Part shown: positions 1 to 64,000 of the stretch, piece after piece | Layout: each line of letters begins with the position of its first letter | Numbering within the stretch: position 1 is the first letter of the stretch | Origin: an uncultured Ectothiorhodospiraceae bacterium | GTDB lineage: Bacteria > Pseudomonadota > Gammaproteobacteria > CAMYNG01 | DNA: 64,000 bases | Direction of reading: 5' to 3' | Assembly (NCBI GenBank): GCA_947259765.1 | Contig: CAMYNG010000004.1 | Location: 38,140 to 102,139, forward strand | Notes under the pieces: generated by a model | Seen by the model: only the letters and a program-made list of their open reading frames with translations | Told to the model about the DNA's origin: nothing | Database searches by the model: none | Translations under genes and position numbers: made by a program

Positions 1-1207
1 CAGTCCAGAAGCTAACCGAGATATTTTTCTTTAACAGGGAAATAAGTACGCGTATCGGGCCCAGGCTTTTCAGCTCGAATGCCAGGCTCACTGACCAGCT
101 TGCGTCGCCCGCTTCATTTTTTTCGCCACCACCTTCACGATGCAGGCGAAACTGAAACACATCAATTCCCTCTGCTGTGCGCAGCGGCAGTTCAAAGAAC
201 AGGCTGCTGCGTTGCGTTTCACCACCCCCGGCGGAACTCAGTTGCTGCGCGTGGATCCGGGCCAGTGAACCTTCAACCTGACGAAACAACTCCTGCAGGA
301 TGTCCATCGTCGATCGCAGGTTGGTCAGCGATGCTGTCATTTGCGGCTGTGGCGTGGGGCGGGTGATCGATGGCGTCATCATCATGGCCAGTAAAGCTGC
401 CGCTTTGCCTGCCGCGGGGGTTGCCGAAGCCGGTGCGGCCGCAGGCGTGCTCTTCGCCGGCGACGGTGGTAGCGGTAATGATTGGTTTAGCAGGTTTCGC
501 GTATCGACATTATCGCGTGTTCGGCCGGTAAGTTGGGTTGAACCGCCCGCGGGCAGGTTTTCCTGGCGCAGCAATGCGGCCAGGCGATTCAGCGCAACGC
601 GAACATCGCTGGAGAGTCGGCTGCTGTCTGCAGATGTGGTTTGCGCCAACTGTTGTTCTACGAACAGACCACTGTTGAGGATCGCCCGCTTAAGCGCTTC
701 CGGATCGCGCACCTCGCTGACGGCCGGCAACTGCGAGATAAAAGACTGGATCGCCTCGCGAACGGGAAGCGGCAAGGCCGAGGCAGTATTTTGTCCGGCC
801 GGTGTTTGGGTGTGGGCCAGATTGGCCAGCAGCGGCGCCAGGGAAAGCTGTTTGGGCAGGGCTACGCGCATGGCGTTGGCAATGATCTCGGCTGGTTGTG
901 GCGCGGGTGCGAGTAGCTTTAACGCCGGGCGGCCCTCGACCAATACAAGTTTCAGGTTCACGGTGTCGCCGGGTTGGAGTTTGGCTATCAACTGTTCGAT
1001 GGACGTTGGCGCACCTTTGCCCGTTGCGAGTGTATTCGTGGGCAGTGTCTTGACCAGGGTTTTGTCGATCTGCAGGAGTAGTGATTGCCCCTCCTGTTTA
1101 ACCATTACCGCGCTCAACAACTGGCCGTTTTGCCAGGGGAGGGCGCGTGCACTTACGGGCGGGCTGCCGGGTGGCAGCGGTGGTTGTCCGGGGCCGTTAA
1201 TTTCCAT
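1..1207 (-). CDS. Flagellar hook-length control protein FliK-like, 3' end runs off the left edge (partial)
   Basis: Reverse strand is open from an ATG at 1207 (MEINGPGQPPLPPGSPPVSARALPWQNGQLLSAVMVKQEGQSLLLQIDKTLV...) to position 1. Gln/Ala/Pro-rich middle, then a C-terminal stretch (SLFFELPLRTAEGIDVFQFRLHRE...) resembling the FliK C-terminal domain. The + strand ORFs here are antisense. Confidence 0.6.
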   Translation of the reverse strand, partial: MEINGPGQPPLPPGSPPVSARALPWQNGQLLSAVMVKQEGQSLLLQIDKTLVKTLPTNTLATGKGAPTSIEQLIAKLQPGDTVNLKLVLVEGRPALKLLAPAPQPAEIIANAMRVALPKQLSLAPLLANLAHTQTPAGQNTASALPLPVREAIQSFISQLPAVSEVRDPEALKRAILNSGLFVEQQLAQTTSADSSRLSSDVRVALNRLAALLRQENLPAGGSTQLTGRTRDNVDTRNLLNQSLPLPPSPAKSTPAAAPASATPAAGKAAALLAMMMTPSITRPTPQPQMTASLTNLRSTMDILQELFRQVEGSLARIHAQQLSSAGGGETQRSSLFFELPLRTAEGIDVFQFRLHREGGGEKNEAGDASWSVSLAFELKSLGPIRVLISLLKKNISVSFWT

Positions 1208-1358
1208 CAGGTGACTCGCTGGTGCGTTATAGCATCTACACACCCACGCTATTAATATGGTTCATTAACGCAGTGGGCGAACCGAATATATTGCCTATTC
1301 TTGTAAGAGTATAAACAAGACTGCCGATAGGGGTGGTAAGGAATCTGCAGGGGCCGTA

Positions 1359-2225
1359 ATGACAAAAAGCCACATTTGGTACATCCGGCGCGGCGATGCC
1401 GTAAAAGGGCCGTTTCCGGCGGGTCAGATCTCCCAGTACCTGGTGCTCGGGCGCGTTTTTCCCACCGATGAAGTTTCGCATGACAAGGAAAAGTGGATAC
1501 CGTTGCGCAGTGTGCCGGAATTGATCCCGGACGTACTGCGCGCTCAACCAGAGGATGGAAACGCGGACGAACGCCTGCGCGCCGCACGGCGTTGGGCGGA
1601 TGAGCGCCGTACGACAGAGCAGCCCGGCTTTGAGGGCTCAGAGCGCCGCAATCCCTCGGCCGGAGATCATCCACGAGTGAGTGATGGCTTGGATAAAGTC
1701 TCGGCGGGCCGGCGCCGCTCTAAACGTTGGGCCCAACTGCTGGCGGTGCTGGCAATTATCGCCGGCGTGGTGTATCTCGGCTTTAACCTGCCGACCTCGA
1801 ATCTCGTCAGCGTTGCGCAATGTGATGCCAATGCAGCTCCAGGCGTGAATTGGAGCAACTGTCGCCTGTCTGGCGTACAAGTGCTCAAAACCGACATGCA
1901 CGGCGCACTTCTTAACAGCACGTTTCTTAATGGTGCACGTTTGACGGGTTCCAATCTAACCGAAGCAGACCTGTCTTATGCCGACCTCAGTAACGGCAGT
2001 CTGGCCTTTGTCGACTTTACGCGCGCTAAACTGACCGGCACCAGCCTGCGATCAACCGATCTCAGCCAGGCTGATTTCACCGACGCGGATCTGTCTTATG
2101 CAGATCTGTCCAAGGCAAAATTAACCGGCGCACAGTTCAAGGGTGCTCGACTTGATAATACGGTGTGGAAAGATGGAACAATTTGTAGACAGGGATCCGT
2201 GGGGCGTTGTTTGCGCCAAAAATGA
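1359..2225 (+). CDS. GYF_2/DUF4339-like N-terminus, one TM helix, pentapeptide-repeat C-terminus
   Basis: WYIRRGDAVKGPFPAGQISQYL...W is GYF_2-like; TM at LLAVLAIIAGVVYLGF; then A(D/N)LSYADLSN-type pentapeptides. Confidence 0.8.
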   Translation: MTKSHIWYIRRGDAVKGPFPAGQISQYLVLGRVFPTDEVSHDKEKWIPLRSVPELIPDVLRAQPEDGNADERLRAARRWADERRTTEQPGFEGSERRNPSAGDHPRVSDGLDKVSAGRRRSKRWAQLLAVLAIIAGVVYLGFNLPTSNLVSVAQCDANAAPGVNWSNCRLSGVQVLKTDMHGALLNSTFLNGARLTGSNLTEADLSYADLSNGSLAFVDFTRAKLTGTSLRSTDLSQADFTDADLSYADLSKAKLTGAQFKGARLDNTVWKDGTICRQGSVGRCLRQK

Positions 2226-2304
2226 GCAGGTTTTCCTGATTTATACAGCGGGTCGTATAAAAAGGTAAATTACGGCCGTCCGTCTAAGTAACTGTTAAAT
2301 ACAT

Positions 2305-2640
2305 ATGAATAACAAAGTAAAAGAACGAGAATATAGACAATTTCTAGCTCTAAAGTGGCTTGGTGTTGTTGTATATCCATTCTGGTTGGCATACGGCGTA
2401 TGGTCTGGTAATTATGATGCACCAATTATAGTTGGGTTTATAACAGGATGGGCTGTCTGGTATATAAAATATGTAAAATCAAAAGTAGAACAGCAATATA
2501 CAAATACTGAAATACCGATTGATTGGTATAGCATGCCTGTAGATAAATTTATAAATGTACCTGTACTTATTGTTTCGTTAGGCGGAATAACGCTTACCTG
2601 TCTTTTAGTGTTAATAGCAATAAAAGTATTTAACAATTAA
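2305..2640 (+). CDS. Hypothetical membrane protein (integron cassette ORF)
   Basis: 111 aa ORF with about 3 TM segments, AT-rich, starts 5 nt after a GTTAAAT core site and ends inside an attC site. Confidence 0.6.
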   Translation: MNNKVKEREYRQFLALKWLGVVVYPFWLAYGVWSGNYDAPIIVGFITGWAVWYIKYVKSKVEQQYTNTEIPIDWYSMPVDKFINVPVLIVSLGGITLTCLLVLIAIKVFNN

Positions 2641-2686
2641 ATCAAGCCGACGCAAAAAACGGCGCGGCTTATTAAAAACGTTATAT
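2628..2686 (+). other. attC site (59 bp)
   Basis: R'' ATTTAAC (2628-2634) is the exact reverse complement of the cassette's own GTTAAAT start at 2294-2300. Stem AAGCCG[A]CGC / GCGCGGCTT has one extrahelical A. Distal core GTTATAT at 2680-2686. Strongly resembles the aadA-type 59-base element. Confidence 0.82.
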
Positions 2687-2696
2687 TTATTAATTT

Positions 2697-3008
2697 ATGC
2701 CTTGTCCAAAATGTAAAATGAAAATGGGTTGGGGACCTGTAGTAGCAAATACAGGACTAGCTAAACCTTGGTACAAACCATGGAGGAGCCAATTAAAATG
2801 CGCTCATTGTGGTGCTTTGGTTAAAACTAGAGGTAAACATGATCAAGTGCAGCTGTTTTTATTTGTAATTGCAGTGTTATCGATAAGCTCTTACCTATCA
2901 CCTGGCTGCACAAACAATTGTTCAATTATAGCCATTGTTGTTGGTGTTCTTGCAGGAATACTATTATTAGTAAATGCAGTATCTAAGAAATATGAGATTA
3001 TTGAATAA
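2697..3008 (+). CDS. Hypothetical zinc-ribbon, two-TM membrane protein (integron cassette ORF)
   Basis: MPCPKCKMK...LKCAHCGALVK (CPxC and CxxC pairs) followed by two hydrophobic helices; starts 10 nt after the GTTATAT core. Confidence 0.6.
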   Translation: MPCPKCKMKMGWGPVVANTGLAKPWYKPWRSQLKCAHCGALVKTRGKHDQVQLFLFVIAVLSISSYLSPGCTNNCSIIAIVVGVLAGILLLVNAVSKKYEIIE

Positions 3009-3089
3009 ATGTAACAAGTCATTCGTGATTGGACCGCTAACCCGCCACTTTGCGTCGGCTTTAGCGGCCACACAATTCTGTCGTTATGC
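3009..3089 (+). other. attC site (81 bp)
   Basis: R'' ATGTAAC (3009-3015; reverse complement GTTACAT, 6/7 match to cassette start GTTATAT). Stem GG[A]CCGCTAA / TTAGCGGCC with one extrahelical A. Distal core GTTATGC at 3083-3089. Confidence 0.75.
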
Positions 3090-3104
3090 CTTAAAGAGTA
3101 AAAC

Positions 3105-3311
3105 ATGCCATATCGAGAATTAAACATTAATCCAAATACACCGCCAAATGTGAAAAAATTGATAAGGCGTTTGGAAGATCATTGTTTGAAAGATGTACAT
3201 TGCCTGCTGAGATTGCCAATCCCTAATTATCGATTAACGGCGGGATGTAATTTTTCAATAGCTCAGGTGCTCTTGGCATTTGTCGTTATGTTACCTAGTC
3301 AAGATAATTAA
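3105..3311 (+). pseudogene. Cassette ORF, apparently truncated at its 3' end
   Basis: Starts 15 nt after the GTTATGC core. The coding sequence runs through a second GTTATGT core-like site at 3285-3291 and ends shortly after; no attC hairpin follows. Confidence 0.4.
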
Positions 3312-3664
3312 AATATCAGTCGAAGATCTAAAAAAGGAAGCAACTGTAAAACCACCTATTGATTCTTGGAAGGTGAGTCGCGGATAGCATGGCAAAGGAT
3401 GCTTTTTTGCGCCGGACGGTCGTACAACACGTCGGTTATTGTATGCGAATGCTTTTGGGAGATATGGCTGGATTTAAATCGTCCGTAAATCGGAATGATC
3501 AGCGCTGGGGCCCAATCACTTGCGTTGGTGTAAAGCAGCATTTCAGGGCTGACGATACATCGAGCTGTCCGGATTAGTGAATCGTTTGACGTTTCGCGCA
3601 GGCTGTTGATGCCGATAGTTGAATTTTTTCAATTGAATTTCAGAAAGTAAGGAATTGAGAGCTA

Positions 3665-4042
3665 ATGGTTAAAGTAACCTCAATCGAAAAAGGTATACTT
3701 TGTTCTGAATGGCCTGCTCACGCCATTGTTTCAAAAGCGTCCATAGAGGAAGAAACCTCAAAACGGCAAGCCCTGACAAATGAGCCACACGGACTGCTTG
3801 TGAAATTGCATGGAATAAAAGGTATAACTGATGACGCTTGGAAAATCATCTCAGGAAAAAACGTTCAGTCAATAACATCAGCGCTTGCGATTCTCTATGA
3901 TCGTAAATCAGGGTTTTATGAGCATAGTAAAATCATGGTAGACCTCAGATTTCTGCATGATTTCGCTGTAGTGTATCCCGTGAAGTTTTTTGAAGATGAA
4001 GGCTCTGCGCTCGCATGGCTGCGGGCTTTTAAAAAGAAGTAA
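3665..4042 (+). CDS. Hypothetical protein, STAS/SpoIIAA-like character
   Basis: 125 aa ORF; C-terminal KIMVDLRFLHDFAVVYPVKFFEDEGSALAWL pattern is typical of small STAS-like proteins. Confidence 0.5.
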   Translation: MVKVTSIEKGILCSEWPAHAIVSKASIEEETSKRQALTNEPHGLLVKLHGIKGITDDAWKIISGKNVQSITSALAILYDRKSGFYEHSKIMVDLRFLHDFAVVYPVKFFEDEGSALAWLRAFKKK

Positions 4043-4068
4043 AAATCAACCGTTAGGCTAATGAAAAG

Positions 4069-4689
4069 ATGAGCATTGTTGATACAATTTCACTTTTCGG
4101 AATCATGTTTGTACTTGCGGCAATACCGAGTACAAGCGTAGCACTCGTTGTAACCCGCTCAGCTACATTGGGTGTAGGTAATGGTATTGCTGTTGCCGCT
4201 GGTATTGTTTTAGGCGATTTGATTTTTATCATGCTGGCCATTTTTGGTCTTTCCGTAGTGGCAGAAACTATGGGTAACCTGTTTATGGTTATAAAGTACT
4301 TAGGTGCTCTATATCTGCTTTGGCTTGGGTTCTCATTATTATCGACACAAAACAAATCCACAATTACGGTGAATAAAGTCGGAGAAAAGGGCAGTCTTGT
4401 GGCCAGCTTCCTTGCGGGGTTTTTTCTTACTTTGGGCGATGTTAAAGCTATCGTTTTCTACGTCAGCTTATTTCCAATTTTTATTGATTTGTCAAAACTT
4501 CAAGTAACGGAAATTCTGGTTGTCTTATTTGTAACGGTGGTTGGTGTTGGCGGCGTAAAAATTTTCTATGCCCTATCAGCAACAAAGGTTGTATCTATCG
4601 CAAGGGCGCTTAAGTTTGAGCATGTCACTCGAAAAACAGCAGGCGGGTTTATGGTTGGAGCTGGCACTTACCTAATTGTAAAAGCCTAG
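4069..4689 (+). CDS. LysE family translocator
   Basis: 206 aa, multi-TM, LysE/RhtB-like (GNGIAVAAGIVLGDLIFIMLAIFGLS...KYLGALYLLWLGFSLL). Preceded by core-like GTTAGGC at 4052-4058. Confidence 0.85.
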   Translation: MSIVDTISLFGIMFVLAAIPSTSVALVVTRSATLGVGNGIAVAAGIVLGDLIFIMLAIFGLSVVAETMGNLFMVIKYLGALYLLWLGFSLLSTQNKSTITVNKVGEKGSLVASFLAGFFLTLGDVKAIVFYVSLFPIFIDLSKLQVTEILVVLFVTVVGVGGVKIFYALSATKVVSIARALKFEHVTRKTAGGFMVGAGTYLIVKA

Positions 4690-4770
4690 CAATTGCTAGT
4701 GCTCGGGTAGCAAAAAGTTCCGCTCGTTCCTCGCTTTACATTTTCCTGCCAGTAATGCGTGGTGTTCGAC
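4684..4770 (+). other. Degenerate attC candidate
   Basis: GCCTAGC at 4684-4690 differs at one base from the reverse complement of the upstream core GTTAGGC; weak TTGCTAG/CCAGTAA pairing; distal GTTCGAC (4764-4770) is a poor core. Confidence 0.3.
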
Positions 4771-4791
4771 GCATTTATATGGAGAGACAGT

Positions 4792-5025
4792 GTGGAAAAA
4801 GAACCTCTAAGTATTAATGACAAGGGCTCTTACCTCCTTGTTGAGTTCTTCGGAAAGTTCAGTGTGAAGGCAGGTAAACAATGTATTGACAGAATGGCTG
4901 AAGCCTACGATAAACACCGTCGTTCAAGAGTCCTGTTGGATTGCAAAAATATGACTGGAAATCTGCCGTTTTTTGAAAGGTTCCAAGTCGCGGAGTATGG
5001 TTCCACGAAGCAGAGCTTTGGCTGA
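4792..5025 (+). pseudogene. STAS-like protein, probably C-terminally truncated or frameshifted
   Basis: GTG start at 4792; SYLLVEFFGKFSVKAGKQCIDRMAEAY...RSRVLLDCKNMTG is STAS-like but stops right after VAEYGSTKQSFG. Confidence 0.4.
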
Positions 5026-5113
5026 CCAGATCGTCGCCCGACAAACCGGATGCCGGGAAGGCCAGTAGCCGCGCCTGATTCGCAGCGTAAGATTTCTGGA
5101 AGGATTAGGACAT

Positions 5114-5506
5114 ATGGATTGGACTTATTGGACAAAGCTAGCTCATACGTTGATATTCTTTTTCGCGTCGGCCTGCGTCATGTACGTCGTATATTGCGGC
5201 GTCGCGGGCAAGATCAATAACTATCTATGGGCAGCACTTGGGGTCGTGTTTATTGTCGTTCTCATTTATGCTGCCAATGGTTTTGAGTGCCCGTTGACGA
5301 CCTTGGTTCACCGGCTGGCCGGTCGGCGTGACGTTCCTGACATCTTTTTTCCAGATTGGTTGGCAAGAAATATCATGCCCGCTTCCACCGTCATCTACGT
5401 TGTTGGTGCTGTGCTTGTTGCTCGACACATGTGTCAAGCGAGAAAATCTGACAAGCTTTTCCAGACGACGTTGAACATCCCCGGTTTTAGTGGACAAAAA
5501 GTCTAA
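5114..5506 (+). CDS. Hypothetical membrane protein
   Basis: 130 aa ORF with about 3 hydrophobic helices; no family recognised. Confidence 0.55.
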   Translation: MDWTYWTKLAHTLIFFFASACVMYVVYCGVAGKINNYLWAALGVVFIVVLIYAANGFECPLTTLVHRLAGRRDVPDIFFPDWLARNIMPASTVIYVVGAVLVARHMCQARKSDKLFQTTLNIPGFSGQKV

Positions 5507-5524
5507 CTGAAACGGAGAAGGAAA

Positions 5525-5611
5525 ATGCCAAGATACAATCAACACAAGAAGACGCACCGCTATAGTAGCGAATCAAAAGCTATAGCAGCTCAAAAGAGCC
5601 CCAAAATTTAA
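5525..5611 (+). pseudogene. Possible IS3-type transposase OrfA N-terminal remnant
   Basis: 28-codon ORF MPRYNQHKKTHRYSSESKAIAAQKSPKI resembles the start of IS3-family OrfA proteins (RYSxEFKAxAV-type), then stops. Confidence 0.35.
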
Positions 5612-5715
5612 TTTTACTTATTTATTCCAGATTATCGAAGTCAACTACTGAGACTACCAGCTGGGATATACACGGAAATTTCGGACCTAATTGTTTAGTT
5701 GCTCAGGATAAGCTA

Positions 5716-6342
5716 ATGGGCTCATGTTGTGATGATAACTGTGTGGTAGAGGCGCTACGCGGTAGGCAGCGCGCTACTCTTATAAAGGTATTGTGGATCA
5801 ATGCGATTATGTTTGTTGCCATAGCTACAGCGGCATTTTATGGTAAGTCCACCGCTTTGCTATCTGACAGCTTGGACAATCTGGGTGATGCGCTGACTTA
5901 TGGGTTAAGCTTATTCGCTGTGTCTCAAGGGCCGGCTACAAAAGCTCGGATTGCTTTGTTTAAAGGCGGTTTAATTTTCTTGGCCGGCTGCTTTGTTGTC
6001 GCTCAGGTGGTTTATAGGCTTGTTAACCCAGTGCTACCTTCGTATGAGGTGATGAGCGTCTTTAGCCTTGCTGGCCTGGTAGCAAACGGGCTGTGTTTAT
6101 TTCTGCTTTGGCGCCATCGGCATGAAGATATCAATATGAGTTCGGTCTTTGAGTGTTCGCGAAATGATATTGCTGCTAATTTGTCCGTTATCGTAGCGGC
6201 CATCGGTGTTTGGGCATTTGACTCTGGTTTGCCAGACATAGTCGTTGCAACGCTCTTGGCAGCGCTGCTTTTAAACTCATCTGCTCGAGTAATTAGAGGG
6301 GCATTGACAGAACTTTCGAATTCCAGGAATCAAAATAATTAG
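5716..6342 (+). CDS. Cation diffusion facilitator-like cation transporter
   Basis: GKSTALLSDSLDNLGDALTYGLSLFAV: CDF TM2 metal-site signature (SDSLDNLGDA); multi-TM. Confidence 0.8.
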   Translation: MGSCCDDNCVVEALRGRQRATLIKVLWINAIMFVAIATAAFYGKSTALLSDSLDNLGDALTYGLSLFAVSQGPATKARIALFKGGLIFLAGCFVVAQVVYRLVNPVLPSYEVMSVFSLAGLVANGLCLFLLWRHRHEDINMSSVFECSRNDIAANLSVIVAAIGVWAFDSGLPDIVVATLLAALLLNSSARVIRGALTELSNSRNQNN

Positions 6343-6795
6343 ATGGAATACCATCTCGCTCAAGTAAATACTGCCAGAATGCATGCGGATCTCGACGATC
6401 CTTTAATGTCGGGTTTTGTCCAAAGGCTGGATGAAATAAACACATTAGCTGACTGCAGTAAGGGTTTTGTGTGGCGTTTCCAGACTGAGGAAGGTGACGC
6501 CACCTATCTGCGGCCGTTCGATGACCAGCAGATACTGTTTAATATGTCGGTCTGGGAGACATTTGATGACCTAAGAAACTATGTCTATGCCTCCAAACAT
6601 GTCGAGCTACTGAAATCCAAGGCGAGCTGGTTTACAAAACTCAGCGAGGCGCACCTTGCACTCTGGTGGGTTAAGAAAGGGCACCTACCTACGGTCGATG
6701 AGGCGCTTGAAAAGCTCCATTCCCTAGAAGCAAATGGTCCGTCCTCTGGTGTTTTTACGTTTGCGAAGCCTTACCCAATGCCAAAAACCACCTAA
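6343..6795 (+). CDS. DUF3291 domain-containing protein
   Basis: HLAQVNTARM...DPLMSGFVQRLDEINTLADCSKGFVWRFQ...NMSVWETFDDLRNYVY...LALWWVKKGHLPTVDEALEKL. Confidence 0.8.
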   Translation: MEYHLAQVNTARMHADLDDPLMSGFVQRLDEINTLADCSKGFVWRFQTEEGDATYLRPFDDQQILFNMSVWETFDDLRNYVYASKHVELLKSKASWFTKLSEAHLALWWVKKGHLPTVDEALEKLHSLEANGPSSGVFTFAKPYPMPKTT

Positions 6796-6866
6796 CTTGA
6801 ACATTTGGAATAACGGGTTCTCCGGCCTGCTCCGTTGTGGCCGGGAAAATTACGCGAGGAGAGTTT

Positions 6867-7328
6867 GTGAAAACATTCTGGGATGAAGAGTCACATCTTT
6901 CCGATTTCATAACCCTGAATAATTGCTGGATCGAAAAGTATTTTAAGCTGGAAGATAACGATAGGGAGTTAACCAAGGACCCGACAATGATCCTCCGCAA
7001 GGGAGGTCATGTTTTAACCGTCACCAGGGAAAACAAGGTTGTTGGGGTATGTGCGCTCTTTCGTGAGAGTGACGAAGTTTACGAGCTGGCCAGAATGGCT
7101 GTAGCGGAAACTGAGCAAGGCAGTGGAATTGGTAGGCTCTTACTACAAGAAGTCATTAGGTTCGCAAAAGAGGAGGGCGCAAAGAAGCTATTTCTCATCA
7201 GCAATACAAAATTGGTAGCAGCAGTAAATTTATATAAACATTTTGATTTTAAAGTCGTGTCTGAAGGTCAGCATCCGACGTATAGGCGAGGAAACATCGT
7301 CATGGAAAAGTTCCTGGATGTTTGCTGA
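6867..7328 (+). CDS. GNAT family N-acetyltransferase
   Basis: ARMAVAETEQGSGIGRLLLQEVIRFAKEEGAKKLFLISNTKL: GNAT motif A. GTG start at 6867 with an AGGAG upstream. Confidence 0.8.
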   Translation: MKTFWDEESHLSDFITLNNCWIEKYFKLEDNDRELTKDPTMILRKGGHVLTVTRENKVVGVCALFRESDEVYELARMAVAETEQGSGIGRLLLQEVIRFAKEEGAKKLFLISNTKLVAAVNLYKHFDFKVVSEGQHPTYRRGNIVMEKFLDVC

Positions 7329-8013
7329 AAAAAGCGCCTTGTTACTGGATATGAATGGTACGTTCATGTTTGGGCACGACCGATTCGATGCGACCGAGGA
7401 CTTTTCCGTTCATCACAAAAACATTGGTGGAACGTTACCTGCTGCCGAAATAAACAGGGTTATACGCGCCGCCTATCAGTTCCTTGATCGTAGATATACT
7501 GACGAGCTATTTCGAGACAATTTTCCGTCCATTCGAGACGCGATTAACGCAGTTAAAAGACGAGATTTATCTGAAAAAGAGATTTGCATGATAATCGACA
7601 CATTTTCATTCCACGAGCTTGGTTATATCTCAGATGAATATATGGATGTCTTGCTTAAGCTGCGCGAGCGGTTTGAGTTGTCAGCAGTCATTGATATATG
7701 GTCGCCGAAAAAAAACTGGGTTGAAATGTTTGAGTCTCGCGGTATTAATAAACTTTTTTCGGCATCGTCTTTTTCTTCAGATCGCGGCATGGTTAAACCC
7801 TCCCCGAAACCGTTTGAGATTGTGGTGAACCAATTAAATATCCCAAAAGAAGAATGCTTGGTGATAGGGGACTCACCGAGGCGAGATCTTGGAGGCGCAT
7901 ATGCAGCGGGTATCGATTGTGTTCTTGTTGGTGATGCCACTGATGCTCGGGCTTTAGGCAGTTTCCCAAGTTTATTGGAGCTATGTGATGAAATTATGTG
8001 TAGCAACCGATGA
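7318..8013 (+). CDS. HAD family hydrolase
   Basis: LLLDMNGT motif I; GMVKPSPKPFEIVVNQLNI...CLVIGDSPRRDLGGAYAAGIDCVLVG motifs III/IV. Overlaps the GNAT gene by 11 bp. Confidence 0.82.
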   Translation: MFAEKSALLLDMNGTFMFGHDRFDATEDFSVHHKNIGGTLPAAEINRVIRAAYQFLDRRYTDELFRDNFPSIRDAINAVKRRDLSEKEICMIIDTFSFHELGYISDEYMDVLLKLRERFELSAVIDIWSPKKNWVEMFESRGINKLFSASSFSSDRGMVKPSPKPFEIVVNQLNIPKEECLVIGDSPRRDLGGAYAAGIDCVLVGDATDARALGSFPSLLELCDEIMCSNR

Positions 8014-8214
8014 TGCAAAACACACGCCGGTAGCTCGGAATGTGATTTTGCCTGTCGCTCTAAGGGAAGGATCTGTGGCGCTAAATCTCGTTAGTTGACA
8101 AAGTACAGATACTTATTCATAGTGGAAAGCATGCAAAGTCAACTCAGTATATTTCAGCAAATTATTACCCTCATTCAAAGAGGGTGGTGGGTTTGCTAGT
8201 GCACAAGTAATTCG

Positions 8215-8243
8215 AAAAAACCCGCCCTTGAGGCGGGTTTTTT
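8215..8243 (+). terminator. Rho-independent terminator
   Basis: aaaaaaCCCGCCcttgaGGCGGGtttttt. Confidence 0.85.
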
Positions 8244-8284
8244 GTTTCTGTCTCTGGGGCTAAATCTCAGCCAAAGGAGGCAAA

Positions 8285-8689
8285 ATGAATATGCATGCTA
8301 TAGAAAAGGAAATCGAAGCGGCGGATCGCGCGATCAACGAAAGTGATTTTGAAGTCGTATCAAATTCTTATGCTCAGGATGCGACACTTGTCGTCAGGCC
8401 GGGGTTGCTTGCAAATGGGCGACAAGAAATCCGGGAGGCCTATCAAAGGATATCTGACTACTTTAATGGTAGCCTGGAAGTATCACAAGGAGATGTACTC
8501 GTTGTTGAAGCGGGGGACACTGCCTTGGTTTTGGCAAAGACCTTTGTAAAATCTCCTAAAAAGCTTGATTCCGAATACCCTTCGGAGCGCGATGCTATTT
8601 ACGTCTATAGGAAAGAGGAAAATGGACGATGGTTGTGCGCAATCGATAATTCTTATGGCCTGGAGTTGCTCAGACAGCTCGATACCTGA
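8285..8689 (+). CDS. NTF2-like/DUF4440 family protein
   Basis: IEKEIEAADRAINESDFEVVSNSYAQDATLVVRPGLLANGRQEIREAYQRI... fold pattern; RBS aaaggagg upstream. Confidence 0.75.
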   Translation: MNMHAIEKEIEAADRAINESDFEVVSNSYAQDATLVVRPGLLANGRQEIREAYQRISDYFNGSLEVSQGDVLVVEAGDTALVLAKTFVKSPKKLDSEYPSERDAIYVYRKEENGRWLCAIDNSYGLELLRQLDT

Positions 8690-8766
8690 CTAACACTACA
8701 GCTGGCCGTCGACCAACGGCTTTTTGTTTTGCGTTGCGCTAGGGTCGCGGCCAGCTGGTGTCGAAC
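8688..8766 (+). other. attC-like imperfect palindrome (candidate terminal attC)
   Basis: Stem CAGCTGGCCG[T]CGACC (8699-8714) / GGTCGCGGCCAGCTG (8743-8757), 15 bp with one bulged T. Left GACTAAC (8688-8694) is a 6/7 reverse complement of GTTAGTT at 8090-8096. The distal GTTRRRY core is missing. Confidence 0.35.
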
Positions 8767-8780
8767 TATTGTCCCCCCAT

Positions 8781-9419
8781 TTAGTCGCCTCGCCGATAGA
8801 CCGTGTGCGTCAACGACCTCGCCAGGGTTTTCGCCTCCTTCTCCATCACCTCGGTAATGGGCTGCGTGACCGCATCCCGAGCCAGGGTAAGCAGATGGGG
8901 GATGCGTACAGAGCGGCTTAGCATGCGTGTTTCCATGGCATAGAGATTAAGTATTTCATTTAACAAGTCCTGGAACTGCGCCTCGCTATAGAGTTCGCTC
9001 ACTGCAGAGCGAAACGAGCTTGCGTCCGGCCATTGGGTAAGTATGCGGTAGCTGGTTTGTAATAGAACTTCTATGCGTTGTTGCCGATAGTGTTCTATAT
9101 CCTGATATTGTATCTGGATATCGATAGGGAATACCGCTGCTTTGCGCACAAAGGCTTCGTCGACTTCCCGTGCGTCCTGCAGCAGGGCGGCCACATGAAC
9201 AGAGTCCGGCCTGGCCCCTGATTGATGCAAGCTGGCCGCTTTGGTGATGACCATGCGGTCTTTCTCAATTTCCTTGCCGACGTTGATGTCGAGGAACGAC
9301 TGAAAGGCGGGTAGTGCTAGCCTGAACAGGGTGTATCCTTTAAGACCTTCCACAGTGCGCTGGCTGAAGGTCTCCATCATAACGCGGTTCATGGTACAAA
9401 GTAGTTTTGCCCTGTTCAT
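8781..9419 (-). CDS. Hypothetical protein, predicted soluble
   Basis: 212 aa ORF with charged helical content; co-directional with the downstream-numbered methyltransferase. Confidence 0.6.
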   Translation of the reverse strand: MNRAKLLCTMNRVMMETFSQRTVEGLKGYTLFRLALPAFQSFLDINVGKEIEKDRMVITKAASLHQSGARPDSVHVAALLQDAREVDEAFVRKAAVFPIDIQIQYQDIEHYRQQRIEVLLQTSYRILTQWPDASSFRSAVSELYSEAQFQDLLNEILNLYAMETRMLSRSVRIPHLLTLARDAVTQPITEVMEKEAKTLARSLTHTVYRRGD

Positions 9420-9449
9420 AGCGCCGGGTTTATAGTCTCCGGCCGGTGA

Positions 9450-10223
9450 CTAAGCGTCGCGAGGCTTCATCGCCTTGTGATAGCCAATCATGCCGCTTAG
9501 CAACGTTCGACTTGAGATGTCTTCGAATTCCACATCACGGAGCAGGTCCGAGAATTCGTCTGCAGAATAGAACATACGCAGTGCGCTAATAAAATACTCC
9601 TTACAGCCGTGGGCTGAAGACGAGCTACGAAATACCAGGGCGGTAAAGTTCAGACAAAAACGCAGATAGGCATAGTAGCTTTGCTCCACAAATTTATTGG
9701 CCGGGCGCAGCATATCGCAGTGATAGAAGTGGCCGCCTGGCTTCAGCACGCGCCGTATTTCCTGACACACATCCATGATGCGCAAATGCCGAGAGGCGTA
9801 TTGGAGGGTAATAACGTCGAAGTGATTGTCGGGGAAAGGTAACACGTGGACATCACCTATAGTGCTATCGATATGCATACCGCGTTTGCGCGCGGATTTC
9901 TGTCCGACGGCCTGCATGGCCTTGCTGCGGTCCATCGCATGAACCTGCAGTCCCGGCTGTTTATCCAGTAGTGCGATGCCAATGGCGTTGGTTCCGGCAC
10001 AAACGTCGAGCACTTTCTGTCCACTTTGAACGTCGATACTGGCGATAAAACGATTGCGAAACCAGTTCCAAAGACCCAGGCTGGCCACATGGTTGGCGCG
10101 GTCGTAATATCGGGCGACATCCGCAAAGACATCATCCAGCTCTTCCACCCAAACCTGCTTGAATTGCTCCTCCCGGTTTTCCTCTCTTGCGGAAAATGGG
10201 ATAGCGCGTTCACCGTTGGCCAT
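9450..10223 (-). CDS. Class I SAM-dependent methyltransferase (UbiE-like)
   Basis: SGQKVLDVCAGTNAIGIALL motif I; FPDNHFDVITLQYASRHL; EIRRVLKPGGHFYHCD. Confidence 0.85.
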   Translation of the reverse strand: MANGERAIPFSAREENREEQFKQVWVEELDDVFADVARYYDRANHVASLGLWNWFRNRFIASIDVQSGQKVLDVCAGTNAIGIALLDKQPGLQVHAMDRSKAMQAVGQKSARKRGMHIDSTIGDVHVLPFPDNHFDVITLQYASRHLRIMDVCQEIRRVLKPGGHFYHCDMLRPANKFVEQSYYAYLRFCLNFTALVFRSSSSAHGCKEYFISALRMFYSADEFSDLLRDVEFEDISSRTLLSGMIGYHKAMKPRDA

Positions 10224-10381
10224 GTTGTCTCCTTGTTGTTGTTTTGTGTTGTTTTAAATATAGCAGTGATGGCCCAGTTTTAACGAGAAATATTGGGGCT
10301 GGATCAAAGTTTACGCTATTATTAAACGACAGTTGTATGCTGACTCCACCATGTAATCTAGTCTATGGTTACGGGGTAGAA

Positions 10382-10846
10382 ATGAAAATCGCTATTACAC
10401 CAAAAAACGCCATGCCAGATTTCGTGTTGGACCCAAAATTATTGGAGGATTGCCATACGCTCGGGTCCTTCGATAACAGTATTCTGTTGTTGATGCGCAA
10501 CGCATTGTTCCCCTGGTTTGTGCTGGTTCCGCAAGCAAAGGAAATCGAATTTTATAGGTTGGATCTTGAATTGCAGCTGGAAATTTTAGGCCAGATCAAT
10601 TTTCTATCGCAGTTTATTGATGAAAATTACAGTATTGATAAGATTAACATCGGCGCAATTGGTAATATCGTTTCACAGCTGCACGTTCATGTCGTGGGCA
10701 GAAGAAAAACCGATGTGTGTTGGCCGGGTGTTGTTTGGGGCACTACGGAATGTGAGCCCTACGAACCGGAACAAGTCGAACTTATTCGGGAAAAGCTGGT
10801 TATCTCTTCCGGTGGTCCGTTTCTTGCTCATGATGTTTGCGTTTAA
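10382..10846 (+). CDS. HIT family protein
   Basis: QLHVHVVGR HIT motif; ATG at 10382 in frame with the tracked ORF. Confidence 0.82.
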   Translation: MKIAITPKNAMPDFVLDPKLLEDCHTLGSFDNSILLLMRNALFPWFVLVPQAKEIEFYRLDLELQLEILGQINFLSQFIDENYSIDKINIGAIGNIVSQLHVHVVGRRKTDVCWPGVVWGTTECEPYEPEQVELIREKLVISSGGPFLAHDVCV

Positions 10847-10861
10847 AAGGAGAAAACCGCA

Positions 10862-11263
10862 GTGGCGAATGACAATTCCAGTATAATTTCTCATGTTTCA
10901 ATTGGTACGAACGACTTTGAGGGCGCTGTAGCCTTTTACGATAGTGTACTGTCAACACTGGGTTGTAAAGAGATCATGAAATATCCAGGCGCCGTGGCAT
11001 ATGGACGCGAGTACCCGGAGTTTTGGGTGCAAACACCCATTGACGGGAATCCGGCATCGGTTGGTAACGGCTCCCATATCGGTTTCATCGCCGATTCCAA
11101 GGAAGCGGTGCACGCGTTTCACAAAGCGGCGCTGGACGCGGGGGGAGTTGACGATGGCGCCCCTGGGCCGCGCCCTGATTACGGTGATGCTTATTACGGG
11201 TGTTTTATTCGTGATCTGGACGGGAACAAAATAGAAGCAACATACTGGAATGAAGTACTCTAA
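10862..11263 (+). CDS. VOC (glyoxalase/dioxygenase superfamily) protein
   Basis: HVSIGTNDFEGAVAFYDSVLSTLGC...HIGFIADSKEAVHAFHKAALDAGG...YYGCFIRDLDGNKIEATYWN. Confidence 0.87.
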   Translation: MANDNSSIISHVSIGTNDFEGAVAFYDSVLSTLGCKEIMKYPGAVAYGREYPEFWVQTPIDGNPASVGNGSHIGFIADSKEAVHAFHKAALDAGGVDDGAPGPRPDYGDAYYGCFIRDLDGNKIEATYWNEVL

Positions 11264-11321
11264 ACAGGAGAGCTGTCGCCCGGACAAATGGTTGTCAAAC
11301 AAAGCAGAGCCAAAATCGGAA

Positions 11322-13247
11322 CTAATTACTCAGCAACCTCGATTCGCTATTTGAATCCGACCAGTTTGACCACCACCGGGTAAACTCTGCGGCGTCAATG
11401 GGACGGCAAATATGGTAGCCCTGAGCGTAGTCGCAAGCAAAATTTTGCAACATATCCAGGCTTTGACTGTCCTCGATACCTTCCGCGGTGGCTAGCAAAT
11501 TTAAACTGTGGGCAAGGTCAATTGTTGATTTAACTATAGCCTGGTCGTCCGAATCATTAACCATATTCAACACGAACGAGCGATCAATTTTAAGCTCTTT
11601 TATTGCCAGCCGTTTAACGTATGATAATGACGAATAGCCAGTTCCGAAATCATCGACCGCGATTTTTGCTCCCCACAGGCTTATATCGTGGATCACGCGT
11701 TTCGCCTGTTCTGGATCAAACATAATACTGCTTTCCGTAATTTCAAATAGCAACCAGTCTGGATCTATTTTCCAGTATTCCGCCAGCTTTTGAAGTTGCT
11801 CCGGAAAAGTCGCGTTTTGCAAGTTCTTTGCGGAAATGTTGATTGCCACTTGCAGGTTGAGTCCACTTTTTTTCCAGGTGCTCAATTGTTCCATGGCCAA
11901 TTCCAGAACGAGATCGGTGAGAGCGTTTATCATTCCCGCTTGCTCTGCAATGGTTATGAACGTAACGGGTGAAATGTACCCATATTGGGGATGTTCCCAA
12001 CGGGCGAGCGCCTCGACGCCGATGACTTTGTTCGTTTGAAGTTCTATTTTCGGTTGGTAGTGCAGGGTCAGTAATTTCTGATCAATGGCCTGGCGTAACT
12101 CGGCCGCTAAAGCGAGACGACCGGGAGCCGTATCGTCATGTTCGGTCTGATACCAACAAAAATCCTGACCGCTTCGTTTCGCCTGATACATGGCGATATC
12201 GGCATGTCGAAGCAACTGCGAAGGTGAATCTCCATGATCGGGAAATTGTGACACGCCAATGCTGCCAGATATATTGAGATGGTATTCATTTACCATAACG
12301 TGTGGCTTAAGAACCTCGGTTATGGCTTCGGCAAGTTCACAGGCCCGTTGGCTAGAGGAATGATCTAAAACTACGACGTACTCGTCGCCACCGAGTCGGG
12401 CGAGAAATCCGTCTTCCGGTAACGACTCCAGCAGCCGTTGGCTAATCTGTACCAGTACTTCATCACCCATGTGATGTCCAAGGGTGTCATTAATCTCTTT
12501 GAAACGATCCAGATCCACAAGCAAGACGCCAACGTTCTCGCTACTCGTTCGCGCTGCATTGACGGTATTGGACAATTCTTGCAGAAAGTACGTCCGATTT
12601 GGCAGGCTGGTTAACTCGTCATGCAGGGCCTGGTAGCGAACCGTTTCACTTAGTTTTTTGAGTTCCGCAAAGGCGCGGTCCTTGTTTTCCACTTCTTGTT
12701 GTAACGCCGAACGTGACTGATTCAGGGAGTTCATCGTCCGCTGGAGTGCGGCAAAGGGCAAAACGCGGAGCACAACATTGACAATAATGCCCAGCATGAG
12801 TGAGCCGAGAAATACCAGAAACGACGTGATTAAAAGCGGACGCAGGCTGAGCTGTGCTTCGATCCAGCCCACCGTTCTGGAGCCGTCTGAAAGTTCGGAG
12901 CGACGTGTCTTTACGGGTTCCGCCTGAGATTCGCTAATTGTAACCAACTCTAGACCATCGTTAGTTACGATGGTTAAGTTGACTAAGCGGTCACGTTGGT
13001 GAGCAGCCTCCAGAAAATCCACCAGACGGGGTTCTTGCAGTTCCCAGGTGTCCGGATGGACAAAAATAATTTTTGAAATACTTTCGGCGGCGTGATCGGC
13101 TTGCGCCAAAAGTCGTTGGTCTTCGTATTGAGACGCGACCCAATAATAGCCAAAAGGGATCCCAATAGAAATTGTCGCGGCAATGACGATTGCTGTCAGG
13201 CTCGTAATTCGTGCCAATTTCTGCTGCGAGTACGATAGGTCTCCCAT
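11322..13247 (-). CDS. Membrane GGDEF-EAL protein (c-di-GMP metabolism)
   Basis: Two N-terminal TMs around a periplasmic segment; RLGGDEYVVVL (GGDEF variant); GVEALARW, EITESS, DDFGTGYSSL, KIDRSFV, AEGIE (EAL catalytic motifs). Confidence 0.92.
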   Translation of the reverse strand: MGDLSYSQQKLARITSLTAIVIAATISIGIPFGYYWVASQYEDQRLLAQADHAAESISKIIFVHPDTWELQEPRLVDFLEAAHQRDRLVNLTIVTNDGLELVTISESQAEPVKTRRSELSDGSRTVGWIEAQLSLRPLLITSFLVFLGSLMLGIIVNVVLRVLPFAALQRTMNSLNQSRSALQQEVENKDRAFAELKKLSETVRYQALHDELTSLPNRTYFLQELSNTVNAARTSSENVGVLLVDLDRFKEINDTLGHHMGDEVLVQISQRLLESLPEDGFLARLGGDEYVVVLDHSSSQRACELAEAITEVLKPHVMVNEYHLNISGSIGVSQFPDHGDSPSQLLRHADIAMYQAKRSGQDFCWYQTEHDDTAPGRLALAAELRQAIDQKLLTLHYQPKIELQTNKVIGVEALARWEHPQYGYISPVTFITIAEQAGMINALTDLVLELAMEQLSTWKKSGLNLQVAINISAKNLQNATFPEQLQKLAEYWKIDPDWLLFEITESSIMFDPEQAKRVIHDISLWGAKIAVDDFGTGYSSLSYVKRLAIKELKIDRSFVLNMVNDSDDQAIVKSTIDLAHSLNLLATAEGIEDSQSLDMLQNFACDYAQGYHICRPIDAAEFTRWWSNWSDSNSESRLLSN

Positions 13248-13251
13248 TTAT

Positions 13252-14142
13252 CTAGAACTCGAGAGTAACGTGGCCGGTTTGAGACAAGATCGCTTTTCCT
13301 TCCGGTGATTTTAGGAAGTCTAAAAACGGTCGAACTTGACCCGACCTTGAGGAGTTCACGATTAAATACAGTGGCTTGAAAATTCGGTAAGTTCCGTCGG
13401 CGGTGTTTTCAATCGTTGGTGCTATATTGTCCAGGACCAATGGCTTCAGCGGGCGTTTTTCGGCTTTGATCAGGGTTAATGTGGTGGTGCCAAAAGCGCC
13501 CGGAACCTTGGCAAGCATATCGGCAGCGTCTTGATCTGTTGCAGCTGTAGGGATCCCACGCCGTTTTCGAGCGGCGGCTAATGCAGGTTTGAGATCGGGG
13601 AAATATTTTCCAAGCAGCAGGGTGTCCGAATCCGAAGCGGGGCGGAGTATGGGCCGGGCAATTTCTCCACTAGGCCAGCGAATGTGTTCGCCCGAATACA
13701 TGTCTTTAAGTTGGGTTTGGGTCACTGCATGCACCGGGCTTGACTCCGCAACCGCAAACACCAACGGTGTGTTGGCGTAGTGAATGGCGACAAGCTCAGG
13801 AGATTTTTCTGATTGCTTAAGGGGCCGTGAGGTGAGTCCTATGTCTAGTTTGCCTGCCTGCACTGCCCGCACCCCTCCACCGCTTCCGAGACTGGGTAGT
13901 ACTTTGCAATTCGTTTCCGGATGAGCTTTGAACAAAGCCTGGCAAAGAATTTTCATCGTGGCCAAATCTGTGCCACTTCCGCCAATGCGCAGCACGGTTC
14001 CGGCCGCCGAATTTTCTACTCCCAGCCAGAAAGAGGCCAAAAACAGGAAAACCGACCCTACTACAAGACTAACAGTGTTTTGCCGCATAACTTGCATAAC
14101 ATAATGAAAATAGTTGTTTTTTTGTGCTTGACGACGTTGCAC
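13252..14142 (-). CDS. PstS-like (phosphate-type) periplasmic substrate-binding protein
   Basis: LRIGGSGTDLATMKILCQAL...SLGSGGGVRAVQAGKLDIGLTSRPLK; signal-like N-terminus. Confidence 0.8.
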   Translation of the reverse strand: MQRRQAQKNNYFHYVMQVMRQNTVSLVVGSVFLFLASFWLGVENSAAGTVLRIGGSGTDLATMKILCQALFKAHPETNCKVLPSLGSGGGVRAVQAGKLDIGLTSRPLKQSEKSPELVAIHYANTPLVFAVAESSPVHAVTQTQLKDMYSGEHIRWPSGEIARPILRPASDSDTLLLGKYFPDLKPALAAARKRRGIPTAATDQDAADMLAKVPGAFGTTTLTLIKAEKRPLKPLVLDNIAPTIENTADGTYRIFKPLYLIVNSSRSGQVRPFLDFLKSPEGKAILSQTGHVTLEF

Positions 14143-14840
14143 AGATAACTTTCAGGTACTTTGATTCTAATAGTAATCTCGGCCGCTAACTGGAATCACT
14201 TTAAAATCTACGTTTGTTACCAGGTTTACTTTTCGATTCGGAGTTTCATCGGTTAGCGTGGGGTGGCGACGCCGGTAGGTTTCCTCCGTATGCTATTTCA
14301 AGTTCTGTTGATAAAACGGCCGACGAGCACAATTTTATAATTACCGAAAATTTGTAAGGTTTTGCATGTATGTCAGAATAGGTGCGCATTAAACACGTGA
14401 AAAAGCACAGAAGTTTCGTCACGTGGACCGAATTAAAAACTTTCAGATAGAACCGAATCCTCGCAATGCATCTGAACTCTGCTCTGGGCGAAAAACCGGG
14501 TGCGTCACTCCTTAAAGATAGCAGGGTTAAACCCTGAGACAACTCAGCTACTTTTTTCCAAAATGTTTGAGTAACACATTCCTGACATTTGTACATTTGC
14601 TTGTTGAATGCTGTAACGGTTTAGTTTTTAAAACTAAAGTGATGACAAAGGAAAGAAAAAGGTAGGCCGTACCGATGGGTATACAACCTGAAAAATCCGG
14701 AAATTGTGCATTTTAACAAACGCAGGTGCCCCGCTCATTTTGACGACGACGACTAATGTCGCCTGGCTACGTTGGGGAGGGGCCCGTTTTCTATTACTGA
14801 ACAACTCTGCTAATATGCGCGCCTTTTTGCGTCATGCTAA

Positions 14841-16382
14841 ATGAGGTCCGCGATGTTCCGCCTTGGTTGCGCCAGCCGCGCCTGTTTTCAAAATGAAATC
14901 CTGTCCGGCTTGACCGTCGCCCTGGCATTGGTTCCGGAGGCTGTGGCGTTTGCTTTTGTCGCCGGGGTTGAGCCGCTCGTTGGCTTGTATGCCGCCTTTA
15001 TGGTCGGGTTACTGGCGTCAATCTTCGGCGGCCGACCGGGCATGATTTCCGGTGCCACGGGCGCTATGGCGGTGGTGATGGTTGCGCTGGTAGCAGACCA
15101 CGGCGTGGAATATCTGTTTGCTGCCGTGGTTCTGACCGGCGCAATTCAGATCGGTGCTGGGGTACTGCGACTGGGTAAATATATTCGCATGGTGCCCTAT
15201 CCGGTCATGCTCGGTTTTGTGAACGGCCTGGCGATTGTAATTTTCCTTGCTCAGCTTCAGCATTTCCAGGTTGGTAATGTTGACGGAGATACGCAGTGGC
15301 TCAGTGGTCCAGCACTCTGGATTCTGCTCGGTCTTATCACCTTAACAATGCTAATCATTCATTGGCTGCCAAAGCTGACCGGTGCGTTTCCGGCCGCATT
15401 AGCGGCGATTTTGGTGGTTACTTTGTTGGTCGTGTTTTTCGATATTCCAACAAATACAGTTGGCGATCTCGCATCGATCAAAGGCGGCCTGCCGACGTTT
15501 CATCTGCCAGTTGTTCCGTTTAGCTGGGAAACACTCAAAATAATATTACCTTATTCCTTTATATTGGCTGCAGTGGGTCTTATCGAGTCGCTACTCACTT
15601 TGAGTTTGATTGATGATGTTACGAATACGCGTGGCCGCGGCAATCGCGAGTGTGTCGGTCAGGGTATCGCCAATTCGGTAACTGGATTCTTCGGTGGCAT
15701 GGGTGGTTGTGCGATGATCGGGCAAAGCATGATCAACGTAAACTCCGGCGGCCGGCAGCGTTTGTCCGGTGTCGCTGCAGCCCTGTTCCTGTTGGCCTTC
15801 ATTCTTTTTGCTCATGACCTGATTGAATTGATCCCCATGGCCGCATTGATTGGAGTGATGTTTATGGTCGTTTTTGCGACCTTTGAATGGTCCAGTCTGC
15901 GTATCATGGGCAAGATACCGCTTACCGATGCCTTTGTTCTGATACTGGTTTCGGCTGTCACCGTAATGACTGACCTGGCCATTGCCGTGGTTGTGGGGGT
16001 AATTGTTTCAGCGCTGGCGTTCGCCTGGGAACATGCAAAGCATATAAATGCTAAGTCGTATGACGACGAGGAAGGCACGCGTGTGTATGAGCTAAACGGT
16101 CCGCTGTTTTTCGGTTCCGTTAAGAATTTTCTTGAACTTTTTGATCCCGCCACTGACCCGGACGAGGTGATCATCGAGTTTCAAAATTCCCGTGTTGTCG
16201 ATCATTCCGCCATCGAAGCAATCGATAATCTCGCAGATAAATACCTCAAAGCCGGTAAAAAACTCCATCTACGACATTTGAGTCAGGACTGCCGGCAGCT
16301 ATTGAAAAAAGCCGGTGATCTTGTCGAGGTTAATGTGATGGAAGATCCGCGTTACCATATTGCAGATGACAAGCTTGCATAA
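14841..16382 (+). CDS. SulP family inorganic anion transporter with C-terminal STAS domain
   Basis: [61 protein letters not shown]-terminal [33 protein letters not shown]. Confidence 0.93.
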
Positions 16383-16428
16383 AAGAATGGGGTAACGGAG
16401 TTTTCGTTTTTCTATTGGTATATGAAAA

Positions 16429-16854
16429 GTGTCGATGAAAATAAAAATTGCAAAAACTGATGCCGATATTTTGTCCTGTTGTTCCGTTATGCGTGAGCTG
16501 CGGCCGCATATCAATGAAAATGAATTTTTGCTGCGGGTGAGGCGTCAGGAAGAGGCCGGCTATCGCATTGTGTGTGCGCAAGACGACCAAAATGTGGTAA
16601 CAGTTGCTGGAACTCGAATTTTGGAAACGCTTGCATGGGGGCGAGTTCTTTATGTCGATGATCTGATAACGGCGCAAACGCGTCGGTCACAGGGCGTTGG
16701 TAAGAGCATGCTCTCTTGGCTTAAGACGTACGCAAAAAATCAAGATTGCGTACAGATTCACCTGGATTCCGGATCTCACAGAAAGGACGCGCATCGATTC
16801 TATGAACGCGAGGGCATGTCAGCGGTCGGATTTCATTTTTCAGAGAATTTGTAA
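16429..16854 (+). CDS. GNAT family N-acetyltransferase
   Basis: VDDLITAQTRRSQGVGKSMLSWLKTYAKNQDCVQIHLDSGSHRKDAHRFYEREG. Confidence 0.87.
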   Translation: MSMKIKIAKTDADILSCCSVMRELRPHINENEFLLRVRRQEEAGYRIVCAQDDQNVVTVAGTRILETLAWGRVLYVDDLITAQTRRSQGVGKSMLSWLKTYAKNQDCVQIHLDSGSHRKDAHRFYEREGMSAVGFHFSENL

Positions 16855-16893
16855 CTTGGGAACGGTAGCGTACGCTGCGTTACGGGGAGAGTG

Positions 16894-17469
16894 TCAATCC
16901 CCGGTGGGGCTGTGTGTACCGAATTCCTCTACCGTATAGCGTTCGCAATGAAAGTCATCTGACCAGTGCTCGGGTGTCATGCCCGCCTTCATTTTTAAAT
17001 GCCGAACGAATTCCTGCTGTGTCGGTAGGCTTTCCCAAACGGAAGGCAGAAAGGTTGCGCGACGGCCCCGATCTTCAATCACCAAACCGTCAGTGCCCGG
17101 GCGCAAGGTATTGAGTAATTCGGACTCTGAACGGCATGGCATCGGCTCTGGTGGTGATAAGACTGAAATGTGAAACTCAAGTGCTGCGAATTCATCCATA
17201 CTAACTGGGGCGAAGCGGGGATCACGAAATGCGGCGGCAAAAGCGTTATGTGCCACATCCTGCACCAGCGGTTGGTACGCCTCCAACGTGCCGATACAGC
17301 CACGCAACTGCTGGTTGATTTTCAGAGTAACGAAACTGGCACCCTCCAATTGTAGGGCAGGATTAAATTCCGTGTTTTCGACAGGCGCTGGTCGGGCGTG
17401 TTGCAGGCCGTACTTAACCGAGTTAGTGGCGACCTGCAATAGAACCTGGCGGAGAGTTTCATCCAACAT
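16894..17469 (-). CDS. amrA: AmmeMemoRadiSam system protein A (AMMECR1 domain)
   Basis: FVTLKINQQLRGCIGTLEAYQPLVQDVAHNAFAAAFRDPRF...FHISVLSPPEP: AMMECR1 signature. Confidence 0.88.
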   Translation of the reverse strand: MLDETLRQVLLQVATNSVKYGLQHARPAPVENTEFNPALQLEGASFVTLKINQQLRGCIGTLEAYQPLVQDVAHNAFAAAFRDPRFAPVSMDEFAALEFHISVLSPPEPMPCRSESELLNTLRPGTDGLVIEDRGRRATFLPSVWESLPTQQEFVRHLKMKAGMTPEHWSDDFHCERYTVEEFGTHSPTGD

Positions 17470-18260
17470 CAGTGCAGCACGTAAGCACCATAACCGACAA
17501 CCTGATCACGTGGCCCCGCGGTATCGCCTGAATTGCGTAAATCAATGGTGTCGATATTAAGGCCTCTTTCTCTGGCGACGTAAATCAATCCGGCAACCGG
17601 ATTCCGGCCACAGGCATCCTCGTAGCCGATATCCTCAAGGCGAAGTTCCTCGATTGCACGCGAGGTACTTTCATCGAGACGTTGCGCCAAACTATACGGG
17701 TGGTAATGGCTGAGGTCGGAGGAAACTACAATCAGTGTTTCCGGCCCACCCCAAAGTTGCTCAAGCACCTCGCCAACCTGTGCCCCGCTGGCATTTCCGA
17801 CAACCAACGGTACCAGGGTGAAATCATCCAGCACTTCCTGCAAAAAAGGCAAATGCACTTCCAGGCTGTGTTCCTGTGCGTGCGCATTATCCAGCAGTTG
17901 CACCTGGGGCAGGGACAGGATCTCCTCAATGGCCGACCGGTCGATGGAAATGTTACCTAACGGCGTCGCAAACAGCTCAACACTGGGTGCCGCCAGCCCC
18001 TCAAATACCACACGATGTGAGGGCCCAAGTAAAACGACCCTTTTTATTTGATCATGTACGGGACGCAAGGCCGAGTATGCACTGGCTGCCACCGGTCCGG
18101 AGTAAACATAACCGGCATGGGGTGCGATGATCGCCTTGGGTGCGGGGCCCGGCGCGGGTTTTGCCTGGTCGAGAAAGTTACTGACCAGGCTTTGCAGTTC
18201 GTTGGCATCATCGGGATAGAACATCCCTGCAACCACCGGTCTGCGAATGTGTTGCTGCAT
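17469..18260 (-). CDS. amrB: AmmeMemoRadiSam system protein B (MEMO1 family)
   Basis: RRPVVAGMFYPDDANELQSLV...KAIIAPHAGYVYSGPVAASAYSAL...VVLLGPSHRV...VVSSDLSHYHPY: Memo family. Confidence 0.92.
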   Translation of the reverse strand: MQQHIRRPVVAGMFYPDDANELQSLVSNFLDQAKPAPGPAPKAIIAPHAGYVYSGPVAASAYSALRPVHDQIKRVVLLGPSHRVVFEGLAAPSVELFATPLGNISIDRSAIEEILSLPQVQLLDNAHAQEHSLEVHLPFLQEVLDDFTLVPLVVGNASGAQVGEVLEQLWGGPETLIVVSSDLSHYHPYSLAQRLDESTSRAIEELRLEDIGYEDACGRNPVAGLIYVARERGLNIDTIDLRNSGDTAGPRDQVVGYGAYVLH

Positions 18261-18528
18261 GGCAACGGTCCTCCCTTAATGGGTACTGCATTTCACGATA
18301 AGGGTGACTGCGGTCGATTTCAAGATTTTCCGCTCACAATGCACGCTTTCCTTGATAACGATCAGTTTCGTTGCCATATATAAAAAGAGAGGTTTTAAGT
18401 GTGCTATTGCGGTGGAGACCAGGATCTAGTGGATTTTTAGTTTTACCGGACTTCGGCCTGCGCCGGAGTAAGGGAAGTGAAATTAATTAACGGTTACTCG
18501 TAAGCATCAGAACTTTGGAAGATTTGTC

Positions 18529-19638
18529 ATGCGTGAAGAATTTAATGAACAGGGTGTTATCGAAGTAGGCTATTGGCATCGATTGGACGATGGTCGCGTA
18601 CAGTGTGACCTGTGTCCCCGGTTTTGCAAATTACAAGATGGTCAGCGCGGTTTGTGTTTTGTACGAGGCAGGCGTGGCGACACCATGGTACTTACGACCT
18701 ATGGTCGTTCCAGCGGCTATTGTGTTGACCCCATCGAGAAAAAACCGCTGAATCATTTTCTACCCGGCACTTCAGTCTTATCTTTTGGTACCGCTGGTTG
18801 CAATCTTGCGTGTAAGTTTTGTCAGAACTGGGATATAAGCAAATCCCGTGAATTTGACACGCTGGCCGACGAGGCTTCGCCGGAGACAATTGCAGAGGCC
18901 GCAGTCCAGCTGGGATGCCGTAGTGTTGCCTACACTTATAACGATCCAGTGATATTCCATGAGTACGCCATCGACGTGGCCAAGGCCTGCCATGAGCGAG
19001 ATATTAAATCGGTTGCTGTGACGGCAGGCTATGTCACTCCGGAGCCGCGTGCCGAGTTCTACAAGCATATGGACGCGGCGAATGTTGATCTGAAGGCCTT
19101 CACCGAGCGGTTCTATCACAAAATCGCCGGTGGTCATCTACAGCCCGTGTTAGAAACACTTGAGTATATAAAACATGAAACCGATACCTGGCTGGAGATC
19201 ACGACCCTGTTGATCCCGGGCGAAAACGACTCCGATCAGGAGTTACATGATCTGACGAACTGGGTGGTGGAAAAGCTCGGCCCGGAAGTGCCGGTCCACT
19301 TCACTGCATTCCATCCGGACTGGAAGATGCTCGATATTCCAGCCACGCCTCCGGCAACACTCACGCGGGCACGAAAAATCGCTATCGAAAATGGTATCCA
19401 CTACGCCTATACGGGCAACGTGCATGACGCCGACGGGGGTAGCACCTACTGTCACCAGTGTGGTACAAAGCTCGTCGGTCGCGACTGGTATGTCTTATCT
19501 GATTGGGGGCTCACCAACGATGGTCATTGTCTTTCCTGCGGAGCTCAATGTGCCGGCGTGTTCGAGGGGCCACCGGGTACCTGGGGTGCAAGGCGGCAAC
19601 CCGTGCGTCTGAAAGACTTCGCGGTTGCTGTTGAATAG
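18529..19638 (+). CDS. amrS: AmmeMemoRadiSam system radical SAM enzyme
   Basis: CxxxCxxC in GTAGCNLACKFCQNWDISKSR; RVQCDLCPRFCKLQDGQRGLCFVR N-terminal motif. Confidence 0.92.
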   Translation: MREEFNEQGVIEVGYWHRLDDGRVQCDLCPRFCKLQDGQRGLCFVRGRRGDTMVLTTYGRSSGYCVDPIEKKPLNHFLPGTSVLSFGTAGCNLACKFCQNWDISKSREFDTLADEASPETIAEAAVQLGCRSVAYTYNDPVIFHEYAIDVAKACHERDIKSVAVTAGYVTPEPRAEFYKHMDAANVDLKAFTERFYHKIAGGHLQPVLETLEYIKHETDTWLEITTLLIPGENDSDQELHDLTNWVVEKLGPEVPVHFTAFHPDWKMLDIPATPPATLTRARKIAIENGIHYAYTGNVHDADGGSTYCHQCGTKLVGRDWYVLSDWGLTNDGHCLSCGAQCAGVFEGPPGTWGARRQPVRLKDFAVAVE

Positions 19639-19765
19639 GCAAGTCCTTTCCCGCTGTGCCTGTATATCCGGGCACGGCCGCGCCTGATTAAAGCTGGAAA
19701 AATTTTGAATACGTTGCCGGTGTAAATCCGGCAGGTGTGAATTTGGTTTTCACGGGTGGAAATGC

Positions 19766-20314
19766 ATGAGTGAAACAACGATAAAAATAGGTTTTGTAAC
19801 GGTCTCTGACCGGGCAAGTCGAGGCGAGTATGAAGACCTGGGTGGCCCGGCCATGCGCGAGTGGTTGGAAAAGGCGCTAACAACTTCATTTGAGGCCGTG
19901 CACCGGCTGGTCGCCGATGAGCAAGTGGAAGTAGAATCTGCGCTCATTGAATTGTGTGATGAGGAAGGTTGCTGTCTGGTTGTGACCACGGGGGGGACGG
20001 GTCCTGCACCACGCGATATTACCCCGGAAGCAACTGAATCCGTGTGTAACAAAATCCTTGATGGTTTTGGCGAGCAAATGCGTGCTGTGTCGCTGCAGTT
20101 CGTTCCTACCGCGATCCTCTCACGTCAGATAGCAGGTATACGCGGGCGCAGCTTGATCATCAATCTCCCCGGCAAGCCGTCCGCGATAGCGGATTGCCTG
20201 AACGCGGTGTTTCCCGCGGTACCGTATTGTGTTGATTTGATCGAAGGTCCGTACCTGGAAACTGATACGGAAGTGATTACAGCGTTTCGTCCCAAGCATG
20301 CCGTACGCAAGTAA
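19766..20314 (+). CDS. mog: Molybdopterin adenylyltransferase
   Basis: IGFVTVSDRASRGEYEDLGGPAM...VVTTGGTGPAPRDITPEAT...INLPGKPSAI. Confidence 0.88.
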   Translation: MSETTIKIGFVTVSDRASRGEYEDLGGPAMREWLEKALTTSFEAVHRLVADEQVEVESALIELCDEEGCCLVVTTGGTGPAPRDITPEATESVCNKILDGFGEQMRAVSLQFVPTAILSRQIAGIRGRSLIINLPGKPSAIADCLNAVFPAVPYCVDLIEGPYLETDTEVITAFRPKHAVRK

Positions 20315-20356
20315 AACCGGTTTTAGAAAATTTTCTGAGTTAAGTGTAATTCCAAC

Positions 20357-21304
20357 ATGGTAAGCATCCCTTCGGCCGATTGGCAGGCACAGGCATCCGT
20401 GGCCGATGTTATCCATTGGGTAGCTGACCAATTCGATGCGGCGGACTTGAGTTTTGGCCACGGTACCGCGAACGCCTTGGACGAGGCCGCCTGGCTGGTG
20501 AGTCACGCACTCGGCGCTGCGGCAGACTTATCCGATGTTGGCCCGCAGCGCCTTTTAACGGCATCAGAATTTGCCAAGGTTCTCGAACTCACAGAACGCC
20601 GGATAGCGGAGCGCTTGCCACTTGCGTATTTGATTAATGAAGCGTGGTTTGCGGGTTTAAGGTTTTACGTTGATCGGCGTGTCATAATTCCACGCTCGCC
20701 AATTGCAGAACTGATTCATGAGCACTTTGCACCCTGGATAGATGAAAAACGCGTGCAGCGTGTATTGGACCTGTGCACTGGTAGCGGTTGTATCGCGTTA
20801 GCCTGTGCGTACGCTTTTCCGAAAGCGAAGGTGGATGCAACGGATATTTCCGCGGACGCGCTTGCGGTTGCGAAAATAAACATTGATAACCACAATCTGG
20901 ATGAGCGTGTTAAGTTGCTACAATCGAATTTATTTACAGATGTTGACGGCGTATATGACCTCATCGTGAGCAACCCGCCATATGTAGATGCGGCCGATAT
21001 GGCGGGCTTGACCGAGGAATATCGGCATGAGCCCGAGTTGGCTCTTGCAGCGGGACAACACGGTCTCGACCTGGTGTATAGAATGTTGCCCGAAGCCGCA
21101 GCGTACTTGTCACCACATGGCATTCTGGTTGTTGAGGTGGGTAACAGTGCAGAGGCATTGGTGCATCTACTGCCCAACGTGCCATTTACCTGGCTTGAAT
21201 TTGAATTCGGTGGGGAAGGGGTGTTCCTGCTGCATCGTGATGAGCTGATGGCACACCATGACGAATTTATTTCTCTACGGGATAGTCAGGTTGTGCAGGG
21301 TTAA
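20357..21304 (+). CDS. prmB: 50S ribosomal protein L3 N(5)-glutamine methyltransferase
   Basis: VLDLCTGSGCIALACAYAFP; DLIVSNPPYVDAADM; lies directly upstream of aroC with one small ORF between. Confidence 0.9.
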   Translation: MVSIPSADWQAQASVADVIHWVADQFDAADLSFGHGTANALDEAAWLVSHALGAAADLSDVGPQRLLTASEFAKVLELTERRIAERLPLAYLINEAWFAGLRFYVDRRVIIPRSPIAELIHEHFAPWIDEKRVQRVLDLCTGSGCIALACAYAFPKAKVDATDISADALAVAKINIDNHNLDERVKLLQSNLFTDVDGVYDLIVSNPPYVDAADMAGLTEEYRHEPELALAAGQHGLDLVYRMLPEAAAYLSPHGILVVEVGNSAEALVHLLPNVPFTWLEFEFGGEGVFLLHRDELMAHHDEFISLRDSQVVQG

Positions 21305-21379
21305 CAGGCGCAGGTCGAGGCATTGCAAAACCGATAAAGTAAGATAAACAGGAACTCGGAAACATAGTCGAGGGTAAAA

Positions 21380-21685
21380 ATGAAACAAGCAAGATCCATG
21401 CAGGAGCTTATCGAAATTGTCGAACAGGCTCTGTTTGATATTGAGGAATTGCGTATGTCAGCCGAGTATGACTACGAGGATATGGGTGGCGCACTGGCAT
21501 TTGCGGGGCAACTAGAGGAACAGGTCAAGACCTTGCTGGCGGAATTAAAGGCGGGCGACCACGAATTCAAGGATGAAGATTTATCGTTTATGGCAGTGGT
21601 TAATGCTCAAAGCGATCTGAATCTGCCTTTCAAACACTTGTTGCGGGTTATCAACGCCAGTCACCGAAATGGATTTGATGCGTGA
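21380..21685 (+). CDS. Conserved hypothetical protein
   Basis: 101 aa ORF between prmB and aroC, same strand; MKQARSMQELIEIVEQALFDIEELRMSAEYDYEDMGG. Confidence 0.65.
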   Translation: MKQARSMQELIEIVEQALFDIEELRMSAEYDYEDMGGALAFAGQLEEQVKTLLAELKAGDHEFKDEDLSFMAVVNAQSDLNLPFKHLLRVINASHRNGFDA

Positions 21686-21780
21686 CCAAAATTTGTAGTC
21701 GCAGCTCGAAGCATAAAAACAAGGTGGGAATTTCGGGTATAATCACGCTTAATACAGACACTTGAGCACTTGAATTCAAA

Positions 21781-22890
21781 ATGTCCGGCAATACGATTGG
21801 AAAACTTTTTACGGTAACGTCCTTTGGCGAGAGTCACGGCCCGGCTATCGGCTGTATCGTCGATGGGTGCCCACCCGGCCTGACCGTATCGGAGGCGGAT
21901 CTGCAGCTGGATCTGGATCGCCGACGGCCAGGTACTTCACGTCATACCACACAACGTCGTGAACCCGATCAAGTGCGTATTCTTTCCGGTGTGTTTGAAG
22001 GCAAAACGACCGGCACTCCAATTGGTTTAATCATAGAAAACGTCGATCAGCGTTCCAAAGACTATAGCGAAATCCTCGATCGGTTCAGGCCTGGACACGC
22101 CGATTACACCTATCAGCAGAAGTACGGTTTCCGCGATTACCGCGGTGGTGGGCGTTCATCGGCGCGTGAGACAGCGATGCGGGTTGCAGCAGGTGCGATT
22201 GCGAAAAAATATCTTAACGAACGGCTCGGCGTTAACATCCGGGGTTACCTGGCACAACTTGGCACGATCAAGGCGGAACAGTTTGACTGGGCGCAGGTCG
22301 AGCAAAATCCCTTTTTCTGTCCGGATGAAACGAAAGTATCTGAACTGGAAAAATACATGGACGCGTTGCGCAAGGAAGGCAACTCTGTGGGTGCACGCAT
22401 CAACGTTGTCGCCGAAGGTATGCCGGTCGGTCTCGGCGAGCCAATATTCGATCGGCTCGATGCTGACATCGCCCATGCCATGATGAGCATTAATGCCGTC
22501 AAGGGCGTCGAGCTGGGCGCAGGTTTTGACTGTGTCGCACAAAAGGGTACGGAACACCGTGACGAAATTACGCCACAGGGCTTTCTGTCAAATCATGCCG
22601 GCGGCACCCTGGGCGGTATCTCCTCGGGGCAGGACATTCTCGTTAGCATTGCATTGAAGCCGACTTCCAGCCTGCGTCTGCCTGGCAAGAGTATTAATCT
22701 CGAGGGTGAGGCCGTGGACGTTGTGACCAAAGGCCGCCATGATCCCTGCGTTGGAATACGTGCCACACCGATTGCCGAGGCCATGCTGGCCATTGTTCTG
22801 ATGGATCATGCCATGCGCCACCGTGCCCAGAATATAGATGTCGAATCGGTAACGCCGGTCGTTCCGGCACAGCCGGGGGGCGGGGAGTGA
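21781..22890 (+). CDS. aroC: Chorismate synthase
   Basis: [56 protein letters not shown]. Confidence 0.97.
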
Positions 22891-22925
22891 GTTGCTGCGC
22901 GCGATTGAATTGCTGATTTAATCCA

Positions 22926-24062
22926 ATGCCCTATTGGCGCCTGTCCGGGTTCTACTTCTTTTACTTCGCGAGCCTCGGCTCGCTGATTTTTTATTGGAGT
23001 ATCTATCTCGAATCACTGGGTCTGAGTCGCCAATCAACCGGCGAACTGATCGCCGTTCTTTCCGCCACCAAAATCGTATCCCCCTTGATTTGGGGCTGGA
23101 TCGCCGACCATACCGGTCATCGAATGCGCATCGTACGCTCCGGTGCGTTTGCCGCCGTGCTGACGTTTGCCGGAGTGTTCTGGGTGAGCAGTTATTGGCC
23201 CCTTGCACTGGTTATGGCTGCGTTCAGTTTTTTCTGGAACGCTGTGTTGCCCCAGTTCGAGGCGGCAACGTTTTCACATCTGGAGGGACAAACACACCGT
23301 TACAGTGTTATCCGTGTGTGGGGTTCCGTCGGCTTTATTCTTGCGGCATGGCTGGCAGGCTGGGGTATCGAAACACTCACTGTTGCCGCATTGCCGTACT
23401 TCGTCTTGATACTTTTTGCCGCTATCTGGTTGAGCAGTCTGCTGGTGCCGGAGTCCGCCGCCGGCCATCGTAGTCTGGACCATGAGCCGTTGTCACGAGT
23501 GTTGGCGCGCCCGCATGTTACGGGATTGCTATTGGTTTGTTTTCTTATGCAGGCGGGACACGGTCCTTACTATGTTTTCTTTGCGCCTTATATGAAAGCA
23601 CACGGCTATTCGATAAGTTTTGTCGGCGGTTTGATTGCATTAGGCGTGATTGCGGAAGTTTTTGTGTTTCTCAACATGCATCGTTGGGGTAAGCGTTTCC
23701 AGCTACGCTCACTGCTGATTGTCAGTCTATTGTTGTCGAGTGTTCGCTGGTTGTTGTTGGGATTTTTTCCGGAGAATCTAACGTTGGTCGTTATTGCGCA
23801 GATGCTGCATGCGGCCACCTTCGGTGTTTATCATGTTGCCGCGATTCAATTGATCCATATTTACTTTACCGGTCGTCATCAGGGCAAAGGTCAGGCGTTA
23901 TACAGCAGTGTCAGTTTCGGTGCCGGTGGCGCTGTCGGCAGCCTGTATAGTGGTTATATCTGGGAGAACTCTAGTGGAATGTATATGTTCCTGACGGCGG
24001 CCATAATAGGCTTGCTCGGCGCATTGATTGCGTGGAGTTTTGTCAGGGTAGAACCCGCATAA
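22926..24062 (+). CDS. MFS transporter, 3-phenylpropionate transporter (HcaT/PPP)-like
   Basis: MPYWRLSGFYFFYFASLGSLIFYWSIYLESLGLSRQSTGELIAVLSATKIVSPLIWGWIADHTG; 12 TM pattern. Confidence 0.87.
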   Translation: MPYWRLSGFYFFYFASLGSLIFYWSIYLESLGLSRQSTGELIAVLSATKIVSPLIWGWIADHTGHRMRIVRSGAFAAVLTFAGVFWVSSYWPLALVMAAFSFFWNAVLPQFEAATFSHLEGQTHRYSVIRVWGSVGFILAAWLAGWGIETLTVAALPYFVLILFAAIWLSSLLVPESAAGHRSLDHEPLSRVLARPHVTGLLLVCFLMQAGHGPYYVFFAPYMKAHGYSISFVGGLIALGVIAEVFVFLNMHRWGKRFQLRSLLIVSLLLSSVRWLLLGFFPENLTLVVIAQMLHAATFGVYHVAAIQLIHIYFTGRHQGKGQALYSSVSFGAGGAVGSLYSGYIWENSSGMYMFLTAAIIGLLGALIAWSFVRVEPA

Positions 24063-24082
24063 ATCGCTTTTGCGGATTTGCG

Positions 24083-24442
24083 TCAGCCATCTTCATTTTT
24101 GTCTTCCTGAATTTCGCCTGCCTTCTCGCGGCACAACAGCCCAAAGTATGCACAGGTTACGATCACCGCTGGCCAGAAAGTGGTGTTAAACATGTCGTGC
24201 AAACTGGCACTCCAGCGTGGGTGACCGAGCCACTGAATATCGTCATATAAGTCGATAAGTTCCATAAGCAGCGAAAACAACACGACGGGCAGCAGCGTTT
24301 TCCAGGAACCCAACGGGCGATGAAAGCCAACCACGGTGACGAGCAGTACAATCATGCCGATATAGATATGTACCGCGTCCTTGGTAAGCGGCACCAGGGA
24401 CAGCAGTAATACCTTGAAACTCTGGTAGGCCGACATTTCCAT
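24083..24442 (-). CDS. Hypothetical membrane protein
   Basis: 119 aa ORF with about 3 TM segments on the strand opposite the MFS gene. Confidence 0.6.
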   Translation of the reverse strand: MEMSAYQSFKVLLLSLVPLTKDAVHIYIGMIVLLVTVVGFHRPLGSWKTLLPVVLFSLLMELIDLYDDIQWLGHPRWSASLHDMFNTTFWPAVIVTCAYFGLLCREKAGEIQEDKNEDG

Positions 24443-24607
24443 TGATTTGAATTTTCACGCTCATCTTTTTGGTTATTCCTTTTATCATACAGGAACCGGC
24501 AATTAAACGAAGCTGTTCTCCAGGAACTCAATTCCTTTTTGCGCGGCGGGAACGATGGTTTCGCGCTCAAGGTATTGTTCATTGCGATTCTAATGTGACA
24601 GGCCTGG

Positions 24608-25501
24608 CTACGCCGTCGGTACAGTTTTTTGGTTACCGTGTGCGATTAATTGATCCAGCATTGCCGTTGCGGCATTGGATAACGTACGACGTGCATGCCA
24701 GACGACACCAAGTTGGCGTTGCATATCAATACCAGCAACTTTGACGGGTCGTACCTCATCGTCGGTCATTGACGTCGGCAAGACCGACCAACCCAAGCCG
24801 ATGCTGACCAACATGCGGATGGTTTCAAGATAGTTGGTCGACATTGAGACCTGCAAGGGTACTTCCAACGGCGCAAAGGCCTGCTCCACCAACTCACGCG
24901 TAAATGTCCCCTTGGCCGGCAAGATTGCCGGCATGGTGGCCAGTTCTTCTATGCTTAGCGATGAGCGGTGCGCGAGCGGGTGCCCGGCGGCAAGCACCAC
25001 GTCCAAAGGATCGGACCAGACACGTTTTTGCTGCAAATCGGCTGTAGCTTGCAGGGGCAGGGTTACAATACCGAGCTCGAAATCGCCATGCAGCACAGCC
25101 TGGCAGGCGGCTTCTGAATCCATAAAGTGCAGATCCAGATGTACGGTTGGCCAGGCGGCGGTGTACTTGCGAAGTACGGGCGGAAGTCGGTGCAGGCCAA
25201 TGTGGTGACTGGTCCCGACACTGAGCAGACCGCTCACTTCGCCGGACAAGTTGGAGAGCGCACGCCGGCTGTCGACGACCTCTTCAAGGATGCGGCTGGC
25301 ACGGGGTAGCAGGGCCCGGCCGGCTTCGGTCAGGTTGACCTGCCGACCGATGCGGTCGAACAACGCAACACCCAACTCGGTTTCCAGTCCGGAAATACGT
25401 TTGCTCACCGCGGGCTGGGTGACAAACAATTGCTGCGCAGCGGTAGAGAATGAGCCGGTTTCCGCCACGGCGGAGAAAGCTTGCAGGTTCGCGATGTCCA
25501 T
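24608..25501 (-). CDS. LysR family transcriptional regulator
   Basis: N-terminal HTH MDIANLQAFSAVAETGSFSTAAQQLFVTQPAVSKRISGLETELGVALFDR; divergent from leuC. Confidence 0.93.
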   Translation of the reverse strand: MDIANLQAFSAVAETGSFSTAAQQLFVTQPAVSKRISGLETELGVALFDRIGRQVNLTEAGRALLPRASRILEEVVDSRRALSNLSGEVSGLLSVGTSHHIGLHRLPPVLRKYTAAWPTVHLDLHFMDSEAACQAVLHGDFELGIVTLPLQATADLQQKRVWSDPLDVVLAAGHPLAHRSSLSIEELATMPAILPAKGTFTRELVEQAFAPLEVPLQVSMSTNYLETIRMLVSIGLGWSVLPTSMTDDEVRPVKVAGIDMQRQLGVVWHARRTLSNAATAMLDQLIAHGNQKTVPTA

Positions 25502-25648
25502 GGTCGGTAGTCTCTGGTTACAATCACATTCCTAATATTTATATGATATATGAAAATAATGAATTTGAGTAATACTAATGCTGTGTCGTAGACTCACCGC
25601 ATCAACCAAACGACAACACCAATCAGTTTTCTTTGAGGAGAATTTGTC

Positions 25649-27055
25649 ATGGCTGGCCAGACCTTATACGACAAGCTTTGGGATGCGCATAAAGTCCGTG
25701 AGAACGAAGACGGTTCCACACTCCTTTATATCGATCGGCAACTGGTTCATGAGGTGACTTCTCCACAGGCCTTCGAAGGATTGCGGCTCGCCGATCGAAA
25801 ACCGTGGCGCGTTGACACTAACCTCGCAACTCCGGATCACAATGTGCCTACCACCGATCGGCAGCAGGGCATCAGCGACCCGGTTTCCCGCCTGCAGGTG
25901 GAGACCCTTGACGAAAATTGCGCGAGCTTCGGTATCACAGAATTCAAAATGGATGACGTGCGCCAAGGCATTGTTCATGTCATCGGTCCTGAGCAGGGTG
26001 CGACCTTACCCGGCATGACGGTCGTCTGTGGCGACTCGCATACCTCAACCCACGGCGCGTTTGGCGCACTGGCGTTCGGTATTGGCACTTCGGAAGTGGA
26101 GCACGTGTTGGCCACCCAATGTCTGGTGCAGCAAAAATCCCGCAGTATGCTGGTCAGCGTGGACGGTCAATGTGCTCCCGGTATTTCTGCGAAGGATATC
26201 GTGCTTGCCGTCATTAGTGAGATTGGTACCGCCGGCGGCACGGGCTATGCGATAGAGTTTGCCGGCGAGGCGATCCGTAATTTGTCTATGGAAGGTCGCA
26301 TGACCGTATGTAACATGACCATTGAAGCCGGTGCACGTGCCGGCATGGTGGCGGTCGACGATAAGACCCTAGATTACGTAAGCGGACGCCCCTTTGCTCC
26401 GCAAGCGGACCATTGGGAGCAGGCCGTGTCCGCTTGGCATGAGTTGCACAGTGACGCCGACGCAGAATTTGATCGTGTTGTGCGCATTGATGCCGCGTCG
26501 ATTCAACCGCAAGTTACCTGGGGAACTTCGCCGGAGATGACCGTAGCGGTGGGTGATCGCGTGCCGGATCCGGCGGCCGAGTCCGATCCGGTCAAGCGAG
26601 AGGGTATGGGCGCAGCGTTGGCGTACATGGGGCTGGAGCCACGCATGGCGGTAACGGATATTCGGCCGGACAAGGTGTTCATTGGATCGTGTACCAACTC
26701 CCGAATTGAGGATTTGCGTGCCGCCGCAGCAGTGGCCCAAGGGCGCATGGTAGCGGGCACAATCAAGCTTGCGATGGTAGTTCCCGGCTCCGGCCTGGTG
26801 AAACAACAGGCCGAGGCCGAAGGTCTGGATCGAATTTTTGTCGATGCGGGTTTTGAATGGCGCGAGCCGGGGTGTTCAATGTGTCTGGCCATGAACGCTG
26901 ACCGGTTGGAACCCGGCGAGCGTTGTGCGTCTACGTCGAATCGCAATTTCGAAGGGCGTCAGGGGCAGGGCGGACGCACACATTTGGTGAGTCCGGCAAT
27001 GGCCGCGGCCGCAGCAGTTGCCGGACACTTTGTTGATGTTCGGGATTTGGACTAA
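25649..27055 (+). CDS. leuC: 3-isopropylmalate dehydratase large subunit
   Basis: [61 protein letters not shown]. Confidence 0.97.
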
Positions 27056-27117
27056 ATAACTGATCCGAATTCTATTTAACTTGCGGCAGACAGTATTGAG
27101 ACATAGTTTTGCGGGGA

Positions 27118-27312
27118 GCAGGAACACGACCGGTGTCCGAAAAGACACGCCGTAAATACTTTCTTTGCTACGCGTCCAGCTCCGCAAAGAAAGTCCAGGG
27201 CGCACATCCGTGTGCGCCCGCTCGTTTTGGGAGCGCCAAAACTCGCCCCTGTAGGCTCGAGGGCCGCGTCCGTGCGGCCCACGGTCTTTCCGGACACCGG
27301 TCGTATTCCTGC
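27118..27312. repeat. 195-bp structured MITE/REP-like element between leuC and leuD
   Basis: 29-bp terminal inverted repeats GCAGGAA[C/T]ACGACCGGTGTCCG[A/G]AAAGAC (27118-27146 against reverse complement of 27284-27312; 2 mismatches). Four internal palindromes: CTTTCTTTGC/GCAAAGAAAG, GGGCGCACatccGTGTGCGCCC, GTTTTGGgagCGCCAAAAC, GGGCCGCgtccGTGCGGCCC. Confidence 0.75.
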
Positions 27313-27375
27313 CTGACAGATCACTTCAGTCAACGTGATCTAGTTTTTGGGATTGTTTTTTAGAGAGATGTAAAA

Positions 27376-28020
27376 ATGGAAAAATTTGCAACATTGAACG
27401 GTATCGTAGCGCCCTTGGATCGCGCGAATGTGGATACCGATGCCATCATTCCGAAACAGTTTTTAAAGTCCATCAAGCGTACAGGCTTTGGACCTAACCT
27501 GTTTGACGAATGGCGCTACCTGGATCACGGTGAACCCGGCAGGGACAATTCCGGTCGGCCACTTAACCCGGACTTTGTTTTAAACCAGCCGCGTTATCAG
27601 GACGCGCAAATTTTGTTGGCACGCGACAATTTTGGCTGCGGATCCAGTCGTGAGCATGCCCCCTGGGCCTTGCTGGATTATGGCTTCCGTGTTGTCATTG
27701 CACCTGGTTTCGCCGACATCTTTTTCAACAACTGTTTCAAGAACGGTATTCTGCCGATTGTGCTGGATGCCTCGATAGTCGATCAGTTTTTTAAAGAAGT
27801 GACGAAAACCGAGGGCTATCGTTTGATCGTCGATCTTGCTGCGCAGGAGATCAAAAGTCCGGCGGGCCAGGTTATACCGTTCGAGGTTGAGGAATTTCGT
27901 AAGCATCGCTTGCTTAACGGCCTGGATGATATCGGTCTGACGCTGCAACATGCCGACGACATTCGCGCCTATGAACAACGGCGTAAGCTGGATGCGCCCT
28001 GGTTGTTTGATGCACCTTAA
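27376..28020 (+). CDS. leuD: 3-isopropylmalate dehydratase small subunit
   Basis: [52 protein letters not shown]. Confidence 0.97.
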
Positions 28021-28044
28021 TTTTTAACGAGACGAATTAGTAAC

Positions 28045-29127
28045 ATGAGCAATAAGATTTTAATCCTTCCCGGTGACGGTATCGGCCACGAAATCGTCGC
28101 CGAGGCCGTCAAGGTCATCGACTTTCTGGTGCGCGAGGCGGGTCTTAAGGTTGAAACTGAATCGGCGTTGGTGGGCGGCAGTGCCTATGATGCTCACGGT
28201 ACGCCGTTACCGGACGCCACGCTGGCGCTGGCGAAGGAGTCGGATGCCGTATTACTGGGCGCAGTCGGAGGTTACCAGTGGGAATCGCTCGACATGGCCG
28301 TGCGTCCGGAAAAGGGATTGTTGGGGCTACGTGCGGGTCTGGAACTGTTTGCAAATCTGCGGCCGGCGATCCTTTACCCGCAACTGGCGGGGGCGTCGAC
28401 ACTGAAAGCGGAAGTCGTTGCCGGTCTGGATATTATGATCGTGCGCGAGCTCACCGGCGGAATTTATTTCGGTCAACCGCGCGGCGTGGAAACCTTGGAA
28501 AATGGCGAGCGTCGCGGATTCAATACATTGGTGTATGCGGAGTCGGAGATCCGCCGCATTGCTCAGGTGGCGTTTGAAATCGCACGCAAGCGTGGTTCCC
28601 AACTGTGTTCGGTCGACAAGGCTAATGTTTTGGAGTGCACCGAACTGTGGCGTGAGGTCGTGACCGATATGGGTAAGGACAATTCCGATATCGAGTTGAG
28701 TCATATGTATGTGGATAATGCCGCTATGCAATTGGTGCGTGCGCCCAAGCAGTTTGACGTTGTGGTGACCACGAATATGTTCGGCGATATTTTGTCCGAT
28801 GCTGCTGCCATGCTCACCGGTTCAATTGGCATGCTGCCGTCGGCATCACTGGATGTGAGCGGCAAGGGTATGTATGAGCCCATACACGGTTCGGCACCGG
28901 ATATCGCCGGCCAAGGGGTGGCGAACCCACTGGCGACAATATTGTCGGTTGCGATGATGTTGCGCTATTCACTGGATGAACCGGCGCTGGCATCGCGTAT
29001 CGAAGCCGCTGTGAGCAAGGTGCTCGATGATGGTCTACGCACCGCAGACATCTTTAGTGAAGGTACACAACGCGTCGGCACGTCGCAGATGGGTGATGCC
29101 GTGGTCGCCGCGTTGCAGGCAGATTAA
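28045..29127 (+). CDS. leuB: 3-isopropylmalate dehydrogenase
   Basis: [56 protein letters not shown]. Confidence 0.97.
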
Positions 29128-29155
29128 ATTTTTAAATTAAATTCTCAGGGGAAAG

Positions 29156-30274
29156 ATGATGAAACGCGTGGGTTTGATTGGCTGGCGGGGCATGGTCGGT
29201 TCGGTGTTGATGCAGCGGATGCAAGCCGAAGCGGATTTCGATCACATCGAGCCGGTGTTCTTTTCCACTTCGCAGGCCGGGCAGGCCGCACCCGATGTGG
29301 GTCGTGACATCCCACTGCTCAAGGATGCCAATGACATTGATGAGCTCAAGGCGATGGACATCATTGTCACCTGTCAGGGTGGCAGCTATACCAAGGCGGT
29401 TTACCCGCAACTGCGCAGTGCCGGCTGGCAGGGCTACTGGATCGACGCGGCATCGGCATTGCGCATGGACTCAGAAAGTATCATCGTGCTCGACCCGGTC
29501 AACAACGACGTTATTTTGCAGGGACTGCAAAACGGCGTGCGCACGTTCGTGGGTGGCAACTGCACCGTGAGCTTGATGTTGATGGCTATCGGCGGTTTGT
29601 TCCAGCACGGTCTGGTTGACTGGATCACGCCGATGACTTATCAGGCGGCATCCGGTGCAGGTGCACAGAACATGCGTGAACTGTTACGCCAAATGGGTGC
29701 GGTGCATGACGCTGTGAAATCATTGAATGACGATCCGGCCAGTGCAATTTTGGAAATCGATCGTCAGGTGGCGGAGTTTGTGCGCAGTGACGCCTATCCT
29801 GCCGAAAATTGGGGCGTGCCGCTGGCGGGCAGTCTGATTCCCTGGATCGACAGTGAGCTCGACAGCGGTCAGAGTCGCGAAGAGTGGAAGGCCGAGGCGG
29901 AAACTAACAAGATCCTGGGTCGAGAGGATAAGCCGATACCCATTGATGGGATCTGTGTTCGCGTTGGTGCCATGCGTTGCCACAGCCAGGCATTGACGAT
30001 CAAACTTAATCGCAATGTACCTCTGGATGAAATCCATGACATGTTGGCCAAGGCCAACGATTGGGTAAAGGTGGTTCCCAATGAACGTGACGTTACCATG
30101 CAGCAACTCACACCGGCCGCGGTCACCGGTACGCTGGATGTGCCGGTGGGTCGTTTGCGCAAGTTGACCATGGGCGACGAGTACCTTGCTGCGTTTACGG
30201 TTGGTGACCAGTTGCTCTGGGGTGCTGCCGAACCCTTGCGTCGTATGTTACGGATCACTTTACAGCACGCCTGA
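29156..30274 (+). CDS. asd: Aspartate-semialdehyde dehydrogenase
   Basis: [39 protein letters not shown] active-site Cys. Confidence 0.97.
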
Positions 30275-30287
30275 GAGTACATTTCTT

Positions 30288-30314
30288 GCTGCGGCGAATT
30301 GTTATCGCCGCAGC
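30288..30314 (+). terminator. Strong hairpin 3' of asd, no clear U-tract
   Basis: GCTGCGGCGA attgtta TCGCCGCAGC: perfect 10-bp stem 13 bp after the asd stop. Confidence 0.4.
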
Positions 30315-30785
30315 TAATCAATAGCGCGAAAATACGTTACACTTATAGGCCAAGCCGTTGTTGTTTTTCTGTTTTCATTGCTCCACGTAGTTGCTGTTTG
30401 ACACCGATGTGTTACGACGTCGAGCAACAGCGGTTGATTGCTACTCAGGTACGTACCCAGGGCCGTACCGGCAATGCGTGGAATTTGAAACAATTCGGCT
30501 AAGTAAGCTTACGGTCAGTTCACGACTGACAGGGAACAGGCCAGGTCAGGTTATTTTTCGCGCCGATCTGCCTAAATACTTAAATTCACTTAAAGATTGC
30601 CGACATATAGCTGTATCTGCCAATTTACCGAAGTGCTGAGGTGACACCCAGAATAGGGTGGGGAGACCACAGGCCGAATCTCCGCGAAGGGTGTTCAAAC
30701 AGGTCAAATTTTGGTAAAAGGCTATTTATAAGCTATAGTTAGTGCAACTTTATAAAGATTATTCTAGGTTTTTGGGCCCAAGTAT

Positions 30786-33700
30786 ATGAGCAAAAAACTG
30801 ATTTCCTTGGCGTATGCCACGGCGGTAGGGTGTAGTCGTCAGATTCGGCAAAGGAATTTGGCAAAAAATGCGGTAGTTTTGGGGGTATTGCTCGGTTTTC
30901 TGGCATTACCGATTTCGGTTTATGCGCTGGGTTTCGGCGGCATTAAGCTGAATTCGGCGCTGAACGAGCCTTTTGACGCCGAAATTGAATTGTTGTCTGC
31001 GACTGCCGCGGACGTTGAAGGTCTGCAGGTAAAGGTGGCCGATCGAAACGCCTTCGCACGTGCCGGCGTTGACCGTCCGTCCTTCCTCAACAAGATCAAA
31101 TTCAAGGTAGAGCGTCGCTCCAGCGGAAGCTACTTTGTTCGCATGACCACTGTGCAGCCTGTGCGCGAGCCGTTCATGAATTTCCTGCTGGAAATGGATT
31201 GGCCGAACGGACGAATGTTGCGTGAGTACACGGTGCTTCTTGACCCGCCAGACTTGTTTCATCGCCAACCGACCGTCGTACAGTCTCCGGAAACCGAACC
31301 ACCTGCGGAAGTCATTCGCATTGAGCCTGAACCGCTGGCAGTAGAACCGGAGCTGGCACCCGAGCCTTCAGTCCAGACTGCACCGGAGCCACTGTTTATA
31401 CCGGAGCCGGAACCGGTGGCTGCTGAGCCCGAGCCAACGCCGATTGCTGAGCCGGAACCCGAATTGGCACCCGCCCCCGAACCTGTGGCGGAAATCGCAC
31501 CGGAACCAACGCCGGAGCCTATTCCTGAGCCGGCCCCCATTGCTGAAGAACAGCTGGCTGTTACACCGGAGCCTGAACCTTTTGTTGAGGACCAGCTTTT
31601 CCCGCTTATTCCACTTAGCGACTATCGCGAACCCCGGGATAGCGATTTCGATCAACCGGCTGGCGTTACGGATTTTTCCGAGACGGAAACCGCGCCGGAA
31701 TTTCAGGTTGAAGAACTGACCGCCGAACCACCGATCACGGGTGATCTCGACCACGGTTTAACCAGGAAAGGCGATAATCTCTGGACCATCGCAGAAAAAA
31801 TGCGTCCGAGTGATTCAACCACCATCTATCAGGTCATGATGGCGCTGGTGAACAGCAATCCGGAAGCGTTTGTGGACGGTAACGTGCATCGCATGAAGGT
31901 CGGGCACGTCATGCGCATCAGTGATCCGAGCCTGCTGTCTGCCATGAGTTCCCAGGAGGCGGCTGCGGAGTACCGACGCCAGACGGAAGCCTGGGACCAG
32001 TTCCGTGAATCAGTCGCCCAAGTCGAAACCACTGAGCAGCCGTTGCTGGCCGGTGATACCGAAACTCCGGTTGCCGAAGTTGCCACTACGGAGCCGCAAG
32101 GAGAGCTGACCGTTGAACCGACCAGCGGTGAAGCCTCGGTCGGTGGCGGTGTGCAGGAACAGGCCGAAGCCCAGTCCGAAGAGCTCATTGCCTTGCGGGA
32201 TGAAGTCAACCAGGCTGTCGAACAGGCGCGCAATGACCCCAACGCTGGACCCGAGCAGCACGCCCGACTGGGTATGTTGATGGAGGAATTGGAACGCCTC
32301 GAGCGTATGGTTACGATCGAGGACGAACAATTGGCCGCGCTACAGGCGGAACTTGGTAAAATCGAGGAAGCGAAACTAGCGGCGGCAGCCGAAGCTGCAG
32401 CGGCTCCTGCTCCTGAGGAGCAAGCACCTGCCGAGGAGGTTGCTACAGAAGCGGCGCCCGCGATGGAGGAAGACGCGGGTACAGAGACAGGAATGGCTCC
32501 GACCGACGAGGTGCCTGCTGAGTCAGACGCAGTTTCCGAAGCCGAAGTGATCCCTGCCGAAGAGGATTCAGACGCGGCTCCGGAACAGATGGCTGGAGCG
32601 GAAGTTGACGCACCTCAAGCTACAACCCCCCCTGTTGCCGAGACACCGGCGGAACAGCCTGAAGAACCCGGAATCGTGGGACAGATCCTGGGCTGGTTGG
32701 GTGGAATCGGCGGGTTTTTTGCCGGGCTGGTCGGTGCGCTAACGGGTAATCCCATGATGATTGGTATTGCTGCCGCAGTGATCATTGTGCTGTTACTGGG
32801 TGTGGTGATTCTACGCAGACGCCGGGCGTCAGCCGATGCGGGTGAGAGTATCCTTACCGGCGACGCGACGGCAGCGCCGGCCGTGGCCGCGGCTGAAGTT
32901 GCCGGACCGGTCTCTGAGGAATCTTCCTTCCTGAGCGATTTTGCAATTAGCGGTATGAACGCGATCCAGGCCGAAGACACCGAAGTGGATCCGGTGACCG
33001 AAGCGGATGTATTCATGGCCTATGGACGCTACGAAGCGGCCGAAGAACGCCTGAAAGATGCCATTCGTAACGAGCCCGGCCGTAATGAGCTGAAGCTGAA
33101 ACTTATTGAATTGTTCTACACCACCAAGAACAAGCCGCAATTTGAAGCCGCCGCGGAAGAATTGTATGCCGCGCTGGGCGACGATGCCGCGGCCGATGTG
33201 GGTTGGGAAAAGGTGCTGGGTATGGGTGCCGAACTGGCGTCTGACAATCCGTTGTTTAAAGCCGCCGCCGAAGCCGGTGCGTCGTCGGATTCAATTGACG
33301 TCGGAAGCAGCATGACCGAAAGCGAGATTATGGATATCGGACTGGATACCGGAATTTTCCAGTCGCAGGAGCTGTCGCAGGAAACACCCGTCGCTGAGGT
33401 CAGCGGCGCTGAAACCATGGTCACCTCCTCAGACAATCTGGATTTCAATCTCGACACGGCACTTGAGCCGGATACCCAGTCCACAGGCTCGTCCGAAATG
33501 GCTCTGGACCTGGGCGGCATGGGGCTCGATTTTGATGAAAATACGCAGGCCGTGACCGAATCTGAGGCCGCGGCTGCTTCGTCTGAAGGCGGTGCTGGGG
33601 AGGCTCGTGACTCCAAGCCAAGTGAGGCCTTTGATCTCGATACGACCTTTGCTGAGCCGACCAAGAGCGAGGAGTTTGATCTTGGAATGGATGCCGGGAC

Positions 33701-34049
33701 AGTCAAGAGCGAAGAGTTTGACCTCGCCGGCGGGATGGAAAGTCAGGAATTCGAGTTGGGCCCTGAAACCAGCCAGGAATTTGAGCTGGATTTACCGGAT
33801 ACGACGTCGGTTGATCTAGGAGCCAAAGCTGATGACGCTTTGCTCGACATGAACCTGGAAGCCGCTGATGCGGTCGACACGGATCTTGGCGGTGCGGCAG
33901 ACGAAGTCGGAACCAAGTTGGATCTGGCCAAGGCCTATATCGACATGGGCGATCCGGACGGCGCGCGCAGTATTCTGGACGAGGTCCTGGAAGAGGGTGA
34001 TAACACCCAGAAACAGGAAGCGCAACAGCTGATGCAGGAAATCGGTTAG
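30786..34049 (+). CDS. fimV: FimV-family pilus/polar assembly protein
   Basis: Lies between asd and truA. N-terminal GLGFGGIKLNSALNEPFDAEIEL-type domain, Pro/Glu-rich linker, LysM-like segment (HGLTRKGDNLWTIAEKM), TM, acidic C-terminus with a FimV C-terminal motif (KLDLAKAYIDMGDPDGARSILDEVLEEG). Confidence 0.93.
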   Translation: MSKKLISLAYATAVGCSRQIRQRNLAKNAVVLGVLLGFLALPISVYALGFGGIKLNSALNEPFDAEIELLSATAADVEGLQVKVADRNAFARAGVDRPSFLNKIKFKVERRSSGSYFVRMTTVQPVREPFMNFLLEMDWPNGRMLREYTVLLDPPDLFHRQPTVVQSPETEPPAEVIRIEPEPLAVEPELAPEPSVQTAPEPLFIPEPEPVAAEPEPTPIAEPEPELAPAPEPVAEIAPEPTPEPIPEPAPIAEEQLAVTPEPEPFVEDQLFPLIPLSDYREPRDSDFDQPAGVTDFSETETAPEFQVEELTAEPPITGDLDHGLTRKGDNLWTIAEKMRPSDSTTIYQVMMALVNSNPEAFVDGNVHRMKVGHVMRISDPSLLSAMSSQEAAAEYRRQTEAWDQFRESVAQVETTEQPLLAGDTETPVAEVATTEPQGELTVEPTSGEASVGGGVQEQAEAQSEELIALRDEVNQAVEQARNDPNAGPEQHARLGMLMEELERLERMVTIEDEQLAALQAELGKIEEAKLAAAAEAAAAPAPEEQAPAEEVATEAAPAMEEDAGTETGMAPTDEVPAESDAVSEAEVIPAEEDSDAAPEQMAGAEVDAPQATTPPVAETPAEQPEEPGIVGQILGWLGGIGGFFAGLVGALTGNPMMIGIAAAVIIVLLLGVVILRRRRASADAGESILTGDATAAPAVAAAEVAGPVSEESSFLSDFAISGMNAIQAEDTEVDPVTEADVFMAYGRYEAAEERLKDAIRNEPGRNELKLKLIELFYTTKNKPQFEAAAEELYAALGDDAAADVGWEKVLGMGAELASDNPLFKAAAEAGASSDSIDVGSSMTESEIMDIGLDTGIFQSQELSQETPVAEVSGAETMVTSSDNLDFNLDTALEPDTQSTGSSEMALDLGGMGLDFDENTQAVTESEAAAASSEGGAGEARDSKPSEAFDLDTTFAEPTKSEEFDLGMDAGTVKSEEFDLAGGMESQEFELGPETSQEFELDLPDTTSVDLGAKADDALLDMNLEAADAVDTDLGGAADEVGTKLDLAKAYIDMGDPDGARSILDEVLEEGDNTQKQEAQQLMQEIG

Positions 34050-34202
34050 GCAAGGCGTTTACACTGCTGGTCTATTCGATATAGCCGGCAGTTGTAAACA
34101 AAGCCGGTCTGCGACGCCGAGCCGATCTGTCGGTCCTGAACAAAATCCCTGAATACCGTGAAACCAGTTTCGGTCCGCTAATTGCCTGCCGACATCGTGC
34201 GC

Positions 34203-34982
34203 ATGAGAATCGCCCTGGGAATCGAGTACGACGGCTCTGCATTTTGTGGTTGGCAGATCCAGGATCACAGTCCGTCAGTACAGGCGGTTGTTGAAGCGGC
34301 TTTATCCAAAGTGGCGACTCAAGCCATACGTGTCAAATGTGCAGGACGCACGGACACGGGCGTTCATGCGATCGAGCAGGTGGTGCATTTCGACACTGAA
34401 ATTGATCGGCCAGCCCACGCATGGGTTTTCGGCACCAACTCCAATTTGCCCACCGCCGCGAGAGTGCGCTGGGCGCAGCCTGTCAGCAGCGAGTTTCACG
34501 CACGATTTTCAGCAGTTCGCCGGCGCTATCGCTACGTGATTATTAATCGTAACGTGCGTCCCACTTTTCTTGCGCAGCGCGCGGTGTGGGATTATCGTCC
34601 TCTGGATATTACGCGCATGCAGGCTGCCGCCAAGCACTTGCTCGGTAAGCATGACTTTTCCTCCTATCGCGCGTTGGCTTGTCAGGCAAAAAGTCCAGTC
34701 AGGAACTTGCAACGGCTGGAGGTGAGCCGGCAGGGCGAGCTTATAATGCTCGATTTGGAGGCCGACGGGTTCTTACACCACATGGTGCGTAATATTGCCG
34801 GCGTGCTGATGACCATTGGCGCCGGCGAGCGTGAACCCGACTGGTCGGCAGAGGTACTGGCGCACCGGGACCGAACACTTGGCGGAGTAACCGCACCTGC
34901 GTGCGGTCTTTATTTGATGGCAGTAAGCTATCCGCAGGAGTTTACCTTGCCTCAGCTTTCGTCAACGGCAATGGTTTGGTAG
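34203..34982 (+). CDS. truA: tRNA pseudouridine(38-40) synthase
   Basis: MRIALGIEYDGSAFCGWQIQ; CAGRTDTGVHAIEQVVHFDT; FLHHMVRNIAGVL. Confidence 0.95.
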   Translation: MRIALGIEYDGSAFCGWQIQDHSPSVQAVVEAALSKVATQAIRVKCAGRTDTGVHAIEQVVHFDTEIDRPAHAWVFGTNSNLPTAARVRWAQPVSSEFHARFSAVRRRYRYVIINRNVRPTFLAQRAVWDYRPLDITRMQAAAKHLLGKHDFSSYRALACQAKSPVRNLQRLEVSRQGELIMLDLEADGFLHHMVRNIAGVLMTIGAGEREPDWSAEVLAHRDRTLGGVTAPACGLYLMAVSYPQEFTLPQLSSTAMVW

Positions 34983-35016
34983 TCTGGCGCGATTTGGCTG
35001 GAGATATGTCGCGGCT

Positions 35017-35655
35017 ATGTCGAAGCAAGCCCGAACAAGGGTAAAATATTGCGGTATAACACGGCCCGAAGACGCCCGGCTGGCGGGCAAGCTCGGCGTG
35101 GATGCCATCGGCCTGGTGTTCCACACAGCAAGTCCGCGCCATGTGCAGGTGGCACAGGCTCAGGAAGTTGTGGCAAGCCTGCCCGCGTTTGTTACAGTGG
35201 TGGGGCTATTCGTCGACGCTAAAGAAAACGTCGTCGAGCAGGTGCTGGAGAAAGTACATATTGATGTGTTGCAGTTTCACGGCGATGAATCTGCGACGTT
35301 TTGTCGTCGTTTTCGACGCCCTTACATCAAGGCACTGCGGATGAAGGCGGATATTGATGTGACTCTGGCGGCTGCGGCCTACGCGGATGCGCAGGCAATC
35401 CTGGTAGACAGTTATCAGCCGGGAAGGGCGGGTGGTACCGGCCAAACCTTCGACTGGAATCGTCTCCCCGGGTCGCTAGAGTCGCCGCTTATACTGGCAG
35501 GCGGATTGAATGCGGGTAATGTCGCAGCGGCGATCGAACAACTTAACCCGTATGCGGTTGATGTGAGCGGCGGCATCGAGCGGGAACCGGGTGTGAAAGA
35601 TGCGGAAAAAATGCAGGCGTTTATGCAAGAGGTAATTCGAGTTGGAACACGCTAA
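35017..35655 (+). CDS. trpF: Phosphoribosylanthranilate isomerase
   Basis: [51 protein letters not shown]. Confidence 0.95.
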
Positions 35656-36868
35656 AACCGAAACCCATAGCGAGGATTACGCGCTTCCCGATGAGCGCGG
35701 GCACTTTGGCCCTTACGGCGGAATGTTTGTCGCTGAAACCCTGATGGTTCCACTTCAGGAGTTGCGCGACGCCTACCAACGCTACATTCAAGACGCCGAC
35801 TTTCAGCGTGAACTAGATCTCGATCTGCAAAATTATGTCGGTCGACCGTCACCGCTTTATCTGGCGAGTCGTTGGTCTGACGAAATCGGCGGCGCGCGAA
35901 TTTATCTCAAGCGCGAGGATTTAAACCACACGGGTGCTCACAAAGTAAACAATACCGTCGGCCAAGCCTTGTTGGCCAAACGCATGGGCAAGACGCGCAT
36001 CATTGCGGAGACCGGAGCCGGTCAGCATGGCGTCGCATCGGCCACGGTGGCCGCGCGTTTGGGGTTAGAGTGTGTGGTCTACATGGGCGCGGAAGATATC
36101 GAACGTCAGGCGCAGAATGTTTATCGCATGAAGTTGCTCGGCGCGACCGTTGTCCCGGTTGAATCCGGATCACGGACCTTGAAAGATGCCTTGAACGAGG
36201 CCATGCGCGACTGGGTTACCAACGTGGACAACACGTTTTATATCATTGGTACCGTGGCGGGTCCGCACCCCTATCCGGCTATGGTGAGGGATTTTCAGGC
36301 GGTCATTGGCCGTGAAGCCCGCCAACAGATCCTTGCCGTGAGTGGTCGTTTGCCGGACGCATTGGTGGCCTGTGTGGGCGGGGGTTCGAACGCAATTGGC
36401 CTGTTCTATCCTTTCATTAACGATGCCGACGTTTCGATGTACGGTGTGGAAGCCGCGGGAAACGGCTTAGAGACGGGCGAGCATGCCGCGCCACTTTGCG
36501 CCGGCCGTCCCGGCGTATTGCACGGCAACCGAACCTACCTAATGGAAGACAATAACGGTCAGATCCAGCACACGCATTCTGTTTCCGCTGGGCTGGATTA
36601 CCCCGGGGTGGGGCCGGAACATGCGTGGCTGAAAGATTCCGGCCGCGCGAACTACGTGGCGGTCACCGATGCCGAGGCCTTACAGGGCTTTCATGATCTA
36701 ACGCGTATTGAAGGTATCATTCCAGCGCTTGAATCCAGTCATGCGTTGGCTTATGCGGCCAAGCTGGCGGCGACAATGTCCCCTGAACAAAGTTTGATCG
36801 TCAATCTATCCGGTCGTGGTGATAAAGACATGCATACGGTCGCAGTGCGTGAAGGAATTGAAGTATGA
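35642..36868 (+). CDS. trpB: Tryptophan synthase beta chain
   Basis: [52 protein letters not shown] start as tracked, true start may be slightly downstream. Confidence 0.97.
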
Positions 36869-37698
36869 GCCGAATCTCGGACTGCTTTGCGCAACTTCGG
36901 CAACAAGGCCGAACTGCACTGGTGCCGTATGTCACCGCGGGTGATCCCGAACCAAGTGAAACCGTGCCCTTAATGCATGCCATGGTTACTGCGGGTGCTG
37001 ATATCATCGAACTTGGCGTACCGTTTTCCGATCCTATGGCCGACGGTCCGGTGATCCAAAAAGCCACCGAGCGAGCATTGGCACATGACGTCTCTCTAAC
37101 TGATGTGCTGCGCATGGTGACGGAGTTTCGCCAGCAGGACGATGCAACACCCGTGGTGCTGATGGGGTATCTCAACCCTGTTGAGGTAATGGGTTATGCC
37201 AAGTTTGCAAAGGCGGCTGCACAGGCCGGGGTTGACGGCGTTCTAACGGTTGATTTGCCGCCAGAGGAAGCCGGTGATGTGATCAGCGCATTTCGGCAGA
37301 CACATCTCGATCCGATTTTTCTGCTTGCGCCGACAACGGATGACGAACGAACTCGAACGGTTGCGAATGCTGCTGGCGGATTCGTTTACTATGTTTCGCT
37401 TAAGGGTGTTACCGGCGCCGCCAATCTGGATGTGCAGGCCGTGGGTGAGAAGGTGGCACATATCCGCAACTTGGTTGATATCCCGGTGGGTGTCGGCTTC
37501 GGTATTAAAGATGCCAAAACGGCTGCGGCCGTGAGTCGTTTCGCCGACGCCGTTGTTGTCGGTAGCGCGTTGGTCAGGCAAATCGAACAGCACGTGAACT
37601 CGATGAAACAAGGCCGTATTGAAATTGGCAAGTTATTAGGCGAAATGCGTCAGGCACTTGATGATGTCCAGTCTGTTGAGCAGGTACAACATTCATGA
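36865..37698 (+). CDS. trpA: Tryptophan synthase alpha chain
   Basis: [48 protein letters not shown]. Confidence 0.97.
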
Positions 37699-38555
37699 AT
37701 TGGTTCTCCAAACTACTGCCTTCCCGGATCCGAACTGAGGTCAGCAACAAGAAAAGCATTCCGGAAGGTTTGTGGACCAAGTGTCCCTCGTGCAACGCGG
37801 TCCTGTATCGTGCCGAGTTGGATAGAAATGTGGGTGTTTGTCCGAAGTGCGATAATCATATGCGTATCGGCGCGCGCCGGCGTTTGGAACTTTTTCTCGA
37901 CGAAGAGCCACGCGAAGAAATCGGCACATCGATTACGCCCAAAGATGCCTTGAAGTTCAGGGACCAGAAAAAATATCGTGATCGCCTTATCCAGGCGCAA
38001 AAATCGACTGAAGAAGATGATGCCTTGATAGTCATGACTGGGCGCGTCAAACAGGTTCCACTGGTAGCTTGTGCATTCGAGTTTAAGTTCATGGGCGGGT
38101 CAATGGGTGCCGTTGTTGGCGAGCGCTTTGTACGTGCGGTGGACACCTGTCTGGAACACGGCTTGCCGTTGGTGTGTTTTTCCGCCAGCGGCGGTGCGCG
38201 TATGCAGGAGGCGCTTTTTTCATTAATGCAGATGGCCAAGACCAGTGCAGCTTTGGCGCGTCTGAGTAAACGCGGCTTGCCGTTTGTTTCTGTCCTGACC
38301 GATCCGACCATGGGCGGCGTATCGGCCAGTTTAGCCATGTTGGGCGATATTAACCTTGCTGAACCCAACGCGCTTATCGGTTTTGCCGGACCGCGCGTAA
38401 TCGAACAAACGGTGCGCGAGACGCTCCCGGAAGGATTTCAGCGCAGTGAATTTTTACTTGAACATGGCGCGATTGATTTAATTGTAGACCGGCGTGATTT
38501 ACGCGACAAAGTGGCTGACATGCTCAGCATATTGACCCGACAACCCACTCCCTGA
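37695..38555 (+). CDS. accD: Acetyl-CoA carboxylase carboxyltransferase beta subunit
   Basis: Zinc ribbon [55 protein letters not shown]. Confidence 0.97.
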
Positions 38556-38572
38556 ATCACGCCACCGGTACA

Positions 38573-39859
38573 ATGCGTTTCCAGACGCTTGACGAATGGT
38601 TACGTTGGCAGGAAACGCTTCACCCGAGAAAAATTGACCTCGGTCTGCAACGCGTCGCCACGGTTTTCCAAGAAATTCATCGTTCATCCCCACCGCTCAC
38701 GGTGATTACGGTTGCCGGCACCAACGGTAAGGGGTCTAGCGTGGCGATGTTGGAAGCCATATTGGCCGCAGCCGGATATCGTGTCGGCAGCTATACCTCT
38801 CCACACATACACCGTTACAACGAGCGCATACGAATTGCTGGAGCTTACGTAGACGATCGCAGCCTTTGTGAAGCATTTCAACGTATCGACGATGCACGCG
38901 GATCCACTTCGCTGACGTATTTCGAATTCGGTACACTGGCGGCGTTGGATTTGTTTTATCGTGCCGAACTTGACGTGCTCCTGCTGGAAGCGGGACTTGG
39001 CGGTCGACTGGATGCGGTGAATGTCGTTGACGCGGATCTGGCGCTGATCACCAGCATTGATATCGACCACACGGAATGGCTCGGCGAGGATCGCAATACC
39101 ATTGCACGTGAGAAGGCGGGTATCTTCCGGCGGGGTAAGCCAGCCGTGTGCAGTGATCCGCAGCCGCCGCCAGCGCTGCAGGCGAGCGCAGAAGCGCTGC
39201 AAGCACATTTCTATCAACGGGGGAACGAGTTCGCCATCGTCCACCATTTAGAACATTGGGACTGGCGGTCGTCAGTCGCGGGGATCACGCCCCGAAATGC
39301 GTTACCTTTACCTGCTTTACGTGGAGAGCATCAGTTAGATAATGCAGCCGGAGTACTGATGGCGCTGGGCCTGCTTGCTGAACGATTGCCGGTCTCTCAG
39401 AGTGAAATACGTCAGGGGCTGTTGGCGGTGAGCCTGGCCGGTCGGTTCCAGGTAGTACCCGGCGAGGTGTCCTGGGTTTGCGATGTCGCGCATAACCCGC
39501 AGTCCGCACGTGTGTTAGCGGACACCCTGCGCGGCCTGCCCACACTTCCCACACTTCCCGGATCCGGTGAAATGCATGCCGTCGTGGGTCTGCAGGCCGA
39601 CAAAGATCTGGCTGGCGTACTGACTCCGCTGTTGCCCCTGATCAGCCACTGGCATCTGGCAAACCTGCCGTCACCTCGTGGCGCCACGGCGGTACAAATC
39701 CAGGCGGTTCTCGAAGAGCTCGGTACGCGGGCTTCAATGCACACGTATGGGTCTGTTGCCAAAGCCTGTGAAGCGGCCGACGCGATGGCCCGGCCCGGTG
39801 AGCGGGTGCTGGTTTTCGGTTCGTTTCAAACCCTGGAACATTGTCCGGCATGTGCCTGA
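38573..39859 (+). CDS. folC: Bifunctional folylpolyglutamate synthase/dihydrofolate synthase
   Basis: LTVITVAGTNGKGSSVAMLEAIL; YTSPHIHRYNERIRI; LLLEAGLGGRLDAVNV. Confidence 0.95.
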   Translation: MRFQTLDEWLRWQETLHPRKIDLGLQRVATVFQEIHRSSPPLTVITVAGTNGKGSSVAMLEAILAAAGYRVGSYTSPHIHRYNERIRIAGAYVDDRSLCEAFQRIDDARGSTSLTYFEFGTLAALDLFYRAELDVLLLEAGLGGRLDAVNVVDADLALITSIDIDHTEWLGEDRNTIAREKAGIFRRGKPAVCSDPQPPPALQASAEALQAHFYQRGNEFAIVHHLEHWDWRSSVAGITPRNALPLPALRGEHQLDNAAGVLMALGLLAERLPVSQSEIRQGLLAVSLAGRFQVVPGEVSWVCDVAHNPQSARVLADTLRGLPTLPTLPGSGEMHAVVGLQADKDLAGVLTPLLPLISHWHLANLPSPRGATAVQIQAVLEELGTRASMHTYGSVAKACEAADAMARPGERVLVFGSFQTLEHCPACA

Positions 39860-40076
39860 TTCGCGGTTTCGGCAAGGCATACACTTCTTAAATTGAAAAC
39901 ATCCCCAAGTTTGAGGGTCCGGTCTCCGCTTCCCCAGGGCAAGGCACGCCGTCACCCGACTTATTTAGTTCTATACCTTTGCGAAGCAGCGCTTCAGTCG
40001 AGGTAACACGGGTATAACATGCGAGTGGCGAGGCTGTTATAATCCGCATTTAGCGAAATCGGGCCCGTTTGTTGTC

Positions 40077-40661
40077 GTGAATCAAAACCCGTTGAAACAG
40101 CGCCTGGTCGGGGCCATTGTCCTGGTCGCGCTGGGCATCATTTTTATTCCCCTTTTCCTGAGTGGTGAACGCGACGACGGCGCGCCGCTGTTTGGCTCTG
40201 GCGAACCCGCCAGACCGGACATTTCCGCAATAGAAAAACAGGTGCTGGATCATGCCGTACCGGAACCGGCGCCGCCGGCCGAGGTGCGAACCCTGGTGGA
40301 TGAACATACCAGCAAACAGGCTCTGACCCCGAAGCCGAACCCACCTGTAAAACCCAAACCGTCGACCGATGCGGAAAGTGAAAAACAATCCGCGCCGGCC
40401 AAGGCTCCCGCCGCCTCTACACCGGCGAAGGCCTGGGCGGTGCAAATCGGTAGCTTTGCTGAGAAAAACAACGCACTTAAATTACGCGACAAGGTCCGCG
40501 GCAAGGGATTCCGTGTATTCGTTGAATCAGTCACGACGTCCAAAGGCCGAGTGTTCCGCGTGCGTGTAGGGCCGGAAGTGGAGCGGGCGAAGGCGGAAAA
40601 ATTACAGACCCAGTTAGTTAAAAAAGCCAAGCTCAAGGGCATGGTGGTGGCGCATCCGTGA
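40077..40661 (+). CDS. SPOR domain protein (DedD-like)
   Basis: N-terminal TM LVGAIVLVALGIIFIPLFLSG; C-terminal SPOR repeat WAVQIGSFAEKNNALKLRDKVRGKGFRVFVE. Confidence 0.88.
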   Translation: MNQNPLKQRLVGAIVLVALGIIFIPLFLSGERDDGAPLFGSGEPARPDISAIEKQVLDHAVPEPAPPAEVRTLVDEHTSKQALTPKPNPPVKPKPSTDAESEKQSAPAKAPAASTPAKAWAVQIGSFAEKNNALKLRDKVRGKGFRVFVESVTTSKGRVFRVRVGPEVERAKAEKLQTQLVKKAKLKGMVVAHP

Positions 40662-40739
40662 TAGAGGTGGGTTTAGACAGACATCGGCTGGTGGTCGATT
40701 ACGGCACCCCGGTGCGGTGTTACAACGGGTAATGGCGAG

Positions 40740-41216
40740 GTGATCTGGGTCGATTTCCTCGTTCTCGGCATCGTGCTGGTGTCCACGTTCATTAGTGTGT
40801 TGCGCGGGTTCGTGAAAGAAGCGTTGTCATTTGGTGGCTGGGTGGCCTCGCTTGTGATCGCGGCGCTCTTCACGGCGAGGTTTGCGGAGTTATTCAAAGG
40901 ATCGATTGAAGAGCCGCTAATACGATACGTTGTCGCGTTCGTAGCCTTGCTGGTGTTGACACTGATCGCGTCGATGATTGTAAATATTTTTGCATCACAG
41001 ATTATCAAGCGGACCGGGCTTTCAAGTATAGATCGGTTTTTAGGTGTATTTTTTGGTTTCTTTCGTGGTGTCGTTTTAGTGCTGGCGTTGGTGGTGGTCG
41101 GCGTCATTAGTGGCCAGCAGTCGAAACCGTGGTGGAAGGACTCGTTATTCATTACAAATTTTGAACCGACAGCAAACTGGGTCCGTGATGTCATAATCAG
41201 GAACTTTGCGAAGTAA
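40740..41216 (+). CDS. cvpA: CvpA family protein
   Basis: Multi-TM protein between the SPOR gene and purF: IWVDFLVLGIVLVSTFISVLRGFVKEALSFGGWVASLVIA. Confidence 0.92.
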   Translation: MIWVDFLVLGIVLVSTFISVLRGFVKEALSFGGWVASLVIAALFTARFAELFKGSIEEPLIRYVVAFVALLVLTLIASMIVNIFASQIIKRTGLSSIDRFLGVFFGFFRGVVLVLALVVVGVISGQQSKPWWKDSLFITNFEPTANWVRDVIIRNFAK

Positions 41217-41255
41217 CGTGAATCAACAGCGTTTTCAATTACAGGAACATTTCGA

Positions 41256-42764
41256 ATGTGTGGAATTGTAGGGCTTGTCAGCAAGTCAGCGGTTAACCAG
41301 GCAATTTACGACGGTCTTATTGTCTTGCAGCATCGTGGCCAGGATGCTGCGGGAATTGTGACCTGTCACGACGGACGCATGTTGATGCGCAAGGCTAACG
41401 GCCTGGTGCGCGATGTATTTCATACCCGTCACATGTTGCGTTTACGCGGCAATATGGGTATCGGCCATGTGCGTTATCCCACCGCCGGGTGTACGTCATC
41501 GGCGGAAGCTCAACCGTTTTATGTGAATTCTCCCTTTGGCATCGCGTTGGCACATAACGGCAATCTGATTAACGCCGAAGAACTGAAACGTGAGTTGTTT
41601 GTCGAGGACCGTCGTCACCTGAATACCGACTCCGATTCCGAGGTTTTGCTTAACGTATTTGCGCATGAACTTGATGCAGTAAGCAAATTGCGCATTGGCG
41701 AAGACGATATCTTCAGTGCCGTTGCCGGTGTACACCGGCGTTGTAGTGGTGCCTACGCGGTCGTTGCGGTGATAACCGACTTGGGCGTCGTGGCGTTTCG
41801 TGATCCTTATGGTATTCGACCATTGGTTTACGGCAAACGTCAGACCGATGAGGGCGTTGAATATATGGTGGCCTCAGAAAGTGTGGCGCTTGATGCCTTG
41901 GGCTTCGAGCTTGTGCGTGATGTTGAGCCGGGTGAGGGCATTTTTATTGATAAGGACGGAAATTTGTTTACCCGACAATGCAGTAAGTCGCACCGCCTTT
42001 CGCCGTGCATATTCGAACAGGTCTATTTTGCACGGCCCGATTCAATTATTGAGGGCATTTCCGTCTATAACTCGCGTGTTAATATGGGAGAGTTTCTCGC
42101 CCGCAAGATTGAGCGTGTGTTTCCCGAGCATGATATAGATGTTGTTATTCCCATTCCCGAGTCCAGTTTAACGTCCGCCTTACAGCTCGCTGATACGTTG
42201 AATATCAACTACCGGGCAGGATTCGTTAAGAATCGCTACATAGGCCGAACATTTATTATGCCGGGGCAAAAACAACGCAAAAAGTCGGTGCGGCAAAAAC
42301 TAAATGCCATCGATATGGAGTTTCGCAACAAAAATGTGCTGTTGGTAGACGACTCTATCGTGCGCGGCACGACCTCCGAGCAAATTATTCAAATGGCACG
42401 TGAGGCAGGTGCCAACAAAGTCTACTTTGCATCTGCCGCACCGCCGGTGCGGTATCCAAATGTTTACGGTATTGACATGCCATCGGCGACTGAGCTTATC
42501 GGCCATGGTCGAGACAATCAGGCCATTGCCGATGCGATCGGGGCAGACTGGCTGGTGTATCAGGATCTTGAAGATCTGGTTGAGGCAACAAGGCTTGGGA
42601 ATCCCGGAATCACGGAATTCGAAACCTCTGTGTTTGATGGCAAGTACGTTACCGGTGATGTCACTCCGAGTTACCTTCAGCATCTCGAGTGGCTGCGCAG
42701 TGATGATGCCAAGGAGCAACGTCGTTCTGACGATGAGGTCATTGAGATCCACAATAGCGCATGA
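41256..42764 (+). CDS. purF: Amidophosphoribosyltransferase
   Basis: [60 protein letters not shown]. Confidence 0.98.
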
Positions 42765-42816
42765 GCTTTCTCGCGTGGCTTGACATGCTTTCGAACATCA
42801 CCTAATCTGGTTTCCA

Positions 42817-42868
42817 CGGCGCCGATTTGACTATCAGCTTGCGGGCGCGTTATAAATTCAGCTAAAGC
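42817..42868 (+). promoter_or_regulatory. SAM-II-like riboswitch aptamer
   Basis: GCGCC-GATTTGACTATCAGCTTGCG-GGCGC-GTTATAAATTCAGCTAAAG closely matches the SAM-II pattern (P1, GAUUUaAC loop start, GUgAUAAAUnnAGCUAAA 3' strand). P1 = 42819-42823/42844-42848. Sits upstream of metZ. Confidence 0.8.
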
Positions 42869-42873
42869 GTGCG

Positions 42874-42908
42874 ACCTGCTTTAGCGTTTGCTGATGCGGG
42901 TTTTTTTT
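42874..42908 (+). terminator. Riboswitch expression-platform terminator
   Basis: ACCTGC (42874-42879) / GCGGGT (42896-42901) stem then U8 tract. Antiterminator GCTAAAGC (42861-42868) / GCTTTAGC (42878-42885) overlaps both the aptamer 3' strand and the terminator 5' arm. Confidence 0.7.
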
Positions 42909-42958
42909 GTGCCCGTTGTTCAGGAATCAGATTAGTTCGAAATGTAACGGGAGGAGCT

Positions 42959-44137
42959 ATGACAAGCTGGGATGAGTATGGTTTAAACACTCGGGGCGTG
43001 CGCGCGGGTCAACACCGAACCGCGGAAGGCGAGCACGCAGAACCCATTTTCCCGACGTCGAGTTACGTGTTTGAAAGCGCGGCACAAGCCGCGGCACGAT
43101 TTGCAGGTGACGAGCCGGGAAATATTTATTCACGTTTCACCAACCCCACAGTTCGAAATTTTGAGGAACGACTGGCCGCACTGGAAGGTGGTGAATGTTG
43201 TGTGGCTACGGCCTCCGGCATGTCCGCTATTTTGAGCACCTGTTCGTCATTGTTGAAAGCTGGCGATCATATTGTGTCGTCGCGGGCGATTTTCGGTAGT
43301 ACGGTGGTATTGTTTAATAAATACCTGAGTCGCTATGGTATCGCGACCGACTATGTGGCGCTCACCGATCTCAACGCCTGGGAACGGGCGATTCGACCGA
43401 ATACGCGTTTGTTTTTTCTGGAAACCCCGTCGAATCCGTTAACCGAAGTGGCGGATATCACTGCGCTTGCAAACCTTGCGCATGCGCACGATATCATTCT
43501 CGTGGTAGACAATTGTTTTTGTACGCCGGCGTTGCAGCAACCCCTGGAGCTTGGTGCTGATGTGGTGGTTCATTCTGCGACTAAATACATTGATGGGCAG
43601 GGGCGTTGTGTTGGGGGCGCCGTTGTAGGCAATGCGCAACACGTTGGTGAGGATGTGTTCGGCTTTTTACGCACTGCTGGGCCGACAATGAGCGCATTCA
43701 ATGCCTGGGTATTTCTAAAGGGACTGGAGACGCTTGCATTGCGCATGGAGCGGCACAGTCATAATGCGCGCCTATTGGCCGACTGGCTGCAGGAACAGTC
43801 TGGCGTAACCCGGGTGCATTACACTGGATTGGCATCGCATCCGCAACATGAGCTCGCACGTCGACAGCAAAGTGATTTTGGCGGTGTGTTGTCCTTCGAG
43901 GTGCAAGGCGGGCAAGCGGCTGCCTGGAAGGTGATCGATCAAACACGCTTTTTGTCGATAACCGCTAACCTGGGTGACAGCAAGACCACGATAACGCACC
44001 CCGCGACGACCACGCATGCACGACTTACTCAGCAAGAACGCGATCATGCAGGTATTAGTGATGGTTTAGTTCGCGTTGCCGTCGGCCTGGAAGACGTCGA
44101 GGATATTCAAAACGATCTGGAGCGCGGTTTGACTTAA
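42959..44137 (+). CDS. metZ: O-succinylhomoserine sulfhydrylase
   Basis: ATG at 42959 after GGGAGGAGCT. MTSWDEYGLNTRGVRAGQHRTAEGEHAEPIFPTSSYVFESAAQAAARF; HSATKYIDGQGRCVGGAVVG; downstream of purF. Confidence 0.94.
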   Translation: MTSWDEYGLNTRGVRAGQHRTAEGEHAEPIFPTSSYVFESAAQAAARFAGDEPGNIYSRFTNPTVRNFEERLAALEGGECCVATASGMSAILSTCSSLLKAGDHIVSSRAIFGSTVVLFNKYLSRYGIATDYVALTDLNAWERAIRPNTRLFFLETPSNPLTEVADITALANLAHAHDIILVVDNCFCTPALQQPLELGADVVVHSATKYIDGQGRCVGGAVVGNAQHVGEDVFGFLRTAGPTMSAFNAWVFLKGLETLALRMERHSHNARLLADWLQEQSGVTRVHYTGLASHPQHELARRQQSDFGGVLSFEVQGGQAAAWKVIDQTRFLSITANLGDSKTTITHPATTTHARLTQQERDHAGISDGLVRVAVGLEDVEDIQNDLERGLT

Positions 44138-44171
44138 TGGACTGCAGCGATGTTTCCCGGGTAAGTATTGT

Positions 44172-44233
44172 GGCCACAGAGTTCACAGAGATTTTTTGAC
44201 ATAATAACGTTTTTCTCTGTGCACACTGTGGCC
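44172..44233. repeat. Long imperfect inverted repeat between convergent metZ and merA
   Basis: GGCCACAGAGTTCACAGAGA (44172-44191) pairs with TCTCTGTGCACACTGTGGCC (44214-44233) with few mismatches; T-rich loop. Confidence 0.65.
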
Positions 44234-44250
44234 TCCGTGGTTAATCGAAT

Positions 44251-45666
<1,416 letters not shown>

Positions 45667-45767
45667 TTATTATTCTCTTAACATATTGAATTTATTGATA
45701 ATGACGTTTCGTTATATCCTGAAAGAGCAATCCAGCGTCGGTTGCAGGCCGGATTGAGCTGGCGAGA

Positions 45768-45799
45768 AGTTTAGGCTCTGTACCCAAGTACAGAGTCAA
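45768..45799 (-). promoter_or_regulatory. MerR-type mer operator/promoter
   Basis: Minus strand TTGACT-CTGTACTTGGGTACAGAGCC-TAAACT: -35, 6-4-6 dyad CTGTAC-TTGG-GTACAG in a 20-bp spacer, -10. Closely parallels Tn501 PmerT (TTGACTCCGTACATGAGTACGGAAGTAAGGT). Confidence 0.85.
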
Positions 45800-45973
45800 G
45801 AAGGCGGGGCAGACTCCCGTCCTCAGAGGCGAAGAGATCCGACAATGCTCCGGGGTTCAGCAGGGTCGATTAATCGGTGTTTTCTAAACGAAAGGGCGCA
45901 CTCAATAGAGATACACCAGCGGGGAGGTACACCACCGAATTTATTCACCGGGACATGTTTTGGGAATGGTTAG

Positions 45974-46372
45974 TTAGTCGTGTTTGGTCAGTGTTTCGAC
46001 AATCGGGCAGTGGGCGTTGTTTCCGGAGCCGCAGGCGGAGATAAGTTCGTTGAGGGTTTCACGCAGTGCGTTTAAATCCGCGATTTGTTGCTCTATGTTT
46101 TCAAGTTTGTGCGCCGCGCGCTCGCGTACATCCTGGCAATGGCCGTCGCCGAGTTCGAGTAGTTCTCGGATTTCCTGCAGGCTGAAGCCGAGCTTTTGTG
46201 CGCGCTTGATGAATTTAATACGCTCGATTGTTTCCGGCGGATAGTATCGAAAGCCGGATAGCGGTTTGTCAGGCTCCTCCACCAGTCCTATGCGTTGGTA
46301 GTAGCGGACTGTTTCCAGATTGACACCCGCTGCGCGGGCGAGAAACCCGATTGTAAGTTTTGGGCTTGACAT
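45974..46372 (-). CDS. merR: MerR family regulator, mercury-type
   Basis: LTIGFLARAAGVNLETVRYYQRIGLVEEP; metal cysteines in LGDGHCQDV and ACGSGNNAHCPIVETL (CX8C loop as in MerR). Confidence 0.87.
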   Translation of the reverse strand: MSSPKLTIGFLARAAGVNLETVRYYQRIGLVEEPDKPLSGFRYYPPETIERIKFIKRAQKLGFSLQEIRELLELGDGHCQDVRERAAHKLENIEQQIADLNALRETLNELISACGSGNNAHCPIVETLTKHD

Positions 46373-46590
46373 GTTTTGACCTTCAGTTCTGCACCTGTCT
46401 GCAGATTAAAACTATAGCAAAATTTTGTGTTCCGGCCGGGAAGGATAGAAAAGCTAGAAGTTGTGGGCGTTTTAATAATGCTCACGGAAGATTTTCAACG
46501 GCCTGGATTGGTTCTTTTGTGTATTGCTTTCCTGGTGATTGGGATTGGATGTGGCCTCGTGTTGAGAGACAGCAACCCATTGTGAATGCT

Positions 46591-47022
46591 TTAAGGGTCT
46601 TTGTGCACAAACTCTGTGTAACAAGATAGTAGATCAAGCGTTGTGGTGTTGACGGGATAGCTATTCAGTTCGTCCGCACGAAACCAGCGCGCATCAAGGG
46701 CATCATCAGCGCCTGCCGGCGTGCCGTCAAGCCAGGTGCTGGCAAGATCAATAACCACGTAGTGTCGCTCCGGTGTGCCGTTATCGTTGTGCTCAATGAA
46801 TTCAAAGGTGTAAACGGGTTTTCCTGCGCGGATACGAATACCGGTTTCCTCAAATATTTCTCTTTCTGCGGTTTGCTGTAGTGTCTCGCCGAATTGTTGT
46901 TTACCGCCGGGAATCGCCCATTGACCAGCATTTGGCGCGTATCGGCGTTTCACCAGCAAAACCTGGTGGTTATGAAACACGAGCGCACCGACGCCGATAA
47001 TGGGGTGTTTTGCAGGAGGCAT
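46591..47022 (-). CDS. NUDIX hydrolase
   Basis: Nudix box GETLQQTAEREIFEETGI. Confidence 0.92.
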   Translation of the reverse strand: MPPAKHPIIGVGALVFHNHQVLLVKRRYAPNAGQWAIPGGKQQFGETLQQTAEREIFEETGIRIRAGKPVYTFEFIEHNDNGTPERHYVVIDLASTWLDGTPAGADDALDARWFRADELNSYPVNTTTLDLLSCYTEFVHKDP

Positions 47023-47135
47023 TCCGTATTACGTGCTTATTTCGTTGGAGATTTCAGTATGAGACGGACGAACTGGCCTCGACGGGATTCTAGCGCAAAC
47101 GGACATGTTCTGCGGTATGTTGTTATACTCGCGGG

Positions 47136-47939
47136 ATGCCAGAAGACGATATTTTTTCCGCCGCAAGGCAGTGTATCGCCGCAACTGATATCGAACGCAA
47201 GCTGGAGTTGACCCGTAGGACGGCTCAAGCGTGGAGAGAGTCAGGCCTCAAGCGCGGGACTGACGGAAAAGTTGAGGCTATTTTGCAACCGGGACTACCG
47301 CCGGCACTGCAACTGGTGCCGCCGCGCCAACTGGTGCAACGCAGTCTGAACACCGCCACCGGACATGCCGCACTTATCCATGCGATTTGTCACATTGAAT
47401 TTAACGCTATCAACCTGGCATGGGATGCAGTGTATCGGTTTCGGGATCTACCCGACGAATTCTATAACGATTGGGTGCGGATTGCCGAGGAAGAGGCCTG
47501 CCACTTTCAGTTGCTAAATCGACATTTACAATCGTTGGGTTATTGTTACGGTGATTTCCCTGCCCACAACGGATTGTGGGAAATGGCTTGTGAAACAGCA
47601 CATGATCCATTGGTTCGAATGGCATTGGTGCCGCGGGTACTTGAGGCGCGAGGTTTGGATGTCACGCCTGGAATAATGCAGCGTTTGAACGGCAAGGGCG
47701 ATCACGAAGCGGTTAAAATTCTTGAAATAATTCAACGTGACGAGATTGGTCATGTTGAAAGGGGCTCGTATTGGTTTCGTTTTTTTTGTCAGGAACGGAA
47801 CGAAGATCCGGAAGCCATGTTTCAAAAGCTATTCACAAAATACATGCGCAGCAACATCAAGAAACCATTGCAGCACGATGCGCGACGCCGTGCCGGTTTC
47901 AGTGCGGCTGAATTGGAATACCTTGAAGGCATAAGCTGA
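47136..47939 (+). CDS. DUF455 ferritin-like protein
   Basis: HAICHIEFNAINLAWDAVYRFRDLPDEFYNDWVRIAEEEACHFQLLNRHL...EIIQRDEIGHVERGSYWF: ExxH metal-site pairs. Confidence 0.88.
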   Translation: MPEDDIFSAARQCIAATDIERKLELTRRTAQAWRESGLKRGTDGKVEAILQPGLPPALQLVPPRQLVQRSLNTATGHAALIHAICHIEFNAINLAWDAVYRFRDLPDEFYNDWVRIAEEEACHFQLLNRHLQSLGYCYGDFPAHNGLWEMACETAHDPLVRMALVPRVLEARGLDVTPGIMQRLNGKGDHEAVKILEIIQRDEIGHVERGSYWFRFFCQERNEDPEAMFQKLFTKYMRSNIKKPLQHDARRRAGFSAAELEYLEGIS

Positions 47940-47994
47940 TTTTTCCGATCTCGGGAAATGAACTAAATTAATAGCAGCAAAAAATTTTAAACGT

Positions 47995-48765
47995 GTGATG
48001 GTCAAGAACGTGAATATAGTGAATTTTCGGTTTATTTTCGGTTTGGTATTAGTAATTGTGCCCGCTTTAATTTTGGTGGCCTGTGACAGGTTTGCGCAAT
48101 CGAAGTCGGCGCGGATTTTGTTTGTAGAGCAGGAAACCAATATTGAGCCATATCAGACTCGTGTAGTTGTTACACCTGAGTTTTTGCGTATTGATGATGG
48201 TGAAGGCGCGCAGGATTTTTTACTCTTTGATCGTAAGAAGAATCTAATTTACAGTGTCAATTCCGCGGAACAGGGCATCATGATCGTTGAGCCGCAAAAG
48301 CAAAATATCGACCCTCCATTCGAATTAAAAGTAACAGAAAAATTAATTGGCGAGCTAAAAGATGCGCCGACGATCAAGGGTTCTATACCAAAACACTATC
48401 AACTGCTTGTTAACGATGTAGTCTGTTACAACTTCGTCACCGTGGATGGCATCCTCGCGGATGCTGTACTGGCACTGCGCCAATTACAGGAAGTCCTTGC
48501 CAGCGACAGTATGTTAACGGTCAATGCCATCCCTGCTGATATGCACGATCCTTGTAGTCTCGCGATGAACACGTTTGAACCCAATCGAAATCTGAACTAT
48601 GGCTTCCCGGTGCAGGAGTGGGGGAAGCGCGGCTATGTGCGCACCTTGATGGATTTCGATGACGATTACCTGCCCGAACCGGCGTTGTTTGAGTTGCCGG
48701 AGGGGTATCGCCGTTATACAGTGCAGGATCTGCGTACCGGTAATATGCCTGGACCGAATACGTAA
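47995..48765 (+). CDS. Hypothetical lipoprotein
   Basis: Signal ending in a lipobox (ALILVACDRF); 256 aa, no recognised domain. Confidence 0.6.
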   Translation: MMVKNVNIVNFRFIFGLVLVIVPALILVACDRFAQSKSARILFVEQETNIEPYQTRVVVTPEFLRIDDGEGAQDFLLFDRKKNLIYSVNSAEQGIMIVEPQKQNIDPPFELKVTEKLIGELKDAPTIKGSIPKHYQLLVNDVVCYNFVTVDGILADAVLALRQLQEVLASDSMLTVNAIPADMHDPCSLAMNTFEPNRNLNYGFPVQEWGKRGYVRTLMDFDDDYLPEPALFELPEGYRRYTVQDLRTGNMPGPNT

Positions 48766-48856
48766 AAACCTGTTCAGGACAGGAATTCAGACTCTCGGTA
48801 AGAACAAGGACCAGCTTAAATACCAGTTCAAATCCGTCGTAGGTTCAGGGTTTGCT

Positions 48857-49579
48857 TTAAAACTGCAAATCGTGAGACCGGCAGCCCTGCGCATCACACT
48901 CCAGATAACTACCATGTGAATACCAGTCCGCCAGGACGATTCGTTGTGCAGGTTTATCGTTTATTGTGAAATCGTGTACAGCCGGCCGGTGAGTATGGCC
49001 ATGAATGAGCCGCTGTACCCCGGCCTGTTGCATGGCCTGCTCAACAGCCTGTGAATTGACGTCCATGATGTCGTCGGCTTTTTGCGCTGTTTCGGTTTTA
49101 CTGGACTCGCGGTAACGGCGTGCCATTTCGATGCGCTCGTCGGGGGCCTTGGAAATAAAATCGTGTTGCCAGTGCGGGTCACGCACGAGTTGGCGAAATT
49201 TTTGATATTCCACGTCATCTGTACACAGCGTGTCGCCGTGCAACAATAGTGTGAGCTCACTGTTGAGGTCAACAATCGTAGTCTCCGGCAAAAGTTCACA
49301 GCCGGTTTGCCGGGCGAAATCTTTGGCCAGTAAAAAATCACGGTTGCCGTGCATGATATAGACCGGTACGTTTTGCGCGGTCAATTTTCGCAAGGCCTGC
49401 AGCGCCGGTTCGTACTCAGGCGGGATCAGATCGTCACCCAGCCAGGCCTCGAAAAGATCGCCAAGAATGTAGAGTGCGTCAGCGCGCGTTGCCTGTTCGC
49501 CCAAAAACCTGCAAAACGTTGCCGTGATATCCGGCCGCACCGCACTGAGATGGATATCCGAGATGAACAACGTACCCAT
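48857..49579 (-). CDS. lpxH: UDP-2,3-diacylglucosamine diphosphatase
   Basis: LFISDIHLSAVRPDITATFCRFL; ILGDLFEAWLGDD; MHGNRDFLL; LIHGHTHRPAVH. Confidence 0.94.
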   Translation of the reverse strand: MGTLFISDIHLSAVRPDITATFCRFLGEQATRADALYILGDLFEAWLGDDLIPPEYEPALQALRKLTAQNVPVYIMHGNRDFLLAKDFARQTGCELLPETTIVDLNSELTLLLHGDTLCTDDVEYQKFRQLVRDPHWQHDFISKAPDERIEMARRYRESSKTETAQKADDIMDVNSQAVEQAMQQAGVQRLIHGHTHRPAVHDFTINDKPAQRIVLADWYSHGSYLECDAQGCRSHDLQF

Positions 49580-49597
49580 GATGGCGTCTTCGGTACG

Positions 49598-50092
49598 CTA
49601 GTCTTCGATCTCTACGCTCTCGATAAGAACGTCTTCGGCCGGCACATCCTGATGAAAGCCTTGCGAGGTGGTTTCAACCGCCTTTATTGCATCGACAACA
49701 TCCATGCCGTCCACGACCTGTCCAAACACACAATATCCCCAGCCGTCCTGCGTGGGCGCCTTGTGATCGAGGAAGTTGTTGTCCTTGAGGTTAATAAAAA
49801 ATTGCGAGGAGGCCGAATCGGGATCCGGTGTACGCGCCATGGCGATGCTGCCACGGGTGTTGGACAGACCGTTATCTGCTTCATTCTTTATGGAGTCGCG
49901 GGTGGGTTTTTCATTCATGCCCGGCTCCATACCGCCACCCTGGATCATAAAACCGTCTATGACGCGATGAAAAATGGTGCCGTTATAGAAACCATCGCGC
50001 ACGTATTGCTCAAAGTTTTCAACGGTGATTGGTGCTTTATCCTTGTTTAACTCCAGGACGATGGTGCCCTTTGAGGTATTTATTTTAATCAT
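49598..50092 (-). CDS. ppiB: Peptidyl-prolyl cis-trans isomerase B (cyclophilin, cytoplasmic)
   Basis: [47 protein letters not shown]. Confidence 0.93.
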
Positions 50093-50116
50093 GTGGAAAT
50101 CCTCATTAATACTCGT

Positions 50117-50701
50117 TCAGGGTTTGACACGTTCTGCTTTTTTAATGACTACCGCGGTTTTGGGTACATCTTTCGGGAACGGTCCGGAAGCTCCGGTTGG
50201 TGTGTTACGGATCGCATCGACGACTTTCATTCCGTCGACCACCTTGCCAAACACGCAATATCCCCAGCCATTCGGTGTCGGTGCGGTATGATTGAGGAAT
50301 GTGTTGTCCTTGACGTTAATAAAAAACTGCGCTGTTGCCGAGTGAGGATCAAAGGTACGCGCCATGGCGATAGTACCGCGGTCGTTCTTCAAACCGTTTT
50401 TGGCTTCATTCTGAATAGGCGCGCGCGTGGGTTTTTTCGCTAACTCGGTGCTAAACCCACCGCCCTGGATCATGAAGTTCGCTATAACACGATGGAAAAT
50501 GGTGCCGTCATAAAAGCCGTCGTCAACATACTTGAGAAAATTGGCGACTGTCTTTGGCGCTTTCTCAGGGTCGAGTTCCAGGACGATATCACCCTGGCTG
50601 GTGCTGAGCTTGACGCGTGGCTTGTCAGCGGCGTGCAGTGGCAGTGAAGCGGCCAGCAGTAGGGCCAATGCGAGTGAAATTTTCCAGATACGTGTTCCCA
50701 T
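50117..50701 (-). CDS. ppiA: Peptidyl-prolyl cis-trans isomerase A (cyclophilin, periplasmic)
   Basis: [30 protein letters not shown] signal peptide (ATG at 50701); [20 protein letters not shown]. Confidence 0.9.
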
Positions 50702-50909
50702 GTGATTTTTCCCTGTTGTCCTGATTTCGGCGCATGATAAAGGGTTTGCGATGCGGGTTAAAGACGTGCGGTCAGTTTTGAGTGCGCCGACGGATTCCGG
50801 TAATCTAGCCGTTTTACCGGCAGTAGTGGGGCAAGCGTGGATATTGGCCTGGCTGCGGCCTTTAAATTCAATACAGATAATCGCAATGCACGAGGCTGTG
50901 CCTGTACAC

Positions 50910-52301
50910 ATGTTACAAATCTACAATTCCCTGACTCGCGATAAACAGGTCTTCAAACCCCTGGATGCCAATAATGTCCGCATATACGTATGCGGAATGA
51001 CAGTCTACGACTTCTGTCATATCGGCCATGCGCGGGTGCTGGTGGTATTCGATATTGTCTACCGTCATTTGTGTGCAATTTATGGCGAGCAACATGTCAC
51101 CTACGTACGCAATATCACGGACATTGATGACAAGATCATCGCGCGTGCTCAGGAAAACGCCGAATCTATTGACGTACTGACTAATCGCTTTATTGAGGCC
51201 ATGAACGAGGATGCAGCCCTGCTCGGCGTGCTTGACCCCAATGCCCAACCGCGTGCCACACTACACATGCCCGAAATCATCGACATGATCACCGCGCTTG
51301 AGAAAAAGCGATATGCTTACCCGGCGGAAAACGGTGATGTCTACTACGATGTCAGCCGGTTCGAGTCGTATGGAAGACTATCCGGTAAGCGTATAGAGGA
51401 TCTGCGGGCCGGAGAGCGCGTGGATGTTGATGAGGCCAAGCATGACCCGCTTGATTTTGTCCTGTGGAAGGCGGCGAAAGCGGGGGAACCGCAGTGGGAT
51501 TCGCCCTGGGGACCTGGCCGTCCGGGTTGGCATATCGAGTGTTCGGCCATGTCCACTCGCTGCCTGGGTAATGAGTTTGATATACATGGCGGCGGTATGG
51601 ATTTGCAGTTTCCGCACCACGAAAATGAGATCGCGCAGTCCGTCGGCGCGACGGGTGCCTCGTTTGCACAGCTTTGGATGCACAACGGTTTTGTGCGTGT
51701 TGATGACGAAAAAATGTCCAAGTCGTTGGGCAATTTTTTTACTATCCGCGAGGTGTTGCAGCGCTATGCACCCGAGGTGATACGCTATTTTATACTTACC
51801 AGCCACTATCGGAGTCCGTTGAATTATTCCGACACACATCTTGATCTTGCACGGGATTCGCTGACATCGTTGTATACCGCCTTGCGCGGGGTCACACCCG
51901 GAGAGGTACCGTCGTCGCATGCCTTGTTGGAGAAGTTTGATGTCGCAATGGATGATGACTTTAACACGCCACAAGCCTTGGCCCTGTTGCACGACGCAGC
52001 GCACGAAATCAATCGCCAGCGGGACAGTGATCCCACTGCATCCGCCGGTGTGGCCGGGCTTTTACTCTGCCTGGGAAATCGACTGGGTTTGCTGCAACAG
52101 GATCCAAATGCGTTTTTACAGGGCGGTGCGGGTGCAGGCGACGACCTGAGTGACGCCGAGATAAACAGCAAAATCGAGGCGCGTGAACAGGCTCGCGCCA
52201 ACAAGGATTATGCGGCCTCTGATCGGATCCGTGACGAACTGCTGGCGGAGGGTGTCATTCTGGAAGACAGTGCGGGGGGTACAACCTGGCGTCGTAGTTA
52301 G
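50910..52301 (+). CDS. cysS: Cysteinyl-tRNA synthetase
   Basis: ATG at 50910; [20 protein letters not shown] (HIGH), [13 protein letters not shown] (KMSKS). Confidence 0.97.
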
Positions 52302-52396
52302 GGTGGGTCGATGCGATTTCTTGCAGATTAATCGGTCAGGGACGACTGAACCATTACCGGCGCTGCCGGTCCATTCATTAACAGTCGGAATGTAGG

Positions 52397-53089
52397 ATGG
52401 AGTTGATCGAAATGAGTTTTATAAAAAACCAAAAAAATGAGTACACATTCTTAGGTTCGCTACTTTTGGCATTGCTTGTTACCGCTCCGGTACTGGCTGT
52501 TGAACAAGAGTCAATGAAAGAGAATAAAAGCGAGGTCCGTACATGGAACGATTTCGTCACGGATTTACTGAAACTTCATGAACGGCAAATCAAGGATCGA
52601 AAAATCACTAAAAAGGAAAAACATGGCGGTTATTCTTCCGAGCCGAAATTCTATTTGGAAGAGGAATACGTGGATGTGAAGACCGGCAAGTTACTCAGCC
52701 GCCTGCAATGGGAGCGGGAAAAGCCGGAGAACATACATGCCATTGAAGTGTTTGTACACGACGACCAAGGGCGTGTGATTCGTGACTATTCGGCCAGCTA
52801 TCTGCCGCGTTACCGTAATGCGCCGAGCCAGACGCTCATTTTCTTGCATGACTACAAAGATGGTGTACACGCGTTTAGGTCATTTGACGCTTCAGGCGAT
52901 CGGCTTTTTGAACGATGCCAGGGTAAGTATGACGGAAAAGAAATTGATCTGCGCCTGGACGAAGATGAGCTGGAAGAAGCCAGGTACCAAAAACGCGCAT
53001 TCAACAAAGGTGTAATGACTTCCGCGGTGTACCTGCACTGCTTCGGCGAGATTGAGGAAACTGCCGAGCTTTACCTTACGCCGAACTGA
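52397..53089 (+). CDS. Hypothetical secreted protein
   Basis: Signal-like N-terminus (FLGSLLLALLVTAPVLAVEQ), 230 aa, no recognised domain. Confidence 0.65.
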   Translation: MELIEMSFIKNQKNEYTFLGSLLLALLVTAPVLAVEQESMKENKSEVRTWNDFVTDLLKLHERQIKDRKITKKEKHGGYSSEPKFYLEEEYVDVKTGKLLSRLQWEREKPENIHAIEVFVHDDQGRVIRDYSASYLPRYRNAPSQTLIFLHDYKDGVHAFRSFDASGDRLFERCQGKYDGKEIDLRLDEDELEEARYQKRAFNKGVMTSAVYLHCFGEIEETAELYLTPN

Positions 53090-53138
53090 GCGTGAGCAGG
53101 CTGCAGATTAGTGCCTTAAAAAAACAGTTAAGTTCGGT

Positions 53139-53993
53139 TCAGCCCGTCACGCATTCCTTGGCTTGTAGCGTGTTGGCCATCAATGTGGCGACGGTCATAG
53201 GACCTACGCCGCCGGGTACCGGCGTGATCCAGCCTGCGCGTTGATTCGCGGGGTCGAATTCCACATCTCCCACCAGTTTGCCTGCGGCGTTTCGGTTGAT
53301 ACCGATGTCGATGACGATGGCGCCTGGTTTAATCCATTCTCCCTTAACGATACCGGGTTTGCCCACGGCGACCACGACGATATCTGCTCGGCTCACGTGA
53401 GCGGCCAGATCGGCAGTAAAACGGTGGCACGTGGTGACCGTACAACCGGCGAGCAGCAATTCCAGCGCCATGGGGCGACCGACGTGATTTGAGGCACCGA
53501 CCACGACGGCATCTTTGCCACGAATTTGCTCGCCGGTAGATTCCAGTAACGCCATCACGCCGAGCGGGGTACAGGAGCGCAACACCGGCATGCGGATTGC
53601 GAGTCGACCAATATTATAAGGGTGGAAACCATCAACATCCTTCTCCGGACGAATTCGCTCAATGACGGTTTCGGTATCGATATGTTCCGGCAGGGGAAGT
53701 TGAACCAGGATGCCGTGTACGGTGGGATCGGTATTCAGATCGTCGATGAGCTCTAACAGGGTGTTTTCTGTTGTGTTTTCATCGAGGTCGTGCGCGACAG
53801 ATATGATGCCGACTTGTTTACAGGCGAGACGTTTATTGCGCACGTAAACCTCGGACGCAGGATCACTCCCCACCAGGATCACCGCCAGACCGGGTGCGTC
53901 CCGGCCCTGTGCTACCTGTGCGGCGATACGGGTTTTCACCGTGTTGCGTAGCTGCGCCGAAATGGCTTTGCCATCTATTAGACGGGCGGTCAT
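53139..53993 (-). CDS. folD: Methylenetetrahydrofolate dehydrogenase/cyclohydrolase
   Basis: [55 protein letters not shown]. Confidence 0.97.
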
Positions 53994-54197
53994 GAGTGCA
54001 TCCTCAGTTTAAACACCCGGCCGGACCGACTCTAGAGCGGTCATTCAGGTATTGTTCGAGCGTATGATCTCACGCCCAGCCAGGTTCGCCAAGCCGCATA
54101 CACGCCCGGGGGTGATGGGCTAAGATTGACGCTTGGACTTACGCTGCGTATTATCGCTCGCCGTGCGCATACCACGGCAACGTGGCGTGCGGGAATT

Positions 54198-54274
54198 CGG
54201 GGTATAGCGCAGTCTGGTAGCGCGCCTGCTTTGGGAGCAGGATGTCGGGGGTTCGAATCCCTCTACCCCGACCA
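54198..54274 (+). tRNA. tRNA-Pro(TGG)
   Basis: Cloverleaf CGGGGTA...TACCCCG-A-CCA; anticodon stem CTGCT-TTGGGA-GCAG. Confidence 0.95.
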
Positions 54275-54280
54275 TATAAT

Positions 54281-54315
54281 CAGGGCCTAGGTGCTAGGGA
54301 CGAGTTTCTAGGGGT
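54281..54315 (+). repeat. Spacer repeat copy 1
   Basis: CAGGGCCTAGGTGCTAGGGACGAGTTTCTAGGGGT after tRNA-Pro, similar to 54525-54572. Confidence 0.5.
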
Positions 54316-54438
54316 GGGTGATATGAGCTGGGCAGGTCCTCGGCGTTTCGGCGGTGTGGTAGGATCGGCGCTGACTTGTGGGGACCCGGAACTGCGCGTT
54401 ACAGGTGTCGCGGCAAGGCCGGGAAAATCGTAGGTCAA

Positions 54439-54515
54439 GCGCCTGTAGCTCATCCGGATAGAGCATCGGCCTTCTAAGCCGAGGGTAGTAGGTTCGAGTC
54501 CTACCAGGCGCGCCA
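54439..54515 (+). tRNA. tRNA-Arg(TCT)
   Basis: GCGCCTG...CAGGCGC-G-CCA; loop CTTCTAA. Confidence 0.95.
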
Positions 54516-54524
54516 AGGTAAACA

Positions 54525-54572
54525 CAGGGCCAAGGAACGAGGGCTAAGGAACGAGGGACGAGTTTCGAAGGG
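54525..54572 (+). repeat. Spacer repeat copy 2, with internal AAGGAACGAGGG duplication
   Basis: CAGGGCCAAGGAACGAGGGCTAAGGAACGAGGGACGAGTTTCGAAGGGT after tRNA-Arg. Confidence 0.5.
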
Positions 54573-54653
54573 TTGGCATTGAACCGGGGAGCGTGACGAG
54601 CCAACGGTTTTCTCGTCACTTGTACCTCGTTACTGATTTTAATGGTGAGCGTA

Positions 54654-54720
54654 GCTCAGTTGGTAGAGCCCCGGATTGTGATTCCGGTCGTCGTGGGTTC
54701 GAGTCCCATCGTTCACCCCA
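54654..54720 (+). tRNA. tRNA-His(GTG)
   Basis: G(-1)GTGAGCG...CGTTCAC-C-CCA; loop TTGTGAT. Left boundary includes the G-1 residue. Confidence 0.92.
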
Positions 54721-54799
54721 TTTTCTGCGCTTGAAACGCGTATTACCGCTATGTTTCAATGGCGCCCGGTGTGTATTCGGTGCTTGTAAAACGTAACTG

Positions 54800-54875
54800 G
54801 GGCCGTTAGCTCAATTGGTAGAGCAGTGGACTCTTAATCCATTGGTTATAGGTTCGATTCCTATACGGCCCACCA
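54800..54875 (+). tRNA. tRNA-Lys(CTT)
   Basis: GGGCCGT...ACGGCCC-A-CCA; loop CTCTTAA. Confidence 0.95.
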
Positions 54876-54969
54876 ACTTTTGCTTGCCTCACAACGGCTT
54901 TTTCCTGAATTTATACAGGGTTACAACGATTTTACCACTCACGGTATAATCGTCATTGCATCTATTATT

Positions 54970-55055
<86 letters not shown>

Positions 55056-55149
55056 GATTTTGATGCGTCCGAGACGCGTTTTCGGACTCATCGCTTTATG
55101 ACACAAAGACGAACCAGACAGCCGGTTTACGGCGAATTTTGAGGTCAAT

Positions 55150-56469
55150 ATGCAAGTTTCTGTTGAGTCCCTGAGTGATCTGCAACGGCGGTTGACCGTC
55201 GCAGTCCCGGAAGATCAAGTTGCTGACGCAGTTCACAAGCGTTTGCAGGATCTGGCGCGTACCGTCCGCTTGAAGGGCTTTCGGCCCGGCAAGGTGCCCA
55301 TGAAGGTGGTGGAAAAACGCTACGGCACCCAGGTGCGTGGCGAGGTACTCAACGATCTCATGCAAAGCACCTTTTACGAAGCCCTGACCAAAGAGAGTTT
55401 ACGCCCCGCCGGCATGCCGGATTTTGACACCGGTGATGCAACTTCAGGTGAGGGCTTTGAATACACCGCGACATTTGAAATCTATCCCGAGTTTGAACCG
55501 AGTGACGTCAGCGGCAAAAAGCTGGAGGTCCCCACGGCGGATATCGGTGACAGCGATGTGGACGAAATGATCGAAACCATCCGCAAACAACATGTCGCCT
55601 GGGAGCCAGTGGAACGCGCTGCGGAAAACGGCGATCGACTGGTGGCGGACTATGTTGGGACAATTGCCGGCGAGCCCTTTGACGGCGGTCAGGGGACAGA
55701 CGTCGCTATCGATCTTGGGCAGGGGCGCATGATAAAAGGCTTTGAAGACGGCTTGCTAGGCGTCAGCGCAGGTGACGAACGAAGTTTGGACCTGGAGTTT
55801 CCGGAGGATTATCACGCCAAGGAAGTGGCCGGTAAACCGGCAAATTTCAAAGTCAGCGTTAAACGGGTCGAAGCCGCCAGCCTACCGGAGATCGACGCGG
55901 AGCTGGCTAAACGGCTGGGTGTAGCGGACGGCGACCTGGACAAGATGCGGGACGAGATCCGTAACAGCATGCGGCGCGAACTGGAAAATTCGCTGAAATC
56001 ACAAACCAAGCAGGCCGTGATGGATCTGTTGCTCGCCGAAAATACCTTTGATGTACCAGCAGCCCTGGTCGACACCGAGGCGCAGAATCTTGCGGCGCAA
56101 ATGAGCAAGAATCTGCAGGCGCAGGGCATGGCGGCCAAGGATATCCCCGTGAATGCCGACATGTTCCGGGATCAGGCCGATCGACGCGTCAAATTGGGTT
56201 TGATACTCGCGGAATTGATTAAACAACAGGGCTTTAAGGCCGAACCTGCCAGCCTGCGCACGGCTGTTGAGGGGATCGCTGCCCCCTACGAACACCCGGA
56301 AGAAGTCGTGAAGTGGTATTATGGCGACAAGCAGCGGCTTGCCGAGGTCGAATCCATGGTGTTGGAGGAGCAGGTCGTTAATTGGGTGAGAGATAAGTCT
56401 GAACTCATTGAAAATAAAAAGAAATTTTCCGAAATCATGAACCCCGACAAAGGCGCTGAAAAGTCTTAA
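55150..56469 (+). CDS. tig: Trigger factor
   Basis: [43 protein letters not shown]; upstream of clpP-clpX-lon. Confidence 0.97.
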
Positions 56470-56521
56470 AGTCGCCTCGGGTGTGACCGATAGAACCACT
56501 GATAACTGCAAAGGAGACGCC

Positions 56522-57124
56522 GTGTATTCTCAGTTAGTACCGATGGTTGTGGAACAGACCGCACGCGGAGAGCGTGCTTACGACATCTACTCACGGCTGC
56601 TTAAGGAGCGAGTGATTTTTCTGGTAGGCCCGGTAGAGGACCACATGGCCAATCTGGTGGTGGCGCAATTGCTGTTTCTTGAGTCGGAGAATCCGGACAA
56701 GGATATCCACCTGTACGTCAATTCCCCTGGGGGCTCGGTGACAGCAGGCTTGTCGATTTACGATACAATGCAGTTTATCAAACCGGATGTCAGCACCCTG
56801 TGCATCGGTCAGGCCGCCAGTATGGGGGCGGTGTTATTAGCGGGCGGGTCCGCTGGAAAACGTTTTGCGTTACCGCACTCGCGTACCATGATTCACCAGC
56901 CACTGGGCGGTTTTCAGGGCCAGGCGGCGGACTTCGAAATCCATGCCAAGGAAATACTTGAAGCGCGTGAGCGCCTCAACCGGATTCTCGCAAAGCATAC
57001 CAGCCAGTCGCTGGAAAAGATCCAGGAAGATACCGACCGGGATTTTTTTCTAAGCGCGGATGAGTCGGTGGAGTACGGTCTGATAGACGAAGTTCTGGCG
57101 GAGCGAAATTTACCTACGGAGTGA
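56522..57124 (+). CDS. clpP: ATP-dependent Clp protease proteolytic subunit
   Basis: GTG at 56522 behind [55 protein letters not shown]. Confidence 0.96.
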
Positions 57125-57268
57125 GTGTTTTTTCACGATTTGAGAAAATCAAGGTACTGTTAACAGGATTTTGCTGGCAGAATGACAAATTAGTTTCAGA
57201 ACTTGATTATTTCGCGTAAAGCGTACATGGTAATAAATATGTGTAAGCAGTCGTAACGAGATTTGACG

Positions 57269-58549
57269 ATGAGCGACGACAAAAATACTGGTGGTGATAA
57301 CGGCAAGTTGCTGTACTGTTCGTTTTGCGGCAAAAGTCAGCACGAAGTCCGTAAACTCATTGCAGGGCCCTCGGTCTTTATCTGCGATGAGTGCGTGGAG
57401 TTGTGCAACGACATCATCCGCGAAGAGGTTCAGGAACAGACGGCTGCCGGTGCAGGAAACAAATTACCCGCGCCGCGAGAAATCAAGGAAATTCTTGACG
57501 AATACGTGATTGGCCAGCATCCGGCGAAAAAAGTTTTATCCGTAGCGGTCTACAATCACTATAAGCGCCTCGACACCGGCCAGAAAAAGGATGAAGTTGA
57601 GCTCGCCAAGAGCAATATCCTGCTTATTGGCCCGACCGGAAGCGGCAAGACACTCCTGGCAGAGACCCTGGCGCGTCTACTCAATGTTCCGTTTACCATT
57701 GCTGATGCGACCACCCTGACCGAGGCCGGTTATGTGGGTGAGGATGTTGAGAACATCATTCAAAAGTTATTGCAAAAATGCGATTACGATGTCGAACAGG
57801 CACAGACCGGTATCGTTTATATCGATGAAATAGACAAAATTTCACGCAAATCCGATAACCCGTCCATCACCCGTGATGTCTCAGGTGAGGGAGTTCAACA
57901 GGCCTTATTGAAACTGATCGAGGGCACCGTGGCCTCTGTACCGCCACAGGGTGGCCGCAAACATCCACAGCAAGAGTTCCTGCAGGTGGATACATCCAAC
58001 ATTCTGTTTGTCTGCGGTGGCGCGTTCGCAGGTCTCGATAAAATAATTCGTGATCGTTCAGAGAAGGGTGGCATCGGTTTCAGCGCCGAAGTGCATAGTA
58101 AGGAAACGCAAAAGAGCGTGACCGAGATTCTGCACGGCGTAGAACCGGAAGATCTGATCAAGTATGGCTTGATTCCCGAGTTCGTGGGTCGATTGCCGGT
58201 TGTTGCGACGCTCGACGAACTGGATGAGCAGGCACTTGTACAGATTTTAACCGAACCCAAGAACGCGCTTACCAAGCAGTACGGCAAGTTGTTCGAAATG
58301 GAAGGTTGTGACCTTGAGTTCCGTGAAGAAGCGTTACGCGCTGTGTCGCGAAAGGCCATGGAACGAAAAACCGGCGCGCGTGGTTTGCGCTCGATACTTG
58401 AGCAGGTGCTGCTTGATACCATGTACGAGCTACCTTCGATGGAAGGCGTCGACAAGATCGTTATCGACGAAAGCGTCATCAATGGAGATGGCGAACCCCT
58501 CGTGATTTATGAAGGCGCCGATCAGCGTGCCGCGTCTCTTGATGACTAG
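57269..58549 (+). CDS. clpX: ATP-dependent Clp protease ATP-binding subunit
   Basis: Zinc-binding N-terminus [13 protein letters not shown]...CDECVELC; Walker [15 protein letters not shown] at 57269. Confidence 0.97.
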
Positions 58550-58682
58550 CTCTTTACGCCGTCTGGCTGCGGACACGCGTAATTCCTGATTAATCCACGT
58601 TACTTTGGGGATTGATTCTCCGCGTTTGAAGCCCTATGTTGTAAGGGACGACCCCATGTGGGGCCAGGAGTGAGAGACCACT

Positions 58683-61106
58683 ATGTCAGATGTCATTGAC
58701 GACCAGTTATCCGTAATCCCCGTCTTGCCCCTACGCGATGTAGTGGTGTATCCGCACATGGTAATACCTCTTTTCGTCGGACGGGAAAAATCCATCAAGG
58801 CGCTTGAAGCTGCGATGGAAAACGACAAGCAAATTCTACTTGTCGCACAGAAAAGTGCGGCGCAGGACGATCCGCAACCTGACGATGTTTATCGCATCGG
58901 CACTGTTTCCAGCATTCTGCAGTTGCTCAAATTGCCCGATGGCACCGTAAAGGTGCTGGTTGAGGGAAATTCCCGCGCAAAAATCGTGCACTTTGTCGGC
59001 GCCGAAGATTATTTTACCGCCCAGGTGGTTAATGTTCAGGGGAGCGATATTGAAGATCGGGAAGCGGATGTATTGTCGCGTTCGCTGACCAGCCAGTTTG
59101 ATCAATACGTTAAGCTGAACAAAAAAGTACCGCCAGAGATTCTGACCTCGCTTTCAAGCATCGATGATCCAAGTCGTCTGGTGGATACGATTGCGGCGCA
59201 TATGTCGTTAAAAATCGACGAGAAACAGAAAATCCTTGAGATACCGGATTTACGTGAGCGGTTTGAGCATTTAATGGGTTTTCTCGAATCCGAACTCGAT
59301 CTTCTACAGGTTGAGAAACGAATTCGCGGTCGTGTTAAACGCCAAATGGAGAAAAGCCAGCGCGAGTACTATCTCAACGAACAAATGAAGGCTATACAGA
59401 AAGAATTGGGCGAAATGGAAGATGCGCCTAATGAACTCGAAGAACTTGAACAAAAGATTGATAAGGCTGGCATGAGCAAGGAGGCCAAGACCAAGGCCAA
59501 AGCAGAACTAAACAAGCTTAAAATGATGTCGCCCATGTCGGCGGAAGCGACGGTGGTGCGTAATTATCTTGATTGGCTCGTCAACGTGCCGTGGAAAAAG
59601 CGTACCAAGGTGCGTCACGATCTTGCCCAGGCTGAACAGGTGTTAGAAGAGGACCACTACGGTCTTGACAAGGTCAAGGAACGCATTGTTGAGTACCTGG
59701 CGGTGCAGCAGCGAGTGAAAAAAATGAAGGGCCCGATCCTGTGTCTCGTAGGACCACCAGGTGTCGGCAAAACCTCGCTTGGCAAGTCGATAGCCCGTGC
59801 GACAAATCGTAAATTTGTGCGCATGTCCTTGGGTGGTGTGCGTGACGAAGCCGAGATACGTGGTCACAGAAGAACTTACATTGGTTCCATGCCGGGCAAA
59901 ATCGTGCAGAACCTGTCCAAGGTCGGTACACGCAACCCGCTTTTCCTACTGGATGAGATCGATAAGATGGCGATGGATTTTCGCGGCGATCCTGCCTCGG
60001 CGTTACTGGAAGTGCTCGACCCTGAGCAGAACAACACGTTTGCTGATCACTATCTTGAAGTGGATTACGATTTATCCGAAGTGATGTTCGTTTGCACGTC
60101 GAACAGCATGAATATTCCGGCACCGCTACTGGATCGCATGGAAGTCATTCGCATAGCCGGTTATACCGAAGCAGAAAAGGTCAACATCGCGCAGCGCTAT
60201 CTGATTCCGAAACAGATAAAAGCCAACGGATTGCGGGAAGATGAAATCAGTATTGAGGAAGATGCCATTACGAGCATAATTCGCTATTACACCCGCGAGG
60301 CCGGCGTGCGCAGTCTGGAGCGTGAAGCAGCGAAAATCTGCCGCAAGGTCGTAAAGGAAATTTTACTCACCGATGGTAGCGAGCCGGTTAATGTGACGGC
60401 TGAAAATATTGGCGATTATCTTGGTGTGCAACGATTCCGATTCGGCCGCGCCGAGGAAAAGGATCAAGTTGGACAAGTCACCGGTTTGGCGTGGACAGAA
60501 GTGGGCGGAGATTTACTCACGATTGAAACCGCGGTAATGACCGGTAAGGGCAAGCACAATGTTACCGGCCAGCTTGGTGATGTCATGAAAGAATCCATCC
60601 AGGCCGCGTTGTCAGTAGTACGTAGTCGTGCGGAAATGCTTGGTATCGAACCCGAAATTTTCGAAAAGAAAGACATTCATGTGCACGTTCCTGAAGGAGC
60701 CATTCCGAAAGACGGTCCGAGTGCCGGCATCGGCATGTGTACCGCACTTGTGTCAGCTTTAACGGAAACTCCGGTGAAGGCCGACGTTGCGATGACCGGT
60801 GAAATTACATTGCGTGGTGAAGTTCTACCGATCGGTGGCTTGAAAGAGAAGTTGCTGGCCGCGCATCGCGGTGGAACCAGTATCGTCATTATTCCCGAGG
60901 AAAACCGCAGGGATCTGGAAGAGATCCCGGAAAACATTCTTGAGGATTTGGATATTCGACCGGTGAAGTGGATCGACGAAGTACTGGAACTCGCATTGCA
61001 GTCCATGCCGACTTCGATAGGTTCAAAGAACGGTGACGTTAAGGTCTCGGAAAAATCGAAATCGGCCGGGAAATCCGGTGATAACAAATCAATCCGTACG
61101 CACTGA
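58683..61106 (+). CDS. lon: Lon protease
   Basis: [42 protein letters not shown]; catalytic [20 protein letters not shown]. Confidence 0.98.
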
Positions 61107-61209
61107 CTGCCTGTTGTCAAGGTGATTTGCCACGCGTTTCCGAAGACGGTCGCTTGACCTGTTTTCGGGGGGTTGGTATATAGTGGGAGGCTAACCAGTT
61201 TTATGACAT

Positions 61210-61236
61210 CCGCCCTTTAACGGGCGGTGTTTTCTT
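61210..61236 (+). terminator. Terminator-like hairpin after lon
   Basis: CCGCCC tttaac GGGCGG tgttttctt. Confidence 0.6.
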
Positions 61237-61273
61237 AACAGTCTCCATAAATTAAAAGAAGGGGGAGAATTTA

Positions 61274-61546
61274 GTGAACAAAGCCGAACTAATTGATGCC
61301 GTTGCCGAGGGTGCAGATATTTCCAAGGCAGCTGCAACACGCGCTGTTGATACGTTTATCGATTCCATTGAAAGTTCGCTGAAATCGGGAGATCAGGTGA
61401 CACTGGTCGGATTTGGTACCTTCTCTGTACGAGACCGGGCAGCCCGGACCGGGCGAAATCCACGCACCGGTGAACCTATTGATATACCGGCGTCAAAAAT
61501 GCCCAGCTTCAAGGCTGGCAAAGCGCTTAAGGATGCCGTAAACTAG
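61274..61546 (+). CDS. hupB: HU family DNA-binding protein
   Basis: [60 protein letters not shown]. Confidence 0.96.
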
Positions 61547-61558
61547 CGCGCTTCCTTG

Positions 61559-61634
61559 GGGTGCTTAGCTCAGCTGGGAGAGCATCGCCCTTACAAGGCG
61601 AGGGTCGCAGGTTCGATCCCTGCAGCACCCACCA
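61559..61634 (+). tRNA. tRNA-Val(TAC)
   Basis: GGGTGCT...AGCACCC-A-CCA; loop CTTACAA. Confidence 0.95.
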
Positions 61635-61653
61635 TGAGCGATAACCAAGTTTT

Positions 61654-61730
61654 GGAGTGGTAGTTCAGCTGGTTAGAATACCGGCCTGTCACGCCGGGGG
61701 TCGCGGGTTCGAGTCCCGTCCACTCCGCCA
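61654..61730 (+). tRNA. tRNA-Asp(GTC)
   Basis: GGAGTGG...CCACTCC-G-CCA; loop CTGTCAC. Confidence 0.95.
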
Positions 61731-61738
61731 GGTCAGGT

Positions 61739-61772
61739 AAAAAGGGCGCGGCTTCTCAAGTCCGCCCTTTTT
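61739..61772 (+). terminator. Rho-independent terminator after tRNA-Asp
   Basis: AAAGGGCG cggcttctcaagtc CGCCCTTTTT. Confidence 0.75.
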
Positions 61773-61824
61773 GTTTGCCAGGTAGCCAATATAACTTTCA
61801 AGCGACTCATTGTTCATTTAGACC

Positions 61825-63744
61825 ATGTTGCAACTTATTCGGGATAGAGCCCAAGGCATCATCGTCTGGGTTATCGTCGGCTTAATCATTGTCACCTTCG
61901 CTCTGTTTGGTCTCGGCAGTTATATGTCCGGGGCTTCGCAATCCGTTGTCGCAACAGTCAACGGTGTTGAAATTACACAGAATCAGTTCTTACGCGCTTA
62001 TCAAAATTACCAGGATAACCTGCAGCGTATGCTGGGAGAGCGTTACAACCCGGACATGTTTCCCGAAAAACAAATGAAACAAACCGTCATTGACGGGCTT
62101 GTTACCCAGGCATTGCTTGAACAGCTTTTAAACGACGACGGTTTCGCGGCCTCACCCGCGCAAATTACAGCCAGCATAACGGCCTTAGGTGCCTTTCAGG
62201 ACGAGAACGGCAAGTTTTCCAGAGAAAGATACGATGAGCTCCTTCGGCAACAGGGAATGTCGAGTGAAATGCTGGAAGCGGATATTGCAAAGGATCTGAT
62301 GACCCAGCAGTTTAACGACGGAATTTCCGCAACGGCGTTTGCTACACCGGCAGAGGTTTTGCAAATACTTCGCCTGCAAAACCAACAGCGCGATATCGGT
62401 TACCTAATGTTTGCGGCACAGCCCTTTCAGGAAGGTATCGACGTGACCGACGCGGAGATCGAAGAGGACTATAAGTCCAATTCAGCCAGGTATATGGAGC
62501 CGGAGCAAGTCAAACTCGCGTATTTGGTTCTTGATATCGGCGATCTCGCCAAACACTTTTCGGTCAGCGATGAAGAGGTTCTTGCGGCGTATCAGCAGTC
62601 GTTGCAAAGCTATACCGTCGGTACCGAAGAGCGACGCGCGCGGCACATTCTTATCAAGGTTGACGAAGAAACCAAGGACGATGCCGCAAAGAAGCAGGCG
62701 GAAGATCTACGTGCCCGAATCAGCAGTGGCGAATCGTTTGAAAAACTGGCTGGAGAATTTTCCGCGGATCCCGGTTCGGCATCCCAAGGGGGTGATCTGG
62801 GCTTTTTCGGTCGCGGGGTTATGGACGAGGCGTTCGAAGATGCTGCGTTTGGTTTGAAGCCGGGTGAACTGAGCGAGCCTGTGCGCAGCCGATTTGGTTA
62901 TCACCTGATATTGCTCGAAGAGATAAAGGCGCCAAAAATTACACCGTTCGAACAGGTGCGCGACAAGCTGCGAAAGGAACTTCAGATACAGCAGGCGGAG
63001 CAGCGTTTCTACGAAGATAGCGAAAAATTTTACAATTTAGTCTACGAAAATCCGGATTCACTGGAGCCGGCTGCGGCTGAGCTGGGTTTGGATATACAGC
63101 ATAGCGACTGGCTAACACGCTCAGGTGGCAAAGGACTTTTTTCAGCCCGAGAATTGATTGACGCGGGGTTTTCGCCTGAGGTGCTCAAGGAAGGGCGAAA
63201 TAGCGATCTAATTCAGTTGGGCGATACCAAGCTTGTCGCACTTCGCCTCAATGACCATCAGGAAGCAATACAAAAACCCCTGGAAGAGGTCAAAGATTCG
63301 ATTCGCGAACAAATACGCGTGCGCAAGGCCGCAGAGGCGGCCTTCGCTGCAGCGGAGGAAGCCCGCAAGCGTATGCAGGATGGTGAGGATCCACAAAGTA
63401 TTGCACGTGATATGGCGCAGGCAAGCTGGACCCGAATTGGTTTGACTGGCCGAACTGATTCGGGTGCGACTGTCCCCGCCGATATTCGGCAACAGGCTTT
63501 TGCCATGCCCAGGAGTTCGGACTCGGAGCCTGTATTTGAAACCGTCCGTCTCGTGCAGGGCGATGTCGCCGTAGTGGGGGTTTTTGCGGTAAGCAACAAA
63601 ACGGAGCCTACCGAAGATCAGATCAAACAAGAACAACAACGCCTTGCGACCTCAATTGGGCAGGCCGAGTACAGCCGTGTATTGCAACAATTGCGCGAGC
63701 AGGCAAAAGTTACGATTAACCTGCCGGAAGACGAAACATTTTAA
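61825..63744 (+). CDS. ppiD: Periplasmic folding chaperone PpiD (SurA_N/PpiC domains)
   Basis: N-terminal TM; ARHILIKVDEETKDDAAKKQAEDLRARISSGESFEKLAGEFSADPGSASQGGDLGFFGRGVMDEAFEDAAF parvulin domain; downstream of hupB. Confidence 0.94.
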   Translation: MLQLIRDRAQGIIVWVIVGLIIVTFALFGLGSYMSGASQSVVATVNGVEITQNQFLRAYQNYQDNLQRMLGERYNPDMFPEKQMKQTVIDGLVTQALLEQLLNDDGFAASPAQITASITALGAFQDENGKFSRERYDELLRQQGMSSEMLEADIAKDLMTQQFNDGISATAFATPAEVLQILRLQNQQRDIGYLMFAAQPFQEGIDVTDAEIEEDYKSNSARYMEPEQVKLAYLVLDIGDLAKHFSVSDEEVLAAYQQSLQSYTVGTEERRARHILIKVDEETKDDAAKKQAEDLRARISSGESFEKLAGEFSADPGSASQGGDLGFFGRGVMDEAFEDAAFGLKPGELSEPVRSRFGYHLILLEEIKAPKITPFEQVRDKLRKELQIQQAEQRFYEDSEKFYNLVYENPDSLEPAAAELGLDIQHSDWLTRSGGKGLFSARELIDAGFSPEVLKEGRNSDLIQLGDTKLVALRLNDHQEAIQKPLEEVKDSIREQIRVRKAAEAAFAAAEEARKRMQDGEDPQSIARDMAQASWTRIGLTGRTDSGATVPADIRQQAFAMPRSSDSEPVFETVRLVQGDVAVVGVFAVSNKTEPTEDQIKQEQQRLATSIGQAEYSRVLQQLREQAKVTINLPEDETF

Positions 63745-63785
63745 CTTAACGGCAGAGGCTGCAGTGTAAATCCCGTCGGTACCCG

Positions 63786-64000
63786 ATGACTCGTTTACAA
63801 CTCCATTGGCAAATTCTTATCGCGCTTGTACTGGCAGTGCTTGTGGGGTGGGTTACTGACGAAACGACCCGTCTGTTTGGTGTTCGTGTCTATCCTTTTT
63901 TCGAGTTCTTCGGCACGCTTTTTCTCAATGCATTGAAGATGGTGATCGTGCCATTGGTGGTCTCATCCATCATTATTGGTATTGCCGGCGTCGGTAATAC
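63786..64000 (+). CDS. Dicarboxylate/amino acid:cation symporter (DAACS), 5' part only
   Basis: MTRLQLHWQILIALVLAVLVGWVT...FFGTLFLNALKMVIVPLVVSSIIIGIAGVGN; open to the window edge. Confidence 0.85.
   Translation, partial: MTRLQLHWQILIALVLAVLVGWVTDETTRLFGVRVYPFFEFFGTLFLNALKMVIVPLVVSSIIIGIAGVGN

Follow-up and report, generated by a model that had tools for sequence, protein, structure and literature searches.

A probable gammaproteobacterial SAM-II riboswitch predicted to control metZ by transcription attenuation

The metZ leader of an uncultured Ectothiorhodospiraceae bacterium is, to judge from its sequence, very probably a SAM-II riboswitch of a gammaproteobacterial type, acting on metZ through transcription attenuation. 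It lies on the plus strand between purF (ends at 42764) and metZ (start at 42959) in a 64,000-nucleotide stretch of DNA, here called the window. This reading draws on the anatomy of the leader, a covariance match, conservation, the layout of promoter and terminator, an excess of complementarity and a predicted folding order; SAM as the ligand, SAM binding and SAM-dependent termination are suggested by analogy with the known class. We also consider it rather likely that gammaproteobacterial SAM-II elements are a structural variant with an expression platform that competes for the strand of the SAM pocket (GCUAAAGC), whereas the alphaproteobacterial platform competes for the distal pseudoknot strand. 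The same judgement covers the proposals that this variant is widespread in the class, mostly below the Rfam cut-off, and that it is identical with both the betaproteobacterial metXZ element and RF02424, a model of the wrong strand.

The Rfam covariance model of SAM-II (RF00521) matches 42809-42886 (+) over all of its positions, 1-79, with 29.8 bits. The SAM-II pattern recognised in the initial annotation is borne out by the significance of this match (E 2.6e-5 in a 191-base search of 42770-42960; 7.6e-5 in the whole genome), yet the score stays below the gathering score of 36 bits, which is a database convention. A gathering-level Rfam scan of the window reported no SAM riboswitch, 29.8 bits being less than 36; the match is seen with an E-value threshold. 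It is the genome's only RF00521 match at E ≤0.01. The next best scores 15.3 bits, and it and the other weak matches in the genome, six in all (11-15 bits, E ≥0.7), were taken as chance. At E 0.01, 14 control genomes had no RF00521 match. Gammaproteobacterial elements mostly score 22-48 bits against RF00521, compared with mostly 46-88 bits in genomes that share the phylum but not the class, and the low score here seems to reflect how far the element has diverged from an alphaproteobacterial model. Apart from the gathering score, the leader has the marks of SAM-II: the covariance match, P1 and P2, the core bases (GATTT, TTGC, the AAAT linker and GCTAAA, all present) and a methionine gene downstream. 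That gene (42959-44137, +) was correctly named metZ in the initial annotation, and its O-succinylhomoserine sulfhydrylase product matches two NCBIfam equivalog models above their cut-offs, NF006003 (705.8 bits; cut-off 522) and TIGR01325 (585.7 bits; cut-off 510.05). SAM-V has a related SAM-binding fold and at times stands in tandem with SAM-II, in which case it acts on translation (PMC9481103); its covariance model found no match within 42770-42960, even at E up to 10.

The positions first proposed for P1, its loop, the linker, the antiterminator and the terminator were all confirmed to the base. Stem P1 pairs GCGCC (42819-42823) with GGCGC (42844-42848) and encloses the loop GATTTGACTATCAGCTTGCG (42824-42843); stem and loop, the latter with GATTT and CAGCTTGC, span 42819-42848. 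The A-rich linker GTTATAAATTCA leads from P1 to the 3′ strand of the pseudoknot, GCTAAAGC (42861-42868), all on the plus strand. The pseudoknot helix P2 (42835-42869, +) comprises seven pairs: C42842-G42861, G42841-C42862, U42840-A42864, U42839-A42865, C42838-G42867, G42837-C42868 and C42835-G42869. They include two blocks, UUGC (42839-42842) with GC(U)AA (42861-42865) and GC (42837-42838) with GC (42867-42868), and U42863 is left unpaired, as in SAM-II. The pairing scheme follows the known SAM-II structure, as reported by Gilbert et al. 2008.

Downstream of P1 lie the mutually exclusive hairpins of a predicted transcription-attenuating riboswitch, overlapping the aptamer strand 42861-42868. 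In the antiterminator (+), GCTAAAGC (42861-42868) pairs with GCTTTAGC (42878-42885) through 8/8 Watson-Crick pairs, a complement that 0.36% of dinucleotide shuffles (0.0036) of the spacer between aptamer and U-tract reach. The intrinsic terminator (42874-42908, +) pairs ACCTGC (42874-42879) with GCGGGT (42896-42901), is lengthened by an inner UUAGC/GCUGA helix and ends in a run of eight U (42901-42908). As isolated hairpins, antiterminator and terminator have predicted energies of -9.8 and -14.9 kcal/mol. Because both use 42878-42885 they exclude each other, as had been claimed; the further claim that the 5′ arm of the antiterminator is the pseudoknot strand also holds, 42861-42868 serving in both, with all eight pairs formed and with the coupling present in many relatives, far above chance. 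Translational control by masking of the ribosome site at metZ was considered and set aside: the Shine-Dalgarno sequence GGAGGAG (42950-42956, +), 3 nt from the metZ ATG, is outside the switch, ∼80 nt beyond the aptamer core.

A sigma-70-like promoter at 42780-42808 (+) precedes the aptamer, with a -35 box TTGACA (42780-42785), a spacer of 17 and a -10 box TAATCT (42803-42808), for a consensus score of 9/12 bases. Its sequence predicts that transcription would start at ∼42813-42817, immediately 5′ of P1. Among 102 upstream regions of relatives, 73.5% have such a promoter directly 5′ of P1, compared with 7.1% of shuffles, and the same promoter position, along with many terminators, was described for SAM-II by Corbino et al. 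2005 (PMC1273637). An automatic scan of the locus called neither promoter nor terminator, the former because the -10 box is weak (3/6 consensus matches) and the latter because of an internal mismatch in the terminator stem.

In the mechanism that we propose, P1 would be the first part of the new transcript to fold. With SAM bound, GCUAAAGC (42861-42868) would be kept in P2 with the P1 loop; GCUUUAGC would then be free to serve as the 5′ side of the terminator, and polymerase would halt at the U-tract before metZ. When SAM is scarce, GCUAAAGC would pair with GCUUUAGC once the latter had emerged, thereby blocking the 5′ side of the terminator and allowing metZ to be transcribed. The choice between the hairpins is probably kinetic, since the terminator is the more stable of the two at equilibrium; with termination as the predicted equilibrium default, SAM-free read-through must depend on earlier formation of the antiterminator. 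As the transcript was lengthened, its minimum-energy fold consisted of P1 alone up to ∼42868 and then showed a competing stem at 42871-42883; at 42886-42892 (-20.6 kcal/mol) it comprised P1 and the antiterminator, and from 42901 (-31.3 to -32.8 kcal/mol) it included the terminator. These calculations were made without pseudoknot and ligand, so the SAM step is inferred from the class. The minimum-energy fold of the leader contains the terminator, lacks P1 and is of no unusual stability (z -0.96).

Conservation was followed in a pair table of 73 distinct relatives, which were chosen for a target-like platform; the table is thus circular for the antiterminator and is not counted as evidence for it. 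The four outer P1 pairs and 5/7 P2 pairs are invariant in these relatives and yield no covariation because they never vary. The pair just outside P1 does covary, being paired in 56 of the 73 (shuffle mean 32.2, maximum 43), and one terminator pair is seen as U-G, C-G and U-A. In a 54-sequence alignment the core bases are fully invariant except for the AAAT linker. The antiterminator helix has no possible two-sided covariation, as its aptamer strand is invariant. As a separate observation, the stretch GTGCCCG (42909-42915), just 3′ of the U-tract, is conserved and complementary to the 3′ side of the terminator. A complement of this type forms 5/5 pairs in 37 of 69 relatives, compared with 14 when the letters are shuffled; its two-sided covariation is only borderline (42/1000 permutations), and the stretch perhaps forms a hairpin in the read-through RNA.

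The case for a structural variant comes from the platforms of the relatives. A complement of the aptamer strand GCTAAAGN was sought between aptamer and U-tract, stopping before the U-tract; this superseded an initial test that permitted pairing with the U-tract and gave little excess. Among gamma-type elements (n = 73), at least seven contiguous Watson-Crick pairs to the SAM-pocket strand GCUAAAGN were found in 40%, versus 1.2% of shuffles, and the distal P2 strand had no excess of complementarity in this set. None of 17 distinct elements from the same phylum outside the class, taken to be alphaproteobacterial, had even five pairs to the SAM-pocket strand. Their excess was modest and fell at the distal P2 strand (at least seven pairs in 24%, versus 4.4% of shuffles). 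In both types the 3′ strand of P2 would then appear to be the 5′ side of the antiterminator, with the SAM-pocket part used in gammaproteobacteria and the distal part in alphaproteobacteria, a contrast in which the alphaproteobacterial sample is small (n = 17) and made up of the highest-scoring matches.

Elements of this kind recur across the class. All six genomes examined from the same order carry one, and among 369 sampled genomes of the class, 134 match RF00521 at E ≤0.005 and 31 do so above the gathering cut-off. The GTDB class sampled here should take in the old Betaproteobacteria. To avoid selection by RNA, 80 loci were gathered by the metZ protein alone; the relatives named among them are nearly all gammaproteobacteria (Methylophaga, Sedimenticola, Thioalkalivibrio, Competibacter, Nitrococcus). 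The SAM-II core and P1 occur in 37 of the 80, mostly 120-180 nt 5′ of metZ, and 45 of the 78 genomes behind these loci match RF00521 at E ≤0.01. Elements collected by the RNA search precede a metZ-like ORF in 44 cases; a few of these ORFs, at no more than 38-44% identity, may encode other sulfhydrylases. For other elements the gene downstream is metK or metF. Gamma-type elements were seen before metK at L024, L037, L044, L133, L142, L149 and L150, before metF at L039 and L129, and before a LysR-type, CysB-like regulator at L147, these downstream genes being checked with Pfam in three representatives and assigned by eye in the remainder.

A gene set of metZ, metK and metF suits feedback by SAM, which bears on whether the fold might be a specificity variant for a compound related to SAM, such as SAH. 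The divergence of gammaproteobacterial elements from the alphaproteobacterial model (22-48 versus mostly 46-88 bits) and a ligand assignment made from sequence only would leave room for such a variant. Against it, the conserved core bases are retained and the genome has a separate SAH riboswitch (RF01057, 62.3 bits), located outside the window at G000:C7:89934-90012 (minus), and we regard a change of ligand as very unlikely. Slightly better placed, if still improbable, is a SAM-II aptamer that does not switch, where the terminator constitutively keeps metZ low or the aptamer merely stabilises the RNA. It would fit the greater equilibrium stability of the terminator over the antiterminator, and SAM-II leaders of S. 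meliloti affect mRNA stability too (PMC9373788). However, the core is intact, a perfect 8-base antiterminator would not be expected to last without switching, and the antiterminator complement is kept far above chance in relatives, all of which argue for the switching SAM-II leader.

The scarcely credible alternative is that function resides in a small RNA of the opposite strand, as modelled by RF02424 (Bp2_287), which has a weak match at 42892-42823 (minus; 16.9 bits, E 0.056). Promoter and U-tract belong to the plus strand, which reads into metZ, and in the class as a whole 34 of 40 RF02424 matches lie opposite a listed RF00521 match, with a SAM-II core in four of the remaining six. The RF02424 gathering threshold of 70 bits is reached by none of the class matches, the metZ leader with its 16.9 bits included. 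Matches of RF02424 fall at the same places as SAM-II, the difference being that the family models the opposite strand and is filed as a Burkholderia sRNA. Judged by its matches in the class, RF02424 is most likely a model of SAM-II built on the wrong strand. The paper that introduced Bp2_287 shows purF, metZ and metX next to it and suggests that it acts in cis on methionine metabolism (PMC3521395).

A similar identity is suggested for the betaproteobacterial metXZ element, which Leyn et al. 2014 place before metX or metZ with a pseudoknot and terminator (PMC4239095). As described there, the pseudoknot joins regions 1-4 and 2-6, which is the SAM-II topology, and a terminator follows; the difference is that the element is presented as new and with no ligand assigned (PMC4239095). 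Going by this published description, the metXZ element is probably SAM-II as well, an identity that we put forward as a lead.

With a plus-strand SAM-II riboswitch as the preferred reading, the gammaproteobacterial context pointed out in the initial annotation stands, although it is less notable than was supposed, given that Coxiella (PMC1273637) and gammaproteobacterial examples (PMC2258182) were already known. The 2005 SAM-II report includes members from Coxiella, Bordetella and Bacteroides (PMC1273637); in 2007, Barrick and Breaker called gammaproteobacterial examples sporadic and noted SAM-II terminators in alpha- and betaproteobacteria (PMC2258182). Leyn et al. 2014 found SAM_alpha only in Rhizobiales and Rhodobacterales (PMC4239095). 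Attenuation of metZ by SAM-II has a precedent in S. meliloti, where Scheuer et al. 2022 predicted it for the metZ leader and detected a short terminated RNA (PMC9373788). By its description that leader resembles ours in having SAM-II before metZ with predicted transcription attenuation (PMC9373788), and differs in being alphaproteobacterial. The class is not new, since gammaproteobacterial SAM-II (2005, 2007), SAM-II terminators and metZ attenuation in S. meliloti are published; the additions to knowledge are the gamma-type platform and its frequency. The metZ leader shares with SAM-II (RF00521, SAM_alpha; PMC1273637) a single P1, an H-type pseudoknot, the GATTT / TTGC / GCTAAA core, a promoter immediately 5′ of P1, a methionine gene downstream and a terminator after P2. 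It differs in scoring below the gathering cut-off, in its short loop with CAGCTTGC and in an antiterminator that pairs with the SAM-pocket strand and not with the distal P2 strand.

If these readings hold, SAM-II would no longer be an alphaproteobacterial class with sporadic gammaproteobacterial cases (PMC2258182; PMC4239095) but would commonly regulate metZ across many gammaproteobacterial lineages. Predicted ligand contact and antitermination fall on the same eight bases, which would open ligand-coupled strand exchange to direct testing in a leader of ∼100 nt. Two corrections of the record are suggested, the first concerning RF02424, in both strand and type, and the second the ligand left unassigned for the metXZ element.

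Tandem SAM-II is known from 44 examples (PMC9481103), and several tandem pairs were seen in the relatives. At L155 (reverse strand, 753-5604; also L035 and L141), a gene for a MoxR-like AAA ATPase (Pfam AAA_5, bpMoxR) has two SAM-II cores in front of it, spaced 113 nt apart, and looks an unusual target; downstream is a divergent SAM synthetase in which all three Pfam domains are present. Other tandem pairs, 93-120 nt apart, occur at L026/L158, L127/L157, L128/L156 and L130, where the closest long ORF downstream is no methionine gene and three of the encoded proteins have no Pfam match. Elsewhere in the window, the Pseudomonas sRNA P9 (RF00624) is matched at 8158-8241 (+) with 53.2 bits, above its gathering score. 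Adjoining metZ, the minus-strand stretch 44251-46372 carries a mercury(II) reductase gene (NF010311) and, at 45974-46372, what is by sequence a MerR-like regulator.
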